From assembly GCF_004766055.1 (NCBI RefSeq), contig NZ_SPQR01000008.1, positions 1-64,000 of the forward strand: a stretch of DNA of 64,000 nt. The letters are read 5' to 3'. Shown here piece after piece: positions 1 through 64,000 of the stretch. The notes below the pieces were generated by a model. That model was not told the DNA's origin. It worked only from the letters and a program-made list of their open reading frames with translations, and made no database searches. Position numbers and translations under genes: made by a program. How positions within the stretch are numbered: the first letter of the stretch is position 1; every line of letters starts with the position of its first letter. This DNA is from Desulfosporosinus sp. Sb-LF (GTDB lineage Bacteria > Bacillota > Desulfitobacteriia > Desulfitobacteriales > Desulfitobacteriaceae).

Positions 1-19
1 AATGATGAAATCTCAGACA

Positions 20-136
20 TCTGGTGATCATGCCGAAGGGGTTCCACCCGTTCCCATACCGAACACGGAAGTTAAGACCTTTAGGGCCAAGAATACTTGG
101 GGCGCAGGCCCCTGGGAACGTAGGTCATCGCCAGGT
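20..136 (+). rRNA. rrf: 5S ribosomal RNA
   Basis: About 117 nt with the bacterial 5S hallmarks: a TCTGGTG start, CACCCGTTCCCATACCGAAC, the ACACGGAAGTTAAG segment, and a 3' strand ATCGCCAG that closes helix I with the 5' CTGGTGAT. It lies at the left edge, so the 23S gene is probably just outside the window. It serves as the intact reference for the damaged copy that follows. Confidence 0.95.
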
Positions 137-143
137 AAACAGC

Positions 144-176
144 AAAAAGACTATCTCTAACGAGGTAGTCTTTTTG
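144..176 (+). terminator. Rho-independent terminator of the 5S gene
   Basis: Hairpin AAAAAGACTA..TAGTCTTTTT immediately after the 5S 3' end. A closely related hairpin follows the second 5S copy at 511-540. Confidence 0.85.
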
Positions 177-241
177 TGTTAGAACGAACGATTTTTAAGC
201 ATTTAAATTTCTATGGGGTCGGGGTTCCACCCGTTCGGATC

Positions 242-301
242 CACATTGCTGGAGAATGCGTTACAAGTCGCAATGTGGCGAAAGTCTCGTCCGCCTTTCG
301 T
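242..301 (+). repeat. 60-nt two-hairpin element, copy 1
   Basis: Stem A is CACATTGC (242-249) with GCAATGTG (270-277). Stem B is CGAAAG (279-284) with CTTTCG (295-300). It is preceded by GGATCC and abuts copy 2 with a period of exactly 60 nt. Confidence 0.85.
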
Positions 302-361
302 CACACGGCTGGAGTTTTCGTTATGGGTTGCCGTGTGGCGAAAGTCTCGCCCGACTTTCGT
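302..361 (+). repeat. 60-nt two-hairpin element, copy 2
   Basis: Stem A is CACACGGC (302-309) with GCCGTGTG (330-337); it differs from copy 1 on both arms, yet pairing is perfect. Stem B is CGAAAGTC (339-346) with GACTTTCG (353-360). The paired changes show selection or copying for structure. Confidence 0.85.
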
Positions 362-386
362 ATACCGAACACGGAAGTTAAGGATC

Positions 387-444
387 CACTGCCGGAGAGT
401 GCATTGTAAGTCGCAGTGTGGCGAAAGGCTCATTCGCCTTTCGT
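387..444 (+). repeat. 58-nt two-hairpin element, copy 3
   Basis: Stem A is CACTGC (387-392) with GCAGTG (413-418). Stem B is CGAAAGGC (422-429) with GCCTTTCG (436-443). The third base pair change relative to copies 1 and 2 is again compensated. Like copy 1 it is preceded by GATCC. Confidence 0.82.
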
Positions 445-510
445 TTCAGGGCCAAGAATACTTGGGGCGCAGGCCCCAGGGAACGTTGGTTATCGCCAGG
501 TAAACAAGCA

Positions 511-540
511 AAAAGACTATCTCTAATGATATAGTCTTTT
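511..540 (+). terminator. Terminator after the second 5S copy
   Basis: Perfect 10-bp stem AAAAGACTAT/ATAGTCTTTT with loop CTCTAATGAT. It is homologous to the terminator at 144-176, with paired differences in the stem. Confidence 0.85.
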
Positions 541-569
541 GAATTTTATGTAACTTATGGAAGTTAGTG

Positions 570-606
570 TTTTTTGAAAGGGGAGCTTAGACTCCCCCAT
601 TTTTTG
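570..606 (+). terminator. Terminator hairpin followed by T6
   Basis: GGGGAG (580-585) pairs with CTCCCC (592-597), followed by a T run on the + strand. It also lies just past the end of the small minus-strand gene at 618-770 and may serve both directions. Confidence 0.7.
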
Positions 607-617
607 TTTCTAATAGA

Positions 618-770
618 CTATTGGGTTCGTTGGTTTTGTTCTTTATCAGTTTGCCCCAATCTTTCTATTTGAGGTTCATAAGCCTGTTTCTTTATCTCTT
701 GAAAATGTTGTTCCATTTGGGGATGTTTATCTGCTAAAACTTTTCTTTTTGTTTCATCATTAGTGCTCAA
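618..770 (-). CDS. Small hydrophilic protein, 50 aa, unknown
   Basis: A minus-strand frame opens with TTG at 770 behind an AAGGAGG SD about 8 nt upstream and runs 50 codons to TAG. The product is hydrophilic and rich in Lys, Glu and Gln, with one likely helix around residues 5-40. It has no cysteines, signal peptide or membrane segment. I recognise no family. The case for a gene is the strong SD at correct spacing, an uninterrupted frame and a hairpin just beyond the stop; without homologues it stays moderately supported. Confidence 0.6.
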   Translation of the reverse strand: MSTNDETKRKVLADKHPQMEQHFQEIKKQAYEPQIERLGQTDKEQNQRTQ

Positions 771-1353
771 AAAGAACGCCTCCTTAATTTTTAAATATTA
801 CCAAAACAGTATTTCCAAATTTGGAGAAATAATGTTTGGTATTATATATCAATTTTTAACTTGGCCCTCATCGAGAACGGTAGAGCTAATATTCGTAAAG
901 CATGTGTGAGGATTAGCAGATAAGCTCACCCTTTTTGATAGTACAAATTGAGAAGGGAGCTTCTTGTAAGCTGTGGCTTTATTTCTTCAAGAAGCTCATC
1001 AACCAATCTAAATTTATTATATCCAATAAGAGGGTCATTAAGCTGGAATGTTTTGGTGTTATTTAACTAAGTATAATAATTGTATCTACGGATAAAATTA
1101 TTAATAGATTACTCTTTGCTATTTACTATAGCTATAGAGTTTCTAAGGGGTTACAAGCAACATCAAATCCAAATGGACTTAAGAAATTCCAATATGGCCT
1201 TAAATGTGGATTATTAATGTAATTTGAACTGAATTCTATTTGTTTTTATGGTTAACTTGTGTTCTTAAGAATATGTAACTAAATGTTCCTTATTTCAAAC
1301 GAAATTTATCTGACGAAATTGATTATTAACAGCAGGAGGTTACGTTATATCAT
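771..1353. other. Intergenic region, no gene seen
   Basis: AT-rich and without a convincing frame. It contains one notable inverted repeat, GAGCTTCTTG (957-966) with CAAGAAGCTC (988-997), a perfect 10-bp stem whose loop holds a second small hairpin (AAGC/GCTT). The promoter of the next gene is presumably in the last 100 bases, but I cannot single out one -35/-10 pair. Confidence 0.5.
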
Positions 1354-1761
1354 ATGAATGTAGAAAACAATTCTAGTAACCCAGCGAAAGAGGGAACCAC
1401 CAAAAACATTCTTGCGTATTTTAAAAGTCCAGAAGAAGCCAATAAAGTACAAGAGAAGCTAAAAGACTTGGGCGTGAGTGATATTCAAGTAGATCGTTTT
1501 AATAAATATCCGCTTGGAAGTGCAGATCAATTAATGAATCCATTAACAGGTGATACACCTAGTCAAGCAACATTAACTTTAGGCATAAATGCTGGTCAAG
1601 ATACTGGAATCTTAGTTTCTACGGATGTAAGTGCAACTGGAATGAGTGATGGCGGTCAAAATCCTATAACTGGCCGAGATATTATTCTGGGCACCGTTGT
1701 TGATGAATCGATTTTTGAAAAGGCTAGACTATTAATTAAAGAAGGCGATGGCGTGGTGTAA
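1354..1761 (+). CDS. Conserved hypothetical stress-type protein, 135 aa
   Basis: Starts at ATG 1354 behind AGGAGG, although the spacer is a little long. The N-terminal third (about residues 18-50) reads like a small alpha/beta ferredoxin-like unit (ILAYFKSPEEANKVQEKLKDLG), as in general-stress and heat-induced proteins that scan for paired residues. A glycine/threonine-rich middle follows, then a final VVDESIFEKARLLIKEGDG segment that could complete the fold. There is no signal peptide or membrane helix. The gene is monocistronic, closed by a strong terminator. Function unknown; the protein-like codon use and regulatory ends make it a real gene. Confidence 0.75.
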   Translation: MNVENNSSNPAKEGTTKNILAYFKSPEEANKVQEKLKDLGVSDIQVDRFNKYPLGSADQLMNPLTGDTPSQATLTLGINAGQDTGILVSTDVSATGMSDGGQNPITGRDIILGTVVDESIFEKARLLIKEGDGVV

Positions 1762-1787
1762 CAGAATTCAATATCTCATTATTGTAA

Positions 1788-1825
1788 AAAGGGAAGAGCT
1801 GTTTTGTAAGCTCCTCCCTTTTTTA
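1788..1825 (+). terminator. Rho-independent terminator
   Basis: GGGAAGAGCT (1791-1800) pairs with AGCTCCTCCC around loop GTTTTGTA, followed by TTTTTT. Confidence 0.85.
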
Positions 1826-2777
1826 ATGGCACGTATTACTTTTTGTGAGTTGGTGGTTTCATTTTCTTCAAGAAGTTTATCTCACTGACATAGAGTTGCA
1901 AATTAATATTTTGAACAATTCCCTTCCCTACTTCAGTCAGGAAAAAATAATAATCTGCGACTTTTACTTAACTATATCAATTCCTTTGCATTGCTGCCAA
2001 TTTAATATATCCAGGTACTGGGTTTGTAATCTGGAGGGTTTTGTAAATTTATCTCACATGAAAAATTGAGTTCCACGCAGAATATACTAAATTGCCTAAT
2101 CGTTCCTCAGCAAAGGTGGGGCCTTTTTTGTATCCAGGTGGTAGCTTTATTATATACAGGCAGACGAAGAATTGTGCTAAAGCAATTCAAATATAAGGAT
2201 TTGCAAGGAGGAATCGACGCGGTCAGCAGTTCATTCAATGAGTGCCTAGAAAATTATCGTCCTTGCCTACCAACACCAAACGTACGAACGAAGTTTCACT
2301 TTGGGCAATAACAAATATAATACGGCTTTAGCAGTGGCTAGTATGTGGGAAAATAATTTCTTTCCACTATGATGTGCAATGAGCGCATATTTCATATTGA
2401 TATTTTCACAGAACGTGGTTATAATGAGAACAGAAGTTCGTAAATGAACCAAATGCGTGTACTGTTAAGCGATCAAAATGAAAGAAATTCGCGCTGGATT
2501 ACAACCGAAAAACGTATTACGTTGATGAACAGTGACCGATTAAGTACGATGGATGCCCAGTGTGCCAGAACAAAGAAACCCAATTATTAGTCGCAACAAA
2601 TTTTTTTGGGGCGACCCACTTAAAAAAGAATACTAACTCGTATGAATACTGTGAGATAGCTAAGAAAAAACTCGAGAAACGAAGAAAGAACGCAGATTGT
2701 CGTTGCCAATTGGACGACTATAAAAGGAAAGATGAAGATCATTTAATATCGCCGTCTTGAATATGTGGAGGTGAAAT
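1826..2777. other. Gene-poor region with probable gene debris
   Basis: Several short open frames occur, but none has both a proper SD and a protein-like composition. Around 2551-2760 a frame reads CPVCQNKET followed by a Lys-rich stretch, suggesting a decayed zinc-binding protein; an in-frame stop lies just upstream and there is no start with an SD. I see no RNA gene or mobile-element ends. Confidence 0.4.
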
Positions 2778-3137
2778 ATGCCAAACGTAACAGCTATTTG
2801 TTATCTTTTATCTTTATTGTTCTATGGAATAGGATATTCGAAAACGTTGGTCATTATGAGCGCTTTAACAGTAAATACTTATGACAATACTATTGATGTA
2901 TCTCTAGCAACGGCTTATTTTGTTTTGGCAATCTTTTTAGCAGTAATCGGCTCTCTATTCTTTTACGTTAAGAATAATAGAGAGAAAGGAATTATTGAAA
3001 TCGAAAACATTGAATGCAGCAAAAAAGTGGATAGGAAATCAAATGATGGAAAACGAGCGAGCAAACTTGAGGTTAAAGCCCAATTAACACAGTCTGAGTA
3101 CGATCTTGATTCGGACAGGATGATGTCTTCGCTATAA
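2778..3137 (+). CDS. Small membrane protein, 119 aa, unknown
   Basis: ATG 2778 follows TGGAGGTG at good spacing. Residues about 5-30 are hydrophobic and residues 43-66 form a clear membrane helix (ATAYFVLAIFLAVIGSLFFY). From residue 67 the chain is a charged, Lys/Glu-rich cytoplasmic tail of about 50 residues. I recognise no domain. The two-helix hairpin plus charged tail fits a small membrane anchor or regulator. A strong terminator follows at 3203, supporting a monocistronic gene. Confidence 0.6.
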   Translation: MPNVTAICYLLSLLFYGIGYSKTLVIMSALTVNTYDNTIDVSLATAYFVLAIFLAVIGSLFFYVKNNREKGIIEIENIECSKKVDRKSNDGKRASKLEVKAQLTQSEYDLDSDRMMSSL

Positions 3138-3202
3138 ACGTGACATCCTAATTACATCCAAAATTGTCCGTGAGAACATCTTCGACACATATTGTAAACT
3201 TG

Positions 3203-3235
3203 AATCCGCTAGAAAAAAATCTTAGCGGATTTTTG
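3203..3235 (+). terminator. Rho-independent terminator
   Basis: AATCCGCTA pairs with TAGCGGATT around an A-rich loop, followed by TTTTG. Confidence 0.85.
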
Positions 3236-3374
3236 CTTTATTAAATGGGAATATTCTCTAAATAAGTGGACAATGGTAATGCCTCTGGTCTTATTCTGGG
3301 TAGTAAGACGGTCGTGATGATAGAATGGAAATAGCCTTATTAACCGTATAGTTGGATTTTTGGACGAAAATTGA

Positions 3375-3566
3375 AATAAGAAAAGTCGCAAGGAGCTGCT
3401 GGGGGAATACAAGCAGCTTAAGACCTATATGGGTGTAATCCAAATAACAAACAATGCCAGCGGCAAAATTCACGTAGCCAATTATCCCAACCTAAAAAAC
3501 CGATGGTTGACCATTCAGGGCCAGCTGGTCATGGGTTGGCGTATGATTTTGAATAAAATTGCATAG
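3375..3566 (+). pseudogene. Remnant of a small GIY-YIG-type protein gene
   Basis: The + frame reads KKSRKELLGEYKQLKTYMGV, then a segment ending in YPNLKNRWLTIQGQL. This is the pattern at the N-terminus of short clostridial GIY-YIG-family proteins, with the charged 'ELxxxYKQ' helix before the first strand. A TGA sits directly before the frame (3372-3374), no start codon is available, and the frame ends early at TAG 3564-3566 just where the catalytic region should continue. It is therefore a 64-codon fragment of a decayed gene. The family assignment is by recollection of the motif, not by a search. Confidence 0.5.
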
Positions 3567-4070
3567 CAATAGAGTAAATCATCAGCACTATAGCCTGTAC
3601 CACAGCCAAACTAATGATTTTATTATTATCGTAAGGGTTTCTCAGACCTCTATTTATGCTAAAATCAGAGGGAATGAGAGGGTGAATTGAGAATTGCTTT
3701 TCAAAGTTATTGAGTACATGAAGATGTTTACCACATTGGATGTGGTTTGACGGAAGAGTTAATCTACCATATAGCCTAGGTCAAGTTATACTGCCTGTGC
3801 TATATGGTTTTTTGCTTAGGATAAAGAGTTTAGTGAACTTTTCCCCGAGGAACAAAGCTTAACGTAGGTAAGAGCCCCCTTGTGGCAAGATAGTTGGCAT
3901 AGACCTAATGATATGGCACTTAGATTGAAATTAGACCCCAATATTGTGAAGGATATGAAGAAAGATTGGGAAGCTATTTTCTCATTATTGACTAAATACA
4001 TAAATTGTAATTATTCGGAACAAAGGTATATAAGAAAATATATTTTTAGGGTTAAAAAGAGGTAAAAATA
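3567..4070. other. Intergenic region with one terminator
   Basis: Contains a hairpin at 3766-3813 and otherwise no supported gene. A 61-codon frame at 3880-4065 has no SD and no recognised motif. The sequence just before 4071 is A-rich with an AAGAGG SD for the diguanylate cyclase. Confidence 0.45.
3766..3813 (+). terminator. Terminator hairpin
   Basis: ACCATATAGC (3766-3775) pairs perfectly with GCTATATGGT (3799-3808), followed by a run of T. It has no obvious gene directly upstream and may end a decayed gene or act as an attenuator. Confidence 0.65.
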
Positions 4071-5051
4071 ATGGATAAATATAATGACCTTTCAAAGGAA
4101 AATCTAATTGATAAAATTAGAGAATTAGAAGACCTCATAGATGCATTGAAGGAAGAAAAGAATCAAGAGGAATTGTTGATCTTTCCCTGGGTAGGGAATC
4201 TAGGCCATTGGTATTGGGATGTAAAAAGTAATAATGTTATATGCAATGATCAAAAAATTCTAGCTTTAAAATACAGAAAAGATGAGATCCCAAGAAAAAT
4301 AGGCTTTCAGTTTTTTACAGAAAAGCTCCATCCGGAAGACTATGAAAGAGTTATGGAAAATATGAGGCGGCATTTGTATGGACATACTCCAGTCTATGAA
4401 GTGGTATATAGAATACAGGCTAAAGACGGAAGCTGGAAATGGTATTATGATAGGGGTAAAGTCACAAAACGTAATGAAGACGGCAAACCTTTATTAGTAG
4501 CAGGGATAGTTTTTGATATTACGGTGGAAAAAGAAATGCAATTACTAATAGAAGAAAAAAATAAAGAGCTTTTAGAAATAGTGAACATAGACTATTTAAC
4601 GAAGGTCTTTAACCGGAAGGCATTATATGAAAAATTGAAATATGAAGTTGTCAGGGTAATGAGAAATAATGAATGTCTGAGCGTTTTAATGTTAGATATA
4701 GATCATTTTAAAGCAATAAACGATATGCATGGTCACCTAGTTGGAGATGTGGTTCTTAAACAAGTTGCACAAATTATTAAAAAAAGTGTAAGAGAAGTAG
4801 ATATTGTTGGTAGATATGGCGGTGAGGAGTTTTTGGTAATATTCCCGAAAAGTAATAGTAAGCAATGTTTTACCATAGCGGAAAGAATTCGAAAAAGTAT
4901 TCAAGAATCAGAATTTCCTGATGGAATTGTAGTTACCCTCAGTGGAGGACTAAAAGAATATAATCAGGAATCAATCGATAAATTAATTGATGAAGCTGAT
5001 AAATCCTTATACCAAGCTAAGTATAAGGGTCGAAATCAAATTGTTTTTTAA
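4071..5051 (+). CDS. PAS-GGDEF diguanylate cyclase, 326 aa
   Basis: Predicted to make cyclic di-GMP from two GTP in the cytosol. Residues 1-38 form a charged coiled coil. A PAS domain follows at about 45-155, with a PAC-type end (VAGIVFDITVEKEMQ). A signalling helix leads into a GGDEF domain from about 172. The active-site loop is GGEEF, and RxxD (REVD) lies five residues before it, so the product-inhibition I-site is intact. There is no membrane segment, so the signal is cytosolic. The same window holds an HD-GYP phosphodiesterase and a c-di-GMP riboswitch. The start at ATG 4071 has an AAGAGG SD. Confidence 0.93.
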   Translation: MDKYNDLSKENLIDKIRELEDLIDALKEEKNQEELLIFPWVGNLGHWYWDVKSNNVICNDQKILALKYRKDEIPRKIGFQFFTEKLHPEDYERVMENMRRHLYGHTPVYEVVYRIQAKDGSWKWYYDRGKVTKRNEDGKPLLVAGIVFDITVEKEMQLLIEEKNKELLEIVNIDYLTKVFNRKALYEKLKYEVVRVMRNNECLSVLMLDIDHFKAINDMHGHLVGDVVLKQVAQIIKKSVREVDIVGRYGGEEFLVIFPKSNSKQCFTIAERIRKSIQESEFPDGIVVTLSGGLKEYNQESIDKLIDEADKSLYQAKYKGRNQIVF

Positions 5052-5842
5052 AATAATAGTATTTTTGTTTTAGTTATTTTTTATATCGTAAACCTTAGAC
5101 AGGATAGCTAATTTACCCAAATATATCCATAATGGTCAAAAGGTTGACAGAGAAGAGTGATGAGTACAGATTATTTTTGTGAGCATCTGCTGAATGAAAG
5201 CAGGTGTCGTTTTTCACAACAAAAGCTAGAGAACTGGCTTAGGGATGGCAACCTGCTATAGGATTGCTCAGTCACATAATGCAACAGTTGACCTTGATAC
5301 TAGTCATTTCTGGTACTGCTTTTTTTATACGGTTTCCTATAACGGAGACTCAGGAATTGTCAGATTTAGAAATAATATTGCCTTAATCAGGGTATAACAG
5401 GTGGTGTCTCAGAGTTCTTCTAAGATGTAGATTAATAAATTAGTATAGAGCATAGTCAGGACTATACAGAAGGTACAGTATCGCAAAGAATTCCTAACTA
5501 TTTCCTTTTACTCAAACGTTTATATCTCTTGGATTAAATTCATTAAATAAACTCGTGCTTATGCGCGGGTTTATTTAATGAATTTCTTCTTAACTGAGGA
5601 CGATAACAAAAAATTGCCTTCCAACGTCGAATTTAACGAAGGGAAGGCGCTTTATTTATGCCACTTGTTGTTCTTTCAGTACTAAAGTACTTTAAGTAAT
5701 CAATGTCCCATCAAATAATGATTTCTCTGCAGGATTTTAAAGAACGTTTGACGAATAATAAGTAGACTGTCGACGAGAGACGGGGCATACTTCCTTAAGG
5801 TTAAAATAATTGGTAGTAAATTGTTAACGAGAGGTGATTTTT
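5052..5842. other. Intergenic region with hairpins and a candidate operator
   Basis: No supported gene. From left to right: a weak hairpin with T5 near 5180-5215; a weak hairpin followed by T7 near 5298-5328; a 20-bp inverted repeat at 5536-5585; a GCCTTCC/GGAAGGC hairpin at 5616-5650; and CTGTCGACGAG at 5767-5777, which shares TGTCGAC with a palindrome at 8132-8143. Confidence 0.5.
5536..5585. repeat. 20-bp inverted repeat (hairpin)
   Basis: The arm 5536-5555 (AAATTCATTAAATAAACTCG) pairs with 5566-5585 over all 20 positions, allowing one G-T pair, around a 10-nt loop. It is AT-rich and has no T run after it, so it is not a typical terminator. Confidence 0.85.
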
Positions 5843-6514
5843 TTGGATAGTGTAATTAAAAATATGCCCTTCCATTTACAAGTTTATCAGATCTTGAGAG
5901 AGTCAATCTTAACTGGTAAGTTTCGACCAGGTGAACGCTTACTTGAACTTAAATTATCGCAGGAATTAGGGGTTAGTCGTAGCCCGATTCGAGAAGCCCT
6001 ACGCATGTTAGAGCAAGATGGGCTAGTCATTACCATGGAGAATGGGACAGTGGTAAATCCTATGGAAGTAGAAGATATCGAAGAGGTTTATCAATGCCGA
6101 ATTGCAACTGAACCGTATGCGGGTTTTTTAGCTACGCTGAAGATTAAAGACGAAGAAATTGCGGAACTAGAGCAACTCGTGAACGAGGCTGAGGTGGCCT
6201 ATGATCAAAAGGAATCGAAGCAAGTTGTGGATTTAAATACAGCGTTTCATGATCAAATCATTCGCATCAGTGGGAATCGACGACTTACTGAAATCGTCGA
6301 TAAGATTCGATCCCTCAGTATCTTAGCAAGGAATACTGAACTTAAAGTGTATTCCCGCCCAAGGGATTATCTCGATGAGCACAAGGAAATCGTAGAAGCT
6401 CTTAAGGGAAAAGATGCCTACATTGTAGAAGGTGTGATACGAAAGCACATTGAAAATGACTGGAAGTATTATTCACAACAGTATCAGGCTGCCTTAAATC
6501 GCACGTACGAATAA
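5843..6514 (+). CDS. GntR-family regulator with FCD domain
   Basis: Transcription factor of the FadR/FCD subgroup. The N-terminal winged helix (about residues 10-75) contains LSQELGVSRSPIREALRMLEQDGLV, the typical recognition region split over 20 residues. The all-helical FCD ligand domain spans about 85-215 and carries the AFHDQI, EHKEIV and RKHIEN stretches that supply metal-binding Asp/His residues. The start is TTG 5843: GAGAGGTG is its SD, whereas the GTG at 5834 lies within the SD. It is divergently placed from nothing and sits 37 bases before the hydantoinase gene, so it likely controls this catabolic cluster in response to a pathway acid. Confidence 0.9.
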   Translation: MDSVIKNMPFHLQVYQILRESILTGKFRPGERLLELKLSQELGVSRSPIREALRMLEQDGLVITMENGTVVNPMEVEDIEEVYQCRIATEPYAGFLATLKIKDEEIAELEQLVNEAEVAYDQKESKQVVDLNTAFHDQIIRISGNRRLTEIVDKIRSLSILARNTELKVYSRPRDYLDEHKEIVEALKGKDAYIVEGVIRKHIENDWKYYSQQYQAALNRTYE

Positions 6515-6551
6515 GATTTCCTAAGAAGTCTGGTTACAGGAGTGTACAATC

Positions 6552-7916
6552 ATGAAAAGTATGTTGATAAAAAATGGTCATATCGTTACTGCATCAGACC
6601 AATTTCGAGGGGATATTCTCATTCAAGGTGGAAAAATTGCCGCGATTGGCAGAAATCTAAAGGTACAAACCGATGAGGTCATCGATGCGACGGGAAAATA
6701 TATCTTCCCTGGAGGGATTGATGCTCACATCCATATGGAGGTTCCTTGTAACGATGGAAGTATCTCGGCTGGCTATAATACAGATTCTATAGCTGCGGCA
6801 GTTGGAGGAACTACCACGATACTAGATTACGTGCTTCAAGAAAACGGCCGTTCTCTCGAGGAGTCAGTAAGTCATTGGTCGGAGAAAGCAAAGCAGTCAG
6901 CCATCGATTATGGATTTCATCTCATTATTACTCAACCGAATGATAAGACCTTCAATGAACTGAAGCTTCTTGTGGAGCAGGGAATCACTTCGTTCAAACT
7001 GTTCATGGCTAATGACATAGCGATGACGGATAAAGACCTCTTTCGGTTTATGAGTGAATTCAAAAAGCTAGGATGTACTGCATGTATTCATGCCGAAAAT
7101 AAAGAGATTATTGCAGCCTTGCAGGAACAGTACATTTCTCAAGGAAGTATCTCTCCGATTTATCATGCCAAAAGTCGCCCAGAGCACACGGAAGTAGAGG
7201 CTATTAACAGAGCAATCATTTTATCCGAACTCACTGGTTGCCTAACATTGATTGCTCATATTAGTACGGCAAAAGGACTGGAGCTTGTCCAAGAGGCAAA
7301 AGCTAGGGGGATTCATGTCCTCGGCGAAAGTTGTCCACATTATTTGCTTCTGTCTGAAGACAGATATAATTTAGAAGGTCATGAAAGTGCAAAATATGTC
7401 CTATCTCCTCCTCTTCGGAATCTAGAGAATTTTAAAGGTTTGTGGAGAGGTGTATTGAACGGTGCAGTCGATATTATCTCCTCCGACCATAATGGGTTTA
7501 ACTATTCGACACACAAACAACTAGGGAAAGAGGATTTCCGGAAGATACCCAATGGGGCACCAGGAATAGAGCATCGCTTTGGCTTAATCTACCATCATGG
7601 GATGGAAAGAGGGATGGATTTATCAAGGTTTGTTGAGTTAGTCTCGACGAATCCAGCGAAGATTTTTGGGATCTATCCACAGAAGGGAACTATTGCTCCA
7701 GGAAGTGATGCCGATCTTGTTCTTTTCAATCCAGAAGTCGAACACGTCATCACCTCGGAAAATCAATATCAAAAATCAGATTATACTCCTTATGAACAGA
7801 CTAAGCTCAAAGGGAAAGTAGACATCGTTTTGTTACGTGGAGAGCGTATTGTTCATCAAGGGAAATTCGTGGGTACCCTGGGTAAAGGAAACTATCTTAA
7901 GAGAGCCATACAGTAA
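6552..7916 (+). CDS. Dihydropyrimidinase / D-hydantoinase
   Basis: Cyclic amidohydrolase (454 aa) that opens dihydropyrimidine or hydantoin rings to N-carbamoyl amino acids. Metal site residues are visible: DAHIHM (HxH near residue 60), the lysine in SFKLFMAND expected to be carboxylated, His in CIHAEN and IAHIST, and the terminal Asp in SSDHNGF. Length and order fit the dihydropyrimidinase/hydantoinase branch; allantoinase is a less likely alternative. SD AGGAG lies upstream of ATG 6552. The downstream neighbours (racemase-superfamily enzyme, transporter, FAA hydrolase) suggest a ring-opening step in use of a nitrogen heterocycle, but no carbamoylase gene is present nearby. Confidence 0.88.
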   Translation: MKSMLIKNGHIVTASDQFRGDILIQGGKIAAIGRNLKVQTDEVIDATGKYIFPGGIDAHIHMEVPCNDGSISAGYNTDSIAAAVGGTTTILDYVLQENGRSLEESVSHWSEKAKQSAIDYGFHLIITQPNDKTFNELKLLVEQGITSFKLFMANDIAMTDKDLFRFMSEFKKLGCTACIHAENKEIIAALQEQYISQGSISPIYHAKSRPEHTEVEAINRAIILSELTGCLTLIAHISTAKGLELVQEAKARGIHVLGESCPHYLLLSEDRYNLEGHESAKYVLSPPLRNLENFKGLWRGVLNGAVDIISSDHNGFNYSTHKQLGKEDFRKIPNGAPGIEHRFGLIYHHGMERGMDLSRFVELVSTNPAKIFGIYPQKGTIAPGSDADLVLFNPEVEHVITSENQYQKSDYTPYEQTKLKGKVDIVLLRGERIVHQGKFVGTLGKGNYLKRAIQ

Positions 7917-7920
7917 AGTG

Positions 7921-7964
7921 CTAGCAAGAAGGGACTAACGTCATGGTTAGTCCCTTCTTGCTAG
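7921..7964. terminator. Perfect 19-bp hairpin after the hydantoinase gene
   Basis: CTAGCAAGAAGGGACTAAC (7921-7939) pairs perfectly with 7946-7964 around loop GTCATG. No T tract follows, so intrinsic termination is uncertain. It may be a processing or stability hairpin at the 3' end of the transcript. Confidence 0.7.
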
Positions 7965-8131
7965 GGAAGGAGTATTCCTTGCCCTGCATAGTGATCTCTT
8001 TATGATTTAGAAGATGTTTTTCTACCTATCTGATTCTTAATTTGATTTTTGTATTATTGCTAAAAAGTTCGAAATTCCCAAATAATAATAGAGGAATCTT
8101 TAAAATCATGGCGAATAAATATAACATGTAG

Positions 8132-8143
8132 ATTGTCGACAAT
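8132..8143. promoter_or_regulatory. Candidate GntR operator palindrome
   Basis: ATTGTCGACAAT is a perfect 12-bp palindrome 59 bases before the 8202 gene, in the size and symmetry range of FCD-type GntR operators. A related CTGTCGACGAG lies before the GntR gene itself (5767-5777). Regulation is inferred. Confidence 0.5.
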
Positions 8144-8201
8144 ATACAGTCGCGCGGTCCACTGCTGCTTTAATTAAAATCAAAAACGGAGGAATTTAGT
8201 C

Positions 8202-8951
8202 ATGCAAAAAACCATGTTTGATCCTGCAGAACAGAAGAAGATCGGAATGCTAACACCCTCTTCAAACACTGCGCTTGAGCCAATTTGTTCAAGAATGGTT
8301 TCAGGTCTTGAGAATCAAGTCACCATGCACTATTCTCGCCTTGAGGTAACGAAAATTTCCTTAGACAAGGATGCATTATCGCAGTTCGATCTCGACCCAT
8401 TTCTTCGTGCTGCAGAATTTCTTGCACATGCAGATGTTGATGCAATAGCGTGGAATGGTACATCCGGTGGTTGGGTGGGCTTCGAGTTCGATAGAATGTT
8501 ATGTGAAAAGATCACTGAGGCAACGGGTATCCCTGCTACAACTTCTATGCTAGCAATGTTGGATGCTTTCGAGGAAAACGGAGTTAAGACCCTTCATACG
8601 GTTACACCTTATATCCCTACAATCGATGAACTTATCATTAAGCAGTATGCAAAATGCGGATACAAAGTTATTAATGCTCGTGGTTTGAATCAGACAGTCA
8701 ATCGTTCCTTTAGTTTAGTAACCCCGGAACAAATTGATCAAATGTGTAAAGAAGTAAGCGTAGATCCTGCTGACGGAACCAGCATTATTTGCACCAACTT
8801 AAGATCAACTTGGCAAATCGAACAACTTGAAAGAGATTATGGCATCACTGTTTATGATAGTACGGCTGTAACAGTATGGAAAACTCTAAAAATGGTAGGA
8901 CTTGATCCTAGCGTTGTTAAAGGCTGGGGTAAATTGTTCGAGGCAAAATAA
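8202..8951 (+). CDS. Maleate isomerase / arylmalonate decarboxylase-like enzyme
   Basis: A 249-residue member of the Asp/Glu racemase superfamily. The substrate-carboxylate loop is near the start (LTPSSNTALEP, residues 17-27). Two-cysteine members use a Cys in a CTSG motif and a second Cys in the C-terminal half. Here the first site reads NGTSGG with Gly86 in the Cys position, while the second is present (Cys197 in ICTNL). The Gly/Cys pattern is that of arylmalonate decarboxylase, which removes rather than racemises, instead of that of maleate isomerase. SD is GGAGG before ATG 8202. Cotranscription with the transporter at 8971 is likely (19-base gap). Substrate unknown. Confidence 0.82.
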   Translation: MQKTMFDPAEQKKIGMLTPSSNTALEPICSRMVSGLENQVTMHYSRLEVTKISLDKDALSQFDLDPFLRAAEFLAHADVDAIAWNGTSGGWVGFEFDRMLCEKITEATGIPATTSMLAMLDAFEENGVKTLHTVTPYIPTIDELIIKQYAKCGYKVINARGLNQTVNRSFSLVTPEQIDQMCKEVSVDPADGTSIICTNLRSTWQIEQLERDYGITVYDSTAVTVWKTLKMVGLDPSVVKGWGKLFEAK

Positions 8952-8970
8952 GAATAAGGGGGATCAAGGG

Positions 8971-10233
8971 ATGAAACGAACTAATGTACGTTATTTGATT
9001 TTAGGCATGGCTATGCTCATGTACTTTATTACGTTTATGGATCGTGTAAATATTTCTGTTGCGGCTCCTTATATTTCTTCAGAATATGGATTGAACAAAA
9101 TTCAGATGGGCGCGATTTTTAGTGCATTTACTTTAAGTTACGCAATATTTCAGATGCCAGGTGGATGGTTTGGTGATCGTTTCGGAGCTAGGTTCATCTT
9201 GCCGATCTTTGTTGCTTGGTGGTCTGTATGGACAGCTTTAACAACTTTGGGTAGAGGGTATACTTCTTTTTTGCTGATACGGTTTGGATTTGGAGTCGGA
9301 GAAGCAGGGGCTTTCCCTGTAGCTCAATCCGCTCTTTCCAGATGGTTGCGTCCTGAAGAGCGTGGATTGTCACAAGGTCTTCTGCAAAGTGCTACCCGTA
9401 TCGGTTCGGCAGCTACCCCTCCTCTTGTAGCAGCGATTATCGCTTGGGGTGGCTGGCGTATGGCATTTATCCTCTGTGCTGGTTTAGGTATCGTTTGGGC
9501 TATCGGTTGGTGGATTATTTACCGTGATCGACCGGAAAATCACCCTTTTGCAAGCAAAGCAGAAATCGATTATATCTTAAATGGTAAAAAGGAATCAATT
9601 GCTGTACCTAAAACCCCTTGGGGTAGAATCCTATCTAGTCCAAGTGTCTGGGCATTGTGCTTAAGCTACATGGCCTTCATCTATGTCACTTATATTTACT
9701 TCAACTGGTTCCCTACCTATCTTAAAGACGCACGTAATTTCCCCTTGTTAAAGATGGGATTTTATGCAGCTCTTCCATTTCTTGCAGGAGCTGTTGCAAA
9801 TACTCTTGGCGGAATGCTCTCGGATAAACTAGTTAAGAAAACAAACGGAAGCAAATGGGCTCGTCGGATTATTCCTTTAGTAGGTTCCATTACGTTAGCT
9901 TTCTTTATGGTACCCGGAGCACTTGTTCAGAATAATGTAATGTCTGTCATTCTGTTATCCTTTGCTTTAGCTTCTTCGGAGTTTGGTATTGGAGTATATT
10001 GGGCTTCCGCTTTAGACATAGCTGGTCCTCATGCGGGAACTGTTTCCGGACTGATGAATACCTTTGGGAACCTTGGTGGTTTTGTTTCCCCTTTAGTTTT
10101 TGGTTATATAGTCCAAACTACGGGTAATTGGGCAACTCCGTTTCTGGTCGCATCCGTTGTATCTGTTGCAGGGGCATTATTGTGGCTTGTAATTGACCCA
10201 ACTAAAAAGGTATACGACGAAACTCAGGGTTAG
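8971..10233 (+). CDS. MFS transporter, organic-anion (ACS) type
   Basis: A 420-residue, 12-helix carrier of the anion:cation symporter group (relatives transport galactonate, glucarate and phthalate). The loop 2-3 motif reads GGWFGDRFGAR. The helix 1 region has YFITFMDRVNISVAAP, typical of this group, and a second motif (GGMLSDKLVKKT) lies in the C-terminal half. ATG 8971 is preferred over an upstream frame extension because AAGGGGGATC precedes it and MKRTNVRYLIL starts the first helix. It probably imports the acid metabolised by the neighbouring enzymes. Confidence 0.9.
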   Translation: MKRTNVRYLILGMAMLMYFITFMDRVNISVAAPYISSEYGLNKIQMGAIFSAFTLSYAIFQMPGGWFGDRFGARFILPIFVAWWSVWTALTTLGRGYTSFLLIRFGFGVGEAGAFPVAQSALSRWLRPEERGLSQGLLQSATRIGSAATPPLVAAIIAWGGWRMAFILCAGLGIVWAIGWWIIYRDRPENHPFASKAEIDYILNGKKESIAVPKTPWGRILSSPSVWALCLSYMAFIYVTYIYFNWFPTYLKDARNFPLLKMGFYAALPFLAGAVANTLGGMLSDKLVKKTNGSKWARRIIPLVGSITLAFFMVPGALVQNNVMSVILLSFALASSEFGIGVYWASALDIAGPHAGTVSGLMNTFGNLGGFVSPLVFGYIVQTTGNWATPFLVASVVSVAGALLWLVIDPTKKVYDETQG

Positions 10234-10318
10234 GAATATTAGAAATAGGTCAAGTCTGGGATAGGTGTTGCTCTGGTATCCCTTTGTGACACCTACTCCC
10301 TGTTTAAGGAGCAGGTCT

Positions 10319-11122
10319 ATGGATCGATATATACGTTTTAGCAATAACAATAAGATTCATTATGGATTAGTTAATGGAGACAAAGTTAGCAAACTCATGG
10401 GTGAAGAGTTTCAAGATTTTGAAGTTTCGGGAATAGAGTACGATCTTTCCTCAGTGAAGCTATTAGCCCCATGTAGCCCTACAAAGGCAGTTTGCGTCGG
10501 ACTCAATTACAAAGATACAATTCTCGAACCCGGAGCCAAGTGGCCGGTGGAACCTCTTCTATTCATTAAACCTTCAACAAGCCTATTAAACCCAGGTGAA
10601 AGTATCATAAAATGGCCAATGACAGAGGATTTGGCCTTCGAAGCAGAGTTAGCAATTGTTATAGGAAAAAAAGCTCATCTTGTGTCTGAGGATGACGCAC
10701 ATAAATATATATGGGGATATACGATTGCTAATGATGTAACAGCAAAGGACCTACAGAAAACAGATGGGCTATGGGCTCGCTCAAAGTCATTTGATACGTT
10801 TCTTCCATTAGGGCCCTGGATAGCCAGCGGAATTGATGCTCATAATTTAACGATTACTTCCTTAGTAAATGGCCAACAAAAACAAAAGGGAAATACCGCT
10901 GATTTAATCTTTGGAATCGAATACCTTGTGAGCTACATTTCTCATATTACAACTTTGCTACCGGGCGATGTTATTTTAACCGGTACGCCTGGAGGCTATG
11001 GTTCATCCTTAGACGTAAATGATAAGGTTGAAATAGAGATATCGGAGATCGGTACGCTAACGAACTATTGTAAAAGAAGTACTGATACATGGAGTCTTGC
11101 GCCTCGCCATAAATCTATATAG
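10319..11122 (+). CDS. FAA-family hydrolase/isomerase with a 3' frameshift
   Basis: Fumarylacetoacetate hydrolase superfamily, acting on beta-dicarbonyl or ring-cleavage acids with a divalent metal. Recognisable parts: SPTKAVCVGLNY, the metal ligands in FEAELAIVIG and ANDVTAKD, and LLPGDVILTGTPGG. Start is ATG 10319 behind AAGGAG. The last 17 residues (after LTN) do not look like the family. Removing one T near 11067-11069 restores a natural ending (NYVKEVLIHGVLRLAI) that stops at 11141. So the gene is either frameshifted near its end or carries a sequencing error; the catalytic core is intact. Upstream, inverted repeats at about 10258-10300 might form a hairpin. Confidence 0.85.
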   Translation: MDRYIRFSNNNKIHYGLVNGDKVSKLMGEEFQDFEVSGIEYDLSSVKLLAPCSPTKAVCVGLNYKDTILEPGAKWPVEPLLFIKPSTSLLNPGESIIKWPMTEDLAFEAELAIVIGKKAHLVSEDDAHKYIWGYTIANDVTAKDLQKTDGLWARSKSFDTFLPLGPWIASGIDAHNLTITSLVNGQQKQKGNTADLIFGIEYLVSYISHITTLLPGDVILTGTPGGYGSSLDVNDKVEIEISEIGTLTNYCKRSTDTWSLAPRHKSI

Positions 11123-11139
11123 TGAACGCAAGCAGATTT

Positions 11140-11171
11140 GAACTACGTGTCATTAAAAGGCAACGTAGTTC
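11140..11171 (+). terminator. Terminator hairpin
   Basis: GAACTACGT (11140-11148) pairs with ACGTAGTTC (11163-11171); a short T-rich run follows. It closes the catabolic cluster. Confidence 0.6.
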
Positions 11172-11368
11172 TTGTCTATAAGACAACGGGTTTCTATATA
11201 AAGGCGAAACAAGGAGCTTTTCAGACTATTTTCCCGATAGACTTGTTTATTGAGTCGTAAATTTTAAGATGCAAAAATTGGTTGACATAACTTGCTGAAG
11301 CTATGGGAACATGAGTTGATTATAAGGGAGAGGCATTTACTCAATTACAACAAAGTATCCAGCAAGGG

Positions 11369-11584
11369 ATGCAAGCCCTGAGTCAAGCTGATCGATATAT
11401 TCAATCTACTCAGGTTCTAAATCAAATGAACAACTTTATTGAACAGGTTCAACAGCGACTTCAAAACATGAGTCAAAGTCAACAAAATCAGCAAGCTCAG
11501 GGTCAACAAAAGCAAGCTCAAGCTCAAGGTCAACAAAACCAGCAAAATTCTGGATGGACACCTCAACAACCTCACTTTCAATAA
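11369..11584 (+). CDS. Small Gln-rich protein (start uncertain)
   Basis: At least 71 residues, of which about a third are Gln. Residues 1-35 look like an amphipathic helix (ALSQADRYIQSTQVLNQMNN), followed by a low-complexity Q/A/G tail. The ATG at 11369 has no convincing SD. The frame stays open upstream to 11315 and keeps the same heptad-like Gln pattern (GEAFTQLQQSIQQ), and an SD-like AAGGGAG lies inside it, so the true start is probably upstream and may have been lost by a small indel near the ATG at 11311. A strong terminator follows. Function unknown; small Q-rich helical proteins of this type occur in spore-formers. Confidence 0.55.
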   Translation: MQALSQADRYIQSTQVLNQMNNFIEQVQQRLQNMSQSQQNQQAQGQQKQAQAQGQQNQQNSGWTPQQPHFQ

Positions 11585-11607
11585 GTTAGCAAGTTAATTA
11601 ATCAGTG

Positions 11608-11653
11608 AAAAACAATCCCCACATGCGAACAAGCAGGTGGGGATTGTTTTATT
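11608..11653. terminator. Bidirectional terminator between convergent genes
   Basis: AAAAACAATCCCCAC pairs with GTGGGGATTGTTTT around a 14-nt loop; T runs are present on both strands. Confidence 0.85.
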
Positions 11654-12598
11654 TCATAAAGATTGCTTGTCATCGCCTATTAAACATGACGTAAGAATTA
11701 TTCCAATAACAATTAGCAGAACCATGATAATGGCATATTTCTCATACGATTGCTTTGATCTTCCAAGATGCATGATTTTTTCATAGATCTCAGGTGCCTG
11801 TTCCTCAATTGCTTTTACTTTATCTGGTATAGTAGCATATTGCCCCGTAATATCTTGATACATTTTACACAATTGTTCATTATTCTTTTGAATGATCCGA
11901 TCAGAAACTGTTGTTCGTGTAATCGGTTGCTGTGTGTGTGGAATATCAAATGCAAAACTTACGCTATTGCTATCTATTGTAAATTCATTATTTAAATATC
12001 CTGCACTTCTTAATCCAGTCACAAATGAATCGCGCATTATCTCATCATTAAAGGTTATCTTTATATCCATTGCTAATTCTGAGGGTTCTGAAAACTCACC
12101 TAGTTTAAAACCCGTTAGCCACCAGTGTTTGCCTTCTCTTGTAAACAGAGTTTTACCGTTCTTTCTTAAAGTGAAAGACATTTGCAATAGATCAGCATCG
12201 CCACAACAATTATAAAAAGTCCCACTGAAAATATCAGGAATCTTTAGATCAAGCGCGCCTGTATAGATTCCAATTTCGCCACCAGTGACTAAATCATACT
12301 GACCTTTCCATAGTCCGATCATCCATTTCCGTTTGTTATATTCAAAGTAAATCGGTTCACAATCAATGATCATTCCCAAGGGCGCTGCCGCTTCATCATA
12401 AAGACGACAATACCCAATGCTTCTTTGCCAAGGATTCATAGTTGAATAGAAAATATCTTGTTTCAGATCATATGAATAACCTGCCATTTCTATTGCTTTA
12501 TCTAATTCCTCGTTACCCGTTCCTTGGGGTAAGAAGCTGAGATCGTCACCATTTCTTCGGGTGACCGTTTCGCCTATGGATCTTTTTTGAATTGACAT
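11654..12598 (-). CDS. DUF4474-like protein with C-terminal membrane anchor, 314 aa
   Basis: Residues about 30-225 match what I recall of DUF4474, in particular the stretch ending GYCRLYDEAAAPLGM, then DCEPIYFEY and WKGQYDLVTGGEIGIY. A charged helical spacer follows. A single membrane helix (about residues 286-307, YAIIMVLLIVIGIILTSCLI) lies near the C-terminus, so the domain is tail-anchored and probably cytosolic. It has no signal peptide. Start ATG 12598 has an AGGGGGG SD. Domain function is unknown; DUF4474 is common in clostridia. Confidence 0.75.
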   Translation of the reverse strand: MSIQKRSIGETVTRRNGDDLSFLPQGTGNEELDKAIEMAGYSYDLKQDIFYSTMNPWQRSIGYCRLYDEAAAPLGMIIDCEPIYFEYNKRKWMIGLWKGQYDLVTGGEIGIYTGALDLKIPDIFSGTFYNCCGDADLLQMSFTLRKNGKTLFTREGKHWWLTGFKLGEFSEPSELAMDIKITFNDEIMRDSFVTGLRSAGYLNNEFTIDSNSVSFAFDIPHTQQPITRTTVSDRIIQKNNEQLCKMYQDITGQYATIPDKVKAIEEQAPEIYEKIMHLGRSKQSYEKYAIIMVLLIVIGIILTSCLIGDDKQSL

Positions 12599-13039
12599 AC
12601 GAATCCCCCCTCAGTACATATTATTGGATTTATCCATAACATGGTGCATAGATTGATCAATTTTGGAATGGTACAAGAAGAAAAATTTCGAAATATTGTA
12701 CCAAATATCAATTGAGTATATCTAAATCGGGTGTAAATAATGAGACAACCTGGCTTAGCCTAGGTTGTCTCATTATTTCTAGATTAGCAAAATCAAATCC
12801 GCAAGGAGGAGGCAAGCTAGAAGATAATACCTGTAAATGAGAAGGAATTATAAGGGAACATGTTGAATGTTAAGATGAGATAAAGTTAATGTTAATGTAC
12901 TCAGAAGAACAACAGGTGATATCCATAGTTGGAGGGATGCCTTTGGTATTTGAAGAGTGTTCTATTGACTCTGTATTATGAATAATTAATGTAAGTTGTT
13001 TGGATTATACTGTCACAGTGAAAGGAAGGAACGTTAAAC
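12599..13039. other. Intergenic region with a 17-bp hairpin and a promoter
   Basis: GGTACAA (12671-12677) and TTGTACC form a loose inverted repeat near the minus-strand promoter side. A perfect 17-bp hairpin lies at 12736-12778. TTGACT (12965-12970), a 16-bp spacer and TAATGT form a plausible promoter for the ABC gene at 13040. No gene is supported. Confidence 0.5.
12736..12778. repeat. Perfect 17-bp hairpin
   Basis: AATAATGAGACAACCT (12736-12751, plus one more pair) matches AGGTTGTCTCATTATT exactly around a 10-nt loop GGCTTAGCCT-type centre. It lacks a strong T run. No gene ends immediately upstream on either strand. Confidence 0.7.
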
Positions 13040-13885
13040 ATGAAAAAAAGATGGTTGGTATTATTTGTGGCAATCTTTGCCGTTGCCCTTCTGGGGGCTG
13101 GATGCGGTCAGAAGACGGCTAGCACGCAGCCGACTGCAGATTCGCAGCAGGCAGGGGATCCGTCATGGAAGAAAATTAAGGATAAAGGAGAACTTGTCGT
13201 CGGTTTGGACGATAATTATCCTCCAGCAGGCTTCCGTGATAAAAAGGGAGAGCTCGTTGGCTTTGACATTGATTTAGCTAAAGAAGCTGCCAAGCGGTTG
13301 GGAGTAAAAGTCGTATTCAAGCCTGTACAATGGGATGGAGTATTAATGAATTTGAAGAATGGGGATATCGACCTCATTTGGAATGCCTTAGGTATCACTA
13401 CTGAAAGACAGAAGGAAATTGGTTTTACAGATAGTTACATGGCAGATAGAAATATTATCGTTGTAAAGCCAGGCTCCACGATAAAGACTAAGGCAGATTT
13501 AGCAGGAAAAGTCATTGGACTTCAATTAGGGAGTACAGCGGAACCGGCTGTTAAACAAGATTCGATGTCTTCTCAAATTAAAGAGATCAGAAAGTTTGAA
13601 AGTCCAACGGTCGCCTTAATGGATTTGGAGGCTGGTCGTATCGACGCAGTGGTAACTAATGAAATGAACGCCCGTTATCTGATTAACACAGATAAAACGA
13701 CGGATAAATACTATATTTTAACAGAAAAAGAAGGCGATTTCGGCAGAGAACCGTTTGGAGTAGGAGTACGTAAGAATGATAAGACCTTCCTTACAGAGTT
13801 GAATCGAGTACTTAAAGAAATGAAAGCTGATGGAACTGCCGCCAAAATCAGTAACCAATGGTTTGGATCAGATATCATTAAGTAA
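13040..13885 (+). CDS. Amino acid ABC transporter, substrate-binding lipoprotein
   Basis: A 281-residue family-3 solute-binding protein. The signal peptide ends in a lipobox (LLGAGC, lipidated Cys at residue 22), so it is tethered to the outer face of the membrane. The mature domain starts after a Ser/Gln-rich linker and shows the family pattern GELVVGLDDNYPPAGF, FDIDLAKEAAKRLG and WDGVLMNLKNGDIDLIWNALGITTERQKEI. It works with the two permeases and ATPase downstream. A terminator-like hairpin at 13898-13951 separates it from them, which would give an excess of binding protein. Confidence 0.93.
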   Translation: MKKRWLVLFVAIFAVALLGAGCGQKTASTQPTADSQQAGDPSWKKIKDKGELVVGLDDNYPPAGFRDKKGELVGFDIDLAKEAAKRLGVKVVFKPVQWDGVLMNLKNGDIDLIWNALGITTERQKEIGFTDSYMADRNIIVVKPGSTIKTKADLAGKVIGLQLGSTAEPAVKQDSMSSQIKEIRKFESPTVALMDLEAGRIDAVVTNEMNARYLINTDKTTDKYYILTEKEGDFGREPFGVGVRKNDKTFLTELNRVLKEMKADGTAAKISNQWFGSDIIK

Positions 13886-13897
13886 GCAAACCATAAA

Positions 13898-13951
13898 AAT
13901 AAGGATAGGAAGTATAGGAAGTTGAGAAAATACTTCCTATTCCTTATTTTT
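13898..13951 (+). terminator. Intra-operon terminator
   Basis: AATAAGGATAGGAAGTAT pairs with ATACTTCCTATTCCTTATT (one bulge), followed by TTTTT. Partial read-through would feed the permease genes. Confidence 0.75.
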
Positions 13952-14019
13952 GGAAACCATAAAATACCTTGCCTGAGTTAAAAGTATACAAGACTATCAT
14001 AAGGGGATAAGAGAAAACG

Positions 14020-14661
14020 ATGGATTATGTGCTGACAATATTGCCCGTTCTTCTTAAGGGCCTGCAGCTATCGCTGACGATTTATGGGATTGTAATCATT
14101 TTGATTTTTCCTTTGGCAATTTTAGTAGCAATCGGCAAAGTGTCCGGCTCCCAAATTCTCAAAAGGATCTTATCTTTATACACCTGGATTTGGCGGGGTA
14201 CACCACTTTTGCTTCAATTATTTTTTATTTATTTTGGTTTACCTCACTTTGGCATCAAGTTATCCCCAATGGTTTCAGTGGTCATTGCATTTGTATTGAA
14301 TGTAGGAGCTTATGAAGCAGAAATTATTCGGGCAGGGATTGAATCGATAGACAAAGGGCAGTACGAAGCCGCCAAGGCTTTAGGAATGACCTATGTTCAA
14401 ACAATGCGACGGATCATCATTCCCCAAACGATCAGACGGGTGTTGCCGGCCACCTGCAGTGAAGCCCTTCTCACCTTTAAGGATACGGCACTGGTGGCGG
14501 CTATTGGTATGGGTGATTTGTTACGCTCGGCCAAGGAAGTGGTTACGACCGATTTCAAAATTACAGCCTTTTTTATAGCCTTTATTATCTATCTAATTGT
14601 TTCCTCCATATTGGTTCAAGCGTTTACCAAATTAGAAAAGAAATATTCGATCTACGAATAA
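14020..14661 (+). CDS. Amino acid ABC transporter permease 1 (HisM type)
   Basis: 213 residues, about five membrane helices. The cytoplasmic EAA loop that docks the ATPase is clear ([20 protein letters not shown]). It belongs to the HisMQ/GlnP permease family for polar amino acids. A second, closely related permease follows, so the transporter may be a heterodimer rather than the more usual homodimer. Confidence 0.93.
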   Translation: MDYVLTILPVLLKGLQLSLTIYGIVIILIFPLAILVAIGKVSGSQILKRILSLYTWIWRGTPLLLQLFFIYFGLPHFGIKLSPMVSVVIAFVLNVGAYEAEIIRAGIESIDKGQYEAAKALGMTYVQTMRRIIIPQTIRRVLPATCSEALLTFKDTALVAAIGMGDLLRSAKEVVTTDFKITAFFIAFIIYLIVSSILVQAFTKLEKKYSIYE

Positions 14662-14711
14662 CGAAAACAACAGAACAATTATAGGCGAACGTGAGGGGAC
14701 AAGATAAAACA

Positions 14712-15362
14712 ATGGATCATATGGAATATGTTCTTAATATACTTCCGTTTATCTTATCGGGTTTAAAGTTAACTGCGAAGATTTATGTGGCTACCTTGTT
14801 TTTGGCTCTGCCCTTGGGGCTTATAGCAGCTATTGGCAAAGTAAGCAACTCAAAAATAATCAAAAAGATATTATTCTTATATACATGGGTTTGGCGGGGG
14901 TCGCCATTGCTACTCCAGTTGTTCTTTATGTTTTATGGCTTACCTGTAATTGGCATTAGGCTTTCTCCTTTCGCCGCGGCGACGATAACCTATGCTCTAA
15001 ATTATGGGGCATATTTGACGGAGATTTTTCGAGGTGGAATAGAATCTATCGACAAGGGGCAATATGAAGCGGCCAAAGCATTGGGGATGACTTATTCCCA
15101 GACGATGCGTCGAATAATCATTCCCCAAACTGTGAGACGTGTTTTGCCCCCTACATGCAGCGAAGCAGTAAACTTAGTAAAGGATACTGCCCTTCTGGCC
15201 GTTCTTGGTATGCCTGATTTATTACGTATTGCAACCCAGATTTTCACCAGGGATTTTGATATTACCTCATTTATTGTGGCATTTGTTTTGTACTTAATTA
15301 TTTCTTCTGTTCTAGTCAAACTATTTGGGAAATTAGAGAAGATGTATTCGATTTATGAATAG
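14712..15362 (+). CDS. Amino acid ABC transporter permease 2
   Basis: A paralogue of the preceding permease over its whole length. The EAA loop is almost the same ([20 protein letters not shown]), and both end in KLEKxYSIYE. ATG 14712 is chosen because GAGGGG lies upstream, although spacing is long. ATG 14721 would give an N-terminus aligned with permease 1 (MEYVLNILP versus MDYVLTILP) and is a real alternative. The GTG at 14691 has no SD. The pair arose by tandem duplication. Confidence 0.9.
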
Positions 15363-15379
15363 GAGATGGAGATAAACCA

Positions 15380-16138
15380 ATGACGATGATACGCATGAGC
15401 AATATTCATAAATATTTCGGCAGCCTCCATGTTTTGAAAGGGGTATCTCTAGAAGTAAAAAAAGGGGAAATTGTCGCCATTATTGGTCCCAGCGGGTCAG
15501 GTAAGAGCACGTTGCTTCGCTGTATGAATCAATTGGAGATGATTGACCAGGGCATAGTTGAAATAGAAGGGATCGTTGTAGAGGCAGCTGGTGATGTAGG
15601 AACTAAGATTACTGCCACTCATCAAGAAGTAAGGGCAACCTATCGAAAAATGGGTATGGTGTTCCAAAGCTTCAATCTTTTCCCCCATATGACAGCTTTG
15701 GGCAATGTGATGGAAGCGCCCATCTCCGTAAATAAGGCGACGAAAGCGGATGCAAGTCAAATTGCCGAGAAGCAATTAGCAAAGGTGGGGCTACTGGAGA
15801 AGAAAGATGCCTTCCCCTCCAAATTATCCGGGGGGCAAAAACAACGGGTGGCCATTGCTCGTGCTCTAGCCATGAACCCAGATATTATGCTTTTCGATGA
15901 ACCGACATCAGCATTAGACCCAGAGTTAGTGGGAGAAGTATTGAATGTCATCAAAAAACTTGCTCAAGAGCATATGACTATGTTAATTGTGACCCATGAA
16001 ATGGGGTTTGCTAAAGAAATATCCGACCGGGTGATTTTTATGGATGATGGTAAGATTTTGGAAGACAGTAGCCCGAAAGAGTTCTTTGAAAATCCTCGTC
16101 ATCCGAGGATAAAAACGTTTTTGGAGAAAATGCTGTAA
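15380..16138 (+). CDS. Amino acid ABC transporter ATP-binding protein (GlnQ type)
   Basis: 252 residues with Walker [11 protein letters not shown]-loop in [13 protein letters not shown], signature [15 protein letters not shown], Walker [15 protein letters not shown] and the switch His in VTHEMGFA. It powers the importer formed with the preceding three proteins. The gene lies 17 bases after permease 2 and its stop overlaps an ATG (TAATG), but the next gene probably starts later at 16210. Confidence 0.95.
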
Positions 16139-16209
16139 TGCAGCAAATGCAAAAACATGGAATATCGGATATAATCATCTTAGATTGTGAAAACTGGGAG
16201 GTATTGGAT

Positions 16210-16530
16210 ATGATTATGACAACCACACCTTCAATTGAGGGCCGTAAAATTACAGCTTATATGGGGATTATTACTGGGGAAGCTATCATGGGTGCTAATA
16301 TTATGCGTGATCTTTTTGCTAGCATTACGGATGTCATCGGCGGTCGTTCTGGAGCTTATGAGGAGAAATTACAGGATGCTCGGCTAATTGCCTTGCGTGA
16401 ATTAGAAGAACATGCCGCACGGCTAGGAGCCAATGCTGTCGTGGGAATTGACTTAGATTATGAAGTCATCGGCCAAAGTGGAAGTATGTTAATGGTTAGC
16501 GCTTCTGGTACTGCAGTTCGTATAGAGTAG
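16210..16530 (+). CDS. YbjQ/UPF0145 family protein, 106 aa
   Basis: Matches the YbjQ (UPF0145) family, sometimes called heavy-metal-binding domain: [21 protein letters not shown], then [29 protein letters not shown] and a final hydrophobic strand. The start is ATG 16210 behind GGGAGG. An in-frame ATG at 16138 would add 24 residues unlike the family. The family forms pentamers or decamers and its role is unsettled. It is close behind the transporter operon and ends in a large hairpin. Confidence 0.85.
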
Positions 16531-16573
16531 TACTTATTGAATATATGGAAAATTGATTGCCATGTAAGTTTCA

Positions 16574-16634
16574 TTTCAATGAACCAGAAGAGAACCACTC
16601 CACAGGGGTGGTTTTTTCTTCTTGTTCATTGAAA
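16574..16634 (+). terminator. Large interrupted terminator hairpin
   Basis: The inner stem AACCACTCC/GGGGTGGTT is followed by TTTTTT. An outer stem TTTCAATGAAC (16574-16584) with GTTCATTGAAA (16624-16634), continued by AGAAG/CTTCT, extends it to a long imperfect hairpin. Confidence 0.8.
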
Positions 16635-16769
16635 CTTTATCAGAATCATTTAATAACTTGTATATTTTATTCAAAGAAAAAGAAGGTATTTTCACATAAT
16701 TCGCGAATTTATTCATTAGTGTTCTTTTTTGATACAAAATAGGATAAAAGTCACGAAAGAGGTGCACTT

Positions 16770-17942
16770 GTGCGTTCGCTTAAACATCAGATTTTTGTAT
16801 TGCTAGTAGGTTCGCTTGTCCTACTAGCGGCTAGCTTCCTAGTGACTCTCGGCTTCTACATGAAGGATCGCGCTGTGGCAGCTGCAATTGTTAAAGTACA
16901 AACAGATTTAGCAACCTGTGGCGAAATTATTGATCAGAAATTTCCTGGCTCGTGGTCAGAGCAAAACGGGAATCTATATAAAGGACCCGATAAAATCAGT
17001 CTCAATAATGAATTAGTTGACCACTTATCCAATCTGACGGGGGACACTGTTACTCTATTTCTCGGGGAGACGCGGGTAGCTACAACAGTGCGTGGTTCAA
17101 ACGGCGAACGGGCGATTGGTACTAAGGTTTCGACTAGTGTAGCTCAGAAAGTATTGCAGGATGGACAGACCTATGTAGGGCAGGCTAATGTAGTAGGCGA
17201 GTGGTACCAAACGGGTTATGTTCCATTACGCGCAGAGAGTGGTAAGATTATTGGAATCTTTTATGTAGGAATTTCCCATGCTTATGAGCTGGAAATTATT
17301 ACGAGATCTTTGATCACCATGGCCGGAATAGGACTATCTTTAACGATCGCGGTAGCTCTTCTTACAATGTTTTTCCTTCAAAAGGTTATCATCTACCCTT
17401 TGCACAATATCGTAGCAGGAACAAGAGACGTAGCAGCGGGGAATCTCACCCAAACGGTTAAAGTTTCCGGGGCCAAGGAAATTGGGGAATTAGAGGATGC
17501 TTTTAACCAAATGGTAGAGCAAATCCAATCGCTTACAGAGGAGATTAACAGGGCAAACTCGGGTAATCCTAGGTATGACCCAACGTTAAATGACATTAAT
17601 CAGCCCATAGAGCCGATCGAATGTGACCGAGAGATGACTGAGTTAAGCATTGATCGTGTTGTCGTTCCTGAGTCTAAGCAATTATCTAGGCTAGATAGCG
17701 CTGGATGCATTGGAGAGGGGGGGCTGCCTAAGGGTTTAAATCAAGCCACTCTAGGGCAGATAGTACAATTTTTGCAAGCGACCCGCCGACCCCTTTCAGC
17801 AGAGGAAGTCGCAGAAGGAGTTAAGCTTACTAGGGTCACGGTACGACGCTACCTCGAATTTCTGGAGAATAGCGGGTTGTTAAAATCCGAACAAAAATAC
17901 GGCACGGTTGGACGACCAGTCAAGCTATTTATTCAGTTCTAA
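16770..17942 (+). CDS. Membrane Cache-HAMP protein with CitB/DcuR-type DNA-binding domain
   Basis: 390 residues with an unusual order. TM helix 1 spans residues 9-30, a single Cache sensor domain lies outside the cell (33-175; GEWYQTGYVPLRAESGKIIG is typical), TM helix 2 is 180-203, and HAMP is 203-256 (IIYPLHNIVAGTRDVAAGNL). A 65-residue linker leads to a C-terminal winged helix at 322-388: LSAEEVAEGVKLTRVTVRRY, then YGTVGRPVKLF. This last part is the DNA-binding end of CitB/DpiA/DcuR-type response regulators. No kinase or receiver domain is present. The likely role is a one-step transmembrane transcription regulator. GTG 16770 follows AGAGGTG at 7-base spacing. No target gene is shown; neighbours are the ABC operon and the hydrogenase genes. 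Confidence 0.85.
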   Translation: MRSLKHQIFVLLVGSLVLLAASFLVTLGFYMKDRAVAAAIVKVQTDLATCGEIIDQKFPGSWSEQNGNLYKGPDKISLNNELVDHLSNLTGDTVTLFLGETRVATTVRGSNGERAIGTKVSTSVAQKVLQDGQTYVGQANVVGEWYQTGYVPLRAESGKIIGIFYVGISHAYELEIITRSLITMAGIGLSLTIAVALLTMFFLQKVIIYPLHNIVAGTRDVAAGNLTQTVKVSGAKEIGELEDAFNQMVEQIQSLTEEINRANSGNPRYDPTLNDINQPIEPIECDREMTELSIDRVVVPESKQLSRLDSAGCIGEGGLPKGLNQATLGQIVQFLQATRRPLSAEEVAEGVKLTRVTVRRYLEFLENSGLLKSEQKYGTVGRPVKLFIQF

Positions 17943-17947
17943 GTGAT

Positions 17948-17971
17948 AAAAGGCCCCTATGGGGTCTTTTT
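17948..17971 (+). terminator. Rho-independent terminator
   Basis: AAAAGGCCCC pairs with GGGGTCTTTT around TAT, followed by further T. Confidence 0.8.
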
Positions 17972-18241
17972 CTCGTTTTGAACAATATAAGACAGAGACA
18001 CTTACTTAAGTTACTTAACTCTTAAATAGAATTTTCTAAATTAATAAAACGTTTCATTTGTTTTTTTTATTCACAAAATACTTATTTAATGTTCATAAAC
18101 ACGACAGGATGGGTAATGAGGGCTAAACTAAGTCTAGATTCATTAGTCTTCCTCAGGCCAAATCGCAAACTAATAATTCAAGCCAATTAAGGGAGGTGTA
18201 AAAGTAGCCAGATAAATGCTCTTAATTAAAGGAGGATTTCA

Positions 18242-18724
18242 ATGTGTAACAGCGCTTCGCCTAATGAGTTTGCTCAAAAACTGGATGACTATATCGACAA
18301 TCTAACTCACAAAAAAGAAAACCTTATTGGCGTTTTACATTACGCTCAAGAAATTTATGGATATCTGCCCGACAATGTACAGTGGCATATTGCACAGAAA
18401 CTTAATATACCTTCAGCTACAGTCTATGGTGTTGTGAGCTTCTACTCGTTTTTCACAATGATACCTAGAGGGGAACACGTAGTAAACGTATGCATGGGCA
18501 CAGCCTGTTTTGTGCGAGGTGCGGATAAATTAAAAGATGAACTAGAAAATCAGTTAAAAATCAAAGCTGGAGAGACTACACCAGACAATCTATTCACCTT
18601 GGAAACTCTACGCTGTGTGGGAGCATGTGGGCTCGCCCCGGTTATGATCGTCGATGGCAAAGTCCATGGACGAATGCAAGAAGCACAAAATATTAATGAA
18701 GTCCTTGCTGAATATCGCCCGTAA
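18242..18724 (+). CDS. hydC: [FeFe]-hydrogenase small subunit, NuoE-like (HydC/HndA)
   Basis: 160 residues of the thioredoxin-like [2Fe-2S] ferredoxin family (NuoE, 24-kDa subunit). Cluster ligands are the pair in CMGTAC and the pair in CVGACG. N-terminal helices (VLHYAQEIYGYLPDNVQWHIA) match NuoE. Start ATG 18242 has AAAGGAGG. With the next two genes it forms a cytosolic trimeric hydrogenase of the HydABC or HndACD kind, which exchanges electrons between H2, NAD(P)H and, in the bifurcating forms, ferredoxin. The promoter region (17972-18241) is AT-rich without a motif I can name. Confidence 0.93.
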   Translation: MCNSASPNEFAQKLDDYIDNLTHKKENLIGVLHYAQEIYGYLPDNVQWHIAQKLNIPSATVYGVVSFYSFFTMIPRGEHVVNVCMGTACFVRGADKLKDELENQLKIKAGETTPDNLFTLETLRCVGACGLAPVMIVDGKVHGRMQEAQNINEVLAEYRP

Positions 18725-18915
18725 AGTTAACAGGATAACAGGAAACTAATTAGTATAACTACCCATTGAGTTTAGCTGAACTTATCTAGGGACTTAGCTC
18801 CGCTTATCTACCACTTACGAAGTAGAAGTGTGATTGGGGTTAATCTTCGGAGAAATCAGCTTAAATGCACATGTGACTATGGTATGAAGCGTCACCGAAG
18901 GAAGGGAAAAGCTTT
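18725..18915. other. Intergenic spacer with possible RNA structure inside the hydrogenase operon
   Basis: 191 bases between hydC and hydB, unusually long for an operon. Contains CACTT..AAGTG around ACGAAGTAG (about 18811-18830) and a GTGAC..GTCAC pair near 18872-18893. No T run follows these, so they are not terminators. A structured element is possible; no known RNA class is recognised. Confidence 0.4.
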
Positions 18916-20796
18916 ATGAAACTCAAAAATACCGATGCCTTGAATGCATTAAGAGCCCAAAGCCTTGAACTTATGGGATCACGTCAAGCCACTAATTCTG
19001 TTAGTACGGAAAAAGCTCTGGTAAGGCATGTTATGGTCTGTGGGGGACCTGGTTGCCACTCCTCAGGCAGTCCCCGCATAGCAGAAGTTCTGGAAGAAGA
19101 GCTGAACCAGCGAGGATTATCCGAACAGGTTAAGGTTTTCCAACCTGGCTGTTTTGGTTTTTGCGAGAAGGGCCCAATGATCGAAATCCACCCAGACAAC
19201 ATTACCTATTGTGAAGTTTCCGCCGAAGATGTAGCAACGATTGTTGAAGAACACTTTATAAAAGGAAACACAATAGAACACCTTCTATATATGGATCCGA
19301 ATACCAAGGAGCGTTTCGCTACCAACCTCCCTTTCTATGATGGCCAACTTCGCATTGCCCTCCGTAATGTGGGTTATATTGCACCTGAAAATATTCTTGA
19401 ATATTTCGCGGTAGATGGTTATCAAGCCTTAGCGAAAGTCCTTTTCGATATGACTCCTTTAGATGTCATTGATGCTCTAAAAGTAAGTGGACTCAGAGGA
19501 CGTGGCGGCGCTGGTTTCCCGACGGGCTCAAAATGGGAATTTACACGTAAAAGTGAGGCCGACCAACGCTACATCATTTGTAATGCGGATGAAGGGGACC
19601 CGGGTGCTTTCATGGACCGTTCTGTTTTGGAAGGTGACCCTCATAGCGTTTTAGAGGCAATGCTCATCGCTGGCTCAGCAATTGGGGCTTCCGAGGGATT
19701 TATCTATGTCAGGGCAGAATACCCAGCAGCCATTCATCGTTTAAAAATCGCCATCGCCCAAGCCCGTGAATATGGGTTATTAGGGAAGAACATTTTAGGC
19801 AGTGATTTTTCCTTTGACATTGAGCTTAAATACGGAGCTGGGGCCTTCGTCTGTGGGGAAGAAACCGCTCTGATTCATTCTATCGAAGGGTCCCGCGGGG
19901 AACCTACAGTTAAACCTCCGTTTCCTGCCCAAAAGGGATTGTGGGGTAAACCTACCTGTGTCAACAATGTAGAAACGTTGGCGAATATTCCTGCCATTAT
20001 TCTAAAAGGAGCCGATTGGTTTTCTGGAATAGGCACTGAAAAAAGCAAAGGAACTAAAGTGTTCGCTTTGGCTGGTAAAGTTAACAGCGTAGGGCTTGTC
20101 GAAGTTCCCATGGGGACCACTCTCCGGCAAATCATTTTTAACATGGGCGGAGGGATCAAAGGCCATAAAACGTTTAAGGCAGCACAAACTGGAGGCCCCT
20201 CTGGTGGATGTATTCCGACCAAGTTTTTAGATACCCCAATAGATTATGAGTCCTTAGCATCTATTGGCTCCATGATGGGATCTGGGGGACTCATTGTCCT
20301 AGATGAAGACGATTGTATGGTTAATATTGCTAGATTCTTCTTGGAATTTACGATGGATGAATCCTGTGGTCGCTGTACTGCCTGTCGAGTTGGTACTAAA
20401 CGTCTTTATGAGATCCTGACCAAGATCACAGAAGGCAAAGGAACGTTAGAGGATTTGGACAATATGGAGAAACTGTGCAATATCATTAAGGACACGGCCC
20501 TTTGTGGGCTTGGCCAAAGTGCACCGAATCCCATTCTTTCCACCTTGAAATATTTCCGCGAAGAATATCTTGCGCATGTTGTCGATAAAACCTGTCCGGC
20601 CGGTGTATGTAAGAACTTGTTGAAATATGAAATCACAGATAAATGTGTAGGGTGTACCCTTTGTGTCAAGAAATGCCCCATGAATTGTATTACGGGCGCA
20701 TCCAAGAAGCGTCACACCATCGACCAAGAACGCTGCCTGAAATGTGGGGCATGCATGGAACAATGCCGCGTCGTCGGTGCAATTATCCGCCGTTAA
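18916..20796 (+). CDS. hydB: [FeFe]-hydrogenase NuoF-like subunit (HydB/HndC)
   Basis: 626 residues. An N-terminal thioredoxin-like [2Fe-2S] domain (Cys42 and Cys47 in CGGPGC; GCFGFC later) precedes the NuoF core. The core has the FMN/NADH loop GRGGAGFPTGSKWEF and NADEGDPGAFMDR, the GAGAYVCGEETAL-type segment (GAGAFVCGEETAL), and the SLBB region. The [4Fe-4S] motif is ESCGRCTACRVGTKR. The C-terminus adds two ferredoxin clusters (CVGCTLCVKKCP and CLKCGACMEQC). It is the NAD(P)H-binding diaphorase and wire to HydA. Start ATG 18916 follows GAAGG. Confidence 0.95.
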   Translation: MKLKNTDALNALRAQSLELMGSRQATNSVSTEKALVRHVMVCGGPGCHSSGSPRIAEVLEEELNQRGLSEQVKVFQPGCFGFCEKGPMIEIHPDNITYCEVSAEDVATIVEEHFIKGNTIEHLLYMDPNTKERFATNLPFYDGQLRIALRNVGYIAPENILEYFAVDGYQALAKVLFDMTPLDVIDALKVSGLRGRGGAGFPTGSKWEFTRKSEADQRYIICNADEGDPGAFMDRSVLEGDPHSVLEAMLIAGSAIGASEGFIYVRAEYPAAIHRLKIAIAQAREYGLLGKNILGSDFSFDIELKYGAGAFVCGEETALIHSIEGSRGEPTVKPPFPAQKGLWGKPTCVNNVETLANIPAIILKGADWFSGIGTEKSKGTKVFALAGKVNSVGLVEVPMGTTLRQIIFNMGGGIKGHKTFKAAQTGGPSGGCIPTKFLDTPIDYESLASIGSMMGSGGLIVLDEDDCMVNIARFFLEFTMDESCGRCTACRVGTKRLYEILTKITEGKGTLEDLDNMEKLCNIIKDTALCGLGQSAPNPILSTLKYFREEYLAHVVDKTCPAGVCKNLLKYEITDKCVGCTLCVKKCPMNCITGASKKRHTIDQERCLKCGACMEQCRVVGAIIRR

Positions 20797-20820
20797 GATA
20801 CCCCTAAAGGAGGACTCCGT

Positions 20821-22563
20821 ATGGATATACAGCTAACTATCAATGACATAGCCCTTACAGTACCGGAGGGAATGTCCATCTTAGAAGCAGCTCGAACTAT
20901 AAACATAGACATTCCAACCTTGTGCTATCTAAAACTTAATGAAATGCATTACAATAATAATATAGCGTCTTGCCGAGTATGTGTGGTCGAGGTCGAGGGT
21001 CGACGCAATCTGGCTTCCTCCTGTTCAACTCCTGTGTCGAGTGGCATGGTCGTTAAAACTGATTCCCTTCGTGCTATCCAGGCCAGACGAGCTATGGTTG
21101 AACTCCTGCTTTCGGATCACCCTAAATCCTGTTTGACCTGTTCTAAAAATCAAGACTGTGATCTTCAGTCTTTAGCCTCGGAATTGGGCGTACGCCATAT
21201 CTCGTATGAAGGGGAAGAATCAGAGTTCGAAATCGACAGATCGAGTGCTTCCATTGTTCGAGATCCTAACAAATGTATCCGTTGCCGCCGCTGTGAAACG
21301 ATGTGTAATGAAGTACAGACAGTCGGCGTATACTCTGCAGTGGGGCGTGGTTTTGAAACGGTGGTTAAAACGGCCTTCGATTTACCTCTTAGCAAAACCG
21401 CTTGTACGTTCTGCGGACAATGTATTGCAGTATGTCCTACTGGTGCTTTAACAGAATTAGATCAAGTCGACAAAGTCTGGAAAGCTCTCAACGATCCGAA
21501 CCAATTTGTCGTCGTACAAACAGCACCAGCCGTACGGGTTGCTCTGGGGGAAGGATTTGGTTTAGAACCTGGGACGATTGTTACTGGGAAAATGGTTGCC
21601 GCTCTCAGACGACTGGGTTTTGACCGCGTATTTGACACGGACTTTGCTGCTGACTTGACGATTATGGAGGAAGCAACTGAGCTTGTTCATCGTATTCAAC
21701 ATGGTGGACGTCTACCTCTACTTACAAGTTGTTGCCCCGCTTGGGTCAAATTCTTTGAGCATCAATTCCCAGATCTATTAGACATCCCTTCAACCTGCAA
21801 ATCCCCTCATGAGATGTTGGGGGTCTTAATCAAGAGCTATTATGCTAAAACTTTGGGAATTGATCCAAAAACTATTACCGTTGTCTCCGTAATGCCCTGT
21901 GTAGCTAAAAAGTATGAAGCGGCCCGCCCGGAACTTTCGCAAGGTGCGGAAACCGCAGATGTGGACATTGTCATCACCACACGCGAACTTGCTCGTATGA
22001 TTCGGGAAGCCAGTATTCATTTTGATCACCTTAAAGACCAGGAGTTTGATCATCCCCTAGGGGAATCGACCGGTGCAGCTGTCATTTTCGGAGCGACTGG
22101 CGGAGTTCTGGAAGCAGCTCTACGGACGGCGTACGAGGTGCTAACTGGTGAAACTCTGGAAAAAGTGGAGTTTGAGGCTCTTCGGGGAATGGATGGCATC
22201 AAGGAAGCGGTTATTCCAATCGCTGGACGGGACTACAAGAGTGCAGTCATTCACGGTCTAGGTAACGCCCGCGCTGTTTTGGAGAAAATACAAGCTGGGG
22301 AAATCAATTATGACGTGATTGAGATAATGGCCTGCCCAGGTGGCTGTATCGGGGGCGGCGGACAACCTTATCATCATGGTAACATGGACATTCTTAAAGC
22401 CCGAGCAGAAGCAATTTACCGTGAAGATCGCGCCAAGCCCTTACGTAAGTCACACGAAAATTTGGCTATTAAAGGCTTGTACAAAGACTATTTGGGCGAA
22501 CCATACGGAAAAAGGGCACATCAATTGCTGCATACAAGCTATACAGCACGAAAGAAAATCTAG
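20821..22563 (+). CDS. hydA: [FeFe]-hydrogenase catalytic subunit (HydA/HndD)
   Basis: 580 residues. In order: [2Fe-2S] ligands Cys35, 51, 54 and 68; a His/Cys cluster (His100, Cys104, 107, 113); two [4Fe-4S] clusters (Cys152/155/158/162 and Cys195/198/201/205); then the H-cluster domain. H-cluster motifs are intact: TSCCPAWV (Cys304 as proton relay, Cys305 as ligand), MPCVAKKYE (Cys360) and MACPGGCIGGGGQ (Cys505, Cys509). The SPxxxxG helix reads SPHEMLG. This is a fully equipped catalytic subunit, not a sensory one. SD AAAGGAGG precedes ATG 20821. Confidence 0.96.
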   Translation: MDIQLTINDIALTVPEGMSILEAARTINIDIPTLCYLKLNEMHYNNNIASCRVCVVEVEGRRNLASSCSTPVSSGMVVKTDSLRAIQARRAMVELLLSDHPKSCLTCSKNQDCDLQSLASELGVRHISYEGEESEFEIDRSSASIVRDPNKCIRCRRCETMCNEVQTVGVYSAVGRGFETVVKTAFDLPLSKTACTFCGQCIAVCPTGALTELDQVDKVWKALNDPNQFVVVQTAPAVRVALGEGFGLEPGTIVTGKMVAALRRLGFDRVFDTDFAADLTIMEEATELVHRIQHGGRLPLLTSCCPAWVKFFEHQFPDLLDIPSTCKSPHEMLGVLIKSYYAKTLGIDPKTITVVSVMPCVAKKYEAARPELSQGAETADVDIVITTRELARMIREASIHFDHLKDQEFDHPLGESTGAAVIFGATGGVLEAALRTAYEVLTGETLEKVEFEALRGMDGIKEAVIPIAGRDYKSAVIHGLGNARAVLEKIQAGEINYDVIEIMACPGGCIGGGGQPYHHGNMDILKARAEAIYREDRAKPLRKSHENLAIKGLYKDYLGEPYGKRAHQLLHTSYTARKKI

Positions 22564-22616
22564 TCTAGTCCTATAAATGGGTCCCAATGGATGTAAAAGT
22601 TCCTTCTGAAATTTAA

Positions 22617-22650
22617 TAGGAACCACAAGGTTATTGGCTTGTGGTTCCTA
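22617..22650. terminator. Hairpin ending the hydrogenase structural operon
   Basis: TAGGAACCACAAG pairs perfectly with CTTGTGGTTCCTA around GTTATTGG. No long T run follows. Confidence 0.65.
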
Positions 22651-22933
22651 ATCGTACATGAATTATTAACCATATCATTATGAATGAAGATTACAGTTCA
22701 TCACGGGTTTACGAGATGATTTCTTGCAGATATATTATTTCCTTTGGAAGAACTTCATATAGAGTGGAAAGTGAATTTATCTGTTGTGCTGGAGGTTTCT
22801 GGCATAGTGGATCGACAAAACTTTTACCCAATTGTAAGGATTGTTCTGAGCAAGAGGAGAAGGGTCAAAATTAATGCTAATTGTAGCCTTCTTACAGTTG
22901 TAGGAGGCTTTTTTGTTTTGGAGGAAACCAAGC
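22651..22933 (+). promoter_or_regulatory. Leader with attenuator before the hydrogenase-maturation operon
   Basis: A hairpin at 22886-22908 (GCCTTCTTACA with TGTAGGAGGC, one bulge), followed at once by TTTTTTGTTTT, sits directly before the GGAGG of the TM1266-type gene. A terminator in that place, with about 200 bases of leader before it, is the arrangement of an attenuated gene. I recognise no known riboswitch or T-box core. A 65-codon frame also crosses this region (22744-22941) and overlaps the next start, so a leader peptide cannot be excluded. Confidence 0.5.
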
Positions 22934-23179
22934 ATGAATAAGAGGATAGGCGTTATTGGCATTGTGGTTGAAGAATTCGAAAGTGCCTGTAAAGTTAATG
23001 AAACTTTACATGAGATGGCAGGCATCATAGTTGGAAGAATGGGAATCCCACGCAAGGAAAGGGGCATCTCGATTATCTCATTGATCGTTGAGGGGAGCTC
23101 AGATGAAATTAGTGCAATGACGGGAAAATTGGGAAAAATTCGAGGAGTCAATGTTAAATCAGCATTAACCAAAAAATAA
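22934..23179 (+). CDS. TM1266-family putative regulator of the hydrogenase system
   Basis: 81 residues: RIGVIGIVVEEFESACKVNE, HEMAGIIVGRMGIPRKERGISIISLIVEG and MTGKLGKIRGVNVKSAL. This matches the TM1266 family, an ACT/NikR-C-like ferredoxin-fold protein usually found with [FeFe]-hydrogenase maturation genes and called the iron-only hydrogenase system regulator. No DNA-binding domain is present. ATG 22934 follows GGAGGAAACC. Its place at the head of hydG-aspA-hydF-hydE supports the assignment. Confidence 0.85.
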   Translation: MNKRIGVIGIVVEEFESACKVNETLHEMAGIIVGRMGIPRKERGISIISLIVEGSSDEISAMTGKLGKIRGVNVKSALTKK

Positions 23180-23355
23180 GAGGAATGAATTTATTCTGGT
23201 AGTTGATGTATATGAAAGAAACGAGGTGTTCTCTAATGTCAATGTGCCTATTGGTAGAGAACTTTTCCCTTTAACACCATGGTTCTAAGCAAACTTTCAC
23301 TCTAAGAAAGTTAAAAAAATAACTAATATTAATCTTTAAAAAGGAGTTTTAGGCT
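23180..23355. other. Spacer with a hairpin before hydG
   Basis: GTTCTCTA (about 23229-23236) pairs with TAGAGAAC (about 23256-23263) around an open loop. AAAAAGGAG before 23356 is the SD of hydG. Confidence 0.4.
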
Positions 23356-24774
23356 ATGTATGAATGTAAGTCGAAAAATGCAACGGAGTTTATTGATGAT
23401 GGTGAAATTCTTGCCACTCTTACCTATGCACAGGAAAACAAAAGAAATCGAGAACTGATTGATAGCCTGATAGAACGTGCAAAAGACTGTAAGGGCTTAA
23501 CGCATCGCGAGGCTGCTGTTCTGCTGGAATGTGATCTGGAAGATGAAAAAGAAAAAATGTTCAAACTGGCTAAGGAGATTAAGCAAAAGCTTTATGGCAA
23601 CCGTATTGTCATGTTTGCTCCACTATATCTTTCAAACTACTGCGTAAACGGCTGCGTGTACTGTCCCTATCACAATAAAAATAAAACCATATCTCGTAAA
23701 AAGCTTTCGCAGGAGGATATTGTGCGAGAGGTTATCGCCTTGCAGGATATGGGACACAAACGCTTAGCTTTAGAAACAGGAGAAGACCCTGTGAACAATC
23801 CAATTGAATATGTTCTAGAAAGTATGAAGACCATTTATAGTATTAAGCATAAAAACGGAGCTATCCGCCGCGTCAATGTTAATATTGCTGCAACAACTGT
23901 AGAAAATTATCGCAAGCTCAAGGAAGCGGATATTGGAACTTACATACTTTTTCAGGAAACCTATAACAAAAAAAGCTATGAGGAGCTGCATCCCACAGGG
24001 CCAAAGCACGACTACGCCTATCATACCGAAGCGATGGATCGTGCCATGGAGGGCGGTATTGACGATGTGGGAATTGGAGTTTTGTTCGGCTTAAATATGT
24101 ACCGTTATGACTTTGTCGGTTTGCTCATGCATGCTGAGCATTTAGAAGCAGCAATGGGTGTGGGGCCACATACCATCAGCATTCCACGCATCCGCCCCGC
24201 CGATGATATAGACCCAAAAAGTTTTTCGGATGCAATCTCAGATGATATTTTTGCAAAAATTGTGGCTGTTATTCGTATTGCCACCCCTTATACGGGGATG
24301 ATTATTTCCACCCGAGAATCGCAAACAACCCGCGAACATGTGTTAAAATTGGGCATATCCCAGATAAGCGGAGGCTCAAGTACCAGTGTTGGTGGATATG
24401 TTGAGCCGGAAGCACCGGATGATAACTCGGCGCAATTCGAAGTAAACGATACCCGCACATTGGATGAGATTGTAAACTGGCTCTTGGGATTGGGCTATAT
24501 TCCGAGCTTCTGCACCGCCTGCTATCGTGAAGGGCGTACCGGTGATCGTTTTATGAGCCTTGTAAAGGCAGGGCAGATTGCAAACTGCTGTCAGCCAAAT
24601 GCTTTAATGACACTTAAAGAATATTTAGAGGATTATGCTTCGCCGGATACCAAGAAAAAGGGTGAGGCAGTAATTGAAAATGAGATTCCCTGCATACCAA
24701 ATGAGAAGGTTCGGGCAATTGCAATAGAGCATTTGAACGAAATTAAAGAAGGAAAGCGAGATTTCCGTTTCTAA
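23356..24774 (+). CDS. hydG: [FeFe]-hydrogenase maturase HydG (radical SAM)
   Basis: 472 residues. It splits tyrosine to give the CO and CN ligands of the diiron site, releasing p-cresol. The radical-SAM cluster motif is CVNGCVYC (CX3CX2C) followed by PYHNKNK. The C-terminal auxiliary-cluster motif is present (CTACYREGRTGDRF, then the Cys in NCCQPNA). The middle carries GEDPVNNPIEY and QETYNKKSYEELHPTGPK, typical of HydG rather than ThiH. A hairpin follows at 24786-24820. Confidence 0.96.
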   Translation: MYECKSKNATEFIDDGEILATLTYAQENKRNRELIDSLIERAKDCKGLTHREAAVLLECDLEDEKEKMFKLAKEIKQKLYGNRIVMFAPLYLSNYCVNGCVYCPYHNKNKTISRKKLSQEDIVREVIALQDMGHKRLALETGEDPVNNPIEYVLESMKTIYSIKHKNGAIRRVNVNIAATTVENYRKLKEADIGTYILFQETYNKKSYEELHPTGPKHDYAYHTEAMDRAMEGGIDDVGIGVLFGLNMYRYDFVGLLMHAEHLEAAMGVGPHTISIPRIRPADDIDPKSFSDAISDDIFAKIVAVIRIATPYTGMIISTRESQTTREHVLKLGISQISGGSSTSVGGYVEPEAPDDNSAQFEVNDTRTLDEIVNWLLGLGYIPSFCTACYREGRTGDRFMSLVKAGQIANCCQPNALMTLKEYLEDYASPDTKKKGEAVIENEIPCIPNEKVRAIAIEHLNEIKEGKRDFRF

Positions 24775-24785
24775 CAGCCTTCTTT

Positions 24786-24820
24786 GTACTAGTCAATCGC
24801 CACGAGCAATTGACTAGTAC
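24786..24820. terminator. Hairpin between hydG and aspA
   Basis: GTACTAGTCAAT (24786-24797) pairs with ATTGACTAGTAC (24809-24820); TTTGG follows, so termination is probably partial. Confidence 0.55.
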
Positions 24821-24874
24821 TTTGGCAAAAATTACAGTCTAAATGTGTGGAGGAAATTCCTCGGAGGAGATAAC

Positions 24875-26314
24875 ATGAACTTTAGAATAGAAAAGGACCA
24901 TATTGGAGAAAGGAAGATTCCGGAAGCGAACTATTATGGAATTAACTCAAGAAGAGCCCAAGAAAACTTCAATTTAGGTTCCAAAAGTGTCAATCTAAAG
25001 CTTATCTATGAAATTGCTTTAATTAAAAAGGCGGCGGCCAGTGTAAATAAACGATTAAAACAACTGACAGAGGATAAAGCAAATTCCATAATTCAGGCAA
25101 GTGAGGAAGTTATACAAGGGAAATTTGATCAGGAATTTATGATAAGTGCTTTTCAAGGAGGAGCAGGTACATCCACTAATATGAATGTGAATGAGGTCAT
25201 TGCTAACAGGGCCATTGAGATATTAGGTGGATCAAAAGGTGACTATGATCTTGTACATCCTCTAAATGATGTGAACATGTCGCAATCGACCAATGATGTT
25301 TATCCAACAGCACTTAGAATTGCCGCAATTCATTTGCTCAGAAAATTAAGCGATTCCCTTGCGAAACTTCAGGAAGCGTTACAGGGAAAGGAAAATGAAT
25401 TCAGTGATGTGATCAAGCTTGGCAGGACTGAGCTTATGGATGCGTTGCCAATGATGCTTGGACAGGGATTTGGTGCTTATGCAAAGGCAATGGAACGAGA
25501 TCGATGGAGAGTTTACAAAGTCGAAGAACGATTAAGACTAATTAATCTTGGGGGTACTGCCCTTGGTACTGGGGTTAATGCCTCGCACAAGTACATATTT
25601 ATGATCACAGATACCATTCAGGAGTTAACAGGACTAGGGTTAGCTAGATCTGATTATCCCATGGATATAACCCAAAATAACGATGTTTTCGTAGAAGTCT
25701 CAGGGCTTTTAAAAGCCTGCAGTACCAATTTGTTGAAAATATCAAATGACCTAAGATTATTAGCTTCAGGGCCTAAGGGAGGGTTCGGTGAAATAGAGCT
25801 CCCTCAGATGCAGGCCGGTTCGACAATTATGCCGGGAAAAGTGAACCCGGTAATACCAGAGATGATTGCCCAAGTTGCCATGAGAGTTATGGCAAATGAT
25901 TATGCGATTACAATGGCTGCTTCCTCAGGGCAGCTTGAGCTCAATGCCTTTACCCCTCTCATCGCGGAATGTTTGTTGGAATCCCTAGAACTTCTGAATA
26001 ATGGAGTCACGATCTTTAGAGAGAAGTGCATTGAAGGAATAATAGCCAATAAAGAAAAATGCCAAGAAACTCTCGAAACGTCAGCAGTACTGGTTGCAGC
26101 TTTAGTTCATCATTTAGGGTATGATCAAGCCGGTCACATTGCAAGAAAAGCTTTAAACGAACATAAGACAATAAGGGAAATAGTGAAAGAGGAAACTGAT
26201 TTTTCCGATATGAGGATTGATGAACTATTGAATCCATTTGAAGTCACAAAACCGGGAATACCAGGAATGTCGGAAAAGTTGAACTTGCGGAGGGATTTAG
26301 ATGAGCTTAAATGA
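24875..26314 (+). CDS. aspA: Aspartate ammonia-lyase
   Basis: 479 residues of the aspartase/fumarase superfamily, converting aspartate to fumarate and ammonium. The signature loop is GSTIMPGKVNPVIPE, the threonine/serine region is MSQSTNDVYPTA, and GGTALGTGVN is present. ATG 24875 behind GGAGGAG is preferred to an upstream in-frame ATG at 24845. It sits between hydG and hydF, and its stop overlaps the hydF start by 14 bases. Aspartase genes in maturation operons recur in clostridia, which suggests it supplies ammonium for the bridging dithiomethylamine ligand; that is inference. Confidence 0.92.
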   Translation: MNFRIEKDHIGERKIPEANYYGINSRRAQENFNLGSKSVNLKLIYEIALIKKAAASVNKRLKQLTEDKANSIIQASEEVIQGKFDQEFMISAFQGGAGTSTNMNVNEVIANRAIEILGGSKGDYDLVHPLNDVNMSQSTNDVYPTALRIAAIHLLRKLSDSLAKLQEALQGKENEFSDVIKLGRTELMDALPMMLGQGFGAYAKAMERDRWRVYKVEERLRLINLGGTALGTGVNASHKYIFMITDTIQELTGLGLARSDYPMDITQNNDVFVEVSGLLKACSTNLLKISNDLRLLASGPKGGFGEIELPQMQAGSTIMPGKVNPVIPEMIAQVAMRVMANDYAITMAASSGQLELNAFTPLIAECLLESLELLNNGVTIFREKCIEGIIANKEKCQETLETSAVLVAALVHHLGYDQAGHIARKALNEHKTIREIVKEETDFSDMRIDELLNPFEVTKPGIPGMSEKLNLRRDLDELK

Positions 26315-27545
26315 AGCGCCAAGAAGCGTAAGAGTGCATTTAGCGCTATTTGGAAAGAGGAATACGGGGAAATCCAGCGTAATTAATGCTATAACAGGAC
26401 AGGAAACAGCCATCGTGTCCGAAGTGAAAGGCACAACGACTGACCCAGTCTTTAAGTCAATGGAACTATTACCGATAGGGCCCTGTGTAATCATAGATAC
26501 AGCGGGAATTGACGATGTGGGAGCGTTAGGACAGCTCAGGATCAATAAAACTCTGGAGGTTCTAGATAAAACAGATGTGGCACTGCTCATAGTAGATATT
26601 AAAGCAGGAATTAGTGATGACGATAGGTTTGTCATGACTAAATTTAAAGAAAAGAAGAAGCCAATTATAGTAGTTTTAAATAAGCTGGATACCTTTGAAA
26701 ATGAAGACCATGAAAAAATAGTGACTAGTCTTCAAGAAGAATTAAATACCCTAGTCGTCGCTATATCAGCTCTTAAAGGGCGGGGAATTAAAGAATTAAA
26801 AGACGCCATCATCTCAGTTATACCAGAGGATCAAGATAAGTTTAAAATTTTGGGTGATTTAATTAATCCTGGTGATTTTGTTGTGCTTGTTACGCCTATT
26901 GATAAGGCAGCTCCAAAGGGAAGGCTTATTCTTCCTCAACAGCAAACCATCCGAGACGTACTGGAAAGTGATGCTATGGCTATCGTAACCAAGGAATACG
27001 AACTCAGAGAAACCTTAAGTAATCTCGTTAAAAAACCAAAGCTGGTAATAACGGATTCGCAAGTTTTTTTGAAGGTCGCTGCAGATACCCCCAAAGACAT
27101 ATTAATGACATCATTTTCAATCTTATTTGCCAGACAAAAGGGAGATTTAACAGAATTTGTAAAGGGTGCCAAAGCGATTGAAACACTAAAGGATGGAGAC
27201 AAGGTTTTAATAGCAGAAGGGTGTACCCATCACAGGCAATCGGATGATATTGGCAGTGTGAAGATACCCAGATGGATCCGGCAGAGAACTGGTAAACAGA
27301 TAGAGTTTGAATTCTCCGCGGGGTCCAGCTTTACGGATGACGTAAAAAAATACGCATTAATTGTTCACTGTGGAGCTTGTATGATGAACAGAACCGGGAT
27401 GCTCAACAAAGTAAAAAGTGCAAAATGCCATCATGTACCTATTGTAAACTACGGTATTCTCATTGCCTATGTTCAGGGATTACTCCCGAGAGCGCTCGAA
27501 CCATTTCCACTTGCTAAAATGACTTTGGAAGAAGACCTACTGTAA
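26301..27545 (+). CDS. hydF: [FeFe]-hydrogenase maturation GTPase HydF
   Basis: 414 residues. It is the scaffold that carries the diiron precursor to HydA. The P-loop is GKRNTGKSS, the G3 region IDTAGIDDVG, and G4 VLNKLD. The iron-sulfur motif CxH plus HCxxC is present as CTH (in EGCTHHRQ) and HCGAC (in IVHCGACMMNRTG). It starts inside the end of aspA (ATGAGC..., 26301), indicating translational coupling. Confidence 0.95.
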   Translation: MSLNEAPRSVRVHLALFGKRNTGKSSVINAITGQETAIVSEVKGTTTDPVFKSMELLPIGPCVIIDTAGIDDVGALGQLRINKTLEVLDKTDVALLIVDIKAGISDDDRFVMTKFKEKKKPIIVVLNKLDTFENEDHEKIVTSLQEELNTLVVAISALKGRGIKELKDAIISVIPEDQDKFKILGDLINPGDFVVLVTPIDKAAPKGRLILPQQQTIRDVLESDAMAIVTKEYELRETLSNLVKKPKLVITDSQVFLKVAADTPKDILMTSFSILFARQKGDLTEFVKGAKAIETLKDGDKVLIAEGCTHHRQSDDIGSVKIPRWIRQRTGKQIEFEFSAGSSFTDDVKKYALIVHCGACMMNRTGMLNKVKSAKCHHVPIVNYGILIAYVQGLLPRALEPFPLAKMTLEEDLL

Positions 27546-27663
27546 AAGGGATTTAACCCACTTATCTCCAACCTAAGATGAGGGAATTTTATTGGCGGAT
27601 AGACAACCGATGAACTTTACTGGATGGGGTTAGTTGATCACTACGGAGGGGAGCGAGCGATAG

Positions 27664-28746
27664 ATGAGTAATCTGCATAATTTATTGGAGAAAGCCTATC
27701 AAACGAACAATCTTGCAAGAGAGGAAATCATAGATCTCTTAGAGAACATAACTCACACCGATAGGGAGGTCCTCTATAATTATGCCCTAAAGACGAAACA
27801 GGATAAGTACGGGAATAAGGTTTACTTGAGAGGGCTCATCGAGTTCTCGAACATTTGCCGGCAGGATTGCTTGTATTGCGGAATTCGGGCTTCCAATGCG
27901 AAGGTGGAACGTTACCGGTTAACACCAGAAAAAATTTTAGCCTGCTGCGATGAAGGGTATAAATTAGGCTATCGGACGTTTGTCTTGCAAAGCGGTGAAG
28001 ATCTTTGGTATACAGAGGAGATTTTCGTTGCTTTACTTGGCGAGATCAAGAGTCGTTATCCAGAGGTAGCCATTACCCTATCCATTGGCGAGCGGAGAGT
28101 GGAAACCTATCAAAGTCTCTTTGCCGCAGGTGCAGATCGCTTTCTAATGCGCCATGAAACAGCTTCGAAAGAACTGTATGAAACGTTACACCCGACGATG
28201 CTCTTTGATAACCGCCGGGCCTGTTTAACTGCCCTGAAAGGTCTTGGCTATCAAGTGGGCGCTGGGTTTATGGTGGGGCTTCCTGGGCAAACGTTTGCGG
28301 ATTTGGCAGAAGACTTACAATATTTAAAGGAACTTCGTCCAGACATGATTGGGATTGGACCTTTTATTCCGCATAGTGAGACACCTTTGGGTGCGGAAAA
28401 AGGTGGAACGATTGAAGATACGTTGGTGATGGTTGCACTGGCTCGCCTGCTTATTCCAGATAGCCTTATCCCGGCCACGACCGCCCTTGGTACTTTGCAT
28501 CCGCAAGGCAGAGAGATGGCCTTGAAAGCAGGTGCCAACGTTCTGATGCCGATTATCACCCCCACCTTCGTAAGAAAACAATACGAACTTTACCAAAACA
28601 AAATTTGTGTAGAGGATCGTCCGGAAGATTGCCGATATTGCATAGAACGTAGGATACAATCGGTGGGGTTTGAAGCGGATATGGGTAGAGGGGATAGTCT
28701 ACAGTTTATCTCACAGAGAACAACTGAGAGCTTTGGAGCGAGCTAG
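27664..28746 (+). CDS. hydE: [FeFe]-hydrogenase maturase HydE (radical SAM)
   Basis: 360 residues. It processes the HydG iron product towards the diiron precursor. The cluster motif CRQDCLYC (CX3CX2C) is followed by GIRASN. LQSGEDLWY, SIGERRVETY and RHETASKELYETLHP are characteristic. Cys residues near the C-terminus (DRPEDCRYC) could hold a second cluster as in some HydE. SD GGAGGGGAG lies before ATG 27664. All three maturases are therefore present. Confidence 0.95.
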   Translation: MSNLHNLLEKAYQTNNLAREEIIDLLENITHTDREVLYNYALKTKQDKYGNKVYLRGLIEFSNICRQDCLYCGIRASNAKVERYRLTPEKILACCDEGYKLGYRTFVLQSGEDLWYTEEIFVALLGEIKSRYPEVAITLSIGERRVETYQSLFAAGADRFLMRHETASKELYETLHPTMLFDNRRACLTALKGLGYQVGAGFMVGLPGQTFADLAEDLQYLKELRPDMIGIGPFIPHSETPLGAEKGGTIEDTLVMVALARLLIPDSLIPATTALGTLHPQGREMALKAGANVLMPIITPTFVRKQYELYQNKICVEDRPEDCRYCIERRIQSVGFEADMGRGDSLQFISQRTTESFGAS

Positions 28747-28839
28747 TAAGCTTTCATAGATATTTAATTTGGACAAATCGGAAGGAAAGGTTACAATATT
28801 ACAAAAGAATCTGTATAATTTCTGGAAGGGTGATTTTAA

Positions 28840-29400
28840 ATGGATACTAAGATTAATATCTTGGCTTTTACAGGAAGCCTACGTCGCAATTCATACAACA
28901 AGGCGTCTTTACGAGCTGCGAGGGACCTAGTGCCTGAGGGCGCAAGCTTAGATATAGTGGATCTCGCGCTTATCCCATTTTTTAATGAGGATTTGGAGGC
29001 TGAAGGGATTCCTCAAGTGGTGGTAGATTTCAAAAGGAAAATAGCCTTGGCCGATGCACTCCTAATTGCTACACCAGAGTACAACTATTCAATACCACCC
29101 GTATTAAAAAATGCCTTAGATTGGGCCTCTCGGGGTACGGATTTGCCATTGTATGGTAAGCCATTGGCAATCATGAGTGCCTCCCCTAGTATGTTTGGAG
29201 GAGTACGTGCTCAGTATCACTTGCGCCAGGTTTGTGTTGTACTTAATCTCTTGCTGCTTAATAAACCGGAAGTATTTATAATGAATGCAAATACTAAGTT
29301 TGATCAGGATGGGACGTTGATGGATGACTATACTCGAAATGTGATTTCTAAGCTTTTGCAGGCTCTGGTGGATAAAGCCCGGGAGTTAAATGAAAAATAA
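28840..29400 (+). CDS. NAD(P)H-dependent FMN reductase
   Basis: 186 residues, flavodoxin-like. The phosphate loop is GSLRRNSYNKA, the conserved motif is TPEYNYSIPPVLKNALDW, and GKPLAIMSASPSMFGG follows. This is the chromate/quinone reductase family (ChrR, YieF, SsuE-like). It works in the cytosol on quinones or oxidised metals. It is monocistronic, and its neighbours are redox and stress genes. Confidence 0.9.
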   Translation: MDTKINILAFTGSLRRNSYNKASLRAARDLVPEGASLDIVDLALIPFFNEDLEAEGIPQVVVDFKRKIALADALLIATPEYNYSIPPVLKNALDWASRGTDLPLYGKPLAIMSASPSMFGGVRAQYHLRQVCVVLNLLLLNKPEVFIMNANTKFDQDGTLMDDYTRNVISKLLQALVDKARELNEK

Positions 29401-29581
29401 GATACGTTTGAAGCCAGGGATCATGTCTTGTGGTTAAAAAAACCGGTACCTATTTTTAGATCCTTAGCAGAGGCCACGACTGCATAATTGAATTAATAGT
29501 TGTTAGATATGGAGTAGATTGTTATTGCTTTTGTCAGTGTTAAGAAGTATATCTTAAGAAGAGGAGGCTATAGAGAATTTA

Positions 29582-29971
29582 ATGGATGATAAACTGATAA
29601 AACTTCTTAAAAACGATCGATTTGCTACTTTTATTGGCATAGAGCTTGTTAAAATGGAGCCAGGATACGCTGTAGCGAAAATGAATATTTCGAAGAACCA
29701 CTTAAATGGTGTTGATATGATCCAAGGGGGAGTAATCTTTACGTTAGCAGATTTCGCTTTTGCGGCCGCAGCTAATGCAAGTGGACACGTAACTGTGGGA
29801 ATTAATGCTAATATTGCCTTTTTAAAAGCATCTAAAGGGAAGACTTTAATCGCTGAAGCCAAAGAAGTATCGGTTTCTAAGAAAATTGCTCATTATAATG
29901 TTGATGTGTTTAATGAAGACAAAGACCATATTGCCCAAGTAAGCGTCACTGGCTATAAAAAGAGTGAATAA
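29582..29971 (+). CDS. PaaI-type hotdog thioesterase
   Basis: 129 residues. HLNGVDMIQGGVIFTLADFAFA is the hotdog active-site region (the acidic residue in LADFAF), followed by NIAFLKASKGKTLIAEAKEV. It is predicted to hydrolyse acyl- or phenylacetyl-type CoA esters. GAGGAGG lies upstream with a long spacer; no better start is seen. Ends four bases before the next gene. Confidence 0.87.
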   Translation: MDDKLIKLLKNDRFATFIGIELVKMEPGYAVAKMNISKNHLNGVDMIQGGVIFTLADFAFAAAANASGHVTVGINANIAFLKASKGKTLIAEAKEVSVSKKIAHYNVDVFNEDKDHIAQVSVTGYKKSE

Positions 29972-29975
29972 ATAG

Positions 29976-30685
29976 ATGACGGGGTGCAACACTTTGGGCA
30001 AACCAGAAGATAGTCTCGCAGAGTTTAATCGAGCTCGGATTAATGATGAAGCTGTGAATATAGAAAAAGTCTATTTTTACAAGACGGACAAGAGAGTGAA
30101 TCCTAAGCAAGAAGATCCTTTTTGGTTTTCCCTCGGGAAGTTGCCAGTTTTGGTGTCGGCCCCGCATGCTGTAAGGCATTATAGACAAAAAAAATAAAAA
30201 TGTCCGATCAATTCACCGGTTCTATCGTATTCCTATTAAACCAACTAACGGGTTGTCATGCTATCGCAACGACTAAGCTTTATGGTGGAGATCCTAATTT
30301 TGACAACCCTTGCATATATAAGGAAAGAATCGCTGAGATTTGTGATAGGGAAAAAGTAAAGTTCGTCCTTGACATTCATGGAGCAGCCCGTGAACGCGGA
30401 TTCGATGTGGATTTTGGCACGAATAATGGGAAAACCCTTCTAGGTAAGGCTGGAGTGCTAGAAACGATTCAGCATCATTTTAGAGACTTTGAGTTGAGCA
30501 GAATCTCCCATGACCATTTTCCTGCTTCTGGGCCTAATACTATCGCTAATTACATAGCACGTGAATTGAGAATTCCAGCGGTGCAAGTGGAGATCAACAA
30601 GCAATATAGGGTACCGGCTCAAAATCCCATAGGTTTTCATCGATTACTAGGTGCCTTAGTTCAAAGTGTCAAAGAATTAGCCTAA
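29976..30685 (+). pseudogene. N-formylglutamate amidohydrolase-like gene, frameshifted at A8
   Basis: Two frames form one protein. The first (29976-30197) runs through LPVLVSAPHAVRHYRQKK and stops. The second (30200-30685) carries on without overlap: MSDQFTGSIVFLLNQLTG, FVLDIHGAARERGFDVDFGT and VQVEINKQYR. The motif set (APHAVRH, DIHGA, VEIN) is that of zinc-type N-formylglutamate amidohydrolase-like proteins. The break lies in a run of eight A (30187-30194); a ninth A would join the frames with QKKIKMSD. It may be a true mutation, a sequencing error, or a slippage site. The start ATG 29976 lies five bases after the thioesterase stop. Confidence 0.75.
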
Positions 30686-30705
30686 AAGAAATTTTCACAA
30701 AGGTA

Positions 30706-30734
30706 TTGATTTATACTTAAAATGATTATAAAAT
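30706..30734 (+). promoter_or_regulatory. Promoter with PerR box (reverse rubrerythrin)
   Basis: TTGATT (30706-30711), 17-bp spacer, TAAAAT (30729-30734). TTAAAATGATTATAA at 30717-30731 fits the PerR consensus TTATAATNATTATAA with one mismatch and covers the spacer and start of the -10, a repressing position. Confidence 0.75.
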
Positions 30735-30777
30735 AAGACATAAATTAATTTATGAAATTTGAGGAGGATTTATTACG

Positions 30778-31320
30778 ATGAAATTTATATGTTCAGTATG
30801 CGGTTATGTTCATGAAGGAAATGAAGCGCCGGAACACTGCCCACAATGTAAGGCACCAAAGGCAAAATTCTCACAAAAAGTGGAGGGTGTAATGCAGTGG
30901 GCGGATGAGCACAAAATCGGTATTGCCCAGGGAGTTGATTCTGACATACTTGAAGGCTTAAGAGCTAATTTTACAGGGGAATGTACTGAAGTTGGAATGT
31001 ACCTGGCTATGAGTCGTCAAGCGGATCGAGAAGGTTATCCGGAGATAGCTGAGGCTTATAAAAAGATAGCTTTTGAAGAAGCAGACCATGCAGCTAAGTT
31101 TGCGGAGTTACTCGGTGATGTCGTGTATGCTGATACAAAAAAGAACTTACAATTAAGAGTTGAGGCAGAATTTGGAGCATGTCAGGGTAAGAAAGATATT
31201 GCAACCAAAGCTAAGCAATTAAATTATGATGCTATTCATGATACTGTCCACGAAATGTGTAAGGATGAAGCAAGGCATGGGTCTGCGTTTAAAGGTCTTT
31301 TAGAAAGATACTTTAAATAA
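30778..31320 (+). CDS. Reverse rubrerythrin (rubredoxin first, diiron second)
   Basis: 180 residues. The N-terminal rubredoxin domain has [10 protein letters not shown] and [12 protein letters not shown] ferritin-like diiron domain follows ([40 protein letters not shown]). This order, opposite to classical rubrerythrin, defines reverse rubrerythrin, which reduces H2O2 (and O2) with electrons from NADH via rubredoxin reductases. SD GAGGAGG precedes ATG 30778. A PerR box covers its promoter. Confidence 0.94.
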
Positions 31321-31370
31321 AAACTGCTGAATACATTTTCACTAATTATATTAAACCAATCAAAAAGAAA

Positions 31371-31396
31371 AACCCGCTGAATGCAGCGGGTTTTTT
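31371..31396 (+). terminator. Rho-independent terminator
   Basis: AACCCGCT pairs with AGCGGGTT, then TTTTTT. Confidence 0.9.
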
Positions 31397-31427
31397 CAAG
31401 GCCGTTTTTATGTACAGATATTGGTTA

Positions 31428-31541
31428 CTAAACAATTTGTAGAATAGCGTAGCTAACTCCCACGACTAGAATTGATAATAATAAGGTGCCACCTATAATA
31501 ATAAGATTTTGTTTTTTGGTATTAATTTTGTGCCAGAGCAA
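31428..31541 (-). CDS. Small single-helix membrane peptide, 37 aa
   Basis: A minus-strand frame starts at TTG 31541, six bases after GGAGGG, and ends at TAG 31428. The first 12 residues are polar and basic (LWHKINTKKQ), and the rest is one hydrophobic segment, LIIIGGTLLLSILVVGVSYAI. This is the layout of a small membrane peptide with its N-terminus in the cytosol. No homologue is recognised. It lies between the rubrerythrin terminator and the Mn riboswitch promoter, on the opposite strand. Confidence 0.6.
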   Translation of the reverse strand: MLWHKINTKKQNLIIIGGTLLLSILVVGVSYAILQIV

Positions 31542-31718
31542 AAGAATCCCTCCGTAGTTTAATTTCCGTTTAATTGTACCCTTCTCTTCATGAGAAAAAA
31601 ATAGACCTAAAGTCCTAATGCTCTAGCAAAAGGTCCTAATAGATGCTTGTGGTCATCACACGTCATATCGTTTTGGCAAACTTTTCAGACCTGGAAATTT
31701 ATTATAGGGTGTATAGGT

Positions 31719-31747
31719 TTGACAAGTTCACGAAATTGAAGTACACT
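31719..31747 (+). promoter_or_regulatory. Sigma-A promoter of the Mn riboswitch/P-type ATPase unit
   Basis: TTGACA (31719-31724), 17-bp spacer and TACACT (31742-31747), placing the transcript start just before the riboswitch. Confidence 0.75.
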
Positions 31748-31755
31748 TACTCTTG

Positions 31756-31881
31756 TTAAGAGGGAGTAGTTGAATTACAAAGGCAACATACCCGGTAAGG
31801 AGACTTACCTGACTTTGTAAACCTATGAGGTAACGAGACTTTTGACATGGCCTAGTTTGGGCTGTGTCAAAGGTCTTTTTT
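31756..31881 (+). ncRNA. yybP-ykoY (Mn2+) riboswitch with terminator
   Basis: The aptamer begins with GAGGGAGTAG and holds the paired arms around ACAAAG and CTTTGT, the GGTAAGG/CTTACC hairpin and the closing AACGAGACTTTT strand, matching the layout of the yybP-ykoY family. This class binds Mn2+ and mostly controls metal exporters and P-type ATPases. The terminator (31837-31881) pairs GACTTTTGACA with TGTCAAAGGTC, then T6. Its left arm overlaps the aptamer's 3' strand, so metal binding would block termination and turn the gene on. Confidence 0.85.
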
Positions 31882-32008
31882 GTTACTATCCTTAGAGTAA
31901 TTGCCAAGTCCTGAGGTTCAATATGTCGTAAGGAGTGGTTATCTTCGATTAAAAAGTTATGAATTAATGGAGTTCTAGCAAGTGGAATTTTAAAGGAGGA
32001 TTATATAC

Positions 32009-34687
32009 GTGGATTTTTTTCAGAAAGAGGCCAATGAAGTTATTGCGGAATTAACTAGCAACGAAGAGATGGGATTAGCTACCTCTGAAGTTGAAGCCAG
32101 AACCCTTCGCTATGGGAAAAACAGCTTTACCCCCAAAGAAAAAGAAAGCATTTTAGTAAAGATATTCGACAACTTAAAAGAACCTCTGATTGTCATTCTT
32201 TTGATTTCTGGGTTGATATCATTGGCAATGGGTCATATTCCAGATGGCATCGGGATTTTTGTGGCTGTCTTAATTGCCACATCGATTGCTGTTATTCAAG
32301 AGGGTAAGTCGGATAAAGCCTTTGAAGCATTATCAAAGTTAAGTGATGATGTTCAGGTTAAAGTGGTGAGAGATCGCCAAATTGTTTATGTAGCACAAAG
32401 CGACCTGACACTGGGGGATATTATACATTTGGAAACGGGGGATAAGGTTCCTGCTGACGCGAGGATCGTGCATTCTTCCAATCTGGAGATTGACGAATCC
32501 ATGCTTACGGGAGAAGCTGAAGCTGTTTCCAAACGATCCAACAAAATCGAACGAGATGATTGCCCCTTGGCAGAACGAAAGAATATGCTTTACTCTGGAA
32601 CCATGGTAATTGAAGGAAGGGTCATAGCTATTGTAACTGGCATTGGCGATGCGACTGAAATGGGTAAAATAGCGAATGAACTCAAAGAAGAAACCACATC
32701 TCAAACCCCGCTTCAACAAAAGTTAGCTGATCTTGGCAAACGAATTTCTATTATTGGATCGATTGTGGCAGCTGGTATCTTTGTTTTCGAGTTGTTCAAC
32801 ATGTATAGGGCTGGCATTCTTGTCTTTAATAATCTCGGAGCGGCCCTTCCTGGGATAAAAGATGCCTTTATTACGTCCGTGGCGCTGATTGTTGCGGCTG
32901 TTCCAGAAGGATTGCCAACAATGGTTGCCATTACCTTAGCTTTCAATATGCAAAAAATGGCTAAGAACAATGCCTTAGTTCGCAAGCTTATTGCGTGTGA
33001 AACCATAGGCTCTGTGAATGTCATATGTTCTGATAAAACAGGAACGTTGACGGAAAACAGGATGACCGTTGTTGACGTTTGGTGTGATGGGAAGCTGGTT
33101 CCAGTCGATAAGTTGCACCGTGATGAAATGCTGGAGAATTTCTGTGTCAACTCGACAGCGGATATCTCGAAATATGACGATGGTTTCGAATTTCTTGGTA
33201 ATCCCACAGAATGCTCTCTGCTAGTCTGTGCGGAAAAGAACAAGATCAACTATCTTCATTACCGAAAAAAGGTTGGAGATCCTGTATGTGAATACAATTT
33301 TACTTCGGCAAGAAAAATGATGTCAACTGCTTATTCCATGGAGAAAGGCTATAGACTCTATACAAAGGGTTCTCCTGAAAAAGTGTTGAATATTTGTGAT
33401 CGGTTACTTTTCGAAGGATCGATTATTCCGATGACCCAGGAGCATAAGAATGCCATTGAAGAATCGATAACGAAGCTACAGGACAATGCCAGGCGAGTAC
33501 TTGCGTTTGCCTTCGATGATTTTAGTGCTGAGCCTCAATGGGAAGATATCTATAACGTGGAGAAAGGTCTTGTATTTACAGGGTTTGTAGGGATCGAAGA
33601 TCCTTTGCGAATGGATGTGAAAGAAGCTATTGATCAATGTCGACAAGCTGGTATTACGGTTAAAATTCTAACAGGGGACAACATTAATACAGCCAGAGCT
33701 ATTGCCAATCAACTCGGAATTGTTAAGAAGGACTCTTTAGTGCTCGAAGTTACGGATATCGATAGCATGAGTGACCAAGAGTTGAAGAGTAAACTCGATA
33801 GAATTGTGGTTATCGCACGGTCAAATCCTACTGCTAAAATGAGAGTTGTAAAACTCCTGAAGGAAAAAAATGATTCAGTGGTTGTAACGGGTGATGGTAT
33901 TAATGACGCACCTGCCTTGAAAGCAGCGGATGTCGGGGTTGCAATGGGGATTGCGGGAACTGAAGTATCCAAGGAAGCGGCAGATATTGTCCTATTAGAC
34001 GACTCCTTTTCTACGATTGTTAAAGCGATTAAGTGGGGAAGAGGAATTTATGAGAACTTCCAACGATTTATTCAGTTTCAGCTAACGGTGAACGTCGTAG
34101 CTTTTCTAACTGTTATACTAGCGGAAGTCATGGGGTACAAAATGCCCTTTACCACCTTACAATTGTTATGGGTCAACATTATCATGGACGGACCGCCGGC
34201 GTTAACGTTGGGGTTAGAACCACCGAGAGAGCATTTGCTTGACAAACAGCCCATTAAAAGAAATGCATCTATTGTTACGAAGGACATGCTATTTAAGATT
34301 GTTTCCAACGGTATGTTCATTGTTACAGCCTTGTTATTGATCATGAAAACTCAAGTTCTTGGAGGTACGGAAACACAACAATCAACGATCGTGTTCACTT
34401 CGTTTGTGCTGTTTCAGCTATGGAATGCGTTCAACAGTAGAGAGTTCGGAGTGACAAGTATATTTGCCAACATTCTAAAAAATAAGGCCATGGTTGGGAT
34501 CGTGTTTCTGACATTCCTAATTCAGGTCTTAGTCACACAGTTTGGAGGAAGCGTCTTCAAAACTGTTCCGCTTGAAGTAGCTTTGTGGCTTAAGATGATT
34601 GGATTCACGTTTAGTGTCGTGGTCTTTAGCGAAGTGATAAAGCTCGTAACGAGGGGTATTCGAGCAATCACTGCTGACGCTCAATAA
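32009..34687 (+). CDS. P-type Ca2+/Mn2+ ATPase
   Basis: 892 residues, type II P-ATPase. Motifs: N-terminal cation ATPase region, TGEAEAV, the membrane motif AAVPEGLPTM, the phosphorylation loop SDKTGTLTEN, TGDGINDAPALKAADVG and, in helix 6, NIIMDGPPALTLGLEP. The MDGPPA form is like secretory-pathway/PMR1 pumps, which carry Ca2+ and Mn2+. It exports the ion from the cytosol. GTG 32009 follows AAAGGAGG. The Mn2+ riboswitch upstream argues for Mn2+ as a main substrate. Confidence 0.93.
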   Translation: MDFFQKEANEVIAELTSNEEMGLATSEVEARTLRYGKNSFTPKEKESILVKIFDNLKEPLIVILLISGLISLAMGHIPDGIGIFVAVLIATSIAVIQEGKSDKAFEALSKLSDDVQVKVVRDRQIVYVAQSDLTLGDIIHLETGDKVPADARIVHSSNLEIDESMLTGEAEAVSKRSNKIERDDCPLAERKNMLYSGTMVIEGRVIAIVTGIGDATEMGKIANELKEETTSQTPLQQKLADLGKRISIIGSIVAAGIFVFELFNMYRAGILVFNNLGAALPGIKDAFITSVALIVAAVPEGLPTMVAITLAFNMQKMAKNNALVRKLIACETIGSVNVICSDKTGTLTENRMTVVDVWCDGKLVPVDKLHRDEMLENFCVNSTADISKYDDGFEFLGNPTECSLLVCAEKNKINYLHYRKKVGDPVCEYNFTSARKMMSTAYSMEKGYRLYTKGSPEKVLNICDRLLFEGSIIPMTQEHKNAIEESITKLQDNARRVLAFAFDDFSAEPQWEDIYNVEKGLVFTGFVGIEDPLRMDVKEAIDQCRQAGITVKILTGDNINTARAIANQLGIVKKDSLVLEVTDIDSMSDQELKSKLDRIVVIARSNPTAKMRVVKLLKEKNDSVVVTGDGINDAPALKAADVGVAMGIAGTEVSKEAADIVLLDDSFSTIVKAIKWGRGIYENFQRFIQFQLTVNVVAFLTVILAEVMGYKMPFTTLQLLWVNIIMDGPPALTLGLEPPREHLLDKQPIKRNASIVTKDMLFKIVSNGMFIVTALLLIMKTQVLGGTETQQSTIVFTSFVLFQLWNAFNSREFGVTSIFANILKNKAMVGIVFLTFLIQVLVTQFGGSVFKTVPLEVALWLKMIGFTFSVVVFSEVIKLVTRGIRAITADAQ

Positions 34688-34748
34688 CCGTGCACCAATC
34701 CGAAACAACCCAAGAAGTAGTACCAAAGTTAGTGCGATAAATTAAAAC

Positions 34749-34788
34749 GCTGGTAGAGAAGTTTGACATTCTCTTACCAGCGCATTTT
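34749..34788 (+). terminator. Rho-independent terminator
   Basis: CGCTGGTA..AGAA (34749-34761) pairs with TTCT..TACCAGCG (34769-34782), followed by CATTTT. Confidence 0.75.
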
Positions 34789-34994
34789 ATGTTAAGTAAT
34801 TTTGACTCGGGCATAAAATGATACAAGGCGTTACAGAAGCATAACTCTTGGGCACCGGAGGGTATTTCTTAACTTGATCTCTATGAAATAGTGGAAATAT
34901 TTTGCATGTTGGCAAAGCAGCCCTTGTACGTTATAGTTTAGGCAAGAGAGTATTCTCAACGTTCAAATTTTGATACTCGACTCGTGGAGGGTTT
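34789..34994. other. Promoter region of the polyferredoxin fusion gene
   Basis: No gene. TGGAGGG before 34995 is the SD. I see no clear FNR, Rex or sigma-54 (-24/-12) site. Confidence 0.4.
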
Positions 34995-37418
34995 ATGAAT
35001 GACGATAAAGTTTACAGTTTATCAAACGTAGAATTTCTAGCGGATTTAACAGCCGCGGAATTAACAGAACTCGCCAGTGATTTTGAATGGGAAAAGTATG
35101 ATAAGGGCTCAGAAATCATTCGGCAGGGTCAAGAACAACATTTCTTTTATATCCTAATTAAAGGCAAGGCTGACGTTACGGTTGCAAAAGAAGGGCGTTC
35201 GTGGCTTCTCAATTCTTTGGGTCCTGGAGCTACCTTTGGCGAATTTTCGTTACTCACCAGTAAATCTGCTAAAAAAACCATTGTTTGCCAAGAAGAATGC
35301 TGGGTATTAGCACTGGAAGCCGAAAGCTTTGCACGCATGCTCTTACGATGGCCGAAACTATACCTTACGTTTATTGGAAAGTTGACTGGGGAGCTGAATG
35401 AGGCAAATCTGATATTATCAGAAGCTAAATATAAGGAAATTTTGCGGTCTACTCTACAACTAACCCAGTATAAGGATAAATTTTATGGGCTGTGGGGAGG
35501 TTTGCGCACGACGAAAGAAGTCGAACGTAAACTGGAGGAACTTGCTCACCCGGAGGGACACCTGCTTTTAACGGGGGAAAGAGGTACCGGTCGCCAAATG
35601 ATGGCTTGGTACGTACATCAACGCCAATCAGGCAAATCTGCTCCTTTTGTTGTTGTAGAAGGACAACGTTTCGATCAACAGTGGCGGGATTTAATCAAGG
35701 AGTCCGTGGATACCAAGGACTCCTCAGTTTTGTATAACTCTAATCTCTTCGATATAGCTGAGGGTGGAACGTTGTTCATACGGGAAATAAACCTTATCTC
35801 TCCCCATACCCAGCATAAATTAGCCCAAGCCTTAAACCTTCAGAAAAACAAATGTTTTGTCATCGGAAGTTTACCGGCGGAACCTGACGATTTAGGGCGA
35901 ATTATCATTCCCGAACTCCGGGAATGTTTTGCCCATACTTACGAAATTACACCCTTGCGTGAGCGTAAACGGGATATCCCAATCCTTGCGCAAGGATTTT
36001 TGGAGAAACTAGCTCAGAAGAACCATCGGAATGTTCCCACTCTGAATAAGGAAGCGACCCAGTTATTACTCTCTCATCATTACCAGCAAGGAAATGTTTC
36101 GGAGTTAATACAAGTCATCGAAAGGGCCTTCTATATTGCGGATCAGGATGTAATTGGGCTAGAACAGATCTTTTTTGGTCCAACATCAGAAAAAAGCGGC
36201 CATACGATTAACCTTCTAGCGTGGCCTAAGGTAGAAAAAGTATTAAAGAATGGAGCATTTATCGCGTGGACACGTCGGGTAACGATTGTTGGTTTTAGCG
36301 CACTTGTCTTGTTATTGCTTTTATCTCCCGAAATTGCAGTTAGAACCAAGATTTTCACTTTAGTTTGGGGTTTGTGGTGGCCGGCACTTGCTATTATTTC
36401 TCCTTTCTTAGGAAGACTGTGGTGTACGGTCTGTCCGTTTTCTTCGATTATGGATTTTGTGCAAAAAAGGTTTCATAAGAACCGCCCAATTCCGAAGTTT
36501 ATTATGAAATACGATTTTCTCATAATTAGTTTTCTGTTTCTCCTGATTTTTTGGATAGAAGTGTTTACTAACATGCGTTCCAGTCCCAGCTATACGGTTA
36601 TTTTATTAATTTCTATTCAGGTCACTGCGATTTTAGTTGGCATTACCTATCCCCGACATACTTGGTGTCGGCACTTTTGCCCTTTGGGGGGATTTATTGG
36701 GACTGCCTCTATAGGTTCGATGCTGGAGGTCCGAGCGGATGCTACCGTTTGCCTGAATAAGTGCACGACCTTTGACTGCTATGTCGGCAAAGGGAATGTC
36801 CCAGGCTGTCCAATGTCTCAACATCTGCCATACTTAGATAATAATTTAGATTGTAAATTATGCTTCAACTGTGTGCGGAATTGTCCGAATGGTTCTGTGC
36901 AAGTTAATTTAAGGTTCGCTGGGCGAGAGGTATGGCATTTGGTCCGAGTTAACCAGGGATATGCCTTCTTTATCGGGGTGATGTTGGCCATTTTAATTCC
37001 TCTTAACTACTTCGAACCGCTCCAAGGAATTTGGCCTTCCACTGTTTGGAAACTATGGTTTAGTCTTTTTTATTGGGCCTCTGCCTTACTTGGGGGAACG
37101 CTCGCTTGGTTGATCGCTAAACCCTTTAAAACAAAAGCCGCTTCACTACGGGTCAAGTTAATTTTTGCATTAACTCCGTTAGTCCTTGCAGGACATATTA
37201 TGTATCAAGTGGCGTTTATCCCTGGTGTTCATTCCCTCTTTCTTGGAATAGGTTACGTAACGTCGTCTGGTCTTCTATCCTTGAATATTCCCTTCACATC
37301 TATGGCTAAAGGAATTGCCGCTGCGTTCGGTTTGGTGTTAACCGGGATAACTGTGGCTATCGTTTTGCTCCGCACGAAGAAGAAACGTGCGACTCGCCTG
37401 AAGTTGGAAAGAGCTTGA
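34995..37418 (+). CDS. cNMP-type sensor / degenerate AAA+ / membrane polyferredoxin fusion
   Basis: 807 residues in three parts. Residues 10-125 are a CRP/FNR-type cyclic-nucleotide-binding fold (GSEIIRQGQEQHFFYILIKG, GATFGEFSLL). Residues 170-395 follow the sigma-54 activator AAA+ pattern, but the ATP site is damaged: Walker A is GERGTGR (194-200, Arg for Lys), the GAFTGA loop is missing, and Walker B is GGTLFIREI (257-265, Arg for Asp). ITPLRERKRDIP is kept. No Fis-type HTH follows. Instead residues 428-795 are a multi-helix membrane unit with iron-sulfur motifs of the NapH/NosR kind: CTVCP (477), CRHFCP (558), C586/C590/C595/C605 and CKLCFNCVRNCP (620-630). It is probably a ligand-gated membrane electron-transfer protein. 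No DNA binding is expected. Function not established. Confidence 0.85.
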   Translation: MNDDKVYSLSNVEFLADLTAAELTELASDFEWEKYDKGSEIIRQGQEQHFFYILIKGKADVTVAKEGRSWLLNSLGPGATFGEFSLLTSKSAKKTIVCQEECWVLALEAESFARMLLRWPKLYLTFIGKLTGELNEANLILSEAKYKEILRSTLQLTQYKDKFYGLWGGLRTTKEVERKLEELAHPEGHLLLTGERGTGRQMMAWYVHQRQSGKSAPFVVVEGQRFDQQWRDLIKESVDTKDSSVLYNSNLFDIAEGGTLFIREINLISPHTQHKLAQALNLQKNKCFVIGSLPAEPDDLGRIIIPELRECFAHTYEITPLRERKRDIPILAQGFLEKLAQKNHRNVPTLNKEATQLLLSHHYQQGNVSELIQVIERAFYIADQDVIGLEQIFFGPTSEKSGHTINLLAWPKVEKVLKNGAFIAWTRRVTIVGFSALVLLLLLSPEIAVRTKIFTLVWGLWWPALAIISPFLGRLWCTVCPFSSIMDFVQKRFHKNRPIPKFIMKYDFLIISFLFLLIFWIEVFTNMRSSPSYTVILLISIQVTAILVGITYPRHTWCRHFCPLGGFIGTASIGSMLEVRADATVCLNKCTTFDCYVGKGNVPGCPMSQHLPYLDNNLDCKLCFNCVRNCPNGSVQVNLRFAGREVWHLVRVNQGYAFFIGVMLAILIPLNYFEPLQGIWPSTVWKLWFSLFYWASALLGGTLAWLIAKPFKTKAASLRVKLIFALTPLVLAGHIMYQVAFIPGVHSLFLGIGYVTSSGLLSLNIPFTSMAKGIAAAFGLVLTGITVAIVLLRTKKKRATRLKLERA

Positions 37419-37458
37419 CGGTATGCACCGCGAAATCTTTTGTAGTTTTTAGGGCAAT

Positions 37459-37494
37459 GCAGGGCGCACAAGAATAGAATCTTGTGCGCCCTGC
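37459..37494. terminator. Perfect 15-bp hairpin between convergent genes
   Basis: GCAGGGCGCACAAGA pairs exactly with TCTTGTGCGCCCTGC around ATAGAA. No T run on the + side; probably ends both convergent transcripts. Confidence 0.7.
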
Positions 37495-37524
37495 CTGAAA
37501 ATAGCTAATAATGAGGTGGACTTA

Positions 37525-37872
37525 TTATAGTTTAACTGTTTCTACTGGAACTGGACCGGCAATTCCTACAAATATGAAGCGATCTTTTCCAGTGTTACGC
37601 ATGCCGTGAGTTTGTCCAGCTTCGGCAAGAATCGCCATTCCCTTTTTGATTTCCACTTCTTGGTCATTCCCTGCAAAGTAGAGACCTGACTCCCCTTCTA
37701 GGCAAATCCATACATCGTCTGCATTGGGATGTTGATGCAGGAATACTTCTTGACCAGGTTCTAAACACCACATAGCACCTAAGGTCTTATCTGTTTGGTA
37801 TACCATTACTTTTTGTGGAACGTTCACATCAAACTGTGCTAATTCATCGAGCTTAAAAATTCTGTCTGTCAC
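37525..37872 (-). CDS. Cupin-domain protein
   Basis: 115 residues, one cupin barrel. Metal-binding residues of motif 1 are in HQHPNADDVWICLEG and of motif 2 in AEAGQTHGMRN. The start is GTG 37872 with an SD-like AAGGGTGG. The family covers dioxygenases, isomerases and storage proteins; the substrate is unknown. It is monocistronic. Confidence 0.85.
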   Translation of the reverse strand: MTDRIFKLDELAQFDVNVPQKVMVYQTDKTLGAMWCLEPGQEVFLHQHPNADDVWICLEGESGLYFAGNDQEVEIKKGMAILAEAGQTHGMRNTGKDRFIFVGIAGPVPVETVKL

Positions 37873-38119
37873 AGTTAATCCACCCTTCTTTTAATTTTAA
37901 ATTAGTAGGTTGAGAGTTTTTAAAATACACGAATCTCTTTGAATTTATCAAATTCTTAAGGAATTAGCAACTTTAAAACGAAAAAACATAAGTACATTAA
38001 TTGTTAACAAAAACTATGCCGATTCCTAAGTATAACAGACCTAGAATACGCGGCGAACTGTTCAAGCTTAACGACATAGCTTTTATATGGTAAGATAGTG
38101 GAAAAAGGAGACTTGTGTA
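37873..38119. other. Divergent promoter region, cupin and mscL
   Basis: AT-rich, no gene seen. The divergent genes share this segment; no clear operator is recognised. Confidence 0.4.
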
Positions 38120-38542
38120 ATGAGTTTTATGAAGGAATTTAAGGAATTTGCAACAAGAGGAAATGTGATGGATCTGGCAGTAGGTATCATCATCGGTGGT
38201 GCTTTTGGAAAAATTGTTTCTTCTCTTGTAGCGGATATAATTATGCCTCCAATTGGTCTTATTGTAGGAGGAATTAGATTCACGGATCTTAAACTTTGGC
38301 TTAAAGATGCCGTAGTAGATGGATCAGGAAAGGTAGTTAAAGAGGCTGTTACCTTAAATATTGGTAATTTTATTCAGAGCGTTTTTGACTTTTTAATTAT
38401 TGCGGGTGCGATTTTCTTGATTGTGAAGGCCATGAATAGTTTAAATAGGAAGAAACCAAAAGAACCCGATGCTCCACCTGTCACTAATGTGGAAGTTCAG
38501 CTGCTTACGGAGATCAGAGATCTTCTTAAGAAGGATAATTAA
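38120..38542 (+). CDS. mscL: Large-conductance mechanosensitive channel MscL
   Basis: 140 residues, two membrane helices. [24 protein letters not shown] is the N-terminal helix and gate of MscL. The second helix contains [18 protein letters not shown], and the charged tail ends [15 protein letters not shown]. It is an emergency pore that opens under membrane tension. SD AAAAAGGAG precedes ATG 38120. Confidence 0.96.
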
Positions 38543-38660
38543 TTTATCTATTCCGCGAACAGGAAGAACATGCTATCATTTTGCGGATCACTTTATACGG
38601 TCGTACATAGAAGATTCAAAGTTAGTGAATGTGGAATGAATATATTAAGGAGTTTTACGA

Positions 38661-38855
38661 ATGAAGGGTCAGTCTAGGAAAGATATTTATGCAGGAATCA
38701 CAGTAGATATTGTTTTGAAAGCCGATCAAAGAACTGGGAAATTGACGAGAGGAGTTGTCAAAGATATTTTGACAAACTCGCAGAATCATTCGAGAGGAAT
38801 TAAAGTCCGGCTTGTCGATGGACAAGTCGGAAGAGTTCAAGAGATTATAAACTAG
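38661..38855 (+). CDS. ywbE: YwbE family protein, 64 aa
   Basis: YwbE family by its pattern: RKDIYAGITVDIVLKADQRTGKLTRG and GIKVRLVDGQVGRVQEI. It is a small all-beta fold of unknown role. SD AAGGAG precedes ATG 38661. Its last 11 bases overlap the convergent end of the RluA gene. Confidence 0.9.
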   Translation: MKGQSRKDIYAGITVDIVLKADQRTGKLTRGVVKDILTNSQNHSRGIKVRLVDGQVGRVQEIIN

Positions 38856-39762
38856 TAGCACCTTGTTTTAACTTGGTAATTAATTCCCTAAGATCCTTAG
38901 GAAAGGGTGCTCGTATAACCAAGGGAAGACCAGTTACAGGATGTAGGAAAGCATAAACCGAGGAGTGTAGGGCTTGGCGGCTAAGAAGCGTGGTATCTCC
39001 TCCATAAAGATCATCCCCGAGCAAGGGGTATCCAAAGTTTTCGCAGTGTACGCGGATTTGGTGGGTACGTCCTGTTTCAAGGATAAATTCAAGAAACGTT
39101 GCGTTGGGATAGCGATGGAGAACACGGAAATGTGTCCGAGCTGGCATTCCGTCGGGTTGGACTTGGCGTTTGATAAAACTATCTGGGGCAAATCCAATGG
39201 GGTCGTCGATAATACCTTCTTGATCGCTTACAACTCCTTCAACGAATCCGAAGTACCGTTTGACGATGTGTCCGCGCTCCAATTGCCAAGCGAGTTGTTG
39301 ATGGGCAAACTGATTTTTAGCGATGATGACGACTCCAGAGGTATTCCGGTCAATCCGGTGAATAGGACGATACAGGCGATGTTCTCCGTTGCGTTCCCAA
39401 TATCCGATGACGGCATTGCCTAGAGTATTCGTGAGATAACGATGTGTTGGATGAACGACTTGACCCACCGGTTTACTTACAGCTAATAGGTATTCGTCTT
39501 CATAGAGAATGTCGAGAGGAAGATCTTCTCCAACAATGTTAGCTTCTTCATCTGAAAAGAGCTGAATGGATAACGTTTCTCCTTCCTTACCTCGTGTAGT
39601 TAAATAAGTGAACTTTCCATTAACCCAAACGCGTTCTCCTTGTTTTAAACGTTGTAATAATTTGAGCGAGAAATGAAATTTGTGAAGTAGGATAGACAGA
39701 TATTTCTGACCTGAGTCCTCCGATTGTAGACAGTATTCCCAGAGATTAGGCTGTGTGTTCAT
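38845..39762 (-). CDS. RluA-family rRNA/tRNA pseudouridine synthase
   Basis: 305 residues. The catalytic motif is HRIDRNTSG (aspartate nucleophile in RID). YRPIHR, LETGRTHQIRVHCENFGYPLLGDDLYG are typical. The N-terminal part resembles an S4-like segment (LLQRLKQGERVWVNGK). It converts specific uridines to pseudouridine in rRNA or tRNA. ATG 39762 follows AGGAGG. Which RluA paralogue is not decided by sequence alone. Confidence 0.92.
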   Translation of the reverse strand: MNTQPNLWEYCLQSEDSGQKYLSILLHKFHFSLKLLQRLKQGERVWVNGKFTYLTTRGKEGETLSIQLFSDEEANIVGEDLPLDILYEDEYLLAVSKPVGQVVHPTHRYLTNTLGNAVIGYWERNGEHRLYRPIHRIDRNTSGVVIIAKNQFAHQQLAWQLERGHIVKRYFGFVEGVVSDQEGIIDDPIGFAPDSFIKRQVQPDGMPARTHFRVLHRYPNATFLEFILETGRTHQIRVHCENFGYPLLGDDLYGGDTTLLSRQALHSSVYAFLHPVTGLPLVIRAPFPKDLRELITKLKQGATSL

Positions 39763-39890
39763 GAATTCCTCCTAGTGATGCAATGATAGAGCACTCATAA
39801 AATCATAGTAAAAACGGCAGATTATATTTTAGAAAGAGAATCTATAATAAGTCATTTTATTTAGAGAGAAAATCGTAAGGGGGCCCTAAA

Positions 39891-41009
39891 GTGAAAGATA
39901 ATCGTATTGAAAAACTCGCTAACTCTTTAATCAATTACTCGCTTGCCATTCAGGCCGGGGAGAAAATTCTCATTGAAGTGATAGGACCAGAAATTCCACT
40001 TGCCCAGGCACTTGTTCGTTATACCTATCAGGCAGGTGGTTTGCCGTTTTTGTCTACTATCAATCATACCCTACTACGCGAAGTATTAAAAGAATTCTCA
40101 GTGGAGCAGGCGGAGGCCATGACTCGTTGGGATCTGGCGCGGATGAAAGAGATGCAGGCCTATATTGGAATTCGAGCAGGAGATAATGTTAATGAGTGGG
40201 CTGACGTTCCAAGTGAAAACATGAAGATTTATGCGTCCCACTATCAAAAACCAGTGCATTCGGAGCAACGGGTTGCGCATACTCGTTGGTGTGTGTTGAG
40301 ATATCCCAATGCGGCTATGGCTCAGTTAGCAAATACAAGTATTGAAGGATTTGAAGACTTTTACTTTGATGTATGCAACTTGGATTATTCTAAGATGTCG
40401 CTGGCCATGGATCCGCTGAAAGAGCTGATGGAGAAGACAGATCGTGTGCGTATTGTTGGACCAGGCACTGACTTGCAATTCTCGATCAAAGGAATGCCAG
40501 CCATCAAGTGTGACGGGCATCTCAATATACCAGATGGGGAGGTATTCAGTGCACCCCTGAAGGAATCGGTCAATGGACAAATTAGTTATAACACACCGTC
40601 ACTTTACCAAGGATTTACCTATGATAATATCGTATTAGAATTCAAGGATGGAAAGATTGTCAAAGCGACTGCCAACGATACAGAACGTATCGAGTCAGTC
40701 TTTAATACGGATGAGGGAGCACGCTATGTAGGGGAATTTGCGATTGGGGTTAATCCTTTTATTCAGACTCCTATGAAAGATACCCTTTTTGATGAAAAGA
40801 TTGATGGAAGTTTCCACTTTACCCCAGGATCTTGTTATGATGATTGTTATAATGGTAATAAATCAGCGATCCACTGGGATTTGGTGTGTATTCAAAGATC
40901 AGACTATGGCGGTGGTGAGATTTACTTCGATGATACGCTGATTCGGAAAGATGGACGCTTTGTCTTGCCAGAACTTGAGGCTTTGAATCCAGAGAATCTG
41001 AAGTCTTGA
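39891..41009 (+). CDS. ampS: M29-family aminopeptidase
   Basis: 372 residues, similar to AmpS/AmpT metallo-aminopeptidases. Typical are RIVGPGTDLQFSIKGMPAIKCDGHLNIPDGEVFSAP, EFAIGVNPFI, FHFTPGSCYDD and KSAIHWDLV, which hold the paired metal ligands. Start GTG 39891 lies behind GGGGGCC, a weak SD, so the start is a little uncertain. Confidence 0.92.
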   Translation: MKDNRIEKLANSLINYSLAIQAGEKILIEVIGPEIPLAQALVRYTYQAGGLPFLSTINHTLLREVLKEFSVEQAEAMTRWDLARMKEMQAYIGIRAGDNVNEWADVPSENMKIYASHYQKPVHSEQRVAHTRWCVLRYPNAAMAQLANTSIEGFEDFYFDVCNLDYSKMSLAMDPLKELMEKTDRVRIVGPGTDLQFSIKGMPAIKCDGHLNIPDGEVFSAPLKESVNGQISYNTPSLYQGFTYDNIVLEFKDGKIVKATANDTERIESVFNTDEGARYVGEFAIGVNPFIQTPMKDTLFDEKIDGSFHFTPGSCYDDCYNGNKSAIHWDLVCIQRSDYGGGEIYFDDTLIRKDGRFVLPELEALNPENLKS

Positions 41010-41146
41010 GAGAGTCATATGCCATCCTTGGGCATTCGACACTAGGAACCCTGTGCAGTTCATGAGAAATAAAGATACCGCTAATGTGCTCTCTTTGCAA
41101 TAGTTGCCTTTGCAGAGAAATGGTTCTTTGAAAGAACGTAAGCTAG

Positions 41147-42052
41147 ATGAGGAGTCGATTACGAACAGTCATGAAAAGTAAACGATTACGATTGGTTTAT
41201 AACCCTTACGCTGGTCGGCGTAAGTTAACGACGCAACTAGATACGGTGCTCCGCATTTTTCAAGAAAGCGGTCATGAAGTATGCGTGCATCGGGCATGTT
41301 CACCTGAAGACATTGAGCAGGTAGCGTCTCAAAGTACGGATGTAGATCGTTTGGTGATTGCTGGGGGAGACGGCAGTATTCATCAGGCGGTGAACGGATT
41401 GTTGCAAATTCCGGCTGAGCAACGTCCCACACTGGGTATTTTGCCCGTGGGTACAGCAAACGATTTAGCCTACGCGTTGCGATTGCCGAAAAGTATTCCT
41501 GAAGCGTGTAAAGTGATTGCTAAAGGAAACGTTTTTCAAATGGATACAGGTAAACTCAATGATCGATTTTTTGTTAACGTAGCAAGTGCGGGGCTTTTGA
41601 CGGATGTTTCTCAAAAAGTAGATACCCGCGTCAAGAATACGCTCGGGCAATTAGCGTACTTTCTAAAAGGAATTGAGACTCTTCCTTCCTTTCGACCTTT
41701 TCGTGTCGAATTCGAGCATGATGGTCAGAAATATCTAGAAGAGGTCGTCTTGTTTATGGCTGTGAACGGCCTTTCGGTTGGAGGACTCAGAAAACTGGTA
41801 CCAAGAGCTTCTCTAACCGATGGGAAGCTGGATATTTTAATGGTACCCGCGGCAGGTTGGCCTGAGACCGTCCGCCTTCTGTTAAAAGTTTTGCGTGGAG
41901 AGAAAGCTAATGCTGAAAAAATTATTGAATTTCAAACCGACAAATTAACGGTTAAAACGGATCGACCGATCAGCTCAGATCTTGATGGAGAATGTGGACC
42001 TGAAAGCGTATGGCACGTTAACATCGGGCCGAAAATTTCAGTGCTCTTCTAA
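41147..42052 (+). CDS. Diacylglycerol kinase-like lipid kinase (YegS/DagK family)
   Basis: 301 residues. NPYAGRRK opens the nucleotide-binding lobe, IAGGDGSIHQAVNGLL is the GGDG motif, and GTANDLAYALRLP follows. It phosphorylates a lipid or diacylglycerol. The start is uncertain: ATG 41147 has no SD, while GAGGAG at 41149-41154 would serve ATG 41171 with a 16-base spacer. Confidence 0.88.
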   Translation: MRSRLRTVMKSKRLRLVYNPYAGRRKLTTQLDTVLRIFQESGHEVCVHRACSPEDIEQVASQSTDVDRLVIAGGDGSIHQAVNGLLQIPAEQRPTLGILPVGTANDLAYALRLPKSIPEACKVIAKGNVFQMDTGKLNDRFFVNVASAGLLTDVSQKVDTRVKNTLGQLAYFLKGIETLPSFRPFRVEFEHDGQKYLEEVVLFMAVNGLSVGGLRKLVPRASLTDGKLDILMVPAAGWPETVRLLLKVLRGEKANAEKIIEFQTDKLTVKTDRPISSDLDGECGPESVWHVNIGPKISVLF

Positions 42053-42217
42053 ACTTAGGCGTAGCCGTCAAGGGTTCCGCCTTTTTTCTTGTTGTTCGAG
42101 ATGGCTACACACTAGAGTAAAACTAGGTTCTACTGGGAAATATATCTCTGTCTAGGAGTGCTTAGTGTTTTAGTGGAAAGCTAGAATTGTAAAAGTACTA
42201 AGGAACGGCGGGATTTT

Positions 42218-43795
42218 ATGATCGGTACATTGTTTCATCAGGAAATATTAAAAAGGCTTAGTGTGCTAAGTCCAGTCTATATTGTCGGCGGGGCTGTTCG
42301 TGATGCGCAATTGGGGATTCCCTCGAAAGATGTCGATGCGGTCATAGCACTTCCCATCCAGGAGATAGATCGTCAATTGTCGGAATGGGGGTACATGCCT
42401 CACGTGATCGGTGCACATCAGCAGACAGTTAGTTTGTTCCTGGGAACCGAACGAGTCGACATTGTGACGTTCAATGGCGAGGTTGAAAAAGATGCTCTGC
42501 GGAGGGATTTTACGCTGAATGCGATTTATCAAGAGGTTGGGACCGGAGAGATCAAAGATCCTTTAGGCGGTCTTAAAGACTTGCATAACAGGCAACTGAA
42601 GGCGTGTGGGCATGCGAAGGAACGATTTTATGAGGACCCGATTAGGATTTTGCGCCTTATTCGGCTAGCTGTCCGCTACAACTTTGAAATAGAGCGAGAG
42701 ACTTGGCTGGCAGCGATCGAACAAATCCTGCTTCTTCGCACGGTCTCAGCGGAACGGATTACAGAAGAACTGGGGCGAATTCTTATCTTGGATGAGGTTG
42801 ATAAAGCCTTGGGGCTTCTTGATGACTTGGGGTATTTTGAAACGTATATTCCGGAACTGGCTAGATTGAAAGGATTGGTTCAAAATCGTTACCACACAAA
42901 AGATGCCTGGGAACACACCCGGCATGTCGTGAAAAATACTCCTTCTCATGTGTTGTTGCGATTAGCTGCCTTGTTTCATGATATGGGAAAATGGGAAACA
43001 GCGAGTCGGGAATGTTATGCTTGGGGAACTATTTATCCTTCTCCTCAGGGGTACAAGATCGATGACTTCAAGCTGATAGGGCAGAATCTGGAGCGGTGGG
43101 CAACCAAAGACGTAGAAGTTCATGGAGGAAGATTAGATAACTACCCAGAGACCATTGTCGCAAAACGTATTAAATTAGCAAGACCCACACCGAATAACCA
43201 CTTTGAATGGGTTCCAGAAGGAAAACGTCATTTTTTACAACACGAGAAAGAAAGTGCTCGTCTTGTCAGAGAACTATTGCCTCGCTTTCGGTGGGCGATG
43301 GTTCTACCCGGAGGAAGTCGGGGAGAGCGTGAACTTCATTTTTTAGTAGGGCATCATATGCTAGGGACCCTGACCTTTATGAATGAATTAAGAGGCGAAG
43401 TGGAACAAGCAAAGATTAGCGATAAAGCCCGACTCTTTGCTTGGAAGATTGGCTGGGATGGGCAGTATTTTAACACGCAAAGAGTGGAAAATTTACTCGT
43501 TTTGTGGAAAGCGGATTTTCTGGGTGGTAAGCAGGACGCCGAAAAAAATGTAGAACGATTCGATCGGGTTCAAGGGAAAATTAGAAATGCCTGTGCTCTT
43601 TTAACTGAAAAAGCTAATCAGCTTGATTGGCGTTACTTTACAGAATTTGTTCGTAATAAAGGGCTTGAAGGGGAACGGTACGGTCGGTTTAAGGAGCAGG
43701 TACGTAAGCGAGTCATGATGAGTGTAAAGTATAGTTTGACAAACACTCAATTTCTTGAACAGGAATATGCATTTTTTTTGAATAACAAAAGATAG
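42218..43795 (+). CDS. cca: CCA tRNA nucleotidyltransferase with HD domain
   Basis: 525 residues. The nucleotidyltransferase head shows VGGAVRDAQLGIPSKDVDAVI and RRDFTLNAIYQE. The acceptor-binding middle has EDPIRILRLIRLAVRYNFEI and AERITEEL. An HD-type site follows (RLAALFHDMGKWE) and a long C-terminal region. It adds or repairs the CCA end of tRNA. The total is longer than compact CCA enzymes, and the C-terminal 200 residues have no motif I can name. ATG 42218 has a weak GGCGGG SD. Confidence 0.88.
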   Translation: MIGTLFHQEILKRLSVLSPVYIVGGAVRDAQLGIPSKDVDAVIALPIQEIDRQLSEWGYMPHVIGAHQQTVSLFLGTERVDIVTFNGEVEKDALRRDFTLNAIYQEVGTGEIKDPLGGLKDLHNRQLKACGHAKERFYEDPIRILRLIRLAVRYNFEIERETWLAAIEQILLLRTVSAERITEELGRILILDEVDKALGLLDDLGYFETYIPELARLKGLVQNRYHTKDAWEHTRHVVKNTPSHVLLRLAALFHDMGKWETASRECYAWGTIYPSPQGYKIDDFKLIGQNLERWATKDVEVHGGRLDNYPETIVAKRIKLARPTPNNHFEWVPEGKRHFLQHEKESARLVRELLPRFRWAMVLPGGSRGERELHFLVGHHMLGTLTFMNELRGEVEQAKISDKARLFAWKIGWDGQYFNTQRVENLLVLWKADFLGGKQDAEKNVERFDRVQGKIRNACALLTEKANQLDWRYFTEFVRNKGLEGERYGRFKEQVRKRVMMSVKYSLTNTQFLEQEYAFFLNNKR

Positions 43796-43888
43796 AGTTT
43801 TATCGGGACTTGATTCTCATTGTAAAATATTCAGTGATTTTGGAAAGGGAATTTTGGCACAAATTATGGGTTTTAAGGAATATAAAAC

Positions 43889-43925
43889 TTGACCTAAATA
43901 AATTATAAAGTTATAATTATTATAA
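43889..43925 (+). promoter_or_regulatory. Promoter with perfect PerR box (rubredoxin-flavin reductase)
   Basis: TTGACC (43889-43894), 17-bp spacer and TATAAT (43912-43917). TTATAATTATTATAA at 43911-43925 is an exact match to the PerR consensus and covers the -10. Confidence 0.85.
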
Positions 43926-43944
43926 TGAGAGGGGTTGTTTATTA

Positions 43945-44592
43945 ATGGAAAAACAATGGCGCTGTACTGTATGTGGATACATCCATAATGGCGAAAATCC
44001 ACCGGAAATTTGTCCGATTTGTGGCGTAGATGCTAGTATGTTTGAACTAATTTCTCCGGTAGACGAAGCAAAGGCGTCCCCTGAAGCTAAATCGGCCGCG
44101 AAACCTGTAATCGCTCAGCCAGATAAAGAAACAGCCATACGTCAGGCACTTTACCGGATTTCGTACGGCCTTTACATTATCACCGCGCAGGCCGAAGGTC
44201 GGGACAATGGTCAATGTGCTAATACTTGTTTCCAAATCACCTCAGATCCAGCGAAAGTGGCTATAGGAATCAACAAGAAGAATTTTACCCATGAATTAAT
44301 CCAGAAGAGTGGAAAATTTGGAGTTTCAGTGTTGAGCCAAACGGGTCAAGACTACGCACGTGGGTTTGGATATCGATCAGGTCGAGATGTCAATAAGTTT
44401 GAGGGTTTAGCAGTCCATCGTGGCGAATCAGGAGTCCTATTACTGGATGATGTACTTGTGACCATGGAAGCAACGGTCACCGGGCAACTTGATTCAGGAA
44501 CACATACGTTATTTCTCGCGGATGTAACTGCTGGAGAGATCCTTCAAGAAGGGGACCCAATGACCTACGCATTTTTCAGAGCATCGAAATAA
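43945..44592 (+). CDS. Rubredoxin-flavin reductase (Hrb-type flavoprotein)
   Basis: 215 residues. The N-terminal rubredoxin domain (CTVCGYIHNG, CPICGVDASMF) is joined by an Ala/Pro/Lys-rich linker (about residues 42-70) to a flavin-reductase split-barrel domain (YRISYGLYIITAQAEGRDNGQCANT, GVSVLSQTG, TFLADVTAG-type end). This is the high-molecular-weight rubredoxin layout known in anaerobes, where it takes electrons from NADH to oxygen- or NO-reducing proteins. The perfect PerR box fits a role in oxidative stress. SD GAGAGGGG precedes ATG 43945. Confidence 0.9.
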   Translation: MEKQWRCTVCGYIHNGENPPEICPICGVDASMFELISPVDEAKASPEAKSAAKPVIAQPDKETAIRQALYRISYGLYIITAQAEGRDNGQCANTCFQITSDPAKVAIGINKKNFTHELIQKSGKFGVSVLSQTGQDYARGFGYRSGRDVNKFEGLAVHRGESGVLLLDDVLVTMEATVTGQLDSGTHTLFLADVTAGEILQEGDPMTYAFFRASK

Positions 44593-44645
44593 GAATGCCC
44601 GTTACGATTTAAATGTCTGAACAATGAAAGAGTTATTTATTAAGG

Positions 44646-44692
44646 TGCAGAAAATAAAAATCCAACGAATGTTGGGTTTTTTATTTTCTGCA
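44646..44692 (+). terminator. Long terminator hairpin
   Basis: GTGCAGAAAATAAAAATCCAAC pairs with GTTGGGTTTTTTATTTTCTGCAT, with one mismatch; U-rich side closes the outer stem. Confidence 0.8.
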
Positions 44693-44901
44693 TCTTTCGA
44701 GATAATGAAAAGTTATAAAATTCGTTTAAGAATGGGTATCAATTTAGCAGGAATCAAATAATTATTTATAGAAGTGATTTGATAAGAATTAATATTATAA
44801 TTTGCAACGAAAAGTACGGTTTTACCCATAATTTTGTCTAGAGTATTTTAGTTAGATGTCCCAAGTATCACATTTTTGAAGAATTGCGATGTGATGAGAC
44901 T

Positions 44902-47768
<2,867 letters not shown>

Positions 47769-47772
<4 letters not shown>

Positions 47773-48902
47773 ATAATTTGATAAACAATTCGTCGTTTAT
47801 CATGATTGTTGACGATACTCCCCAGAATTTAAAACTCTTAGAAACTATGTTAGGAGAAGAAGGCTACCGAATCTCTGCTTTTCTCGATGGTGCAATGGCT
47901 CTAAAAGCCGCAGCCAAGAAACCGCCGGACTTGATTCTCCTGGATATCAACATGCCTGGTTTGAATGGATTCGAGGTTTGCGAACAGTTCAAAGCAGATC
48001 AAAAATTGGCCGATATTCCGATCATATTTCTTAGCGCTATGAACGAAGTTACAGACAAGATTAAGGCCTTTCAGAGCGGTGGCGTTGATTATGTTACGAA
48101 GCCGTTCCAATTTGAAGAGATACATGCTAGGGTTAAGACACACCTTAATTTGCGTAGACTTCGTAAATCTTTGGCCATCCATAATCATAATCTACAAAGT
48201 TTAGTGGATGAACAAATTAAGGAAATACTCGTCACTAAGGACGCACTGTTTAAAACACAACTGGCTACAATTCTGGCATTCTCCAAGTTAGCAGAAGTAC
48301 GGGATGATGAAACAGGACAGCATATCGAACGTACCCGAGTGTTCTGTAGCATCCTCACTGAGCAGCTTCGCGTACAGTGTGCAGTGGATACGGAAATTGA
48401 TAACTCCTTTGTGGATAATATTTACTTTGCCTCTTCGCTGCATGACATTGGTAAAGTAGCCATCTCCGATAAAATTTTGCTTAAACCTGGTAAATTAACT
48501 CCAGAAGAGTTCGGAATCATGAAAACCCATACTGTCGTTGGCTCAAAAACCTTGCAAACCATGCTAGAACATTATCCAGAGAATGCTTTTATCACTATGG
48601 CGATGGAGATTACCCTAAGTCATCATGAGAAATGGGATGGTTCAGGGTATCCACAAAATCTTAAGGGTAAGTCTATTCCCCTTAGTGCCAGAATTATGGC
48701 CTTAGCAGATGTGTATGATGCATTAACTTCAGAACGTTGTTATAAGCCCGCCTTTTCCCATGAGAAAAGCCGAAATATCATTATTGAGGGACGGGGTACA
48801 CACTTCGATCCCGAAGTTATTGAAGCTTTTCTTGTCTTAGAAGGCCAGTTTCGAAAAATTAAACAAGATTTACGAGGGTATAACGTCACACGAACGCTGT
48901 GA
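47769..48902 (+). CDS. Response regulator with HD-GYP phosphodiesterase
   Basis: 377 residues. The receiver domain (about 12-130; MIVDDTPQNLKLL, LILLDINMPGLNG, LSAMNE, VTKPF) is complete. A helical linker joins it to an HD-GYP domain (SSLHDIGKVAISDKILLKPGKLTPEEF, HHEKWDGSGYPQNLKG). HD-GYP domains degrade cyclic di-GMP to pGpG or GMP. ATGA overlaps the stop of the kinase, so the two are translationally coupled and likely form a phosphorelay that sets c-di-GMP level. Confidence 0.94.
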
Positions 48903-48924
48903 GAGTATTCGGGGAGGATCTTCA

Positions 48925-49956
48925 TTGAAACCTAATGAACAAATAAGTTGGAAGACAAACATTAAACGATGGGGGAGCGAGTTGGGCTTTGCCTCTGTAG
49001 GGTTTACTACCGCGGAATCGATCGAGGACCTCGCACCCTTGTTAGAAACACGTTTCGAAAAAGAGGTGGCAACTCCCTTTGAGATCAAGGAGATCAGGCA
49101 ACGAATTGATCCTCGAGTGGTTTGGGAATACTGCAAGACAGTCGTTGCCGTTGCCTATCCACTTCCTCTTACAACTCCTCCTTTGGAAGGAGAGGGTATC
49201 ATTGCTCGTTCGGCGGTTGGAGAGGACTATCATCAGGTCCTTCAAAATAAGATAAAACAACTTATCAATATAATGGTTGTCAATGGGTGGACGGGAAGCT
49301 TCCACAGTCAAGTGGATACAGGACCTTTAATTGAGCGTGCCTTCGCGTTTCGGGCAGGGATTGGATGGATTGGGCAAAACCAACAGCTCATTATTCCAGG
49401 ATATGGTTCGTTTGTCACACTGGCTTTACTTTTACTGGATCGAGAGATCAAACCGGACTATCCAATGATCAACCAATGCGGAAGCTGCCAAAGATGTGTT
49501 GAAGCATGTCCGGCGCAGATCATCGGAAAAGAACCATTTGCGGCAAAACACTGCATTTCCTATCTCACACAGAGCAAAGAGGTGCTTACTCAGAAGGAAC
49601 GCAGGGGCCTTGGGTTACGGGTTTTTGGATGTGACACCTGCCAGGAAGTATGCCCACATAATCAAAAGCGGCTGGCTGAGGAACAACAAGCGACCTCTTC
49701 CTCAGCTCCATCTTCACTACGACGTGGTGTTGACCTGCGGGAAACTCTTAATTTAACGAAAGGAGAGTTTCACCAACGTTTTAAAGGAACTGCAGCAGGT
49801 TGGCGTGGAAAAGGAATTCTTCAGAGAAATGCCTTTTTAGCCTTACGGAATGGGCTAGACCGAGGTGATAAAGTATGGTTAGCAGAACATGAAAAGAATA
49901 AAATAGTTCCGCCCATCATTGCTTTGTATTTAGAAGGATTAGAGAATAGTAAATAA
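48925..49956 (+). CDS. queG: Epoxyqueuosine reductase QueG
   Basis: 343 residues. It makes queuosine in tRNA from epoxyqueuosine, using cobalamin and two [4Fe-4S] clusters. Ferredoxin motifs are CGSCQRCVEACP, CISYLTQ and CDTCQEVCPHN. The N-terminal cobalamin domain contains VDTGPLIERAFAFRAGIGWIGQN. TTG 48925 follows GGGGAGG. The gene lies 22 bases after the HD-GYP gene; no functional link is evident. Confidence 0.93.
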   Translation: MKPNEQISWKTNIKRWGSELGFASVGFTTAESIEDLAPLLETRFEKEVATPFEIKEIRQRIDPRVVWEYCKTVVAVAYPLPLTTPPLEGEGIIARSAVGEDYHQVLQNKIKQLINIMVVNGWTGSFHSQVDTGPLIERAFAFRAGIGWIGQNQQLIIPGYGSFVTLALLLLDREIKPDYPMINQCGSCQRCVEACPAQIIGKEPFAAKHCISYLTQSKEVLTQKERRGLGLRVFGCDTCQEVCPHNQKRLAEEQQATSSSAPSSLRRGVDLRETLNLTKGEFHQRFKGTAAGWRGKGILQRNAFLALRNGLDRGDKVWLAEHEKNKIVPPIIALYLEGLENSK

Positions 49957-50005
49957 AATTCCATTTAAAAAACTTGAAAAATGTGCACTAATAAAGAAAT
50001 GATTG

Positions 50006-50014
50006 TGATATAAT
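50006..50014 (+). promoter_or_regulatory. Extended -10 promoter before the c-di-GMP riboswitch
   Basis: TGATATAAT is an extended -10 (TGnTATAAT); the transcript should begin near 50021, shortly before the aptamer. Confidence 0.65.
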
Positions 50015-50056
50015 AAAATAAAAAGAATTAAGTATTTAATCTGAAAATTTAGAAAA

Positions 50057-50171
50057 ATGGCAAACTTAGTGAAAGCTAAGGACGCAAAGCTATGGGTCGT
50101 AGAGGTATACCTAACGATTGCCAGGTTGCCAACGAATTTGCCATGCTTTTCATAAGAGCATGGCATTTTAA
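50057..50171 (+). ncRNA. c-di-GMP-I (GEMM) riboswitch with terminator
   Basis: The aptamer 50057-50131 has the conserved GGCAAAC start, the internal GGACGCAAAGC, then TATGGGTCG with GAGGTATACCT as the second arm, and the closing GCCAGGTTGCC that pairs with the start. A terminator hairpin TGCCATGCT..AGCATGGCA (50139-50165) follows with TTTTA. Ligand binding is expected to change read-through into cheW and the chemoreceptor. The 3' strand of the aptamer and terminator do not clearly overlap, so I cannot say whether it is an on or off switch. Confidence 0.9.
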
Positions 50172-50207
50172 TTTGTGGGGGAGTAAAAAAAGAAAGGAGT
50201 AATATGA

Positions 50208-50657
50208 ATGGACGAAATGAAACAATTCATCCAGTTTAAATTGGGGTTGCAAGACTATGCTGTGGAAATGAGTTCTGTTCGAGAGATCATCAAGCCCGTG
50301 AAAGTTATAGAACTTTTGGGTGCACCGGAATTCGTTCAGGGGATTGCAAAAGTACGTGATGGAGTTGTTACCATTGTGGATTTGAGAAAGAAATTTGTAA
50401 TAGCACCCACTGATGAAGGGGAGCCCAGAATCATGATTTTTGAGTCGACCAAAGAGACTGAGAAAATAGGACTATGGGTCGATGATGTCGTTGAAATTCT
50501 CGAATGCAACTCCATTGAAAAAGTCCCTAGTATTATACATCAAGGCACAATTAAAGAAATCATTAAAACAAATGAGAATATTATTCCAGTAATAAATATT
50601 GAAAGACTTTTTTCCGATGACGTTTTAACTTGGTTGAGTTCCGCTGACATTGGATAA
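50208..50657 (+). CDS. cheW: Chemotaxis coupling protein CheW
   Basis: 149 residues. QFIQFKLGLQDYAVEMSSVREIIKPVKVIELLGAPEFVQGIAKVRDGVVTIVDLRKKF is the CheW SH3-like fold; shown here in parts (KLGLQDYAVEMSSVREIIKP; GIAKVRDGVVTIVDLRKKF). It couples receptors to the CheA kinase. GAAAGGAG precedes ATG 50208. First gene under the c-di-GMP riboswitch. Confidence 0.93.
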   Translation: MDEMKQFIQFKLGLQDYAVEMSSVREIIKPVKVIELLGAPEFVQGIAKVRDGVVTIVDLRKKFVIAPTDEGEPRIMIFESTKETEKIGLWVDDVVEILECNSIEKVPSIIHQGTIKEIIKTNENIIPVINIERLFSDDVLTWLSSADIG

Positions 50658-50706
50658 GCCGATATTCAAGATAGTCTATGCCAAATAATTGTTAGGAGGA
50701 ATTGCG

Positions 50707-51522
50707 ATGATAGAAGATTATGTACAAATGGTTGATGTGATTTTTGAAACTGATTTTGGGAAAACATCGGTTTTCTTATTTGATCTTGAGAAATATATTC
50801 ATATTAAAATGGGTTCCGTTATCAATCTGCCTTTCAAAGCTGGCGACATATTACCGGCTACGACTACGTCGTATCAATGCCTTCGAACCGGTGAAAAGGT
50901 GGAAAAAATGGTTGGGGCTGAAGTCTTAGGAGTCGCTTACACTGGAATAGCATATCCGATTAGAGAAAATGGTGTCATAATCGGTGGAATTGCCACGACA
51001 GGTTCAAATGAAAGGGAATATGCCCTAGAAAAATTGCCTTCCTTGGCCAAAGAACTTTCAGAATCTTTGGAGCAAGTTTCAGCTGCTATGGAGAATATTG
51101 CTGCTTCAGCTCAAGCTCTTGCAGATGGCGGACAAGCCCTTACGATACAATCCCAAGAAGTTAATGAAAAAGCATTACAAATGGAAGAAGTTGTAGAATA
51201 CATAAATTCCGTGGCTAGCGATACAAAAGTTCTTGGACTTAACGCTTCGATCGAGGCTTCTAGAGCGGGTGAGGTTGGGAGAGGATTTGCTGTGGTAGCC
51301 TCGGAAATTCGGGCGATGGCAATATCAAGTGCCACCTCGGCAAAAGATATACGAAAAATTATCGGTAGCATACAAGGCCTTGTCGGTAAGATGACAGTGG
51401 AGTTAGAACAGGTAGGTGGTAATACACAGGAAGTCTCTGCTGCTGTTGAGGAAATTGGAGCGACCATTGAAACTTTGACATCGTCGGCAATCGCACTATC
51501 AGCTTTAGCCGAAAAAATTTGA
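50707..51522 (+). CDS. Soluble methyl-accepting chemoreceptor
   Basis: 271 residues, without membrane helices. The N-terminal half (about 1-115) is a small ligand domain without a named motif (VFETDFGKTSVFLFDLEKYIH-type start, then GVAYTGIAYPIRENGVIIGGI). The C-terminal half is a short MCP signalling hairpin with tip GLNASIEASRAGEVGRGFAVVASEIRAMA. Cytosolic receptors of this size resemble YfmS of Bacillus. ATG 50707 follows AGGAGG; an upstream in-frame start at 50689 lacks an SD. It pairs with CheW under the same riboswitch. Confidence 0.9.
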   Translation: MIEDYVQMVDVIFETDFGKTSVFLFDLEKYIHIKMGSVINLPFKAGDILPATTTSYQCLRTGEKVEKMVGAEVLGVAYTGIAYPIRENGVIIGGIATTGSNEREYALEKLPSLAKELSESLEQVSAAMENIAASAQALADGGQALTIQSQEVNEKALQMEEVVEYINSVASDTKVLGLNASIEASRAGEVGRGFAVVASEIRAMAISSATSAKDIRKIIGSIQGLVGKMTVELEQVGGNTQEVSAAVEEIGATIETLTSSAIALSALAEKI

Positions 51523-51536
51523 ATTCATTGCAAGAA

Positions 51537-51575
51537 AGTGAGGCAGTGAACAGTCTCCTTGCCTCACTCATAATA
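51537..51575 (+). terminator. Hairpin after the chemoreceptor gene
   Basis: AGTGAGGCA pairs with TGCCTCACT around a 14-nt loop; weak T run. Confidence 0.6.
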
Positions 51576-51598
51576 GTACTTGACTTGCGTGGTTGTCA

Positions 51599-51647
51599 AA
51601 AAAGCCTGATTGATCAGTCCCTAAAGGTCTGATCAATCAGGCTTTTT
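51599..51647. terminator. Perfect bidirectional terminator
   Basis: AAAAAGCCTGATTGATCAG (51599-51617) pairs exactly with 51629-51647 and gives T runs in both directions, between convergent operons. Confidence 0.9.
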
Positions 51648-51651
51648 AAAG

Positions 51652-52815
51652 TTAACCTAATCTTGACTGAACAAAATGCGCGATGCGTTTGAGTGCTTCC
51701 TGAAGTTGTTCCAATGAATAGGCGTAAGAACAGCGAATATGTCCTTCTCCGGAGGGCCCGAAGGCGGTTCCTGGAACGACGGCTACATTTTCTGCCTTTA
51801 AAAGTTCTTCGGCAAACTCTTCAGAGGACAAATTTGTTTTAGATATGTCCGGGAAAACATAGAAAGCCCCTAAGGGTTCGAAACAGTCGAGGCCCATTTG
51901 CCGAAAACCATGAACCATTAGACGGCGTCGCCGATCATAAGCCGTAACCATTTCGTTTTTGGCTTCAGAGGCAGAACGTAACGCTTCTAAGGCCGCGATT
52001 TGTCCCGTGATGGGAGCGCAGAGCATGGTGTATTGATGAATACGTGTCATCCCACCGATAAGGTCTTTATGTCCGGCAACATACCCGATTCTCCATCCAG
52101 TCATGGCGTAGGATTTTGAAAAACCACTGACAAAGAGAGTGCGGTCATGCATGCCGGGCAAACTAGCAAACGAGACATGAGTTCCGCCATAGGTAAGATC
52201 TGAATAAATATCATCAGCTAAGACGAGAAGATCATGTTCAGTCACAAAGTCCGCGATAGGGAGAAGATCCTCACGATTCATGATCGCACCAGTCGGATTA
52301 TTTGGGTAGGATAGAACTAAGAGCTTGGCTTTAGGCGTATAGGCCTTGGCCAAGTCTTCTACCCGTAAACGAAAGTCTTCCTTAGCGTGGGTCGGAACGT
52401 AACTAACACTGGCCCCGGCCATTGTGGCACAAGGGGCATAGGACACGTAGGATGGATCAGGAACTAAGACAACATCCCCCGGTGAGAGCACGGCTCGCAT
52501 CACAAGGTCCACTGCTTCGCTCGCTCCAGTGGTGATGAGAATTTCGTGTCCCGGATCGTAGGAAAGTCCCAGGGACATATCCAAATGGTATGAAAGCTCT
52601 TCGCGCAACTCAAGGAGACCCGCGTTACTGGTATACATAGTCTGTCCTTGCTCTAAAGAAAAGATGCCACTTTCACGCACAGTCCAAGGGGTTACAAAGT
52701 CAGGTTCTCCGACTCCCAACGAAATAACATCTTTCATGGTTGCTACAAGGTCGAAAAATTTTCGAATTCCAGAGGGAGGGAGATTGGCGACATGGGGTGC
52801 AAGATAACGATTCAT
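51652..52815 (-). CDS. Class I/II PLP aminotransferase (PatA/AspC-like)
   Basis: 387 residues. The PLP lysine motif is SGFSKSYAMTGWRIGY, the cofactor Asp is in LLVLADDIYSDLTY, and SYPNNPTGAIM and the C-terminal Arg (IRCSYAYS) bind the substrate carboxylate. It transfers amino groups between amino acids and 2-oxo acids. Its start overlaps the stop of the Lrp-type gene by four bases, so the two are one unit and the regulator probably controls it. Confidence 0.93.
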   Translation of the reverse strand: MNRYLAPHVANLPPSGIRKFFDLVATMKDVISLGVGEPDFVTPWTVRESGIFSLEQGQTMYTSNAGLLELREELSYHLDMSLGLSYDPGHEILITTGASEAVDLVMRAVLSPGDVVLVPDPSYVSYAPCATMAGASVSYVPTHAKEDFRLRVEDLAKAYTPKAKLLVLSYPNNPTGAIMNREDLLPIADFVTEHDLLVLADDIYSDLTYGGTHVSFASLPGMHDRTLFVSGFSKSYAMTGWRIGYVAGHKDLIGGMTRIHQYTMLCAPITGQIAALEALRSASEAKNEMVTAYDRRRRLMVHGFRQMGLDCFEPLGAFYVFPDISKTNLSSEEFAEELLKAENVAVVPGTAFGPSGEGHIRCSYAYSLEQLQEALKRIAHFVQSRLG

Positions 52816-53309
52816 GGGGAAACCACGAGACGTTGAATCGTCTCTTCCTCTCCTAAAAGCTCGACCCCGTCTTGTTTGTAGCGGCGGAGCACAAAGTGAG
52901 TCGCTGTGCTCTGAATATGCTCGAGAGGGGCAAGCTTTTCAGCCACAAAAAGGGCGACATCTTGCATCGTTTTACCTTCGATGAGTAGGGATAGGTCATA
53001 CCCACCTGACATAAGAAATAACGATTTTATCTCGGAAAATTTCTGTAACCGTTTGGCGATTTTGTCAAAGCCATAGCCCCGCTGTGGCAAGACCCGAACT
53101 TCAATAAGGGCGGTTACTTTTTCTTCTCCAGTTCGGTCCCAGTTAATCATAGGTTGGTAGCGGACAATGACTTTTTCCTTTTCCCAATCTCTGATACGTT
53201 TGGCGATGTATTTTGGTTTCAAGCCCGTTTGAATGGATAATTCCTCGGGTGTTAAGCGAGAGTCTTCGGAAATAATTTTGAGGAGTTTATGGTCTTCTTC
53301 AGTGAGCAT
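52812..53309 (-). CDS. Lrp/AsnC-family transcription regulator
   Basis: 165 residues. The HTH is near the N-terminus (LKIISEDSRLTPEELSIQTGLKPKYIAKRIRDWEKE-type, shown in parts) and a RAM effector domain follows (VTALIEVRVLPQRGYGFDKIAKRL, LMSGGYDLSLLIEGKTMQDV). ATG 53309 is favoured over GTG 53318 because AGAGGTG lies at 6-base spacing. It senses amino acids and likely regulates the aminotransferase. Confidence 0.92.
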   Translation of the reverse strand: MLTEEDHKLLKIISEDSRLTPEELSIQTGLKPKYIAKRIRDWEKEKVIVRYQPMINWDRTGEEKVTALIEVRVLPQRGYGFDKIAKRLQKFSEIKSLFLMSGGYDLSLLIEGKTMQDVALFVAEKLAPLEHIQSTATHFVLRRYKQDGVELLGEEETIQRLVVSP

Positions 53310-53387
53310 TTGACACACCTCTTTTTATAAAATCAGAACAAACAAATTAATAATAAAAACAATTATACCATTCTTCTATATAACAGA

Positions 53388-55325
53388 TCAAGATACTTGC
53401 GAAGGATCAAGCGCTGCTTTCGTGGCATTGAGAAGGCCACCGGCCAGGAGGATTTTGGCTTGGCGTTCCGTGAGATCATGCTTGACCCAAATTGGATTAG
53501 AGTCATTATCAATGGTGAGAGCAAAAGGCTCAGAAGTTTGGATGGCCTGATGAAGGTCAGAAAAGTTAAGAGTCATTTCTGAAATCAGGCGTTCAAGGTC
53601 TTCCTCATGGACAAAGGTGAGCGGAAGAATCCCAAAATTGATCAGATTGGCCCGGTGGATGCGAGCAAAACTCTGAGTCAACACTACGCGCAGCCCCAAA
53701 TACATGGGGGCAAGGGCGGCGTGTTCACGACTTGAGCCTTGACCGTAATTATGGCCCGCCACTATAATGCTTTGCTTCAAGACTTTGGCCCGGGCTGCGA
53801 ATTGTGCGTCAATCTTGTGAAAGGCGTATTCGGAAATTGCCGGGATATTCGAACGGAGTGGGAGGATCTTGGAGCCTGCTGGCATGATATCGTCGGTCGT
53901 CACATTGTCCCCAAGTTTAAGGATGATGGGTAAGACAAGATTGTTTTCTAGTGCAGGTGCAAGAGGAAGTGGCTGAATGTTGGGACCGCGTCGAATTGGG
54001 GTAGTAGGATCCCCGGGCGGTATAATCATGCTGTCATCGATACGAAATTGTTCTGGAAACTCTATGATAGGTTGAATCCCTAACGTTCGTGGATCAGTTA
54101 AGTATCCGGTCAAGGCACAGGCAGCAGCGACTTCAGGACTGGCTAAAAATACGGAGGCATCTTGAGTGCCACTTCGGCCTACAAAATTACGGTTAAACGT
54201 TCGGACCGAGGCACCTTTAGAGACGGGTGATTGCCCCATACCAATACACGGACCACAGGTTGATTCAAGTAGCCGTGCCCCACTATCTAAGAGGTCTGTC
54301 AAGGCACCATTATTAGAAAGCATACTCAAGACTTGACGCGACCCGGGTGAAATTACTAAGCTGATATTTGGATGAACGTGCTTTCCTTTAAGAATTTGAC
54401 TAACACGCATTAGATCTTGATATGAGGAATTCGTACAACTTCCAATAGCCACTTGCTGAACGGCTGTGACCGGTTGTCCGCTGACCGAAACCACGTTGTC
54501 TGGACTATGTGGTTGTGCAACAAGCGGGACAAGCAAGGAAAGATCGATTTTCATTTCTTCATCATAGGTAGCATCGTCGTCGGCAAGGAGCGGGATAAAG
54601 TCCTCAGCCCTTCCTTGCGCTTCTAAGAACTTCAGGGTTTGTTCATCGCTGGGGAATATCGAAGATGACGCTCCTAATTCTGCGCCCATATTTGTGATAG
54701 TTGCCCTCTCAGGGACTGTAAGAGTTTTTACTCCCGGTCCGGCGTACTCGATTATTTTCCCGACACCCCCTTTTACCGTGAGGGTACGAAGAATTTCTAA
54801 GATAATATCTTTAGCGGAAACCCAGTCTGAGAGTTTCCCGGTGAGCCAAACACGAAGGACTTTGGGGCTGGGAAGATAAAAGGGTCCTCCACCCATCGCC
54901 ACGGCAACATCAAGCCCTCCAGCACCCATAGCAAGCATTCCCATCCCACCAGCTGTTGGAGTATGACTGTCAGATCCAAGCAAGGTTTTCCCGGGTTTGG
55001 CGAAACGTTCTAGATGGACTTGGTGACAAATTCCGTTTCCCGGACGAGAAAAATGCGCCCCAAACCGTGCTGCTGCACTTTGCAAAAAAGCGTGATCATC
55101 GGCATTTTCAAATCCGCTCTGGAGCGTGTTATGATCTATATAACTAACCGAGCACTCGGTTTGGACTCTGGAAAGGTTCATAGCTTCAAATTGCAAGTAA
55201 GCCATGGTTCCTGTTGCGTCCTGGGTTAATGTCTGATCAATTCGGAGAGCTATTTCGTTCCCATGTTTCAAGTCCCCGGAAACAAGGTGTGAAGCAAGTA
55301 TTTTCTGAGTTAAGTTTTGTGCCAT
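53388..55325 (-). CDS. acnA: Aconitate hydratase
   Basis: 645 residues. It isomerises citrate to isocitrate in the cytosol using a [4Fe-4S] cluster. Cluster cysteines are in GSCTNSSYQDL and ESTCGPCIGMGQSP. The active-site serine region is NYGQGSSREHAALAP. SDSHTPTAGGMGMLAMGAGG is typical. GGAGGAATT precedes ATG 55325; an in-frame upstream ATG at 55379 is not supported. The protein is shorter than AcnA/AcnB and is of the compact type seen in anaerobes. Confidence 0.93.
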   Translation of the reverse strand: MAQNLTQKILASHLVSGDLKHGNEIALRIDQTLTQDATGTMAYLQFEAMNLSRVQTECSVSYIDHNTLQSGFENADDHAFLQSAAARFGAHFSRPGNGICHQVHLERFAKPGKTLLGSDSHTPTAGGMGMLAMGAGGLDVAVAMGGGPFYLPSPKVLRVWLTGKLSDWVSAKDIILEILRTLTVKGGVGKIIEYAGPGVKTLTVPERATITNMGAELGASSSIFPSDEQTLKFLEAQGRAEDFIPLLADDDATYDEEMKIDLSLLVPLVAQPHSPDNVVSVSGQPVTAVQQVAIGSCTNSSYQDLMRVSQILKGKHVHPNISLVISPGSRQVLSMLSNNGALTDLLDSGARLLESTCGPCIGMGQSPVSKGASVRTFNRNFVGRSGTQDASVFLASPEVAAACALTGYLTDPRTLGIQPIIEFPEQFRIDDSMIIPPGDPTTPIRRGPNIQPLPLAPALENNLVLPIILKLGDNVTTDDIMPAGSKILPLRSNIPAISEYAFHKIDAQFAARAKVLKQSIIVAGHNYGQGSSREHAALAPMYLGLRVVLTQSFARIHRANLINFGILPLTFVHEEDLERLISEMTLNFSDLHQAIQTSEPFALTIDNDSNPIWVKHDLTERQAKILLAGGLLNATKAALDPSQVS

Positions 55326-55534
55326 GATAATTCCTCCTTTGAAGATGGTATTAACTTTACCAAAAAGAAGAAGGAACATCTAGGGTTTTCCTAAAAGTAT
55401 ACAGAATATCTGTTTTGGAAACATGTTTCATTATTTTAGGTTGGGTTTGCCATAATTTCAGGTTATAATAGTTTAAAGTAAGATATAGTCTTTACTACTC
55501 TAGGGATAGAAACTTATGGCTGGGAGGTATTTTA

Positions 55535-55750
55535 ATGCCAATGTATGAATTTGGGTGTCCAAGCTGTGGGGGCGTGACTACCGAATTGTGTAAAATGGGG
55601 GAAAATGGTAAGTTGCTGTCGTGTGTTGGATGTGGGCACGCGGGGCTTATGAGACAAATCTCTGGGTTTGCAAGTTTGGGTATCTCCGGCGGGACCGGAA
55701 GCGGAAGTTGTTCACCAGGGTGTCGTGGAAACTGTACGGGGTGTCATTGA
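55535..55750 (+). CDS. FmdB-like zinc-ribbon protein
   Basis: 71 residues. PMYEFGCPSCG and SCVGCGHAGLMR supply two CxxC pairs, the FmdB-type zinc ribbon. A Ser/Gly-rich tail follows and ends in a second Cys group (CSPGCRGNCTGC), which is unusual for the family. Function is unknown; FmdB-like proteins are often called putative regulators. GGGAGG precedes ATG 55535. Confidence 0.85.
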   Translation: MPMYEFGCPSCGGVTTELCKMGENGKLLSCVGCGHAGLMRQISGFASLGISGGTGSGSCSPGCRGNCTGCH

Positions 55751-55764
55751 AAGGGGAATCGGTT

Positions 55765-56235
55765 TTGAACAAGCGGCTGAATATTGTTTTGGTTGAGCCG
55801 GAAATTCCGCCGAATACGGGGAATGTGGCTCGGCTTTGTGCTGTTACTGGAGCATCACTTCATTTGGTAAAACCATTGGGTTTTAGTATAGATGACAAGC
55901 AACTGAAACGTGCTGGTTTGGATTACTGGAACCTTCTCGATATAACAATTTATGAAAACTTCGCCGAGTTTGAGGAAAAGAACCCGGTAGGGACCCGTTA
56001 CTTAGCGACCACAAAAGGTGGACGAACTCATACTGATATTGTGTACGAACCTGGAGGATACCTGCTTTTCGGAAAGGAAACGAAAGGTTTGGCACCCGAA
56101 ATTTTAACGCGGTATCCAGACACAACCCTTCGCTTGCCGATGCGTGCCGAAGCCCGGTCCTTGAATTTATCAAATTCAGTAGCAGTTGTTGTTTACGAAG
56201 TTTTACGACAATGGGGTTTCCAAGGGCTTGAATAG
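55765..56235 (+). CDS. trmL: tRNA (wobble) 2'-O-methyltransferase TrmL
   Basis: 156 residues, SpoU (SPOUT) family. NIVLVEPEIPPNTGNVARLCAVTG, FGKETKGLAPEIL and LPMRAEARSLNLSNSVAVVVYE (first shown in parts) hold the knot that binds AdoMet. It methylates the wobble base ribose of tRNA(Leu). Start TTG 55765 has AAAGGGG; longer frames upstream do not look like the family. Confidence 0.92.
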   Translation: MNKRLNIVLVEPEIPPNTGNVARLCAVTGASLHLVKPLGFSIDDKQLKRAGLDYWNLLDITIYENFAEFEEKNPVGTRYLATTKGGRTHTDIVYEPGGYLLFGKETKGLAPEILTRYPDTTLRLPMRAEARSLNLSNSVAVVVYEVLRQWGFQGLE

Positions 56236-56265
56236 AAAGGGGCTAAGGATAGTGGAGGGACAAAC

Positions 56266-57315
56266 ATGACGTATGGGTTGACCTTTATCATGGCCTTAAT
56301 GATTGCGGTGGTTGCGACGCCAATTTCTATGAAACTAGCGATTAAGTGGGGAGCGATTGCCTATCCGGGCGGTCGCCATGTTCACAGTCGGCCGATTCCC
56401 CGACTCGGTGGTTTGGCAATGTATGTCGCGTTTTGGTTTGCTGCCTTGATCACACAAGTATGGGATGATTCAATATGGGGCCTATTTATTGGAAGCACTA
56501 TTATATTTTTGGTAGGTATATGGGATGATATTTGTGAAATTCGACCTCTAGTTAAGCTGGTTTGGCAAATCGCTGCCGCTGCAATACTGCTAATACCGAC
56601 CTTTGGGTTTTCCATGGATGTTATCTCCCTGCCGATCATCGGAGAGGTCAATTTTGGGACGCTTGGACTCAGTGCGATTGGCCTGTTATTAACGCTTTTT
56701 TGGGTGGTTGGCTTGGTGAACACTGTTAATATATCCGATGGATTGGATGGCCTAGCTGCTGGAATTTGTTTTTTTGTGGCAATCTTGTTGTTTTGGTCCG
56801 CAAATCGGATTGATCAAGTTCCTGCTGCACATCTTACCCTAGCGTTGGCTGGAGCGATTCTAGGCTTCCTACTCTTCAATTTCCCGCCAGCGCGTGTTTT
56901 TATGGGAGATTCGGGAAGTATGTTTCTCGGGTACATCATCGGAGGAATTTCCATCATGGGTCTTCTCAAAACGGCAACTATTCTGGGATTGGTCTTTCCG
57001 CTCCTAGTTATGGGTATGCCGGTCACAGACCTCACATTTGCAATTATTCGCCGGAAATTACGCGGCCAGTCTATGGCAACTGCAGACCGTGGGCATCTTC
57101 ACCATCGCCTACTGGATGCTGGGTTGACCCAAAAACAAGCAGTGCTTTCAATGTATGGGATTAGCGCATGCTTCGGAGTGGCAGCGGTTCTAGGGGCTAA
57201 GGGGCAATGGATTTGGGCTTTAGTCGTACTTTTTGTAGTTTTCGCACTGCTCATTATCATTCTTATGCGCCGAACTGCAATGCTTATGGTTTTTAGCCGA
57301 CGTCATTCTAAATAA
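56266..57315 (+). CDS. tagO: Undecaprenyl-phosphate GlcNAc-1-P transferase (TagO/WecA/MraY family)
   Basis: 349 residues, about ten membrane helices. HSRPIPRLGGLAMY, the aspartate-rich GIWDDICEIRP, NISDGLDGLAAG, FMGDSGSMFLGYIIGG and the HLHHRLLDAGL loop are the five family signatures. It starts teichoic acid or O-antigen-type glycan assembly on the lipid carrier. The MraY alternative is less likely because of the HLHHR loop and gene context. Confidence 0.92.
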   Translation: MTYGLTFIMALMIAVVATPISMKLAIKWGAIAYPGGRHVHSRPIPRLGGLAMYVAFWFAALITQVWDDSIWGLFIGSTIIFLVGIWDDICEIRPLVKLVWQIAAAAILLIPTFGFSMDVISLPIIGEVNFGTLGLSAIGLLLTLFWVVGLVNTVNISDGLDGLAAGICFFVAILLFWSANRIDQVPAAHLTLALAGAILGFLLFNFPPARVFMGDSGSMFLGYIIGGISIMGLLKTATILGLVFPLLVMGMPVTDLTFAIIRRKLRGQSMATADRGHLHHRLLDAGLTQKQAVLSMYGISACFGVAAVLGAKGQWIWALVVLFVVFALLIIILMRRTAMLMVFSRRHSK

Positions 57316-57403
57316 GAGAAATTTTCAGAATTTCACCTCCAAATGGTAAGCATACACCTCTTAGGCTATCCCTGCATAGGATGCCTTAAAAGGGGGTATA
57401 AGA

Positions 57404-58354
57404 ATGCCATTAAATGTGTTTGCCTTTTATAATGGTTTAAATGAACAAACAAAGGGTTATCCTTATCTTAAACGATACGGAAATCTTATAAACCAATTAG
57501 CCCTCTTCCAAGTATCCATTCAGAATAACGGAACCCTTGTTGGACGACCAAGCCGGCAACTGATTAATGAGGCCCATGCCATGGGAATTAAAGTCTTTTT
57601 GGTAGTTAGTAATTTAACCCAGAGTGGCCAGTTCTCCACAGCCTTACTCGGGCGTTTAGTGCGAGATCATGACTTTGCGAACCTCGTCTGGCGAAACATA
57701 AGGAATCTTTTGGTCGAGTATCAATGCGATGGAATCAACTTTGATTTAGAGAAAGCCGCTCCTCAAGACCGGTCCCTTTTTAGTCAGCTTATTCAATCTT
57801 GGTCTGATATGTTTCACCGCTCAAATTTTCTGGTTACGATTGATGTTCCAGCTAAGGATAGTGACGATCCACAGGATCCTTGGAAGGGTTCTTTTGATTA
57901 TAAGTTGATCGGGCAGGCTGTCGATGGAGTGATTCTTATGACCTATGAGGAACACTGGCCAGCAAGTCCTCCAGGATCTGTCGCGTCAATACCATGGGTT
58001 ACGAGTATCTTGAATTATGCGATCGCTAATATTCCACGTCAGAAAATCTACATGGGGATCCCACTTTATGGTTATGATTGGCCAGAGAGAGGGGGAGCTA
58101 AAGTTATTGGCTATCAAAGGGCCGCAGAGCTTGCACGACGTCATGGAGCTCCGTTACATTGGGACGCGATACAACACAGTTTGTATTTCCGTTATGAGGT
58201 TATGGGGGTTCGCCACACTGTGTATTTTGAAGATCCCCGAAGTCTGAGAGATAAGCTTAATCTCGCTACCCAGAAGGATATTCGGGGCGTCGCTCTATGG
58301 GAAATGAATCTTAGTTATCCTAGTTTGTGGGAAATACTTCAAACGTACGTTTAA
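57404..58354 (+). CDS. GH18-family glycosidase-like protein
   Basis: 316 residues, one TIM barrel. The catalytic motif DGINFDLEK contains the DxxDxE pattern. MTYEEHWPASPPG and ALWEMNLSYPSLW match the barrel end. No signal peptide or LysM domain, so it is probably cytosolic or a forespore/spore-associated protein like YaaH or YdhD relatives. It may act on cortex or chitin-like glycans. GGGGG SD before ATG 57404. Confidence 0.87.
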   Translation: MPLNVFAFYNGLNEQTKGYPYLKRYGNLINQLALFQVSIQNNGTLVGRPSRQLINEAHAMGIKVFLVVSNLTQSGQFSTALLGRLVRDHDFANLVWRNIRNLLVEYQCDGINFDLEKAAPQDRSLFSQLIQSWSDMFHRSNFLVTIDVPAKDSDDPQDPWKGSFDYKLIGQAVDGVILMTYEEHWPASPPGSVASIPWVTSILNYAIANIPRQKIYMGIPLYGYDWPERGGAKVIGYQRAAELARRHGAPLHWDAIQHSLYFRYEVMGVRHTVYFEDPRSLRDKLNLATQKDIRGVALWEMNLSYPSLWEILQTYV

Positions 58355-58383
58355 GTACCAAAAATCTGGTAGGAGGTTGAAGA

Positions 58384-59082
58384 ATGCGTATCCGTTTCCA
58401 TGGACATGCCTGCTTTGAGATTGAAGGAGAAGCAGGGAGAATTCTAATTGATCCTTTCTTGACAGGTAACCCGAGTACAACGACTAAACCCGACGACTTT
58501 ACTCAACTTGATGCGATTTTAGTGACTCATGGGCATCATGACCATTTAGGAGATTCTGTTTATTTGTCTAAGCGGACAGGAGCTCCTATTATTGCTGTTG
58601 CGGAGTTAGCGGCTTATTGTCGAAAGCAAGGCGCTGAAACACATGCTATGCATATAGGTGGAAAGCACCTGTTTCCCTTTGGTTGGGTTAGGCCTACTCT
58701 AGCCCTACATGGATCCGGAATTGAGAACCCTGACGGAGGGCACATGATTTATGGCGGTCCGCCCTGCGGGTTTTTGGTTAAATTCGAAGGAAAATGGCTT
58801 TACCATGCGGGTGATACTGGATTATTTGGCGACATGGAACTCATCGGTCGACGGCATCCCCTTGAGGTTGCTATGCTTCCGATCGGAGATAATTTTGTCA
58901 TGGGTGTTGAGGAAGCAGTACATGCCTCACAATTACTACGACCCAAAATTGTTATTCCAATGCATTATAATACGTTCCCACTGATTGCCCAGGATGCGGG
59001 AGAGTTTGTTCATCTCCTTCAGCGCAGGGTTCCAGAGAGTCAGGGAAAAGTGCTAAAGCCTGGTGAAATATTGGAAATTTAA
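58384..59082 (+). CDS. Metal-dependent hydrolase, UPF0173 (MBL fold)
   Basis: 232 residues. The metal-binding THGHHDHLGD opens the fold, and HAGDTGLFGDMELI and MHYNTFPLIAQ complete the site. UPF0173 proteins are widespread; relatives include UlaG, an ascorbate-6-phosphate lactonase. Substrate unknown here. AGGAGG precedes ATG 58384, and the gene follows the GH18 gene closely. Confidence 0.9.
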   Translation: MRIRFHGHACFEIEGEAGRILIDPFLTGNPSTTTKPDDFTQLDAILVTHGHHDHLGDSVYLSKRTGAPIIAVAELAAYCRKQGAETHAMHIGGKHLFPFGWVRPTLALHGSGIENPDGGHMIYGGPPCGFLVKFEGKWLYHAGDTGLFGDMELIGRRHPLEVAMLPIGDNFVMGVEEAVHASQLLRPKIVIPMHYNTFPLIAQDAGEFVHLLQRRVPESQGKVLKPGEILEI

Positions 59083-59100
59083 TAGGAACTAAATGATAAA

Positions 59101-59133
59101 AATATCCCGCTTGATTTTAAGCGGGATATTTTT
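59101..59133 (+). terminator. Rho-independent terminator
   Basis: AATATCCCGCTT pairs with AAGCGGGATATT, followed by TTTT. Confidence 0.88.
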
Positions 59134-59199
59134 ATGAGGAAATGGCAAAACTTAATGCTGAGGAGAATTAAGGATTCCTAATTAAAGGAGATGAAAATT

Positions 59200-59340
59200 A
59201 TGACAAGAAAATTATGTTCTCTTCGTTGCCTCTATGGAATCGAAGGTCACTGCCGTTTAGAACACATTCTAGGAGAAAAGGGACCGAATTGTCCCCATTA
59301 TGAAGAAGATTTTAATATCATGAGCAGAGGGAGGATCTAA
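59200..59340 (+). CDS. Small Cys-rich protein, 46 aa
   Basis: ATG 59200 follows AAAGGAG at good spacing, and the frame ends just before the next gene (stop 59338-59340). Four cysteines (6, 10, 18 and 31) and His17, His22 and His33 could bind a metal: LCSLRCLYGIEGHC and GPNCPHYEED. No named family is recognised. It is likely co-expressed with the spore protein gene that starts two bases later. Confidence 0.75.
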   Translation: MTRKLCSLRCLYGIEGHCRLEHILGEKGPNCPHYEEDFNIMSRGRI

Positions 59341-59341
59341 A

Positions 59342-59521
59342 GTGAAACAGTCAAAACCGAAAGTGAAGCGAATAGATCCGTTAGAGCCGCTGAAAATGGA
59401 GATTGCAGCGGAATTGGGCTTGATCGATCAGATTCAGAGCGCTGGTTGGCATTCTTTGAGTGCCAAGGATGCGGGGAGAATCGGAGGACTCATGACTCAG
59501 AGACGGCGAAAGAATGTTTAA
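59342..59521 (+). CDS. Small acid-soluble spore protein, alpha/beta type
   Basis: 59 residues from GTG 59342 behind GGGAGGATC. The two family motifs are clear: EIAAELGLIDQI in the first half (with the protease-site-like KMEIAAELG) and GWHSLSAKDAGRIGGLMTQR in the second. These proteins coat and protect DNA in the endospore, so the organism is a spore-former. The lengths between motifs fit the minor alpha/beta-type subgroup (SspF-like). It is too short to appear in many ORF calls. Confidence 0.9.
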   Translation: MKQSKPKVKRIDPLEPLKMEIAAELGLIDQIQSAGWHSLSAKDAGRIGGLMTQRRRKNV

Positions 59522-59592
59522 AGCATGGTTGAATAGTGAATGTTGTGATACAATAATAGCTTGTATAGTAATAAGTGGGGAGAGTTTATCAG

Positions 59593-60915
59593 TTGACAAA
59601 GCATCAACAAATTCTAACGTTTATTGAAGATCTCGCTATTGGCAGTAAGGTCTCGGTGCGTTTTATCGCTAAAGAGCTTGACGTCAGTGAAGGGACAGCA
59701 TATCGAGCTATTAAAGAGGCGGAGTCTAAAGGATTTGTCCGGTCGATTCCCAAAGTAGGAACGATTCGTATTGAAGGGGTCAAAGAACGACAAATCGAAG
59801 ACCTAACGTTGCGTGAAGTTTCACAGATCGCCGAAGGGGTTGTTATCTGCGGTTTTGAACATCTCGATCGCTCACCCAATAAGTTCGTGATTGCGGCGAT
59901 GGAATTAGAGTCTATGGGACGTTATCTGGAAGAAGATTCGCTGTGTATTGTTGGAAACCGTCGGGACGCCCAGATTTGTGCCTTGGAAAATCAAGCTTCT
60001 CTGTTAGTTACGGGGGGATTAGAACCCGATGAAGAAGTAGTGACCCTAGCGCGTCAAAAGAAATTAGTAATTATTCAATCCCCTTATGATACATTTGCTG
60101 TCACTACGATGATCAATCGTGCTCTTTATGATCGGTTAATTGAAAAAGAACTTATTTTAGTGGAAGATATCATGGTCAGAGATGTAAACTTTTTAAAGGC
60201 AGATGCGACAGTTGAAGATTGGCACACGCTTTCGCAGAGCACAGACCACAGCCGATTTCCTGTTGTAGATGCAGATATGACTCTGATTGGAATCGTTTCG
60301 GCGGTTGAAGTTGCCGGAGAAGATGTTAAAACTAGGGTCAAAGACGTCATGAATGTGACCCCTTTTATTGTGGGTCATGATGATCCGGTCACCCATATTT
60401 CTCGAATCATGGTTTGGGAAGGCTGGGAGATTGCTGTCGTGGCAGATCAAGGCAAGCTGATAGGAATTATTAGCTTGCAAGATGTCATTGAAGCCTACCA
60501 GCAGGTTCAGAAACAACCTCAGTTTGGTGAAACAGTGGACAATCTAGTCTTAAGTGGGTTCCGGTATGTCGATGATGCTGAGCATCTCACGATTGAAGGG
60601 GAAATTACTAATTCTATGGTTAATGACTATGGCTCCGCAAGCTGTGGAGTTATCGTTACGGTCATGAATATGGCTGGTTATATTGGGTTGCGCAAGAAGT
60701 ATCGACTGGATGCGATCACCGAGAATTTTACGCTTTATCAGCTTCAGCCTATCCCAGTGGGGACTGAAATTAAGGTCACGGCCAAACTTCTCTTGGTGGC
60801 CAAAAAGCATTGCAATATTGAAGTAGAAGTCACAGTGAATAACGCTATTGTTGCTAAAGGTCTTATGACGGCTAGGATTGGGGATAAGAAGTTGGTCAGT
60901 GAATCTGCCCTTTAA
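59593..60915 (+). CDS. ytoI: YtoI-like regulator: HTH, DRTGG, two CBS, hotdog
   Basis: 440 residues. An N-terminal HTH (VRFIAKELDVSEGTAYRAIKEAE) is followed by a DRTGG domain (about 75-190), a CBS pair (VEDIMVRDVNFLKADATVEDW, VKDVMNVTPFIVGHDDP) and a C-terminal hotdog thioesterase-like domain. The layout is that of YtoI of Bacillus. CBS pairs usually sense adenyl nucleotides. TTG 59593 is chosen (GGGGAGAG SD) over GTG 59575. Role unknown. Confidence 0.9.
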   Translation: MTKHQQILTFIEDLAIGSKVSVRFIAKELDVSEGTAYRAIKEAESKGFVRSIPKVGTIRIEGVKERQIEDLTLREVSQIAEGVVICGFEHLDRSPNKFVIAAMELESMGRYLEEDSLCIVGNRRDAQICALENQASLLVTGGLEPDEEVVTLARQKKLVIIQSPYDTFAVTTMINRALYDRLIEKELILVEDIMVRDVNFLKADATVEDWHTLSQSTDHSRFPVVDADMTLIGIVSAVEVAGEDVKTRVKDVMNVTPFIVGHDDPVTHISRIMVWEGWEIAVVADQGKLIGIISLQDVIEAYQQVQKQPQFGETVDNLVLSGFRYVDDAEHLTIEGEITNSMVNDYGSASCGVIVTVMNMAGYIGLRKKYRLDAITENFTLYQLQPIPVGTEIKVTAKLLLVAKKHCNIEVEVTVNNAIVAKGLMTARIGDKKLVSESAL

Positions 60916-61162
60916 GAGGATGATTGGATAATATCTCTACCACTGATTATGCTTGAAGATTCGGGCCTTGATTTTATCAAGGCCTTTAATGTGCTCAGAC
61001 TTACTTTTTTGAAGCTCTCCGACACCTCCATGGGACAAGAACGATTTAGGAATGTCGAATAATCATGCTTCAAACATATTGTTTGCTTATTAGTGCTAGG
61101 AAAAGTAATATTATGATGGGAGAGAGAATGGATATCCATGTGGGGAAAGATGGTGAAGCCTT
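60916..61162. other. Promoter region of dnaE
   Basis: GGCCTTGA..TCAAGGCC hairpin (60964-60984), followed by TTTAAT, likely ends ytoI. No further gene is seen. Confidence 0.5.
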
Positions 61163-64000
61163 GTGAATACAGATATAATTGATGATGCTACCCATAGCAG
61201 ATTTGTCCACTTGCATAACCACACGGAATTTAGCTTGCTTGATGGAGCAGCACGAATCAATAATTTGGTCAGGCGTGCGGTAGACTTAAAAATGCCCGCT
61301 TTGGCTATTACTGATCATGGGGTCATGTATGGAGTCATCGATTTCTACAAGGCTTGCAAAAAAGCAGGGATTAAACCGATTATCGGTTGTGAAGTCTATG
61401 TAGCCCCCAATAAACGGACAGATCGGATACCTGGGAAGGACGATTCCCATCATCATTTGGTCTTATTGGCTGAGAATGAGCAGGGGTATCGCAATTTGAT
61501 TCGACTTGTTTCGATGGCTCATACTGAAGGCTTTTATTATAAGCCTCGAGTTGATAAAGAAATTCTTCGCAAGCACTCTGCGGGCCTTATTGCGTTGAGT
61601 GCCTGTTTGGCCGGAGAGATAGCGGATTATCTGGTACATGATCAATTGGATATGGCAGTGCAGAGCGCGCTTGATTATGAGGATATTTTCGGAAAGGAAA
61701 ATTTCTTTCTTGAAATTCAGGATCACGGTCTAGAGGAACAGCGCAAAGTCATTCGGGAAATGTGGAAAGTGCATGAACGCACGGGGATTCCGATGGTAGC
61801 AACGAATGATGTGCATTATGTTAACCGTGAGGATGCTCTTGTTCAAGATGCTTTACTCTGTATCCAAACCGGTAAAACTTTGTCAGATACCGCTCGGATG
61901 CGTTTCTCTAGTCAGGAATTCTTTCTCAAGTCTGAAGAGGAAATGGCTTTACAGTTCGGAGAACATCCTGAATTATTGGAAAATACGTTTCGAATTGCTG
62001 AACGCTGTCAGGTGGATTTCCATTTTGGAGGAAATTTATTACCGGTATTTGAAGTTCCTCAAGGGTACACATTAGAAGGTTTTCTCGAGGCCGAATGTCG
62101 CAGTGCCTTTCCGCGTTTCTATCCACAAATGAAGGAAGTAGAGCGTGAACGTTTGGATTATGAGCTCCAAGTTATCTTTCAAACGGGGTTTGCAGGATAT
62201 TTCCTGATTGTTGCAGATTTCTGTCGTTTTGCAAGGGAAAACTGCGTGGCAGTCGGGCCTGGGCGGGGGTCAGCGGCAGCAAGTATGGTGGCGTATTTAT
62301 TAGGAATCACATCGGTTGAACCGCTGCGCCATGATTTGCTTTTTGAACGGTTCTTAAATCCGGATCGAATCTCGATGCCGGATATTGACATAGATTTTGA
62401 CCCGGAAGGCCGGGAACGTGTGATCCGTTATGTCACGGAAAAATATGGCTCAGATAAGGTGTGCCAAATCATTACTTTTGGAACCATGGGTGCAAAAGCG
62501 GCAATTCGGGACGGGGGGCGGGTTTTAGGGATTCCCTTGGCCAGAGTGGACAAGGTAGCGAAAGCGATTCCTTCTGATTTAGGGATGACCTTGGAAAAAG
62601 CCTTAAGTGCATCTCCTGATTTGGCTCGTATGGTCGAAGAGGACGAAGAGATCAAGCGGCTTTATACCTTAGCTCGGTCTCTCGAAGGGATGACGAGACA
62701 CGCTTCTACGCATGCAGCAGGAATTGTTATCTCTAAAGATCCTCTTATGAATCATCTCCCCCTTCAGAGGACGTCGGAGGACTTTGTCATGACCCAATTT
62801 CCGATGAAAGTGGTCGAGGAAATTGGGCTCCTAAAGATGGACTTTCTAGGGCTGCGAAACTTGACGATTTTACAAGAGGCTGTGCGACGGATTGAGGAGA
62901 CTCAGGGGTTAAAGCTAGATTTTCAAACTCTGACACTGGATGATCCTCGGACGTATACGCTCTTAGCGTCCGGAAACAGTACGGGAATCTTTCAACTGGA
63001 AAGCGGCGGTATGCGCGCTATTTTGAAGGAGCTCAAGCCAACCTGTTTTGAGGATATTATAGCAGTTTTGGCTTTATATCGACCCGGTCCGATGGAACAA
63101 ATCCCGGAGTTTATCCGCCGAAAACACGGGGGCAATATCACGTATCTACATCCAAAACTGGAGACGATTCTTAAATCGACCTACGGGATTATCGTTTATC
63201 AGGAACAAGTCATGCAGATCGCTCGTGATCTTGGTGGATATTCTCTGGGTCGAGCGGATTTGCTCCGCCGGGCGATGGGGAAAAAGAAAAAGGAAATCAT
63301 GGAAGAGGAGCGCCAGAACTTCATTGAGGGGTTACAAGATGAGGATGGAACATGGATTATCCCCGGCGCACTTCGGATTGGTTTGACGCGTCAAGATGCA
63401 GAAGTAATTTTTGATCTAATGGCGAAGTTTGCCGAGTATGGTTTTAACAAGGGGCATGCAACAGCCTATGCCGTGATTTCGTATCAGACGGCCTATTTAA
63501 AAGCAAACTATCCCTTAGAGTTCATGGCTGCTCTTTTAAGCACTGTTATGGGCTCATCGGATAAAATATCGTTTTATATTCAAGATGCAAAGCTGAGTGG
63601 AATTCAAGTGCTCCCTCCCGACGTCCAATTCAGCCTAGTCGGATTTTCCACTGAGGAGCAGGCGATCCGTTTTGGATTGGGAGCTATCCGCAATGTGGGG
63701 GTCAATGTTGTGGAAAAGATCTTAGAAGCTCGTAAAGATGGCCTTTTTAAATCCCTAGATGATTTCTGCATGCGTGTCGATCAAAAGGTTTTAAACCGAC
63801 GTGTTCTAGAAAGTTTAGTTCGTGCTGGTGCCTTTAGTTCGTTTTGTTCAAGAGCACAGGCGATGGCTGTTTTGGACCAGGTTTTAGATACAGCGCAACG
63901 TCGACAAAAAGACAGGCTTTCGGGTCAATTTTCCCTTTTCGATTTGGATGAAGGGCTTGACGAGGGAATTAAACTACCCCAACTTCCAGATTTTCATGAA
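61163..64000 (+). CDS. dnaE: DNA polymerase III alpha subunit, 3' end beyond window
   Basis: 946 codons run to the window edge without a stop. The PHP domain opens with HLHNHTEFSLLDGAARI and ITDHGVMYG. The polymerase palm holds AVGPGRGSAAAS and the catalytic PDIDIDFDPEGRERV. Fingers and the region before the HhH and OB folds follow (GFNKGHATAYAVISYQTAYLKANYP). It is the replicative polymerase of DnaE type. GTG 61163 is the first start after an in-frame stop; the SD is weak. The remaining C-terminal part, about 200 residues, lies outside. Confidence 0.95.
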   Translation, partial: MNTDIIDDATHSRFVHLHNHTEFSLLDGAARINNLVRRAVDLKMPALAITDHGVMYGVIDFYKACKKAGIKPIIGCEVYVAPNKRTDRIPGKDDSHHHLVLLAENEQGYRNLIRLVSMAHTEGFYYKPRVDKEILRKHSAGLIALSACLAGEIADYLVHDQLDMAVQSALDYEDIFGKENFFLEIQDHGLEEQRKVIREMWKVHERTGIPMVATNDVHYVNREDALVQDALLCIQTGKTLSDTARMRFSSQEFFLKSEEEMALQFGEHPELLENTFRIAERCQVDFHFGGNLLPVFEVPQGYTLEGFLEAECRSAFPRFYPQMKEVERERLDYELQVIFQTGFAGYFLIVADFCRFARENCVAVGPGRGSAAASMVAYLLGITSVEPLRHDLLFERFLNPDRISMPDIDIDFDPEGRERVIRYVTEKYGSDKVCQIITFGTMGAKAAIRDGGRVLGIPLARVDKVAKAIPSDLGMTLEKALSASPDLARMVEEDEEIKRLYTLARSLEGMTRHASTHAAGIVISKDPLMNHLPLQRTSEDFVMTQFPMKVVEEIGLLKMDFLGLRNLTILQEAVRRIEETQGLKLDFQTLTLDDPRTYTLLASGNSTGIFQLESGGMRAILKELKPTCFEDIIAVLALYRPGPMEQIPEFIRRKHGGNITYLHPKLETILKSTYGIIVYQEQVMQIARDLGGYSLGRADLLRRAMGKKKKEIMEEERQNFIEGLQDEDGTWIIPGALRIGLTRQDAEVIFDLMAKFAEYGFNKGHATAYAVISYQTAYLKANYPLEFMAALLSTVMGSSDKISFYIQDAKLSGIQVLPPDVQFSLVGFSTEEQAIRFGLGAIRNVGVNVVEKILEARKDGLFKSLDDFCMRVDQKVLNRRVLESLVRAGAFSSFCSRAQAMAVLDQVLDTAQRRQKDRLSGQFSLFDLDEGLDEGIKLPQLPDFHE

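Follow-up and report, generated by a model that had tools for sequence, protein, structure and literature searches.

Fusion of a CRP-fold sensor and a degenerate sigma54-activator-type AAA+ domain to a NapH-like membrane iron-sulfur unit in Desulfosporosinus and distant bacteria

The window analyzed here is a 64,000-nucleotide stretch of DNA from Desulfosporosinus sp. Sb-LF (contig NZ_SPQR01000008.1), in which one gene encodes an unusual 807-aa protein (table 1). The initial annotation had described a single protein with a cNMP-type sensor, a sigma54-type AAA+ domain, and a membrane polyferredoxin. This was borne out by the single frame and by Pfam, where four families exceeded their gathering cut-offs: cNMP_binding, Sigma54_activat (residues 172–291, 43.7 bits), AAA_lid_14 (322–392, 60.5 bits), and Fer4_5 (PF12801, 455–500, 36.2 bits against a cut-off of 22, in two stretches). 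The same four-part architecture is given by a confident predicted model (full-length AlphaFold2, mean pLDDT 88.0, pTM 0.68). In agreement with the earlier statement that no DNA-binding domain exists, no HTH family was matched in the Pfam scan up to E 1, the C-terminus being the membrane unit; FMN_bind was not matched by Pfam either.

Table 1. Features of the 807-aa gene and its upstream region in the window
Feature	Position	Strand	Basis
Candidate sigma70-type promoter, TTGGCA-17-TATAGT	34909..34937	+	10/12 consensus
Ribosome-binding site GGAGGG	34986..34991	+	Direct reading; kept in alignment of Desulfosporosinus upstream regions
Whole gene, 807 aa: CRP-fold sensor, pseudo-AAA+, membrane polyferredoxin	34995..37418	+	Single open frame, ATG start, Pfam
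cNMP_binding domain, residues 33–116	35091..35342	+	Pfam PF00027, 66.6 bits; model vs GlxR 3r6s_C
Long helix 120–154 joining sensor to AAA+ domain	35352..35456	+	Secondary structure of model
Sigma54-activator-type AAA+ domain and lid, residues 166–400, catalytically degenerate by sequence	35490..36194	+	Pfam PF00158, PF25601; model vs NtrC1
Degenerate Walker A GERGTGR, Lys to Arg200	35574..35594	+	Compared with 101 members and own-genome activators
Degenerate Walker B GGTLFIREI, Asp to Arg263, Glu264 kept	35763..35789	+	Compared with 101 members and own-genome activators
Degenerate sensor II GNVSEL, Arg to Ser369	36090..36107	+	Compared with 101 members and own-genome activators
NapH-like membrane unit, residues 420–800, about 8 predicted transmembrane helices	36252..37394	+	Hydropathy, positive-inside pattern
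CxxCP motif, Cys477 and Cys480	36423..36437	+	Cys in 101/101 members
CxxxCP motif, Cys558 and Cys562	36666..36683	+	Cys in 101/101 members
Four-Cys set 586/590/595/605, probable [4Fe-4S] site	36750..36809	+	Cys in 101, 101, 101, and 100 of 101
Ferredoxin-type CxxCxxCxxxC 620/623/626/630, probable [4Fe-4S] site	36852..36884	+	Cys in 100/101 at every position

Because the preceding gene stops at 34687, the 807-aa gene is likely monocistronic. A promoter scan of the region gave four sites of the sigma70 type against 5.6 expected by chance, so that a match on its own is no proof. A similar −35/−10 block was visible by eye in most of the 15 aligned Desulfosporosinus upstream regions.

To define the distribution of this protein, we analyzed its matches across genomes. 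They were detected in 22 of 29 genomes of the genus (its own included; two copies cut short) and in 29 of 45 genomes of the family, 27 of them near full length (the cut-short copies are those of G029 and G027). An in-frame stop was flagged in three of these 27 copies: that of G005 consists of two ORFs (L140), and the ORFs of G010 and G034 are still 802 and 813 aa long (L129 and L128). The match lies in one uninterrupted frame at 74 of 80 named loci, a few of which run off the contig end. At the other six, the gene is broken into two ORFs (L055) or gave no ORF match with a simple ORF caller (L053, L060, L065, L069, and L089). A chance ORF, a mis-join, or a frame error is ruled out by the 27 near-full-length copies and the 74 one-frame loci. 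The relatives amount to at least 421 stretches. They are present in records of at least eight phyla, and 61 of 244 cyanobacterial genomes are carriers, a spread which, together with that in the genus, excludes the local gene fusion considered in the initial annotation; the frame break or mis-join considered there was not seen either. The 101-member alignment used below omits L042, L043, L049, L051, L052, L054, L055, L140, L147, and L158 (duplicates or broken frames) as well as ORFs shorter than 650 aa.

Sixty of the 61 cyanobacterial carriers had no sigma54 match over the cut-off; all five non-cyanobacterial carriers examined, including Desulfosporosinus sp. Sb-LF, encode sigma54. A NifH/ChlL-like match occurs in 113 of the 244 cyanobacterial genomes, and these include 60 of the 61 carriers; the other 131 genomes include one carrier (counts not corrected for phylogeny). 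This match is presumably ChlL of the photosynthetic lineage, and restriction of the gene to that lineage is a weak lead. Equally weak as a lead is the relation to nifH: 29 of 40 genomes with nifH over the cut-off carry the gene, compared with 31 of the 73 others (P-value = 0.003, Fisher's test, which ignores phylogeny).

The model of the cNMP domain aligns with GlxR (3r6s_C; Z 21.2, rmsd 1.7, 142 residues). At the positions that we take to be the phosphate cassette, assigned by our own reading of the motif, Glu83 is kept and the usual phosphate-binding Arg is replaced by Ala92. Among the 101 members, Glu83 and Arg92 occur together in 14, and the cassette Arg is missing in 87. Thus, the cNMP-type sensor stands as regards its CRP fold but not as regards the usual phosphate-binding Arg, and because this Arg is absent, cAMP or another classical cyclic nucleotide is an unlikely ligand of the 807-aa protein. 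The N-terminal inputs differ among relatives, the CRP-fold input being accompanied by GAF or FHA domains in some and missing in others, and the AAA-like and Fe-S parts were present in all eight input variants scanned.

The model of the AAA+ domain and lid resembles NtrC1 (1ny5_B; Z 21.4, rmsd 3.6, 235 residues), and in the AAA+ tree the six true activators used as outgroup all lie on one side of a branch with support 99. The change of the Walker A Lys to Arg noted in the initial annotation was confirmed; this position is Arg in 29 and Lys in 70 of the 101 members, and a Gly-Lys P-loop is kept in 35, which, judging from this motif, may bind nucleotide. In Walker B, the first acid is indeed Arg, but the second acid (Glu264) is still there in the 807-aa protein. 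The acidic pair was found in none of the 101 aligned members, and hence no homologue with an intact AAA+ site was seen. The sensor II Arg occurs in 12 members. A sequence test found no arginine finger in the 807-aa protein. The GAFTGA loop is also absent from it, as had been proposed, and none of the 101 members has the loop even in the relaxed form G-x-F-[T/S]-G. For comparison, the 20 AAA-region paralogues listed for its own genome all retain the Walker Lys, Asp, and Glu, the arginine finger, and the sensor II Arg, and all 20 have a G-x-F-[T/S]-G-[A/G] loop (exact GAFTGA in 14, one or two substitutions in 6).

Such losses might mean that the protein is a plain electron carrier whose N-terminal part is a relic in decay, without function. 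The motor motifs have degenerated in ways that differ from clade to clade, a worn loop is still visible in some Desulfobacterota members (e.g., GAFSFS and GALPFA), and the cNMP domain has been lost in some cyanobacterial members. However, the AAA+ region was found in all 101 aligned members, and within the genus it is more conserved (mean identity 0.82) than the cNMP domain (0.74) and the C-terminal membrane part (0.70); the Fe-S core has 0.86. In addition, all 17 Desulfosporosinus sequences have Arg200 and 16 of them have Arg263, implying replacement rather than random decay. We therefore regard a relic as very unlikely; the conservation of the AAA+ domain within the genus suggests that it has been retained for some role other than motor function.

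A different role for this domain would be that of a membrane-tethered transcription regulator acting with sigma70-type polymerase under redox control, like TyrR or VpsR. Activators without GAFTGA (TyrR, DhaR, HupR, and VpsR) have a sigma54-type AAA+ domain that does not serve sigma54 and, according to PMC3162934, can be sigma70-dependent; the present family likewise occurs in organisms without sigma54. On the other hand, Pfam detected a DNA-binding domain in none of 18 members scanned (the 807-aa protein and sets of 9 and 8), and neither the arginine finger nor the Walker B Asp is retained. TyrR, DhaR, HupR, and VpsR are soluble DNA-binding regulators, of which TyrR and VpsR keep the DNA-binding domain. 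A tethered regulator thus appears improbable.

The membrane unit was modeled separately (residues 403–807, pLDDT 90.3, pTM 0.88). The initial annotation had suggested a NapH/NosR-like unit with at least four Cys clusters. Its relationship is supported by Fer4_5 and the Cys motifs, whereas the number of clusters should be revised: the 12 cysteines, each present in 100–101 of 101 members, form four motifs and, by analogy with NosR, probably hold two [4Fe-4S] clusters rather than four. The flavin domain of NosR is absent. The NapH models TIGR02163 and NF007013 scored 34.4 and 36.9 bits against residues 403–807, compared with curated cut-offs of 213.05 and 234. Sequence comparison identified no solved relative of the unit, an absence of match that shows neither a new fold nor its lack, and fold searches with the model gave nothing convincing (best E 0.57 in one; best Z 5.5, rmsd 3.4, 75 residues in the other). 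Since the membrane model has no solved relative, the electron path described below is only a proposal.

Stand-alone Fer4_5 membrane proteins of about 420–660 aa, without sensor or AAA+ part, were found in the same genome and phylum (loci L194–L213 and L028). Their membrane unit is related to that of the 807-aa protein (28–35% identity over the match). In a quick Fe-S tree with many weak forks, they lie among the fused proteins and group apart from them (20 rows, three changes, at least two of which are forced by starred branches). Separate membrane genes, the occurrence of which had been raised as a possible objection, thus exist, but they do not look like split versions of the fused gene.

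Of five neighbors or fused parts of these stand-alone relatives that were scanned, four gave matches: a YtkA-like protein, an FtrD-like protein, and a cupredoxin twice (once fused). This context would suit a metal-handling membrane reductase, which would reduce copper or iron at the membrane for import or cofactor assembly, turned on or off by a signal linked to metals or stress. For the fused protein we consider such a function quite unlikely, as no neighbor of this kind emerged as conserved beside its gene within 6 kb of 103 loci.

A search for conserved neighbors, suggested in the initial annotation, revealed no operon partner. Within 6 kb of 103 loci, no neighbor cluster is common to more than eight loci besides a 26-locus catch-all, which arose by single linkage, comprises 157 proteins, and includes the family itself. 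Clusters common to 4–5 Desulfobulbaceae-type loci read as housekeeping genes, and no reductase gene was found among the neighbors read. In the two cyanobacterial plasmids inspected, the gene is followed by cysK; no such rule was seen among the 11 chromosomal loci listed.

The recurrence of the fusion in distant bacteria, including cyanobacteria without sigma54, suggests that the protein probably controls or senses membrane electron flow rather than switching genes. This recurrence, with the motor motifs lost, also upholds the view that activator parts were reused on a membrane Fe-S unit. Our tentative hypothesis, in which we place slightly less than even confidence, is that the 807-aa protein carries electrons at the membrane under the control of a signal, with the pseudo-AAA+ domain acting as transmitter or scaffold. 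Using two membrane Cys motifs and two [4Fe-4S] clusters, the NapH-like unit would transfer electrons on the cytoplasmic side of the membrane; the quinone pool would probably lie at one end of this transfer, and a partner in the cytoplasm or elsewhere at the other. The N-terminal part would be a cytosolic control module, in which the CRP-fold input is joined by the long helix to the former sigma54-activator domain. No longer able to remodel sigma54, the latter may relay the input or hold subunits or a partner together, and electron transfer would be opened or closed by the input. We infer the cluster content, electron partner, ligand, oligomerization, and direction of control. Several observations count against a signal-controlled carrier: no conserved neighbor names the electron partner, the membrane model stands without a solved relative, nucleotide may still bind in the members with a Gly-Lys P-loop, and the domain-swap argument would also fit a redox sensor with a protein output.

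In such a redox sensor, electron transfer is the input and not the output: the Fe-S unit would read the quinone or ferredoxin redox state and reshape the pseudo-AAA+/CRP part, so that a soluble partner is captured or released. An inactive AAA+ domain could plausibly serve as a binding platform, one of the closest folds is that of the atypical activator VpsR, and the absence of an operon partner is expected of a free-standing sensor. In cyanobacteria, the Fe-S proteins Hik2 and LdpA are reported (PMC13421787) to sense the plastoquinone redox state. Nevertheless, no partner is conserved beside the gene, the N-terminal domains vary the way input domains do, and the neighbors of the nearest stand-alone relatives, where scanned, look like electron transfer. 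A redox sensor is therefore doubtful.

If the control module of a signal-controlled carrier gates electron flow, it would connect signals in the cytosol directly with the electron pool of the membrane, in cyanobacteria and anammox bacteria as well as in sulfate reducers. A broader possibility, which we put forward as somewhat unlikely, is that the family is an ancient class of signal-gated membrane electron carriers spanning several phyla. Its sigma54-type AAA+ domain, which may still form a ring, would have turned into a transducer without ATPase activity, and signals from the cytosol would act on quinone-linked electron flow directly and not by way of transcription. If true, cyanobacteria would have a direct means of controlling or sensing their plastoquinone or ferredoxin pool that has gone unrecognized. 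The conserved family offers many orthologues for testing gating. Our results also suggest that some genes annotated as sigma54-interacting regulators, including those in hosts without sigma54, encode parts of membrane redox proteins and not gene activators.

Among the matches listed from the open-licence PMC literature, we found no description of a sensor, pseudo-AAA+, and membrane Fe-S architecture, which is not proof of absence. Its parts are comparable to several known systems. CRP/FNR family members have the same cNMP fold followed by a long helix, but the 807-aa protein lacks their HTH and phosphate-cassette Arg. As in sigma54 enhancer-binding proteins (NtrC1, PspF, and NifA), an AAA+ core and lid lie behind an N-terminal sensor; in contrast, the Walker A Lys, Walker B Asp, GAFTGA, arginine finger, sensor II Arg, and HTH of those proteins are all missing, and the family occurs where sigma54 is absent. 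VpsR is among the folds nearest to the AAA+ model (Z 21.0, rmsd 3.2, 226 residues). Unlike the soluble TyrR, DhaR, HupR, and VpsR, the 807-aa protein is predicted to be membrane-bound, with Fe-S ligands and without a DNA-binding domain. For the membrane module of NapH, which NosR also has, quinol oxidation has been proposed (PMC5928378). The 807-aa protein shares with NapH and NosR two Cys-Pro motifs and two four-Cys sets among membrane helices, and with the NapH/NosR/RdhC type the Fer4_5 domain. However, this type has four to six helices, compared with about eight predicted here, and its first motif is CxxxCP instead of CxxCP. NosR and RdhC contain a covalent-FMN domain, which is missing from the 807-aa protein, and only the latter possesses a 400-residue cytosolic control module.

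An uninterrupted reading frame of 807 residues was found at window positions 34995-37418 on the plus strand. The initial annotation had proposed that this single protein joins a sensor, a sigma54-type AAA+ domain and a membrane Fe-S unit, and a Pfam scan placed all of these parts within the one frame (table below), with neither an HTH nor an FMN domain. An AlphaFold2 model built with 74 family sequences (mean pLDDT 88.0, pTM 0.68) matched known folds in both N-terminal parts: residues 4-145 resemble the CRP-family protein GlxR (Z 21.2, rmsd 1.7, 142 residues), and residues 157-395 resemble NtrC1 (Z 21.4, rmsd 3.6, 235 residues). The membrane part modelled alone reached a pLDDT of 90.3 and a pTM of 0.88; no solved relative of it was detected by sequence search or by fold search (best E 0.57; best Z 5.5, rmsd 3.4, 75 residues). 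Its hydropathy profile, together with the positive-inside pattern, points to about eight helices and to Cys motifs that face the cytoplasm.

Features of the fused protein and its upstream region
Feature	Position	Strand	Basis
cNMP-binding domain	residues 33-116	+	Pfam, above curated cut-off
Sigma54_activat domain	residues 172-291	+	Pfam, above curated cut-off
AAA lid	residues 322-392	+	Pfam, above curated cut-off
Fer4_5 domain	residues 455-500	+	Pfam, above curated cut-off
sigma70-type promoter match	window 34909-34937	+	regional frequency of such matches not above chance

To examine the AAA+ motifs, whose roles were checked against the account of bEBPs in PMC7175178, we aligned this protein with 100 further loci. 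The Walker A Lys position holds Lys in 70 of the 101 members, Arg in 29 and another residue in two. Asp occupies the Walker B position in only three members, the adjacent Glu is present in 20 and the sensor II Arg in 12. The intact AAA+ site that a local fusion or mis-join would leave in homologues was not found, the acidic Walker B pair being absent from all 101, and the missing GAFTGA loop is likewise a family feature (0/101, exact or as relaxed G-x-F-[T/S]-G). Some Desulfobacterota-type members have a worn-looking loop (GAFSFS, GALPFA), and in the cyanobacterial members LFG is followed by unrelated sequence. By comparison, all 20 AAA-region paralogue stretches listed for this genome retain the Walker A Lys, the Walker B Asp and Glu, the arginine finger, the sensor II Arg and a loop of GAFTGA type (GAFTGA exact in 14). 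Cys is found at seven positions in every member and at five further positions in 100 of 101. Judged by these motifs, the AAA+ motor is dead across the aligned members and not in a single odd sequence. Because 35 of 101 members retain the Gly-Lys closing the P-loop, some of the family could bind nucleotide without hydrolysing it.

Arg at position 200 is accompanied at the Walker B position by Arg in 20 of the 29 members that have it, by Gln in five, by Lys in two and by Tyr in two. Both arginines read in the initial annotation, Arg200 and Arg263, recur in Desulfosporosinus (17 and 16 of 17 sequences, respectively), which looks like a fixed replacement rather than decay. Genomes of the genus Thermincola carry two paralogues each, with Walker A Arg (loci L152, L036) or Lys (L153, L154, L044), and the Walker B Asp is gone from both kinds. 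Across the same 17 Desulfosporosinus sequences, pairwise identity averages 0.82 in the AAA+ region and 0.86 in the Fe-S core; the cNMP domain averages 0.74 and the C-terminal membrane part 0.70, with 0.90 in the short linker 141-165 and 0.65 in the stretch 401-454. By this measure, the AAA+ domain is kept despite the loss of its motifs.

The domains ahead of this core vary. In nine other fused members, cNMP, Sigma54_activat and lid all scored above cut-off by Pfam; Fer4_5 did so in seven, fell just below in L068 and was not detected in L078. Eight further members scanned all have the AAA-like domain followed by the membrane unit. Their N-termini comprise cNMP plus one or two GAF domains (L160, L161), FHA plus cNMP (L167, L168), an extension ahead of cNMP (L163), plain cNMP (L165) or no cNMP by Pfam (L169, L172). 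The added GAF and FHA domains suggest small-molecule or phosphopeptide inputs. The larger members carry them ahead of the AAA-like domain (GAF, L160:1414-5022 and L161:1414-5067; FHA, L167:766-3969 and L168:1488-4649). The cyanobacterial loci L169, L170, L171, L172 and L173 apparently lack cNMP, start near the AAA-like domain and have the P-loop GEPGLEKD (Gly to Glu).

The distribution of the family was then analyzed. Within the genus 22 of 29 genomes have a match, and within the family 29 of 45; both counts include the own genome, and two copies are truncated. Samples of wider groups gave matches in 14 of 398 genomes of the phylum, 12 of 247 from the phylum of Desulfosediminicola and 61 of 244 from the cyanobacterial phylum, where some matches are partial. 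A scan of named genomes gave at least 421 relatives among at least 590 stretches. The best 80 of these lie in records named for Bacillota (Desulfosporosinus, Thermincola and others), Armatimonadetes, Elusimicrobia, Planctomycetota, Brocadiaceae, Desulfobulbaceae, Desulfomonile, Riflebacteria, Nitrospirae, Acidobacteria and many cyanobacteria. A single ORF spans the match in 74 of the 80; the sole Riflebacteria locus (L069) is one of those without an ORF match.

A PF04552 search found sigma54 in all five non-cyanobacterial carriers tested, one of them the own genome, and in none of 14 cyanobacterial carriers. All 61 cyanobacterial carriers were searched, 59 in one scan and genomes G439 and G450 in another: G578 has a partial match above cut-off (positions 33-159 of 160, in a 207-aa frame), G459 a match under cut-off, and the remainder no match. 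Published surveys describe sigma54 as almost always missing from cyanobacteria (PMC3162934; PMC12316311), the latter naming two exceptions. In cyanobacteria, the fused family apparently does not need sigma54 in its host. According to PMC3162934, 20% of sigma54-less species seem from UniProt data to have a sigma54 activator, and many false identifications are tied to missing GAFTGA filtering; we infer that the fused family may explain some of these supposed activators.

Close orthologues in Desulfosporosinus records are 75-80% identical. A block resembling a sigma70-type promoter was seen by eye 5' of most of 15 aligned Desulfosporosinus orthologues. Just 5' of the -35 box, a GGAAA-x-x-x-TT-like element (window 34892-34904), which could be an UP element or a site for a regulator, recurs by eye in most of the aligned upstream regions. 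The adjoining genes encode rubrerythrin, a P-type cation ATPase, cupin, MscL and pseudouridine synthase. Conserved neighbours, for which the initial annotation had suggested a search, did not emerge: neighbour clustering over 103 loci gave no conserved partner gene. On two cyanobacterial plasmid copies (L029:7809-11446, L030:7584-11275) cysK, encoding cysteine synthase, lies 3' of the gene, with psbA and petC nearby and, on the L029 plasmid, DsrE/rhodanese genes; this hints at an island related to sulfide or low oxygen.

Membrane relatives without the control module also exist, two within the own genome, and they group apart in a quick tree (3 label changes). Domain scans of five neighbours or fused parts of these relatives gave YtkA-like, FtrD-like and, twice, cupredoxin matches (one fused); the fifth had none. 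In the own genome (L028:4174-15615, contig C5), each of two copies of a stand-alone NapH-like membrane protein is preceded by a Met-rich, secreted-looking protein (the one scanned is YtkA-like), and between the copies lie an FtrD-like protein, ABC-type transporter genes and a thioredoxin-like gene; the arrangement resembles a locus for metal uptake or copper handling. In two Bacillota relatives, L206:829-2811 and L203:36-1987, a cupredoxin is fused to the Fer4_5 membrane unit in one and encoded just upstream in the other.

The initial observation is confirmed and its interpretation partly supported: the reuse of activator parts on a membrane Fe-S unit is well supported, and gating of electron flow by small-molecule binding is a hypothesis. 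Classical cAMP binding by this protein is unlikely, since the phosphate-cassette Arg is replaced by Ala92. By analogy, the NapH-like unit would move electrons, and a signal would pass from the input through the pseudo-AAA+ domain to the Fe-S unit, because the N-terminal domains are typical inputs that vary and the rest is fixed. The main alternative runs the other way: a redox sensor with a protein output. Cyanobacterial Fe-S sensors of the plastoquinone state, Hik2 and LdpA, have been described in a 2026 review (PMC13421787), which does not use the terms AAA+, sigma-54 or cyclic nucleotide. We favor the path from input to Fe-S unit, and the protein is classed as a variant of the membrane electron carriers of Fer4_5/NapH type rather than as a sigma54 activator. 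Several oxidoreductases are associated with NapH-like proteins (PMC8238504). NapH and NosR have the membrane module in common; NapH membrane segments were proposed to accept electrons from quinols, and NosR, with up to 8 Fe per NosR, was at first named a regulator and afterwards tied to electron transfer and enzyme activation (PMC5928378).
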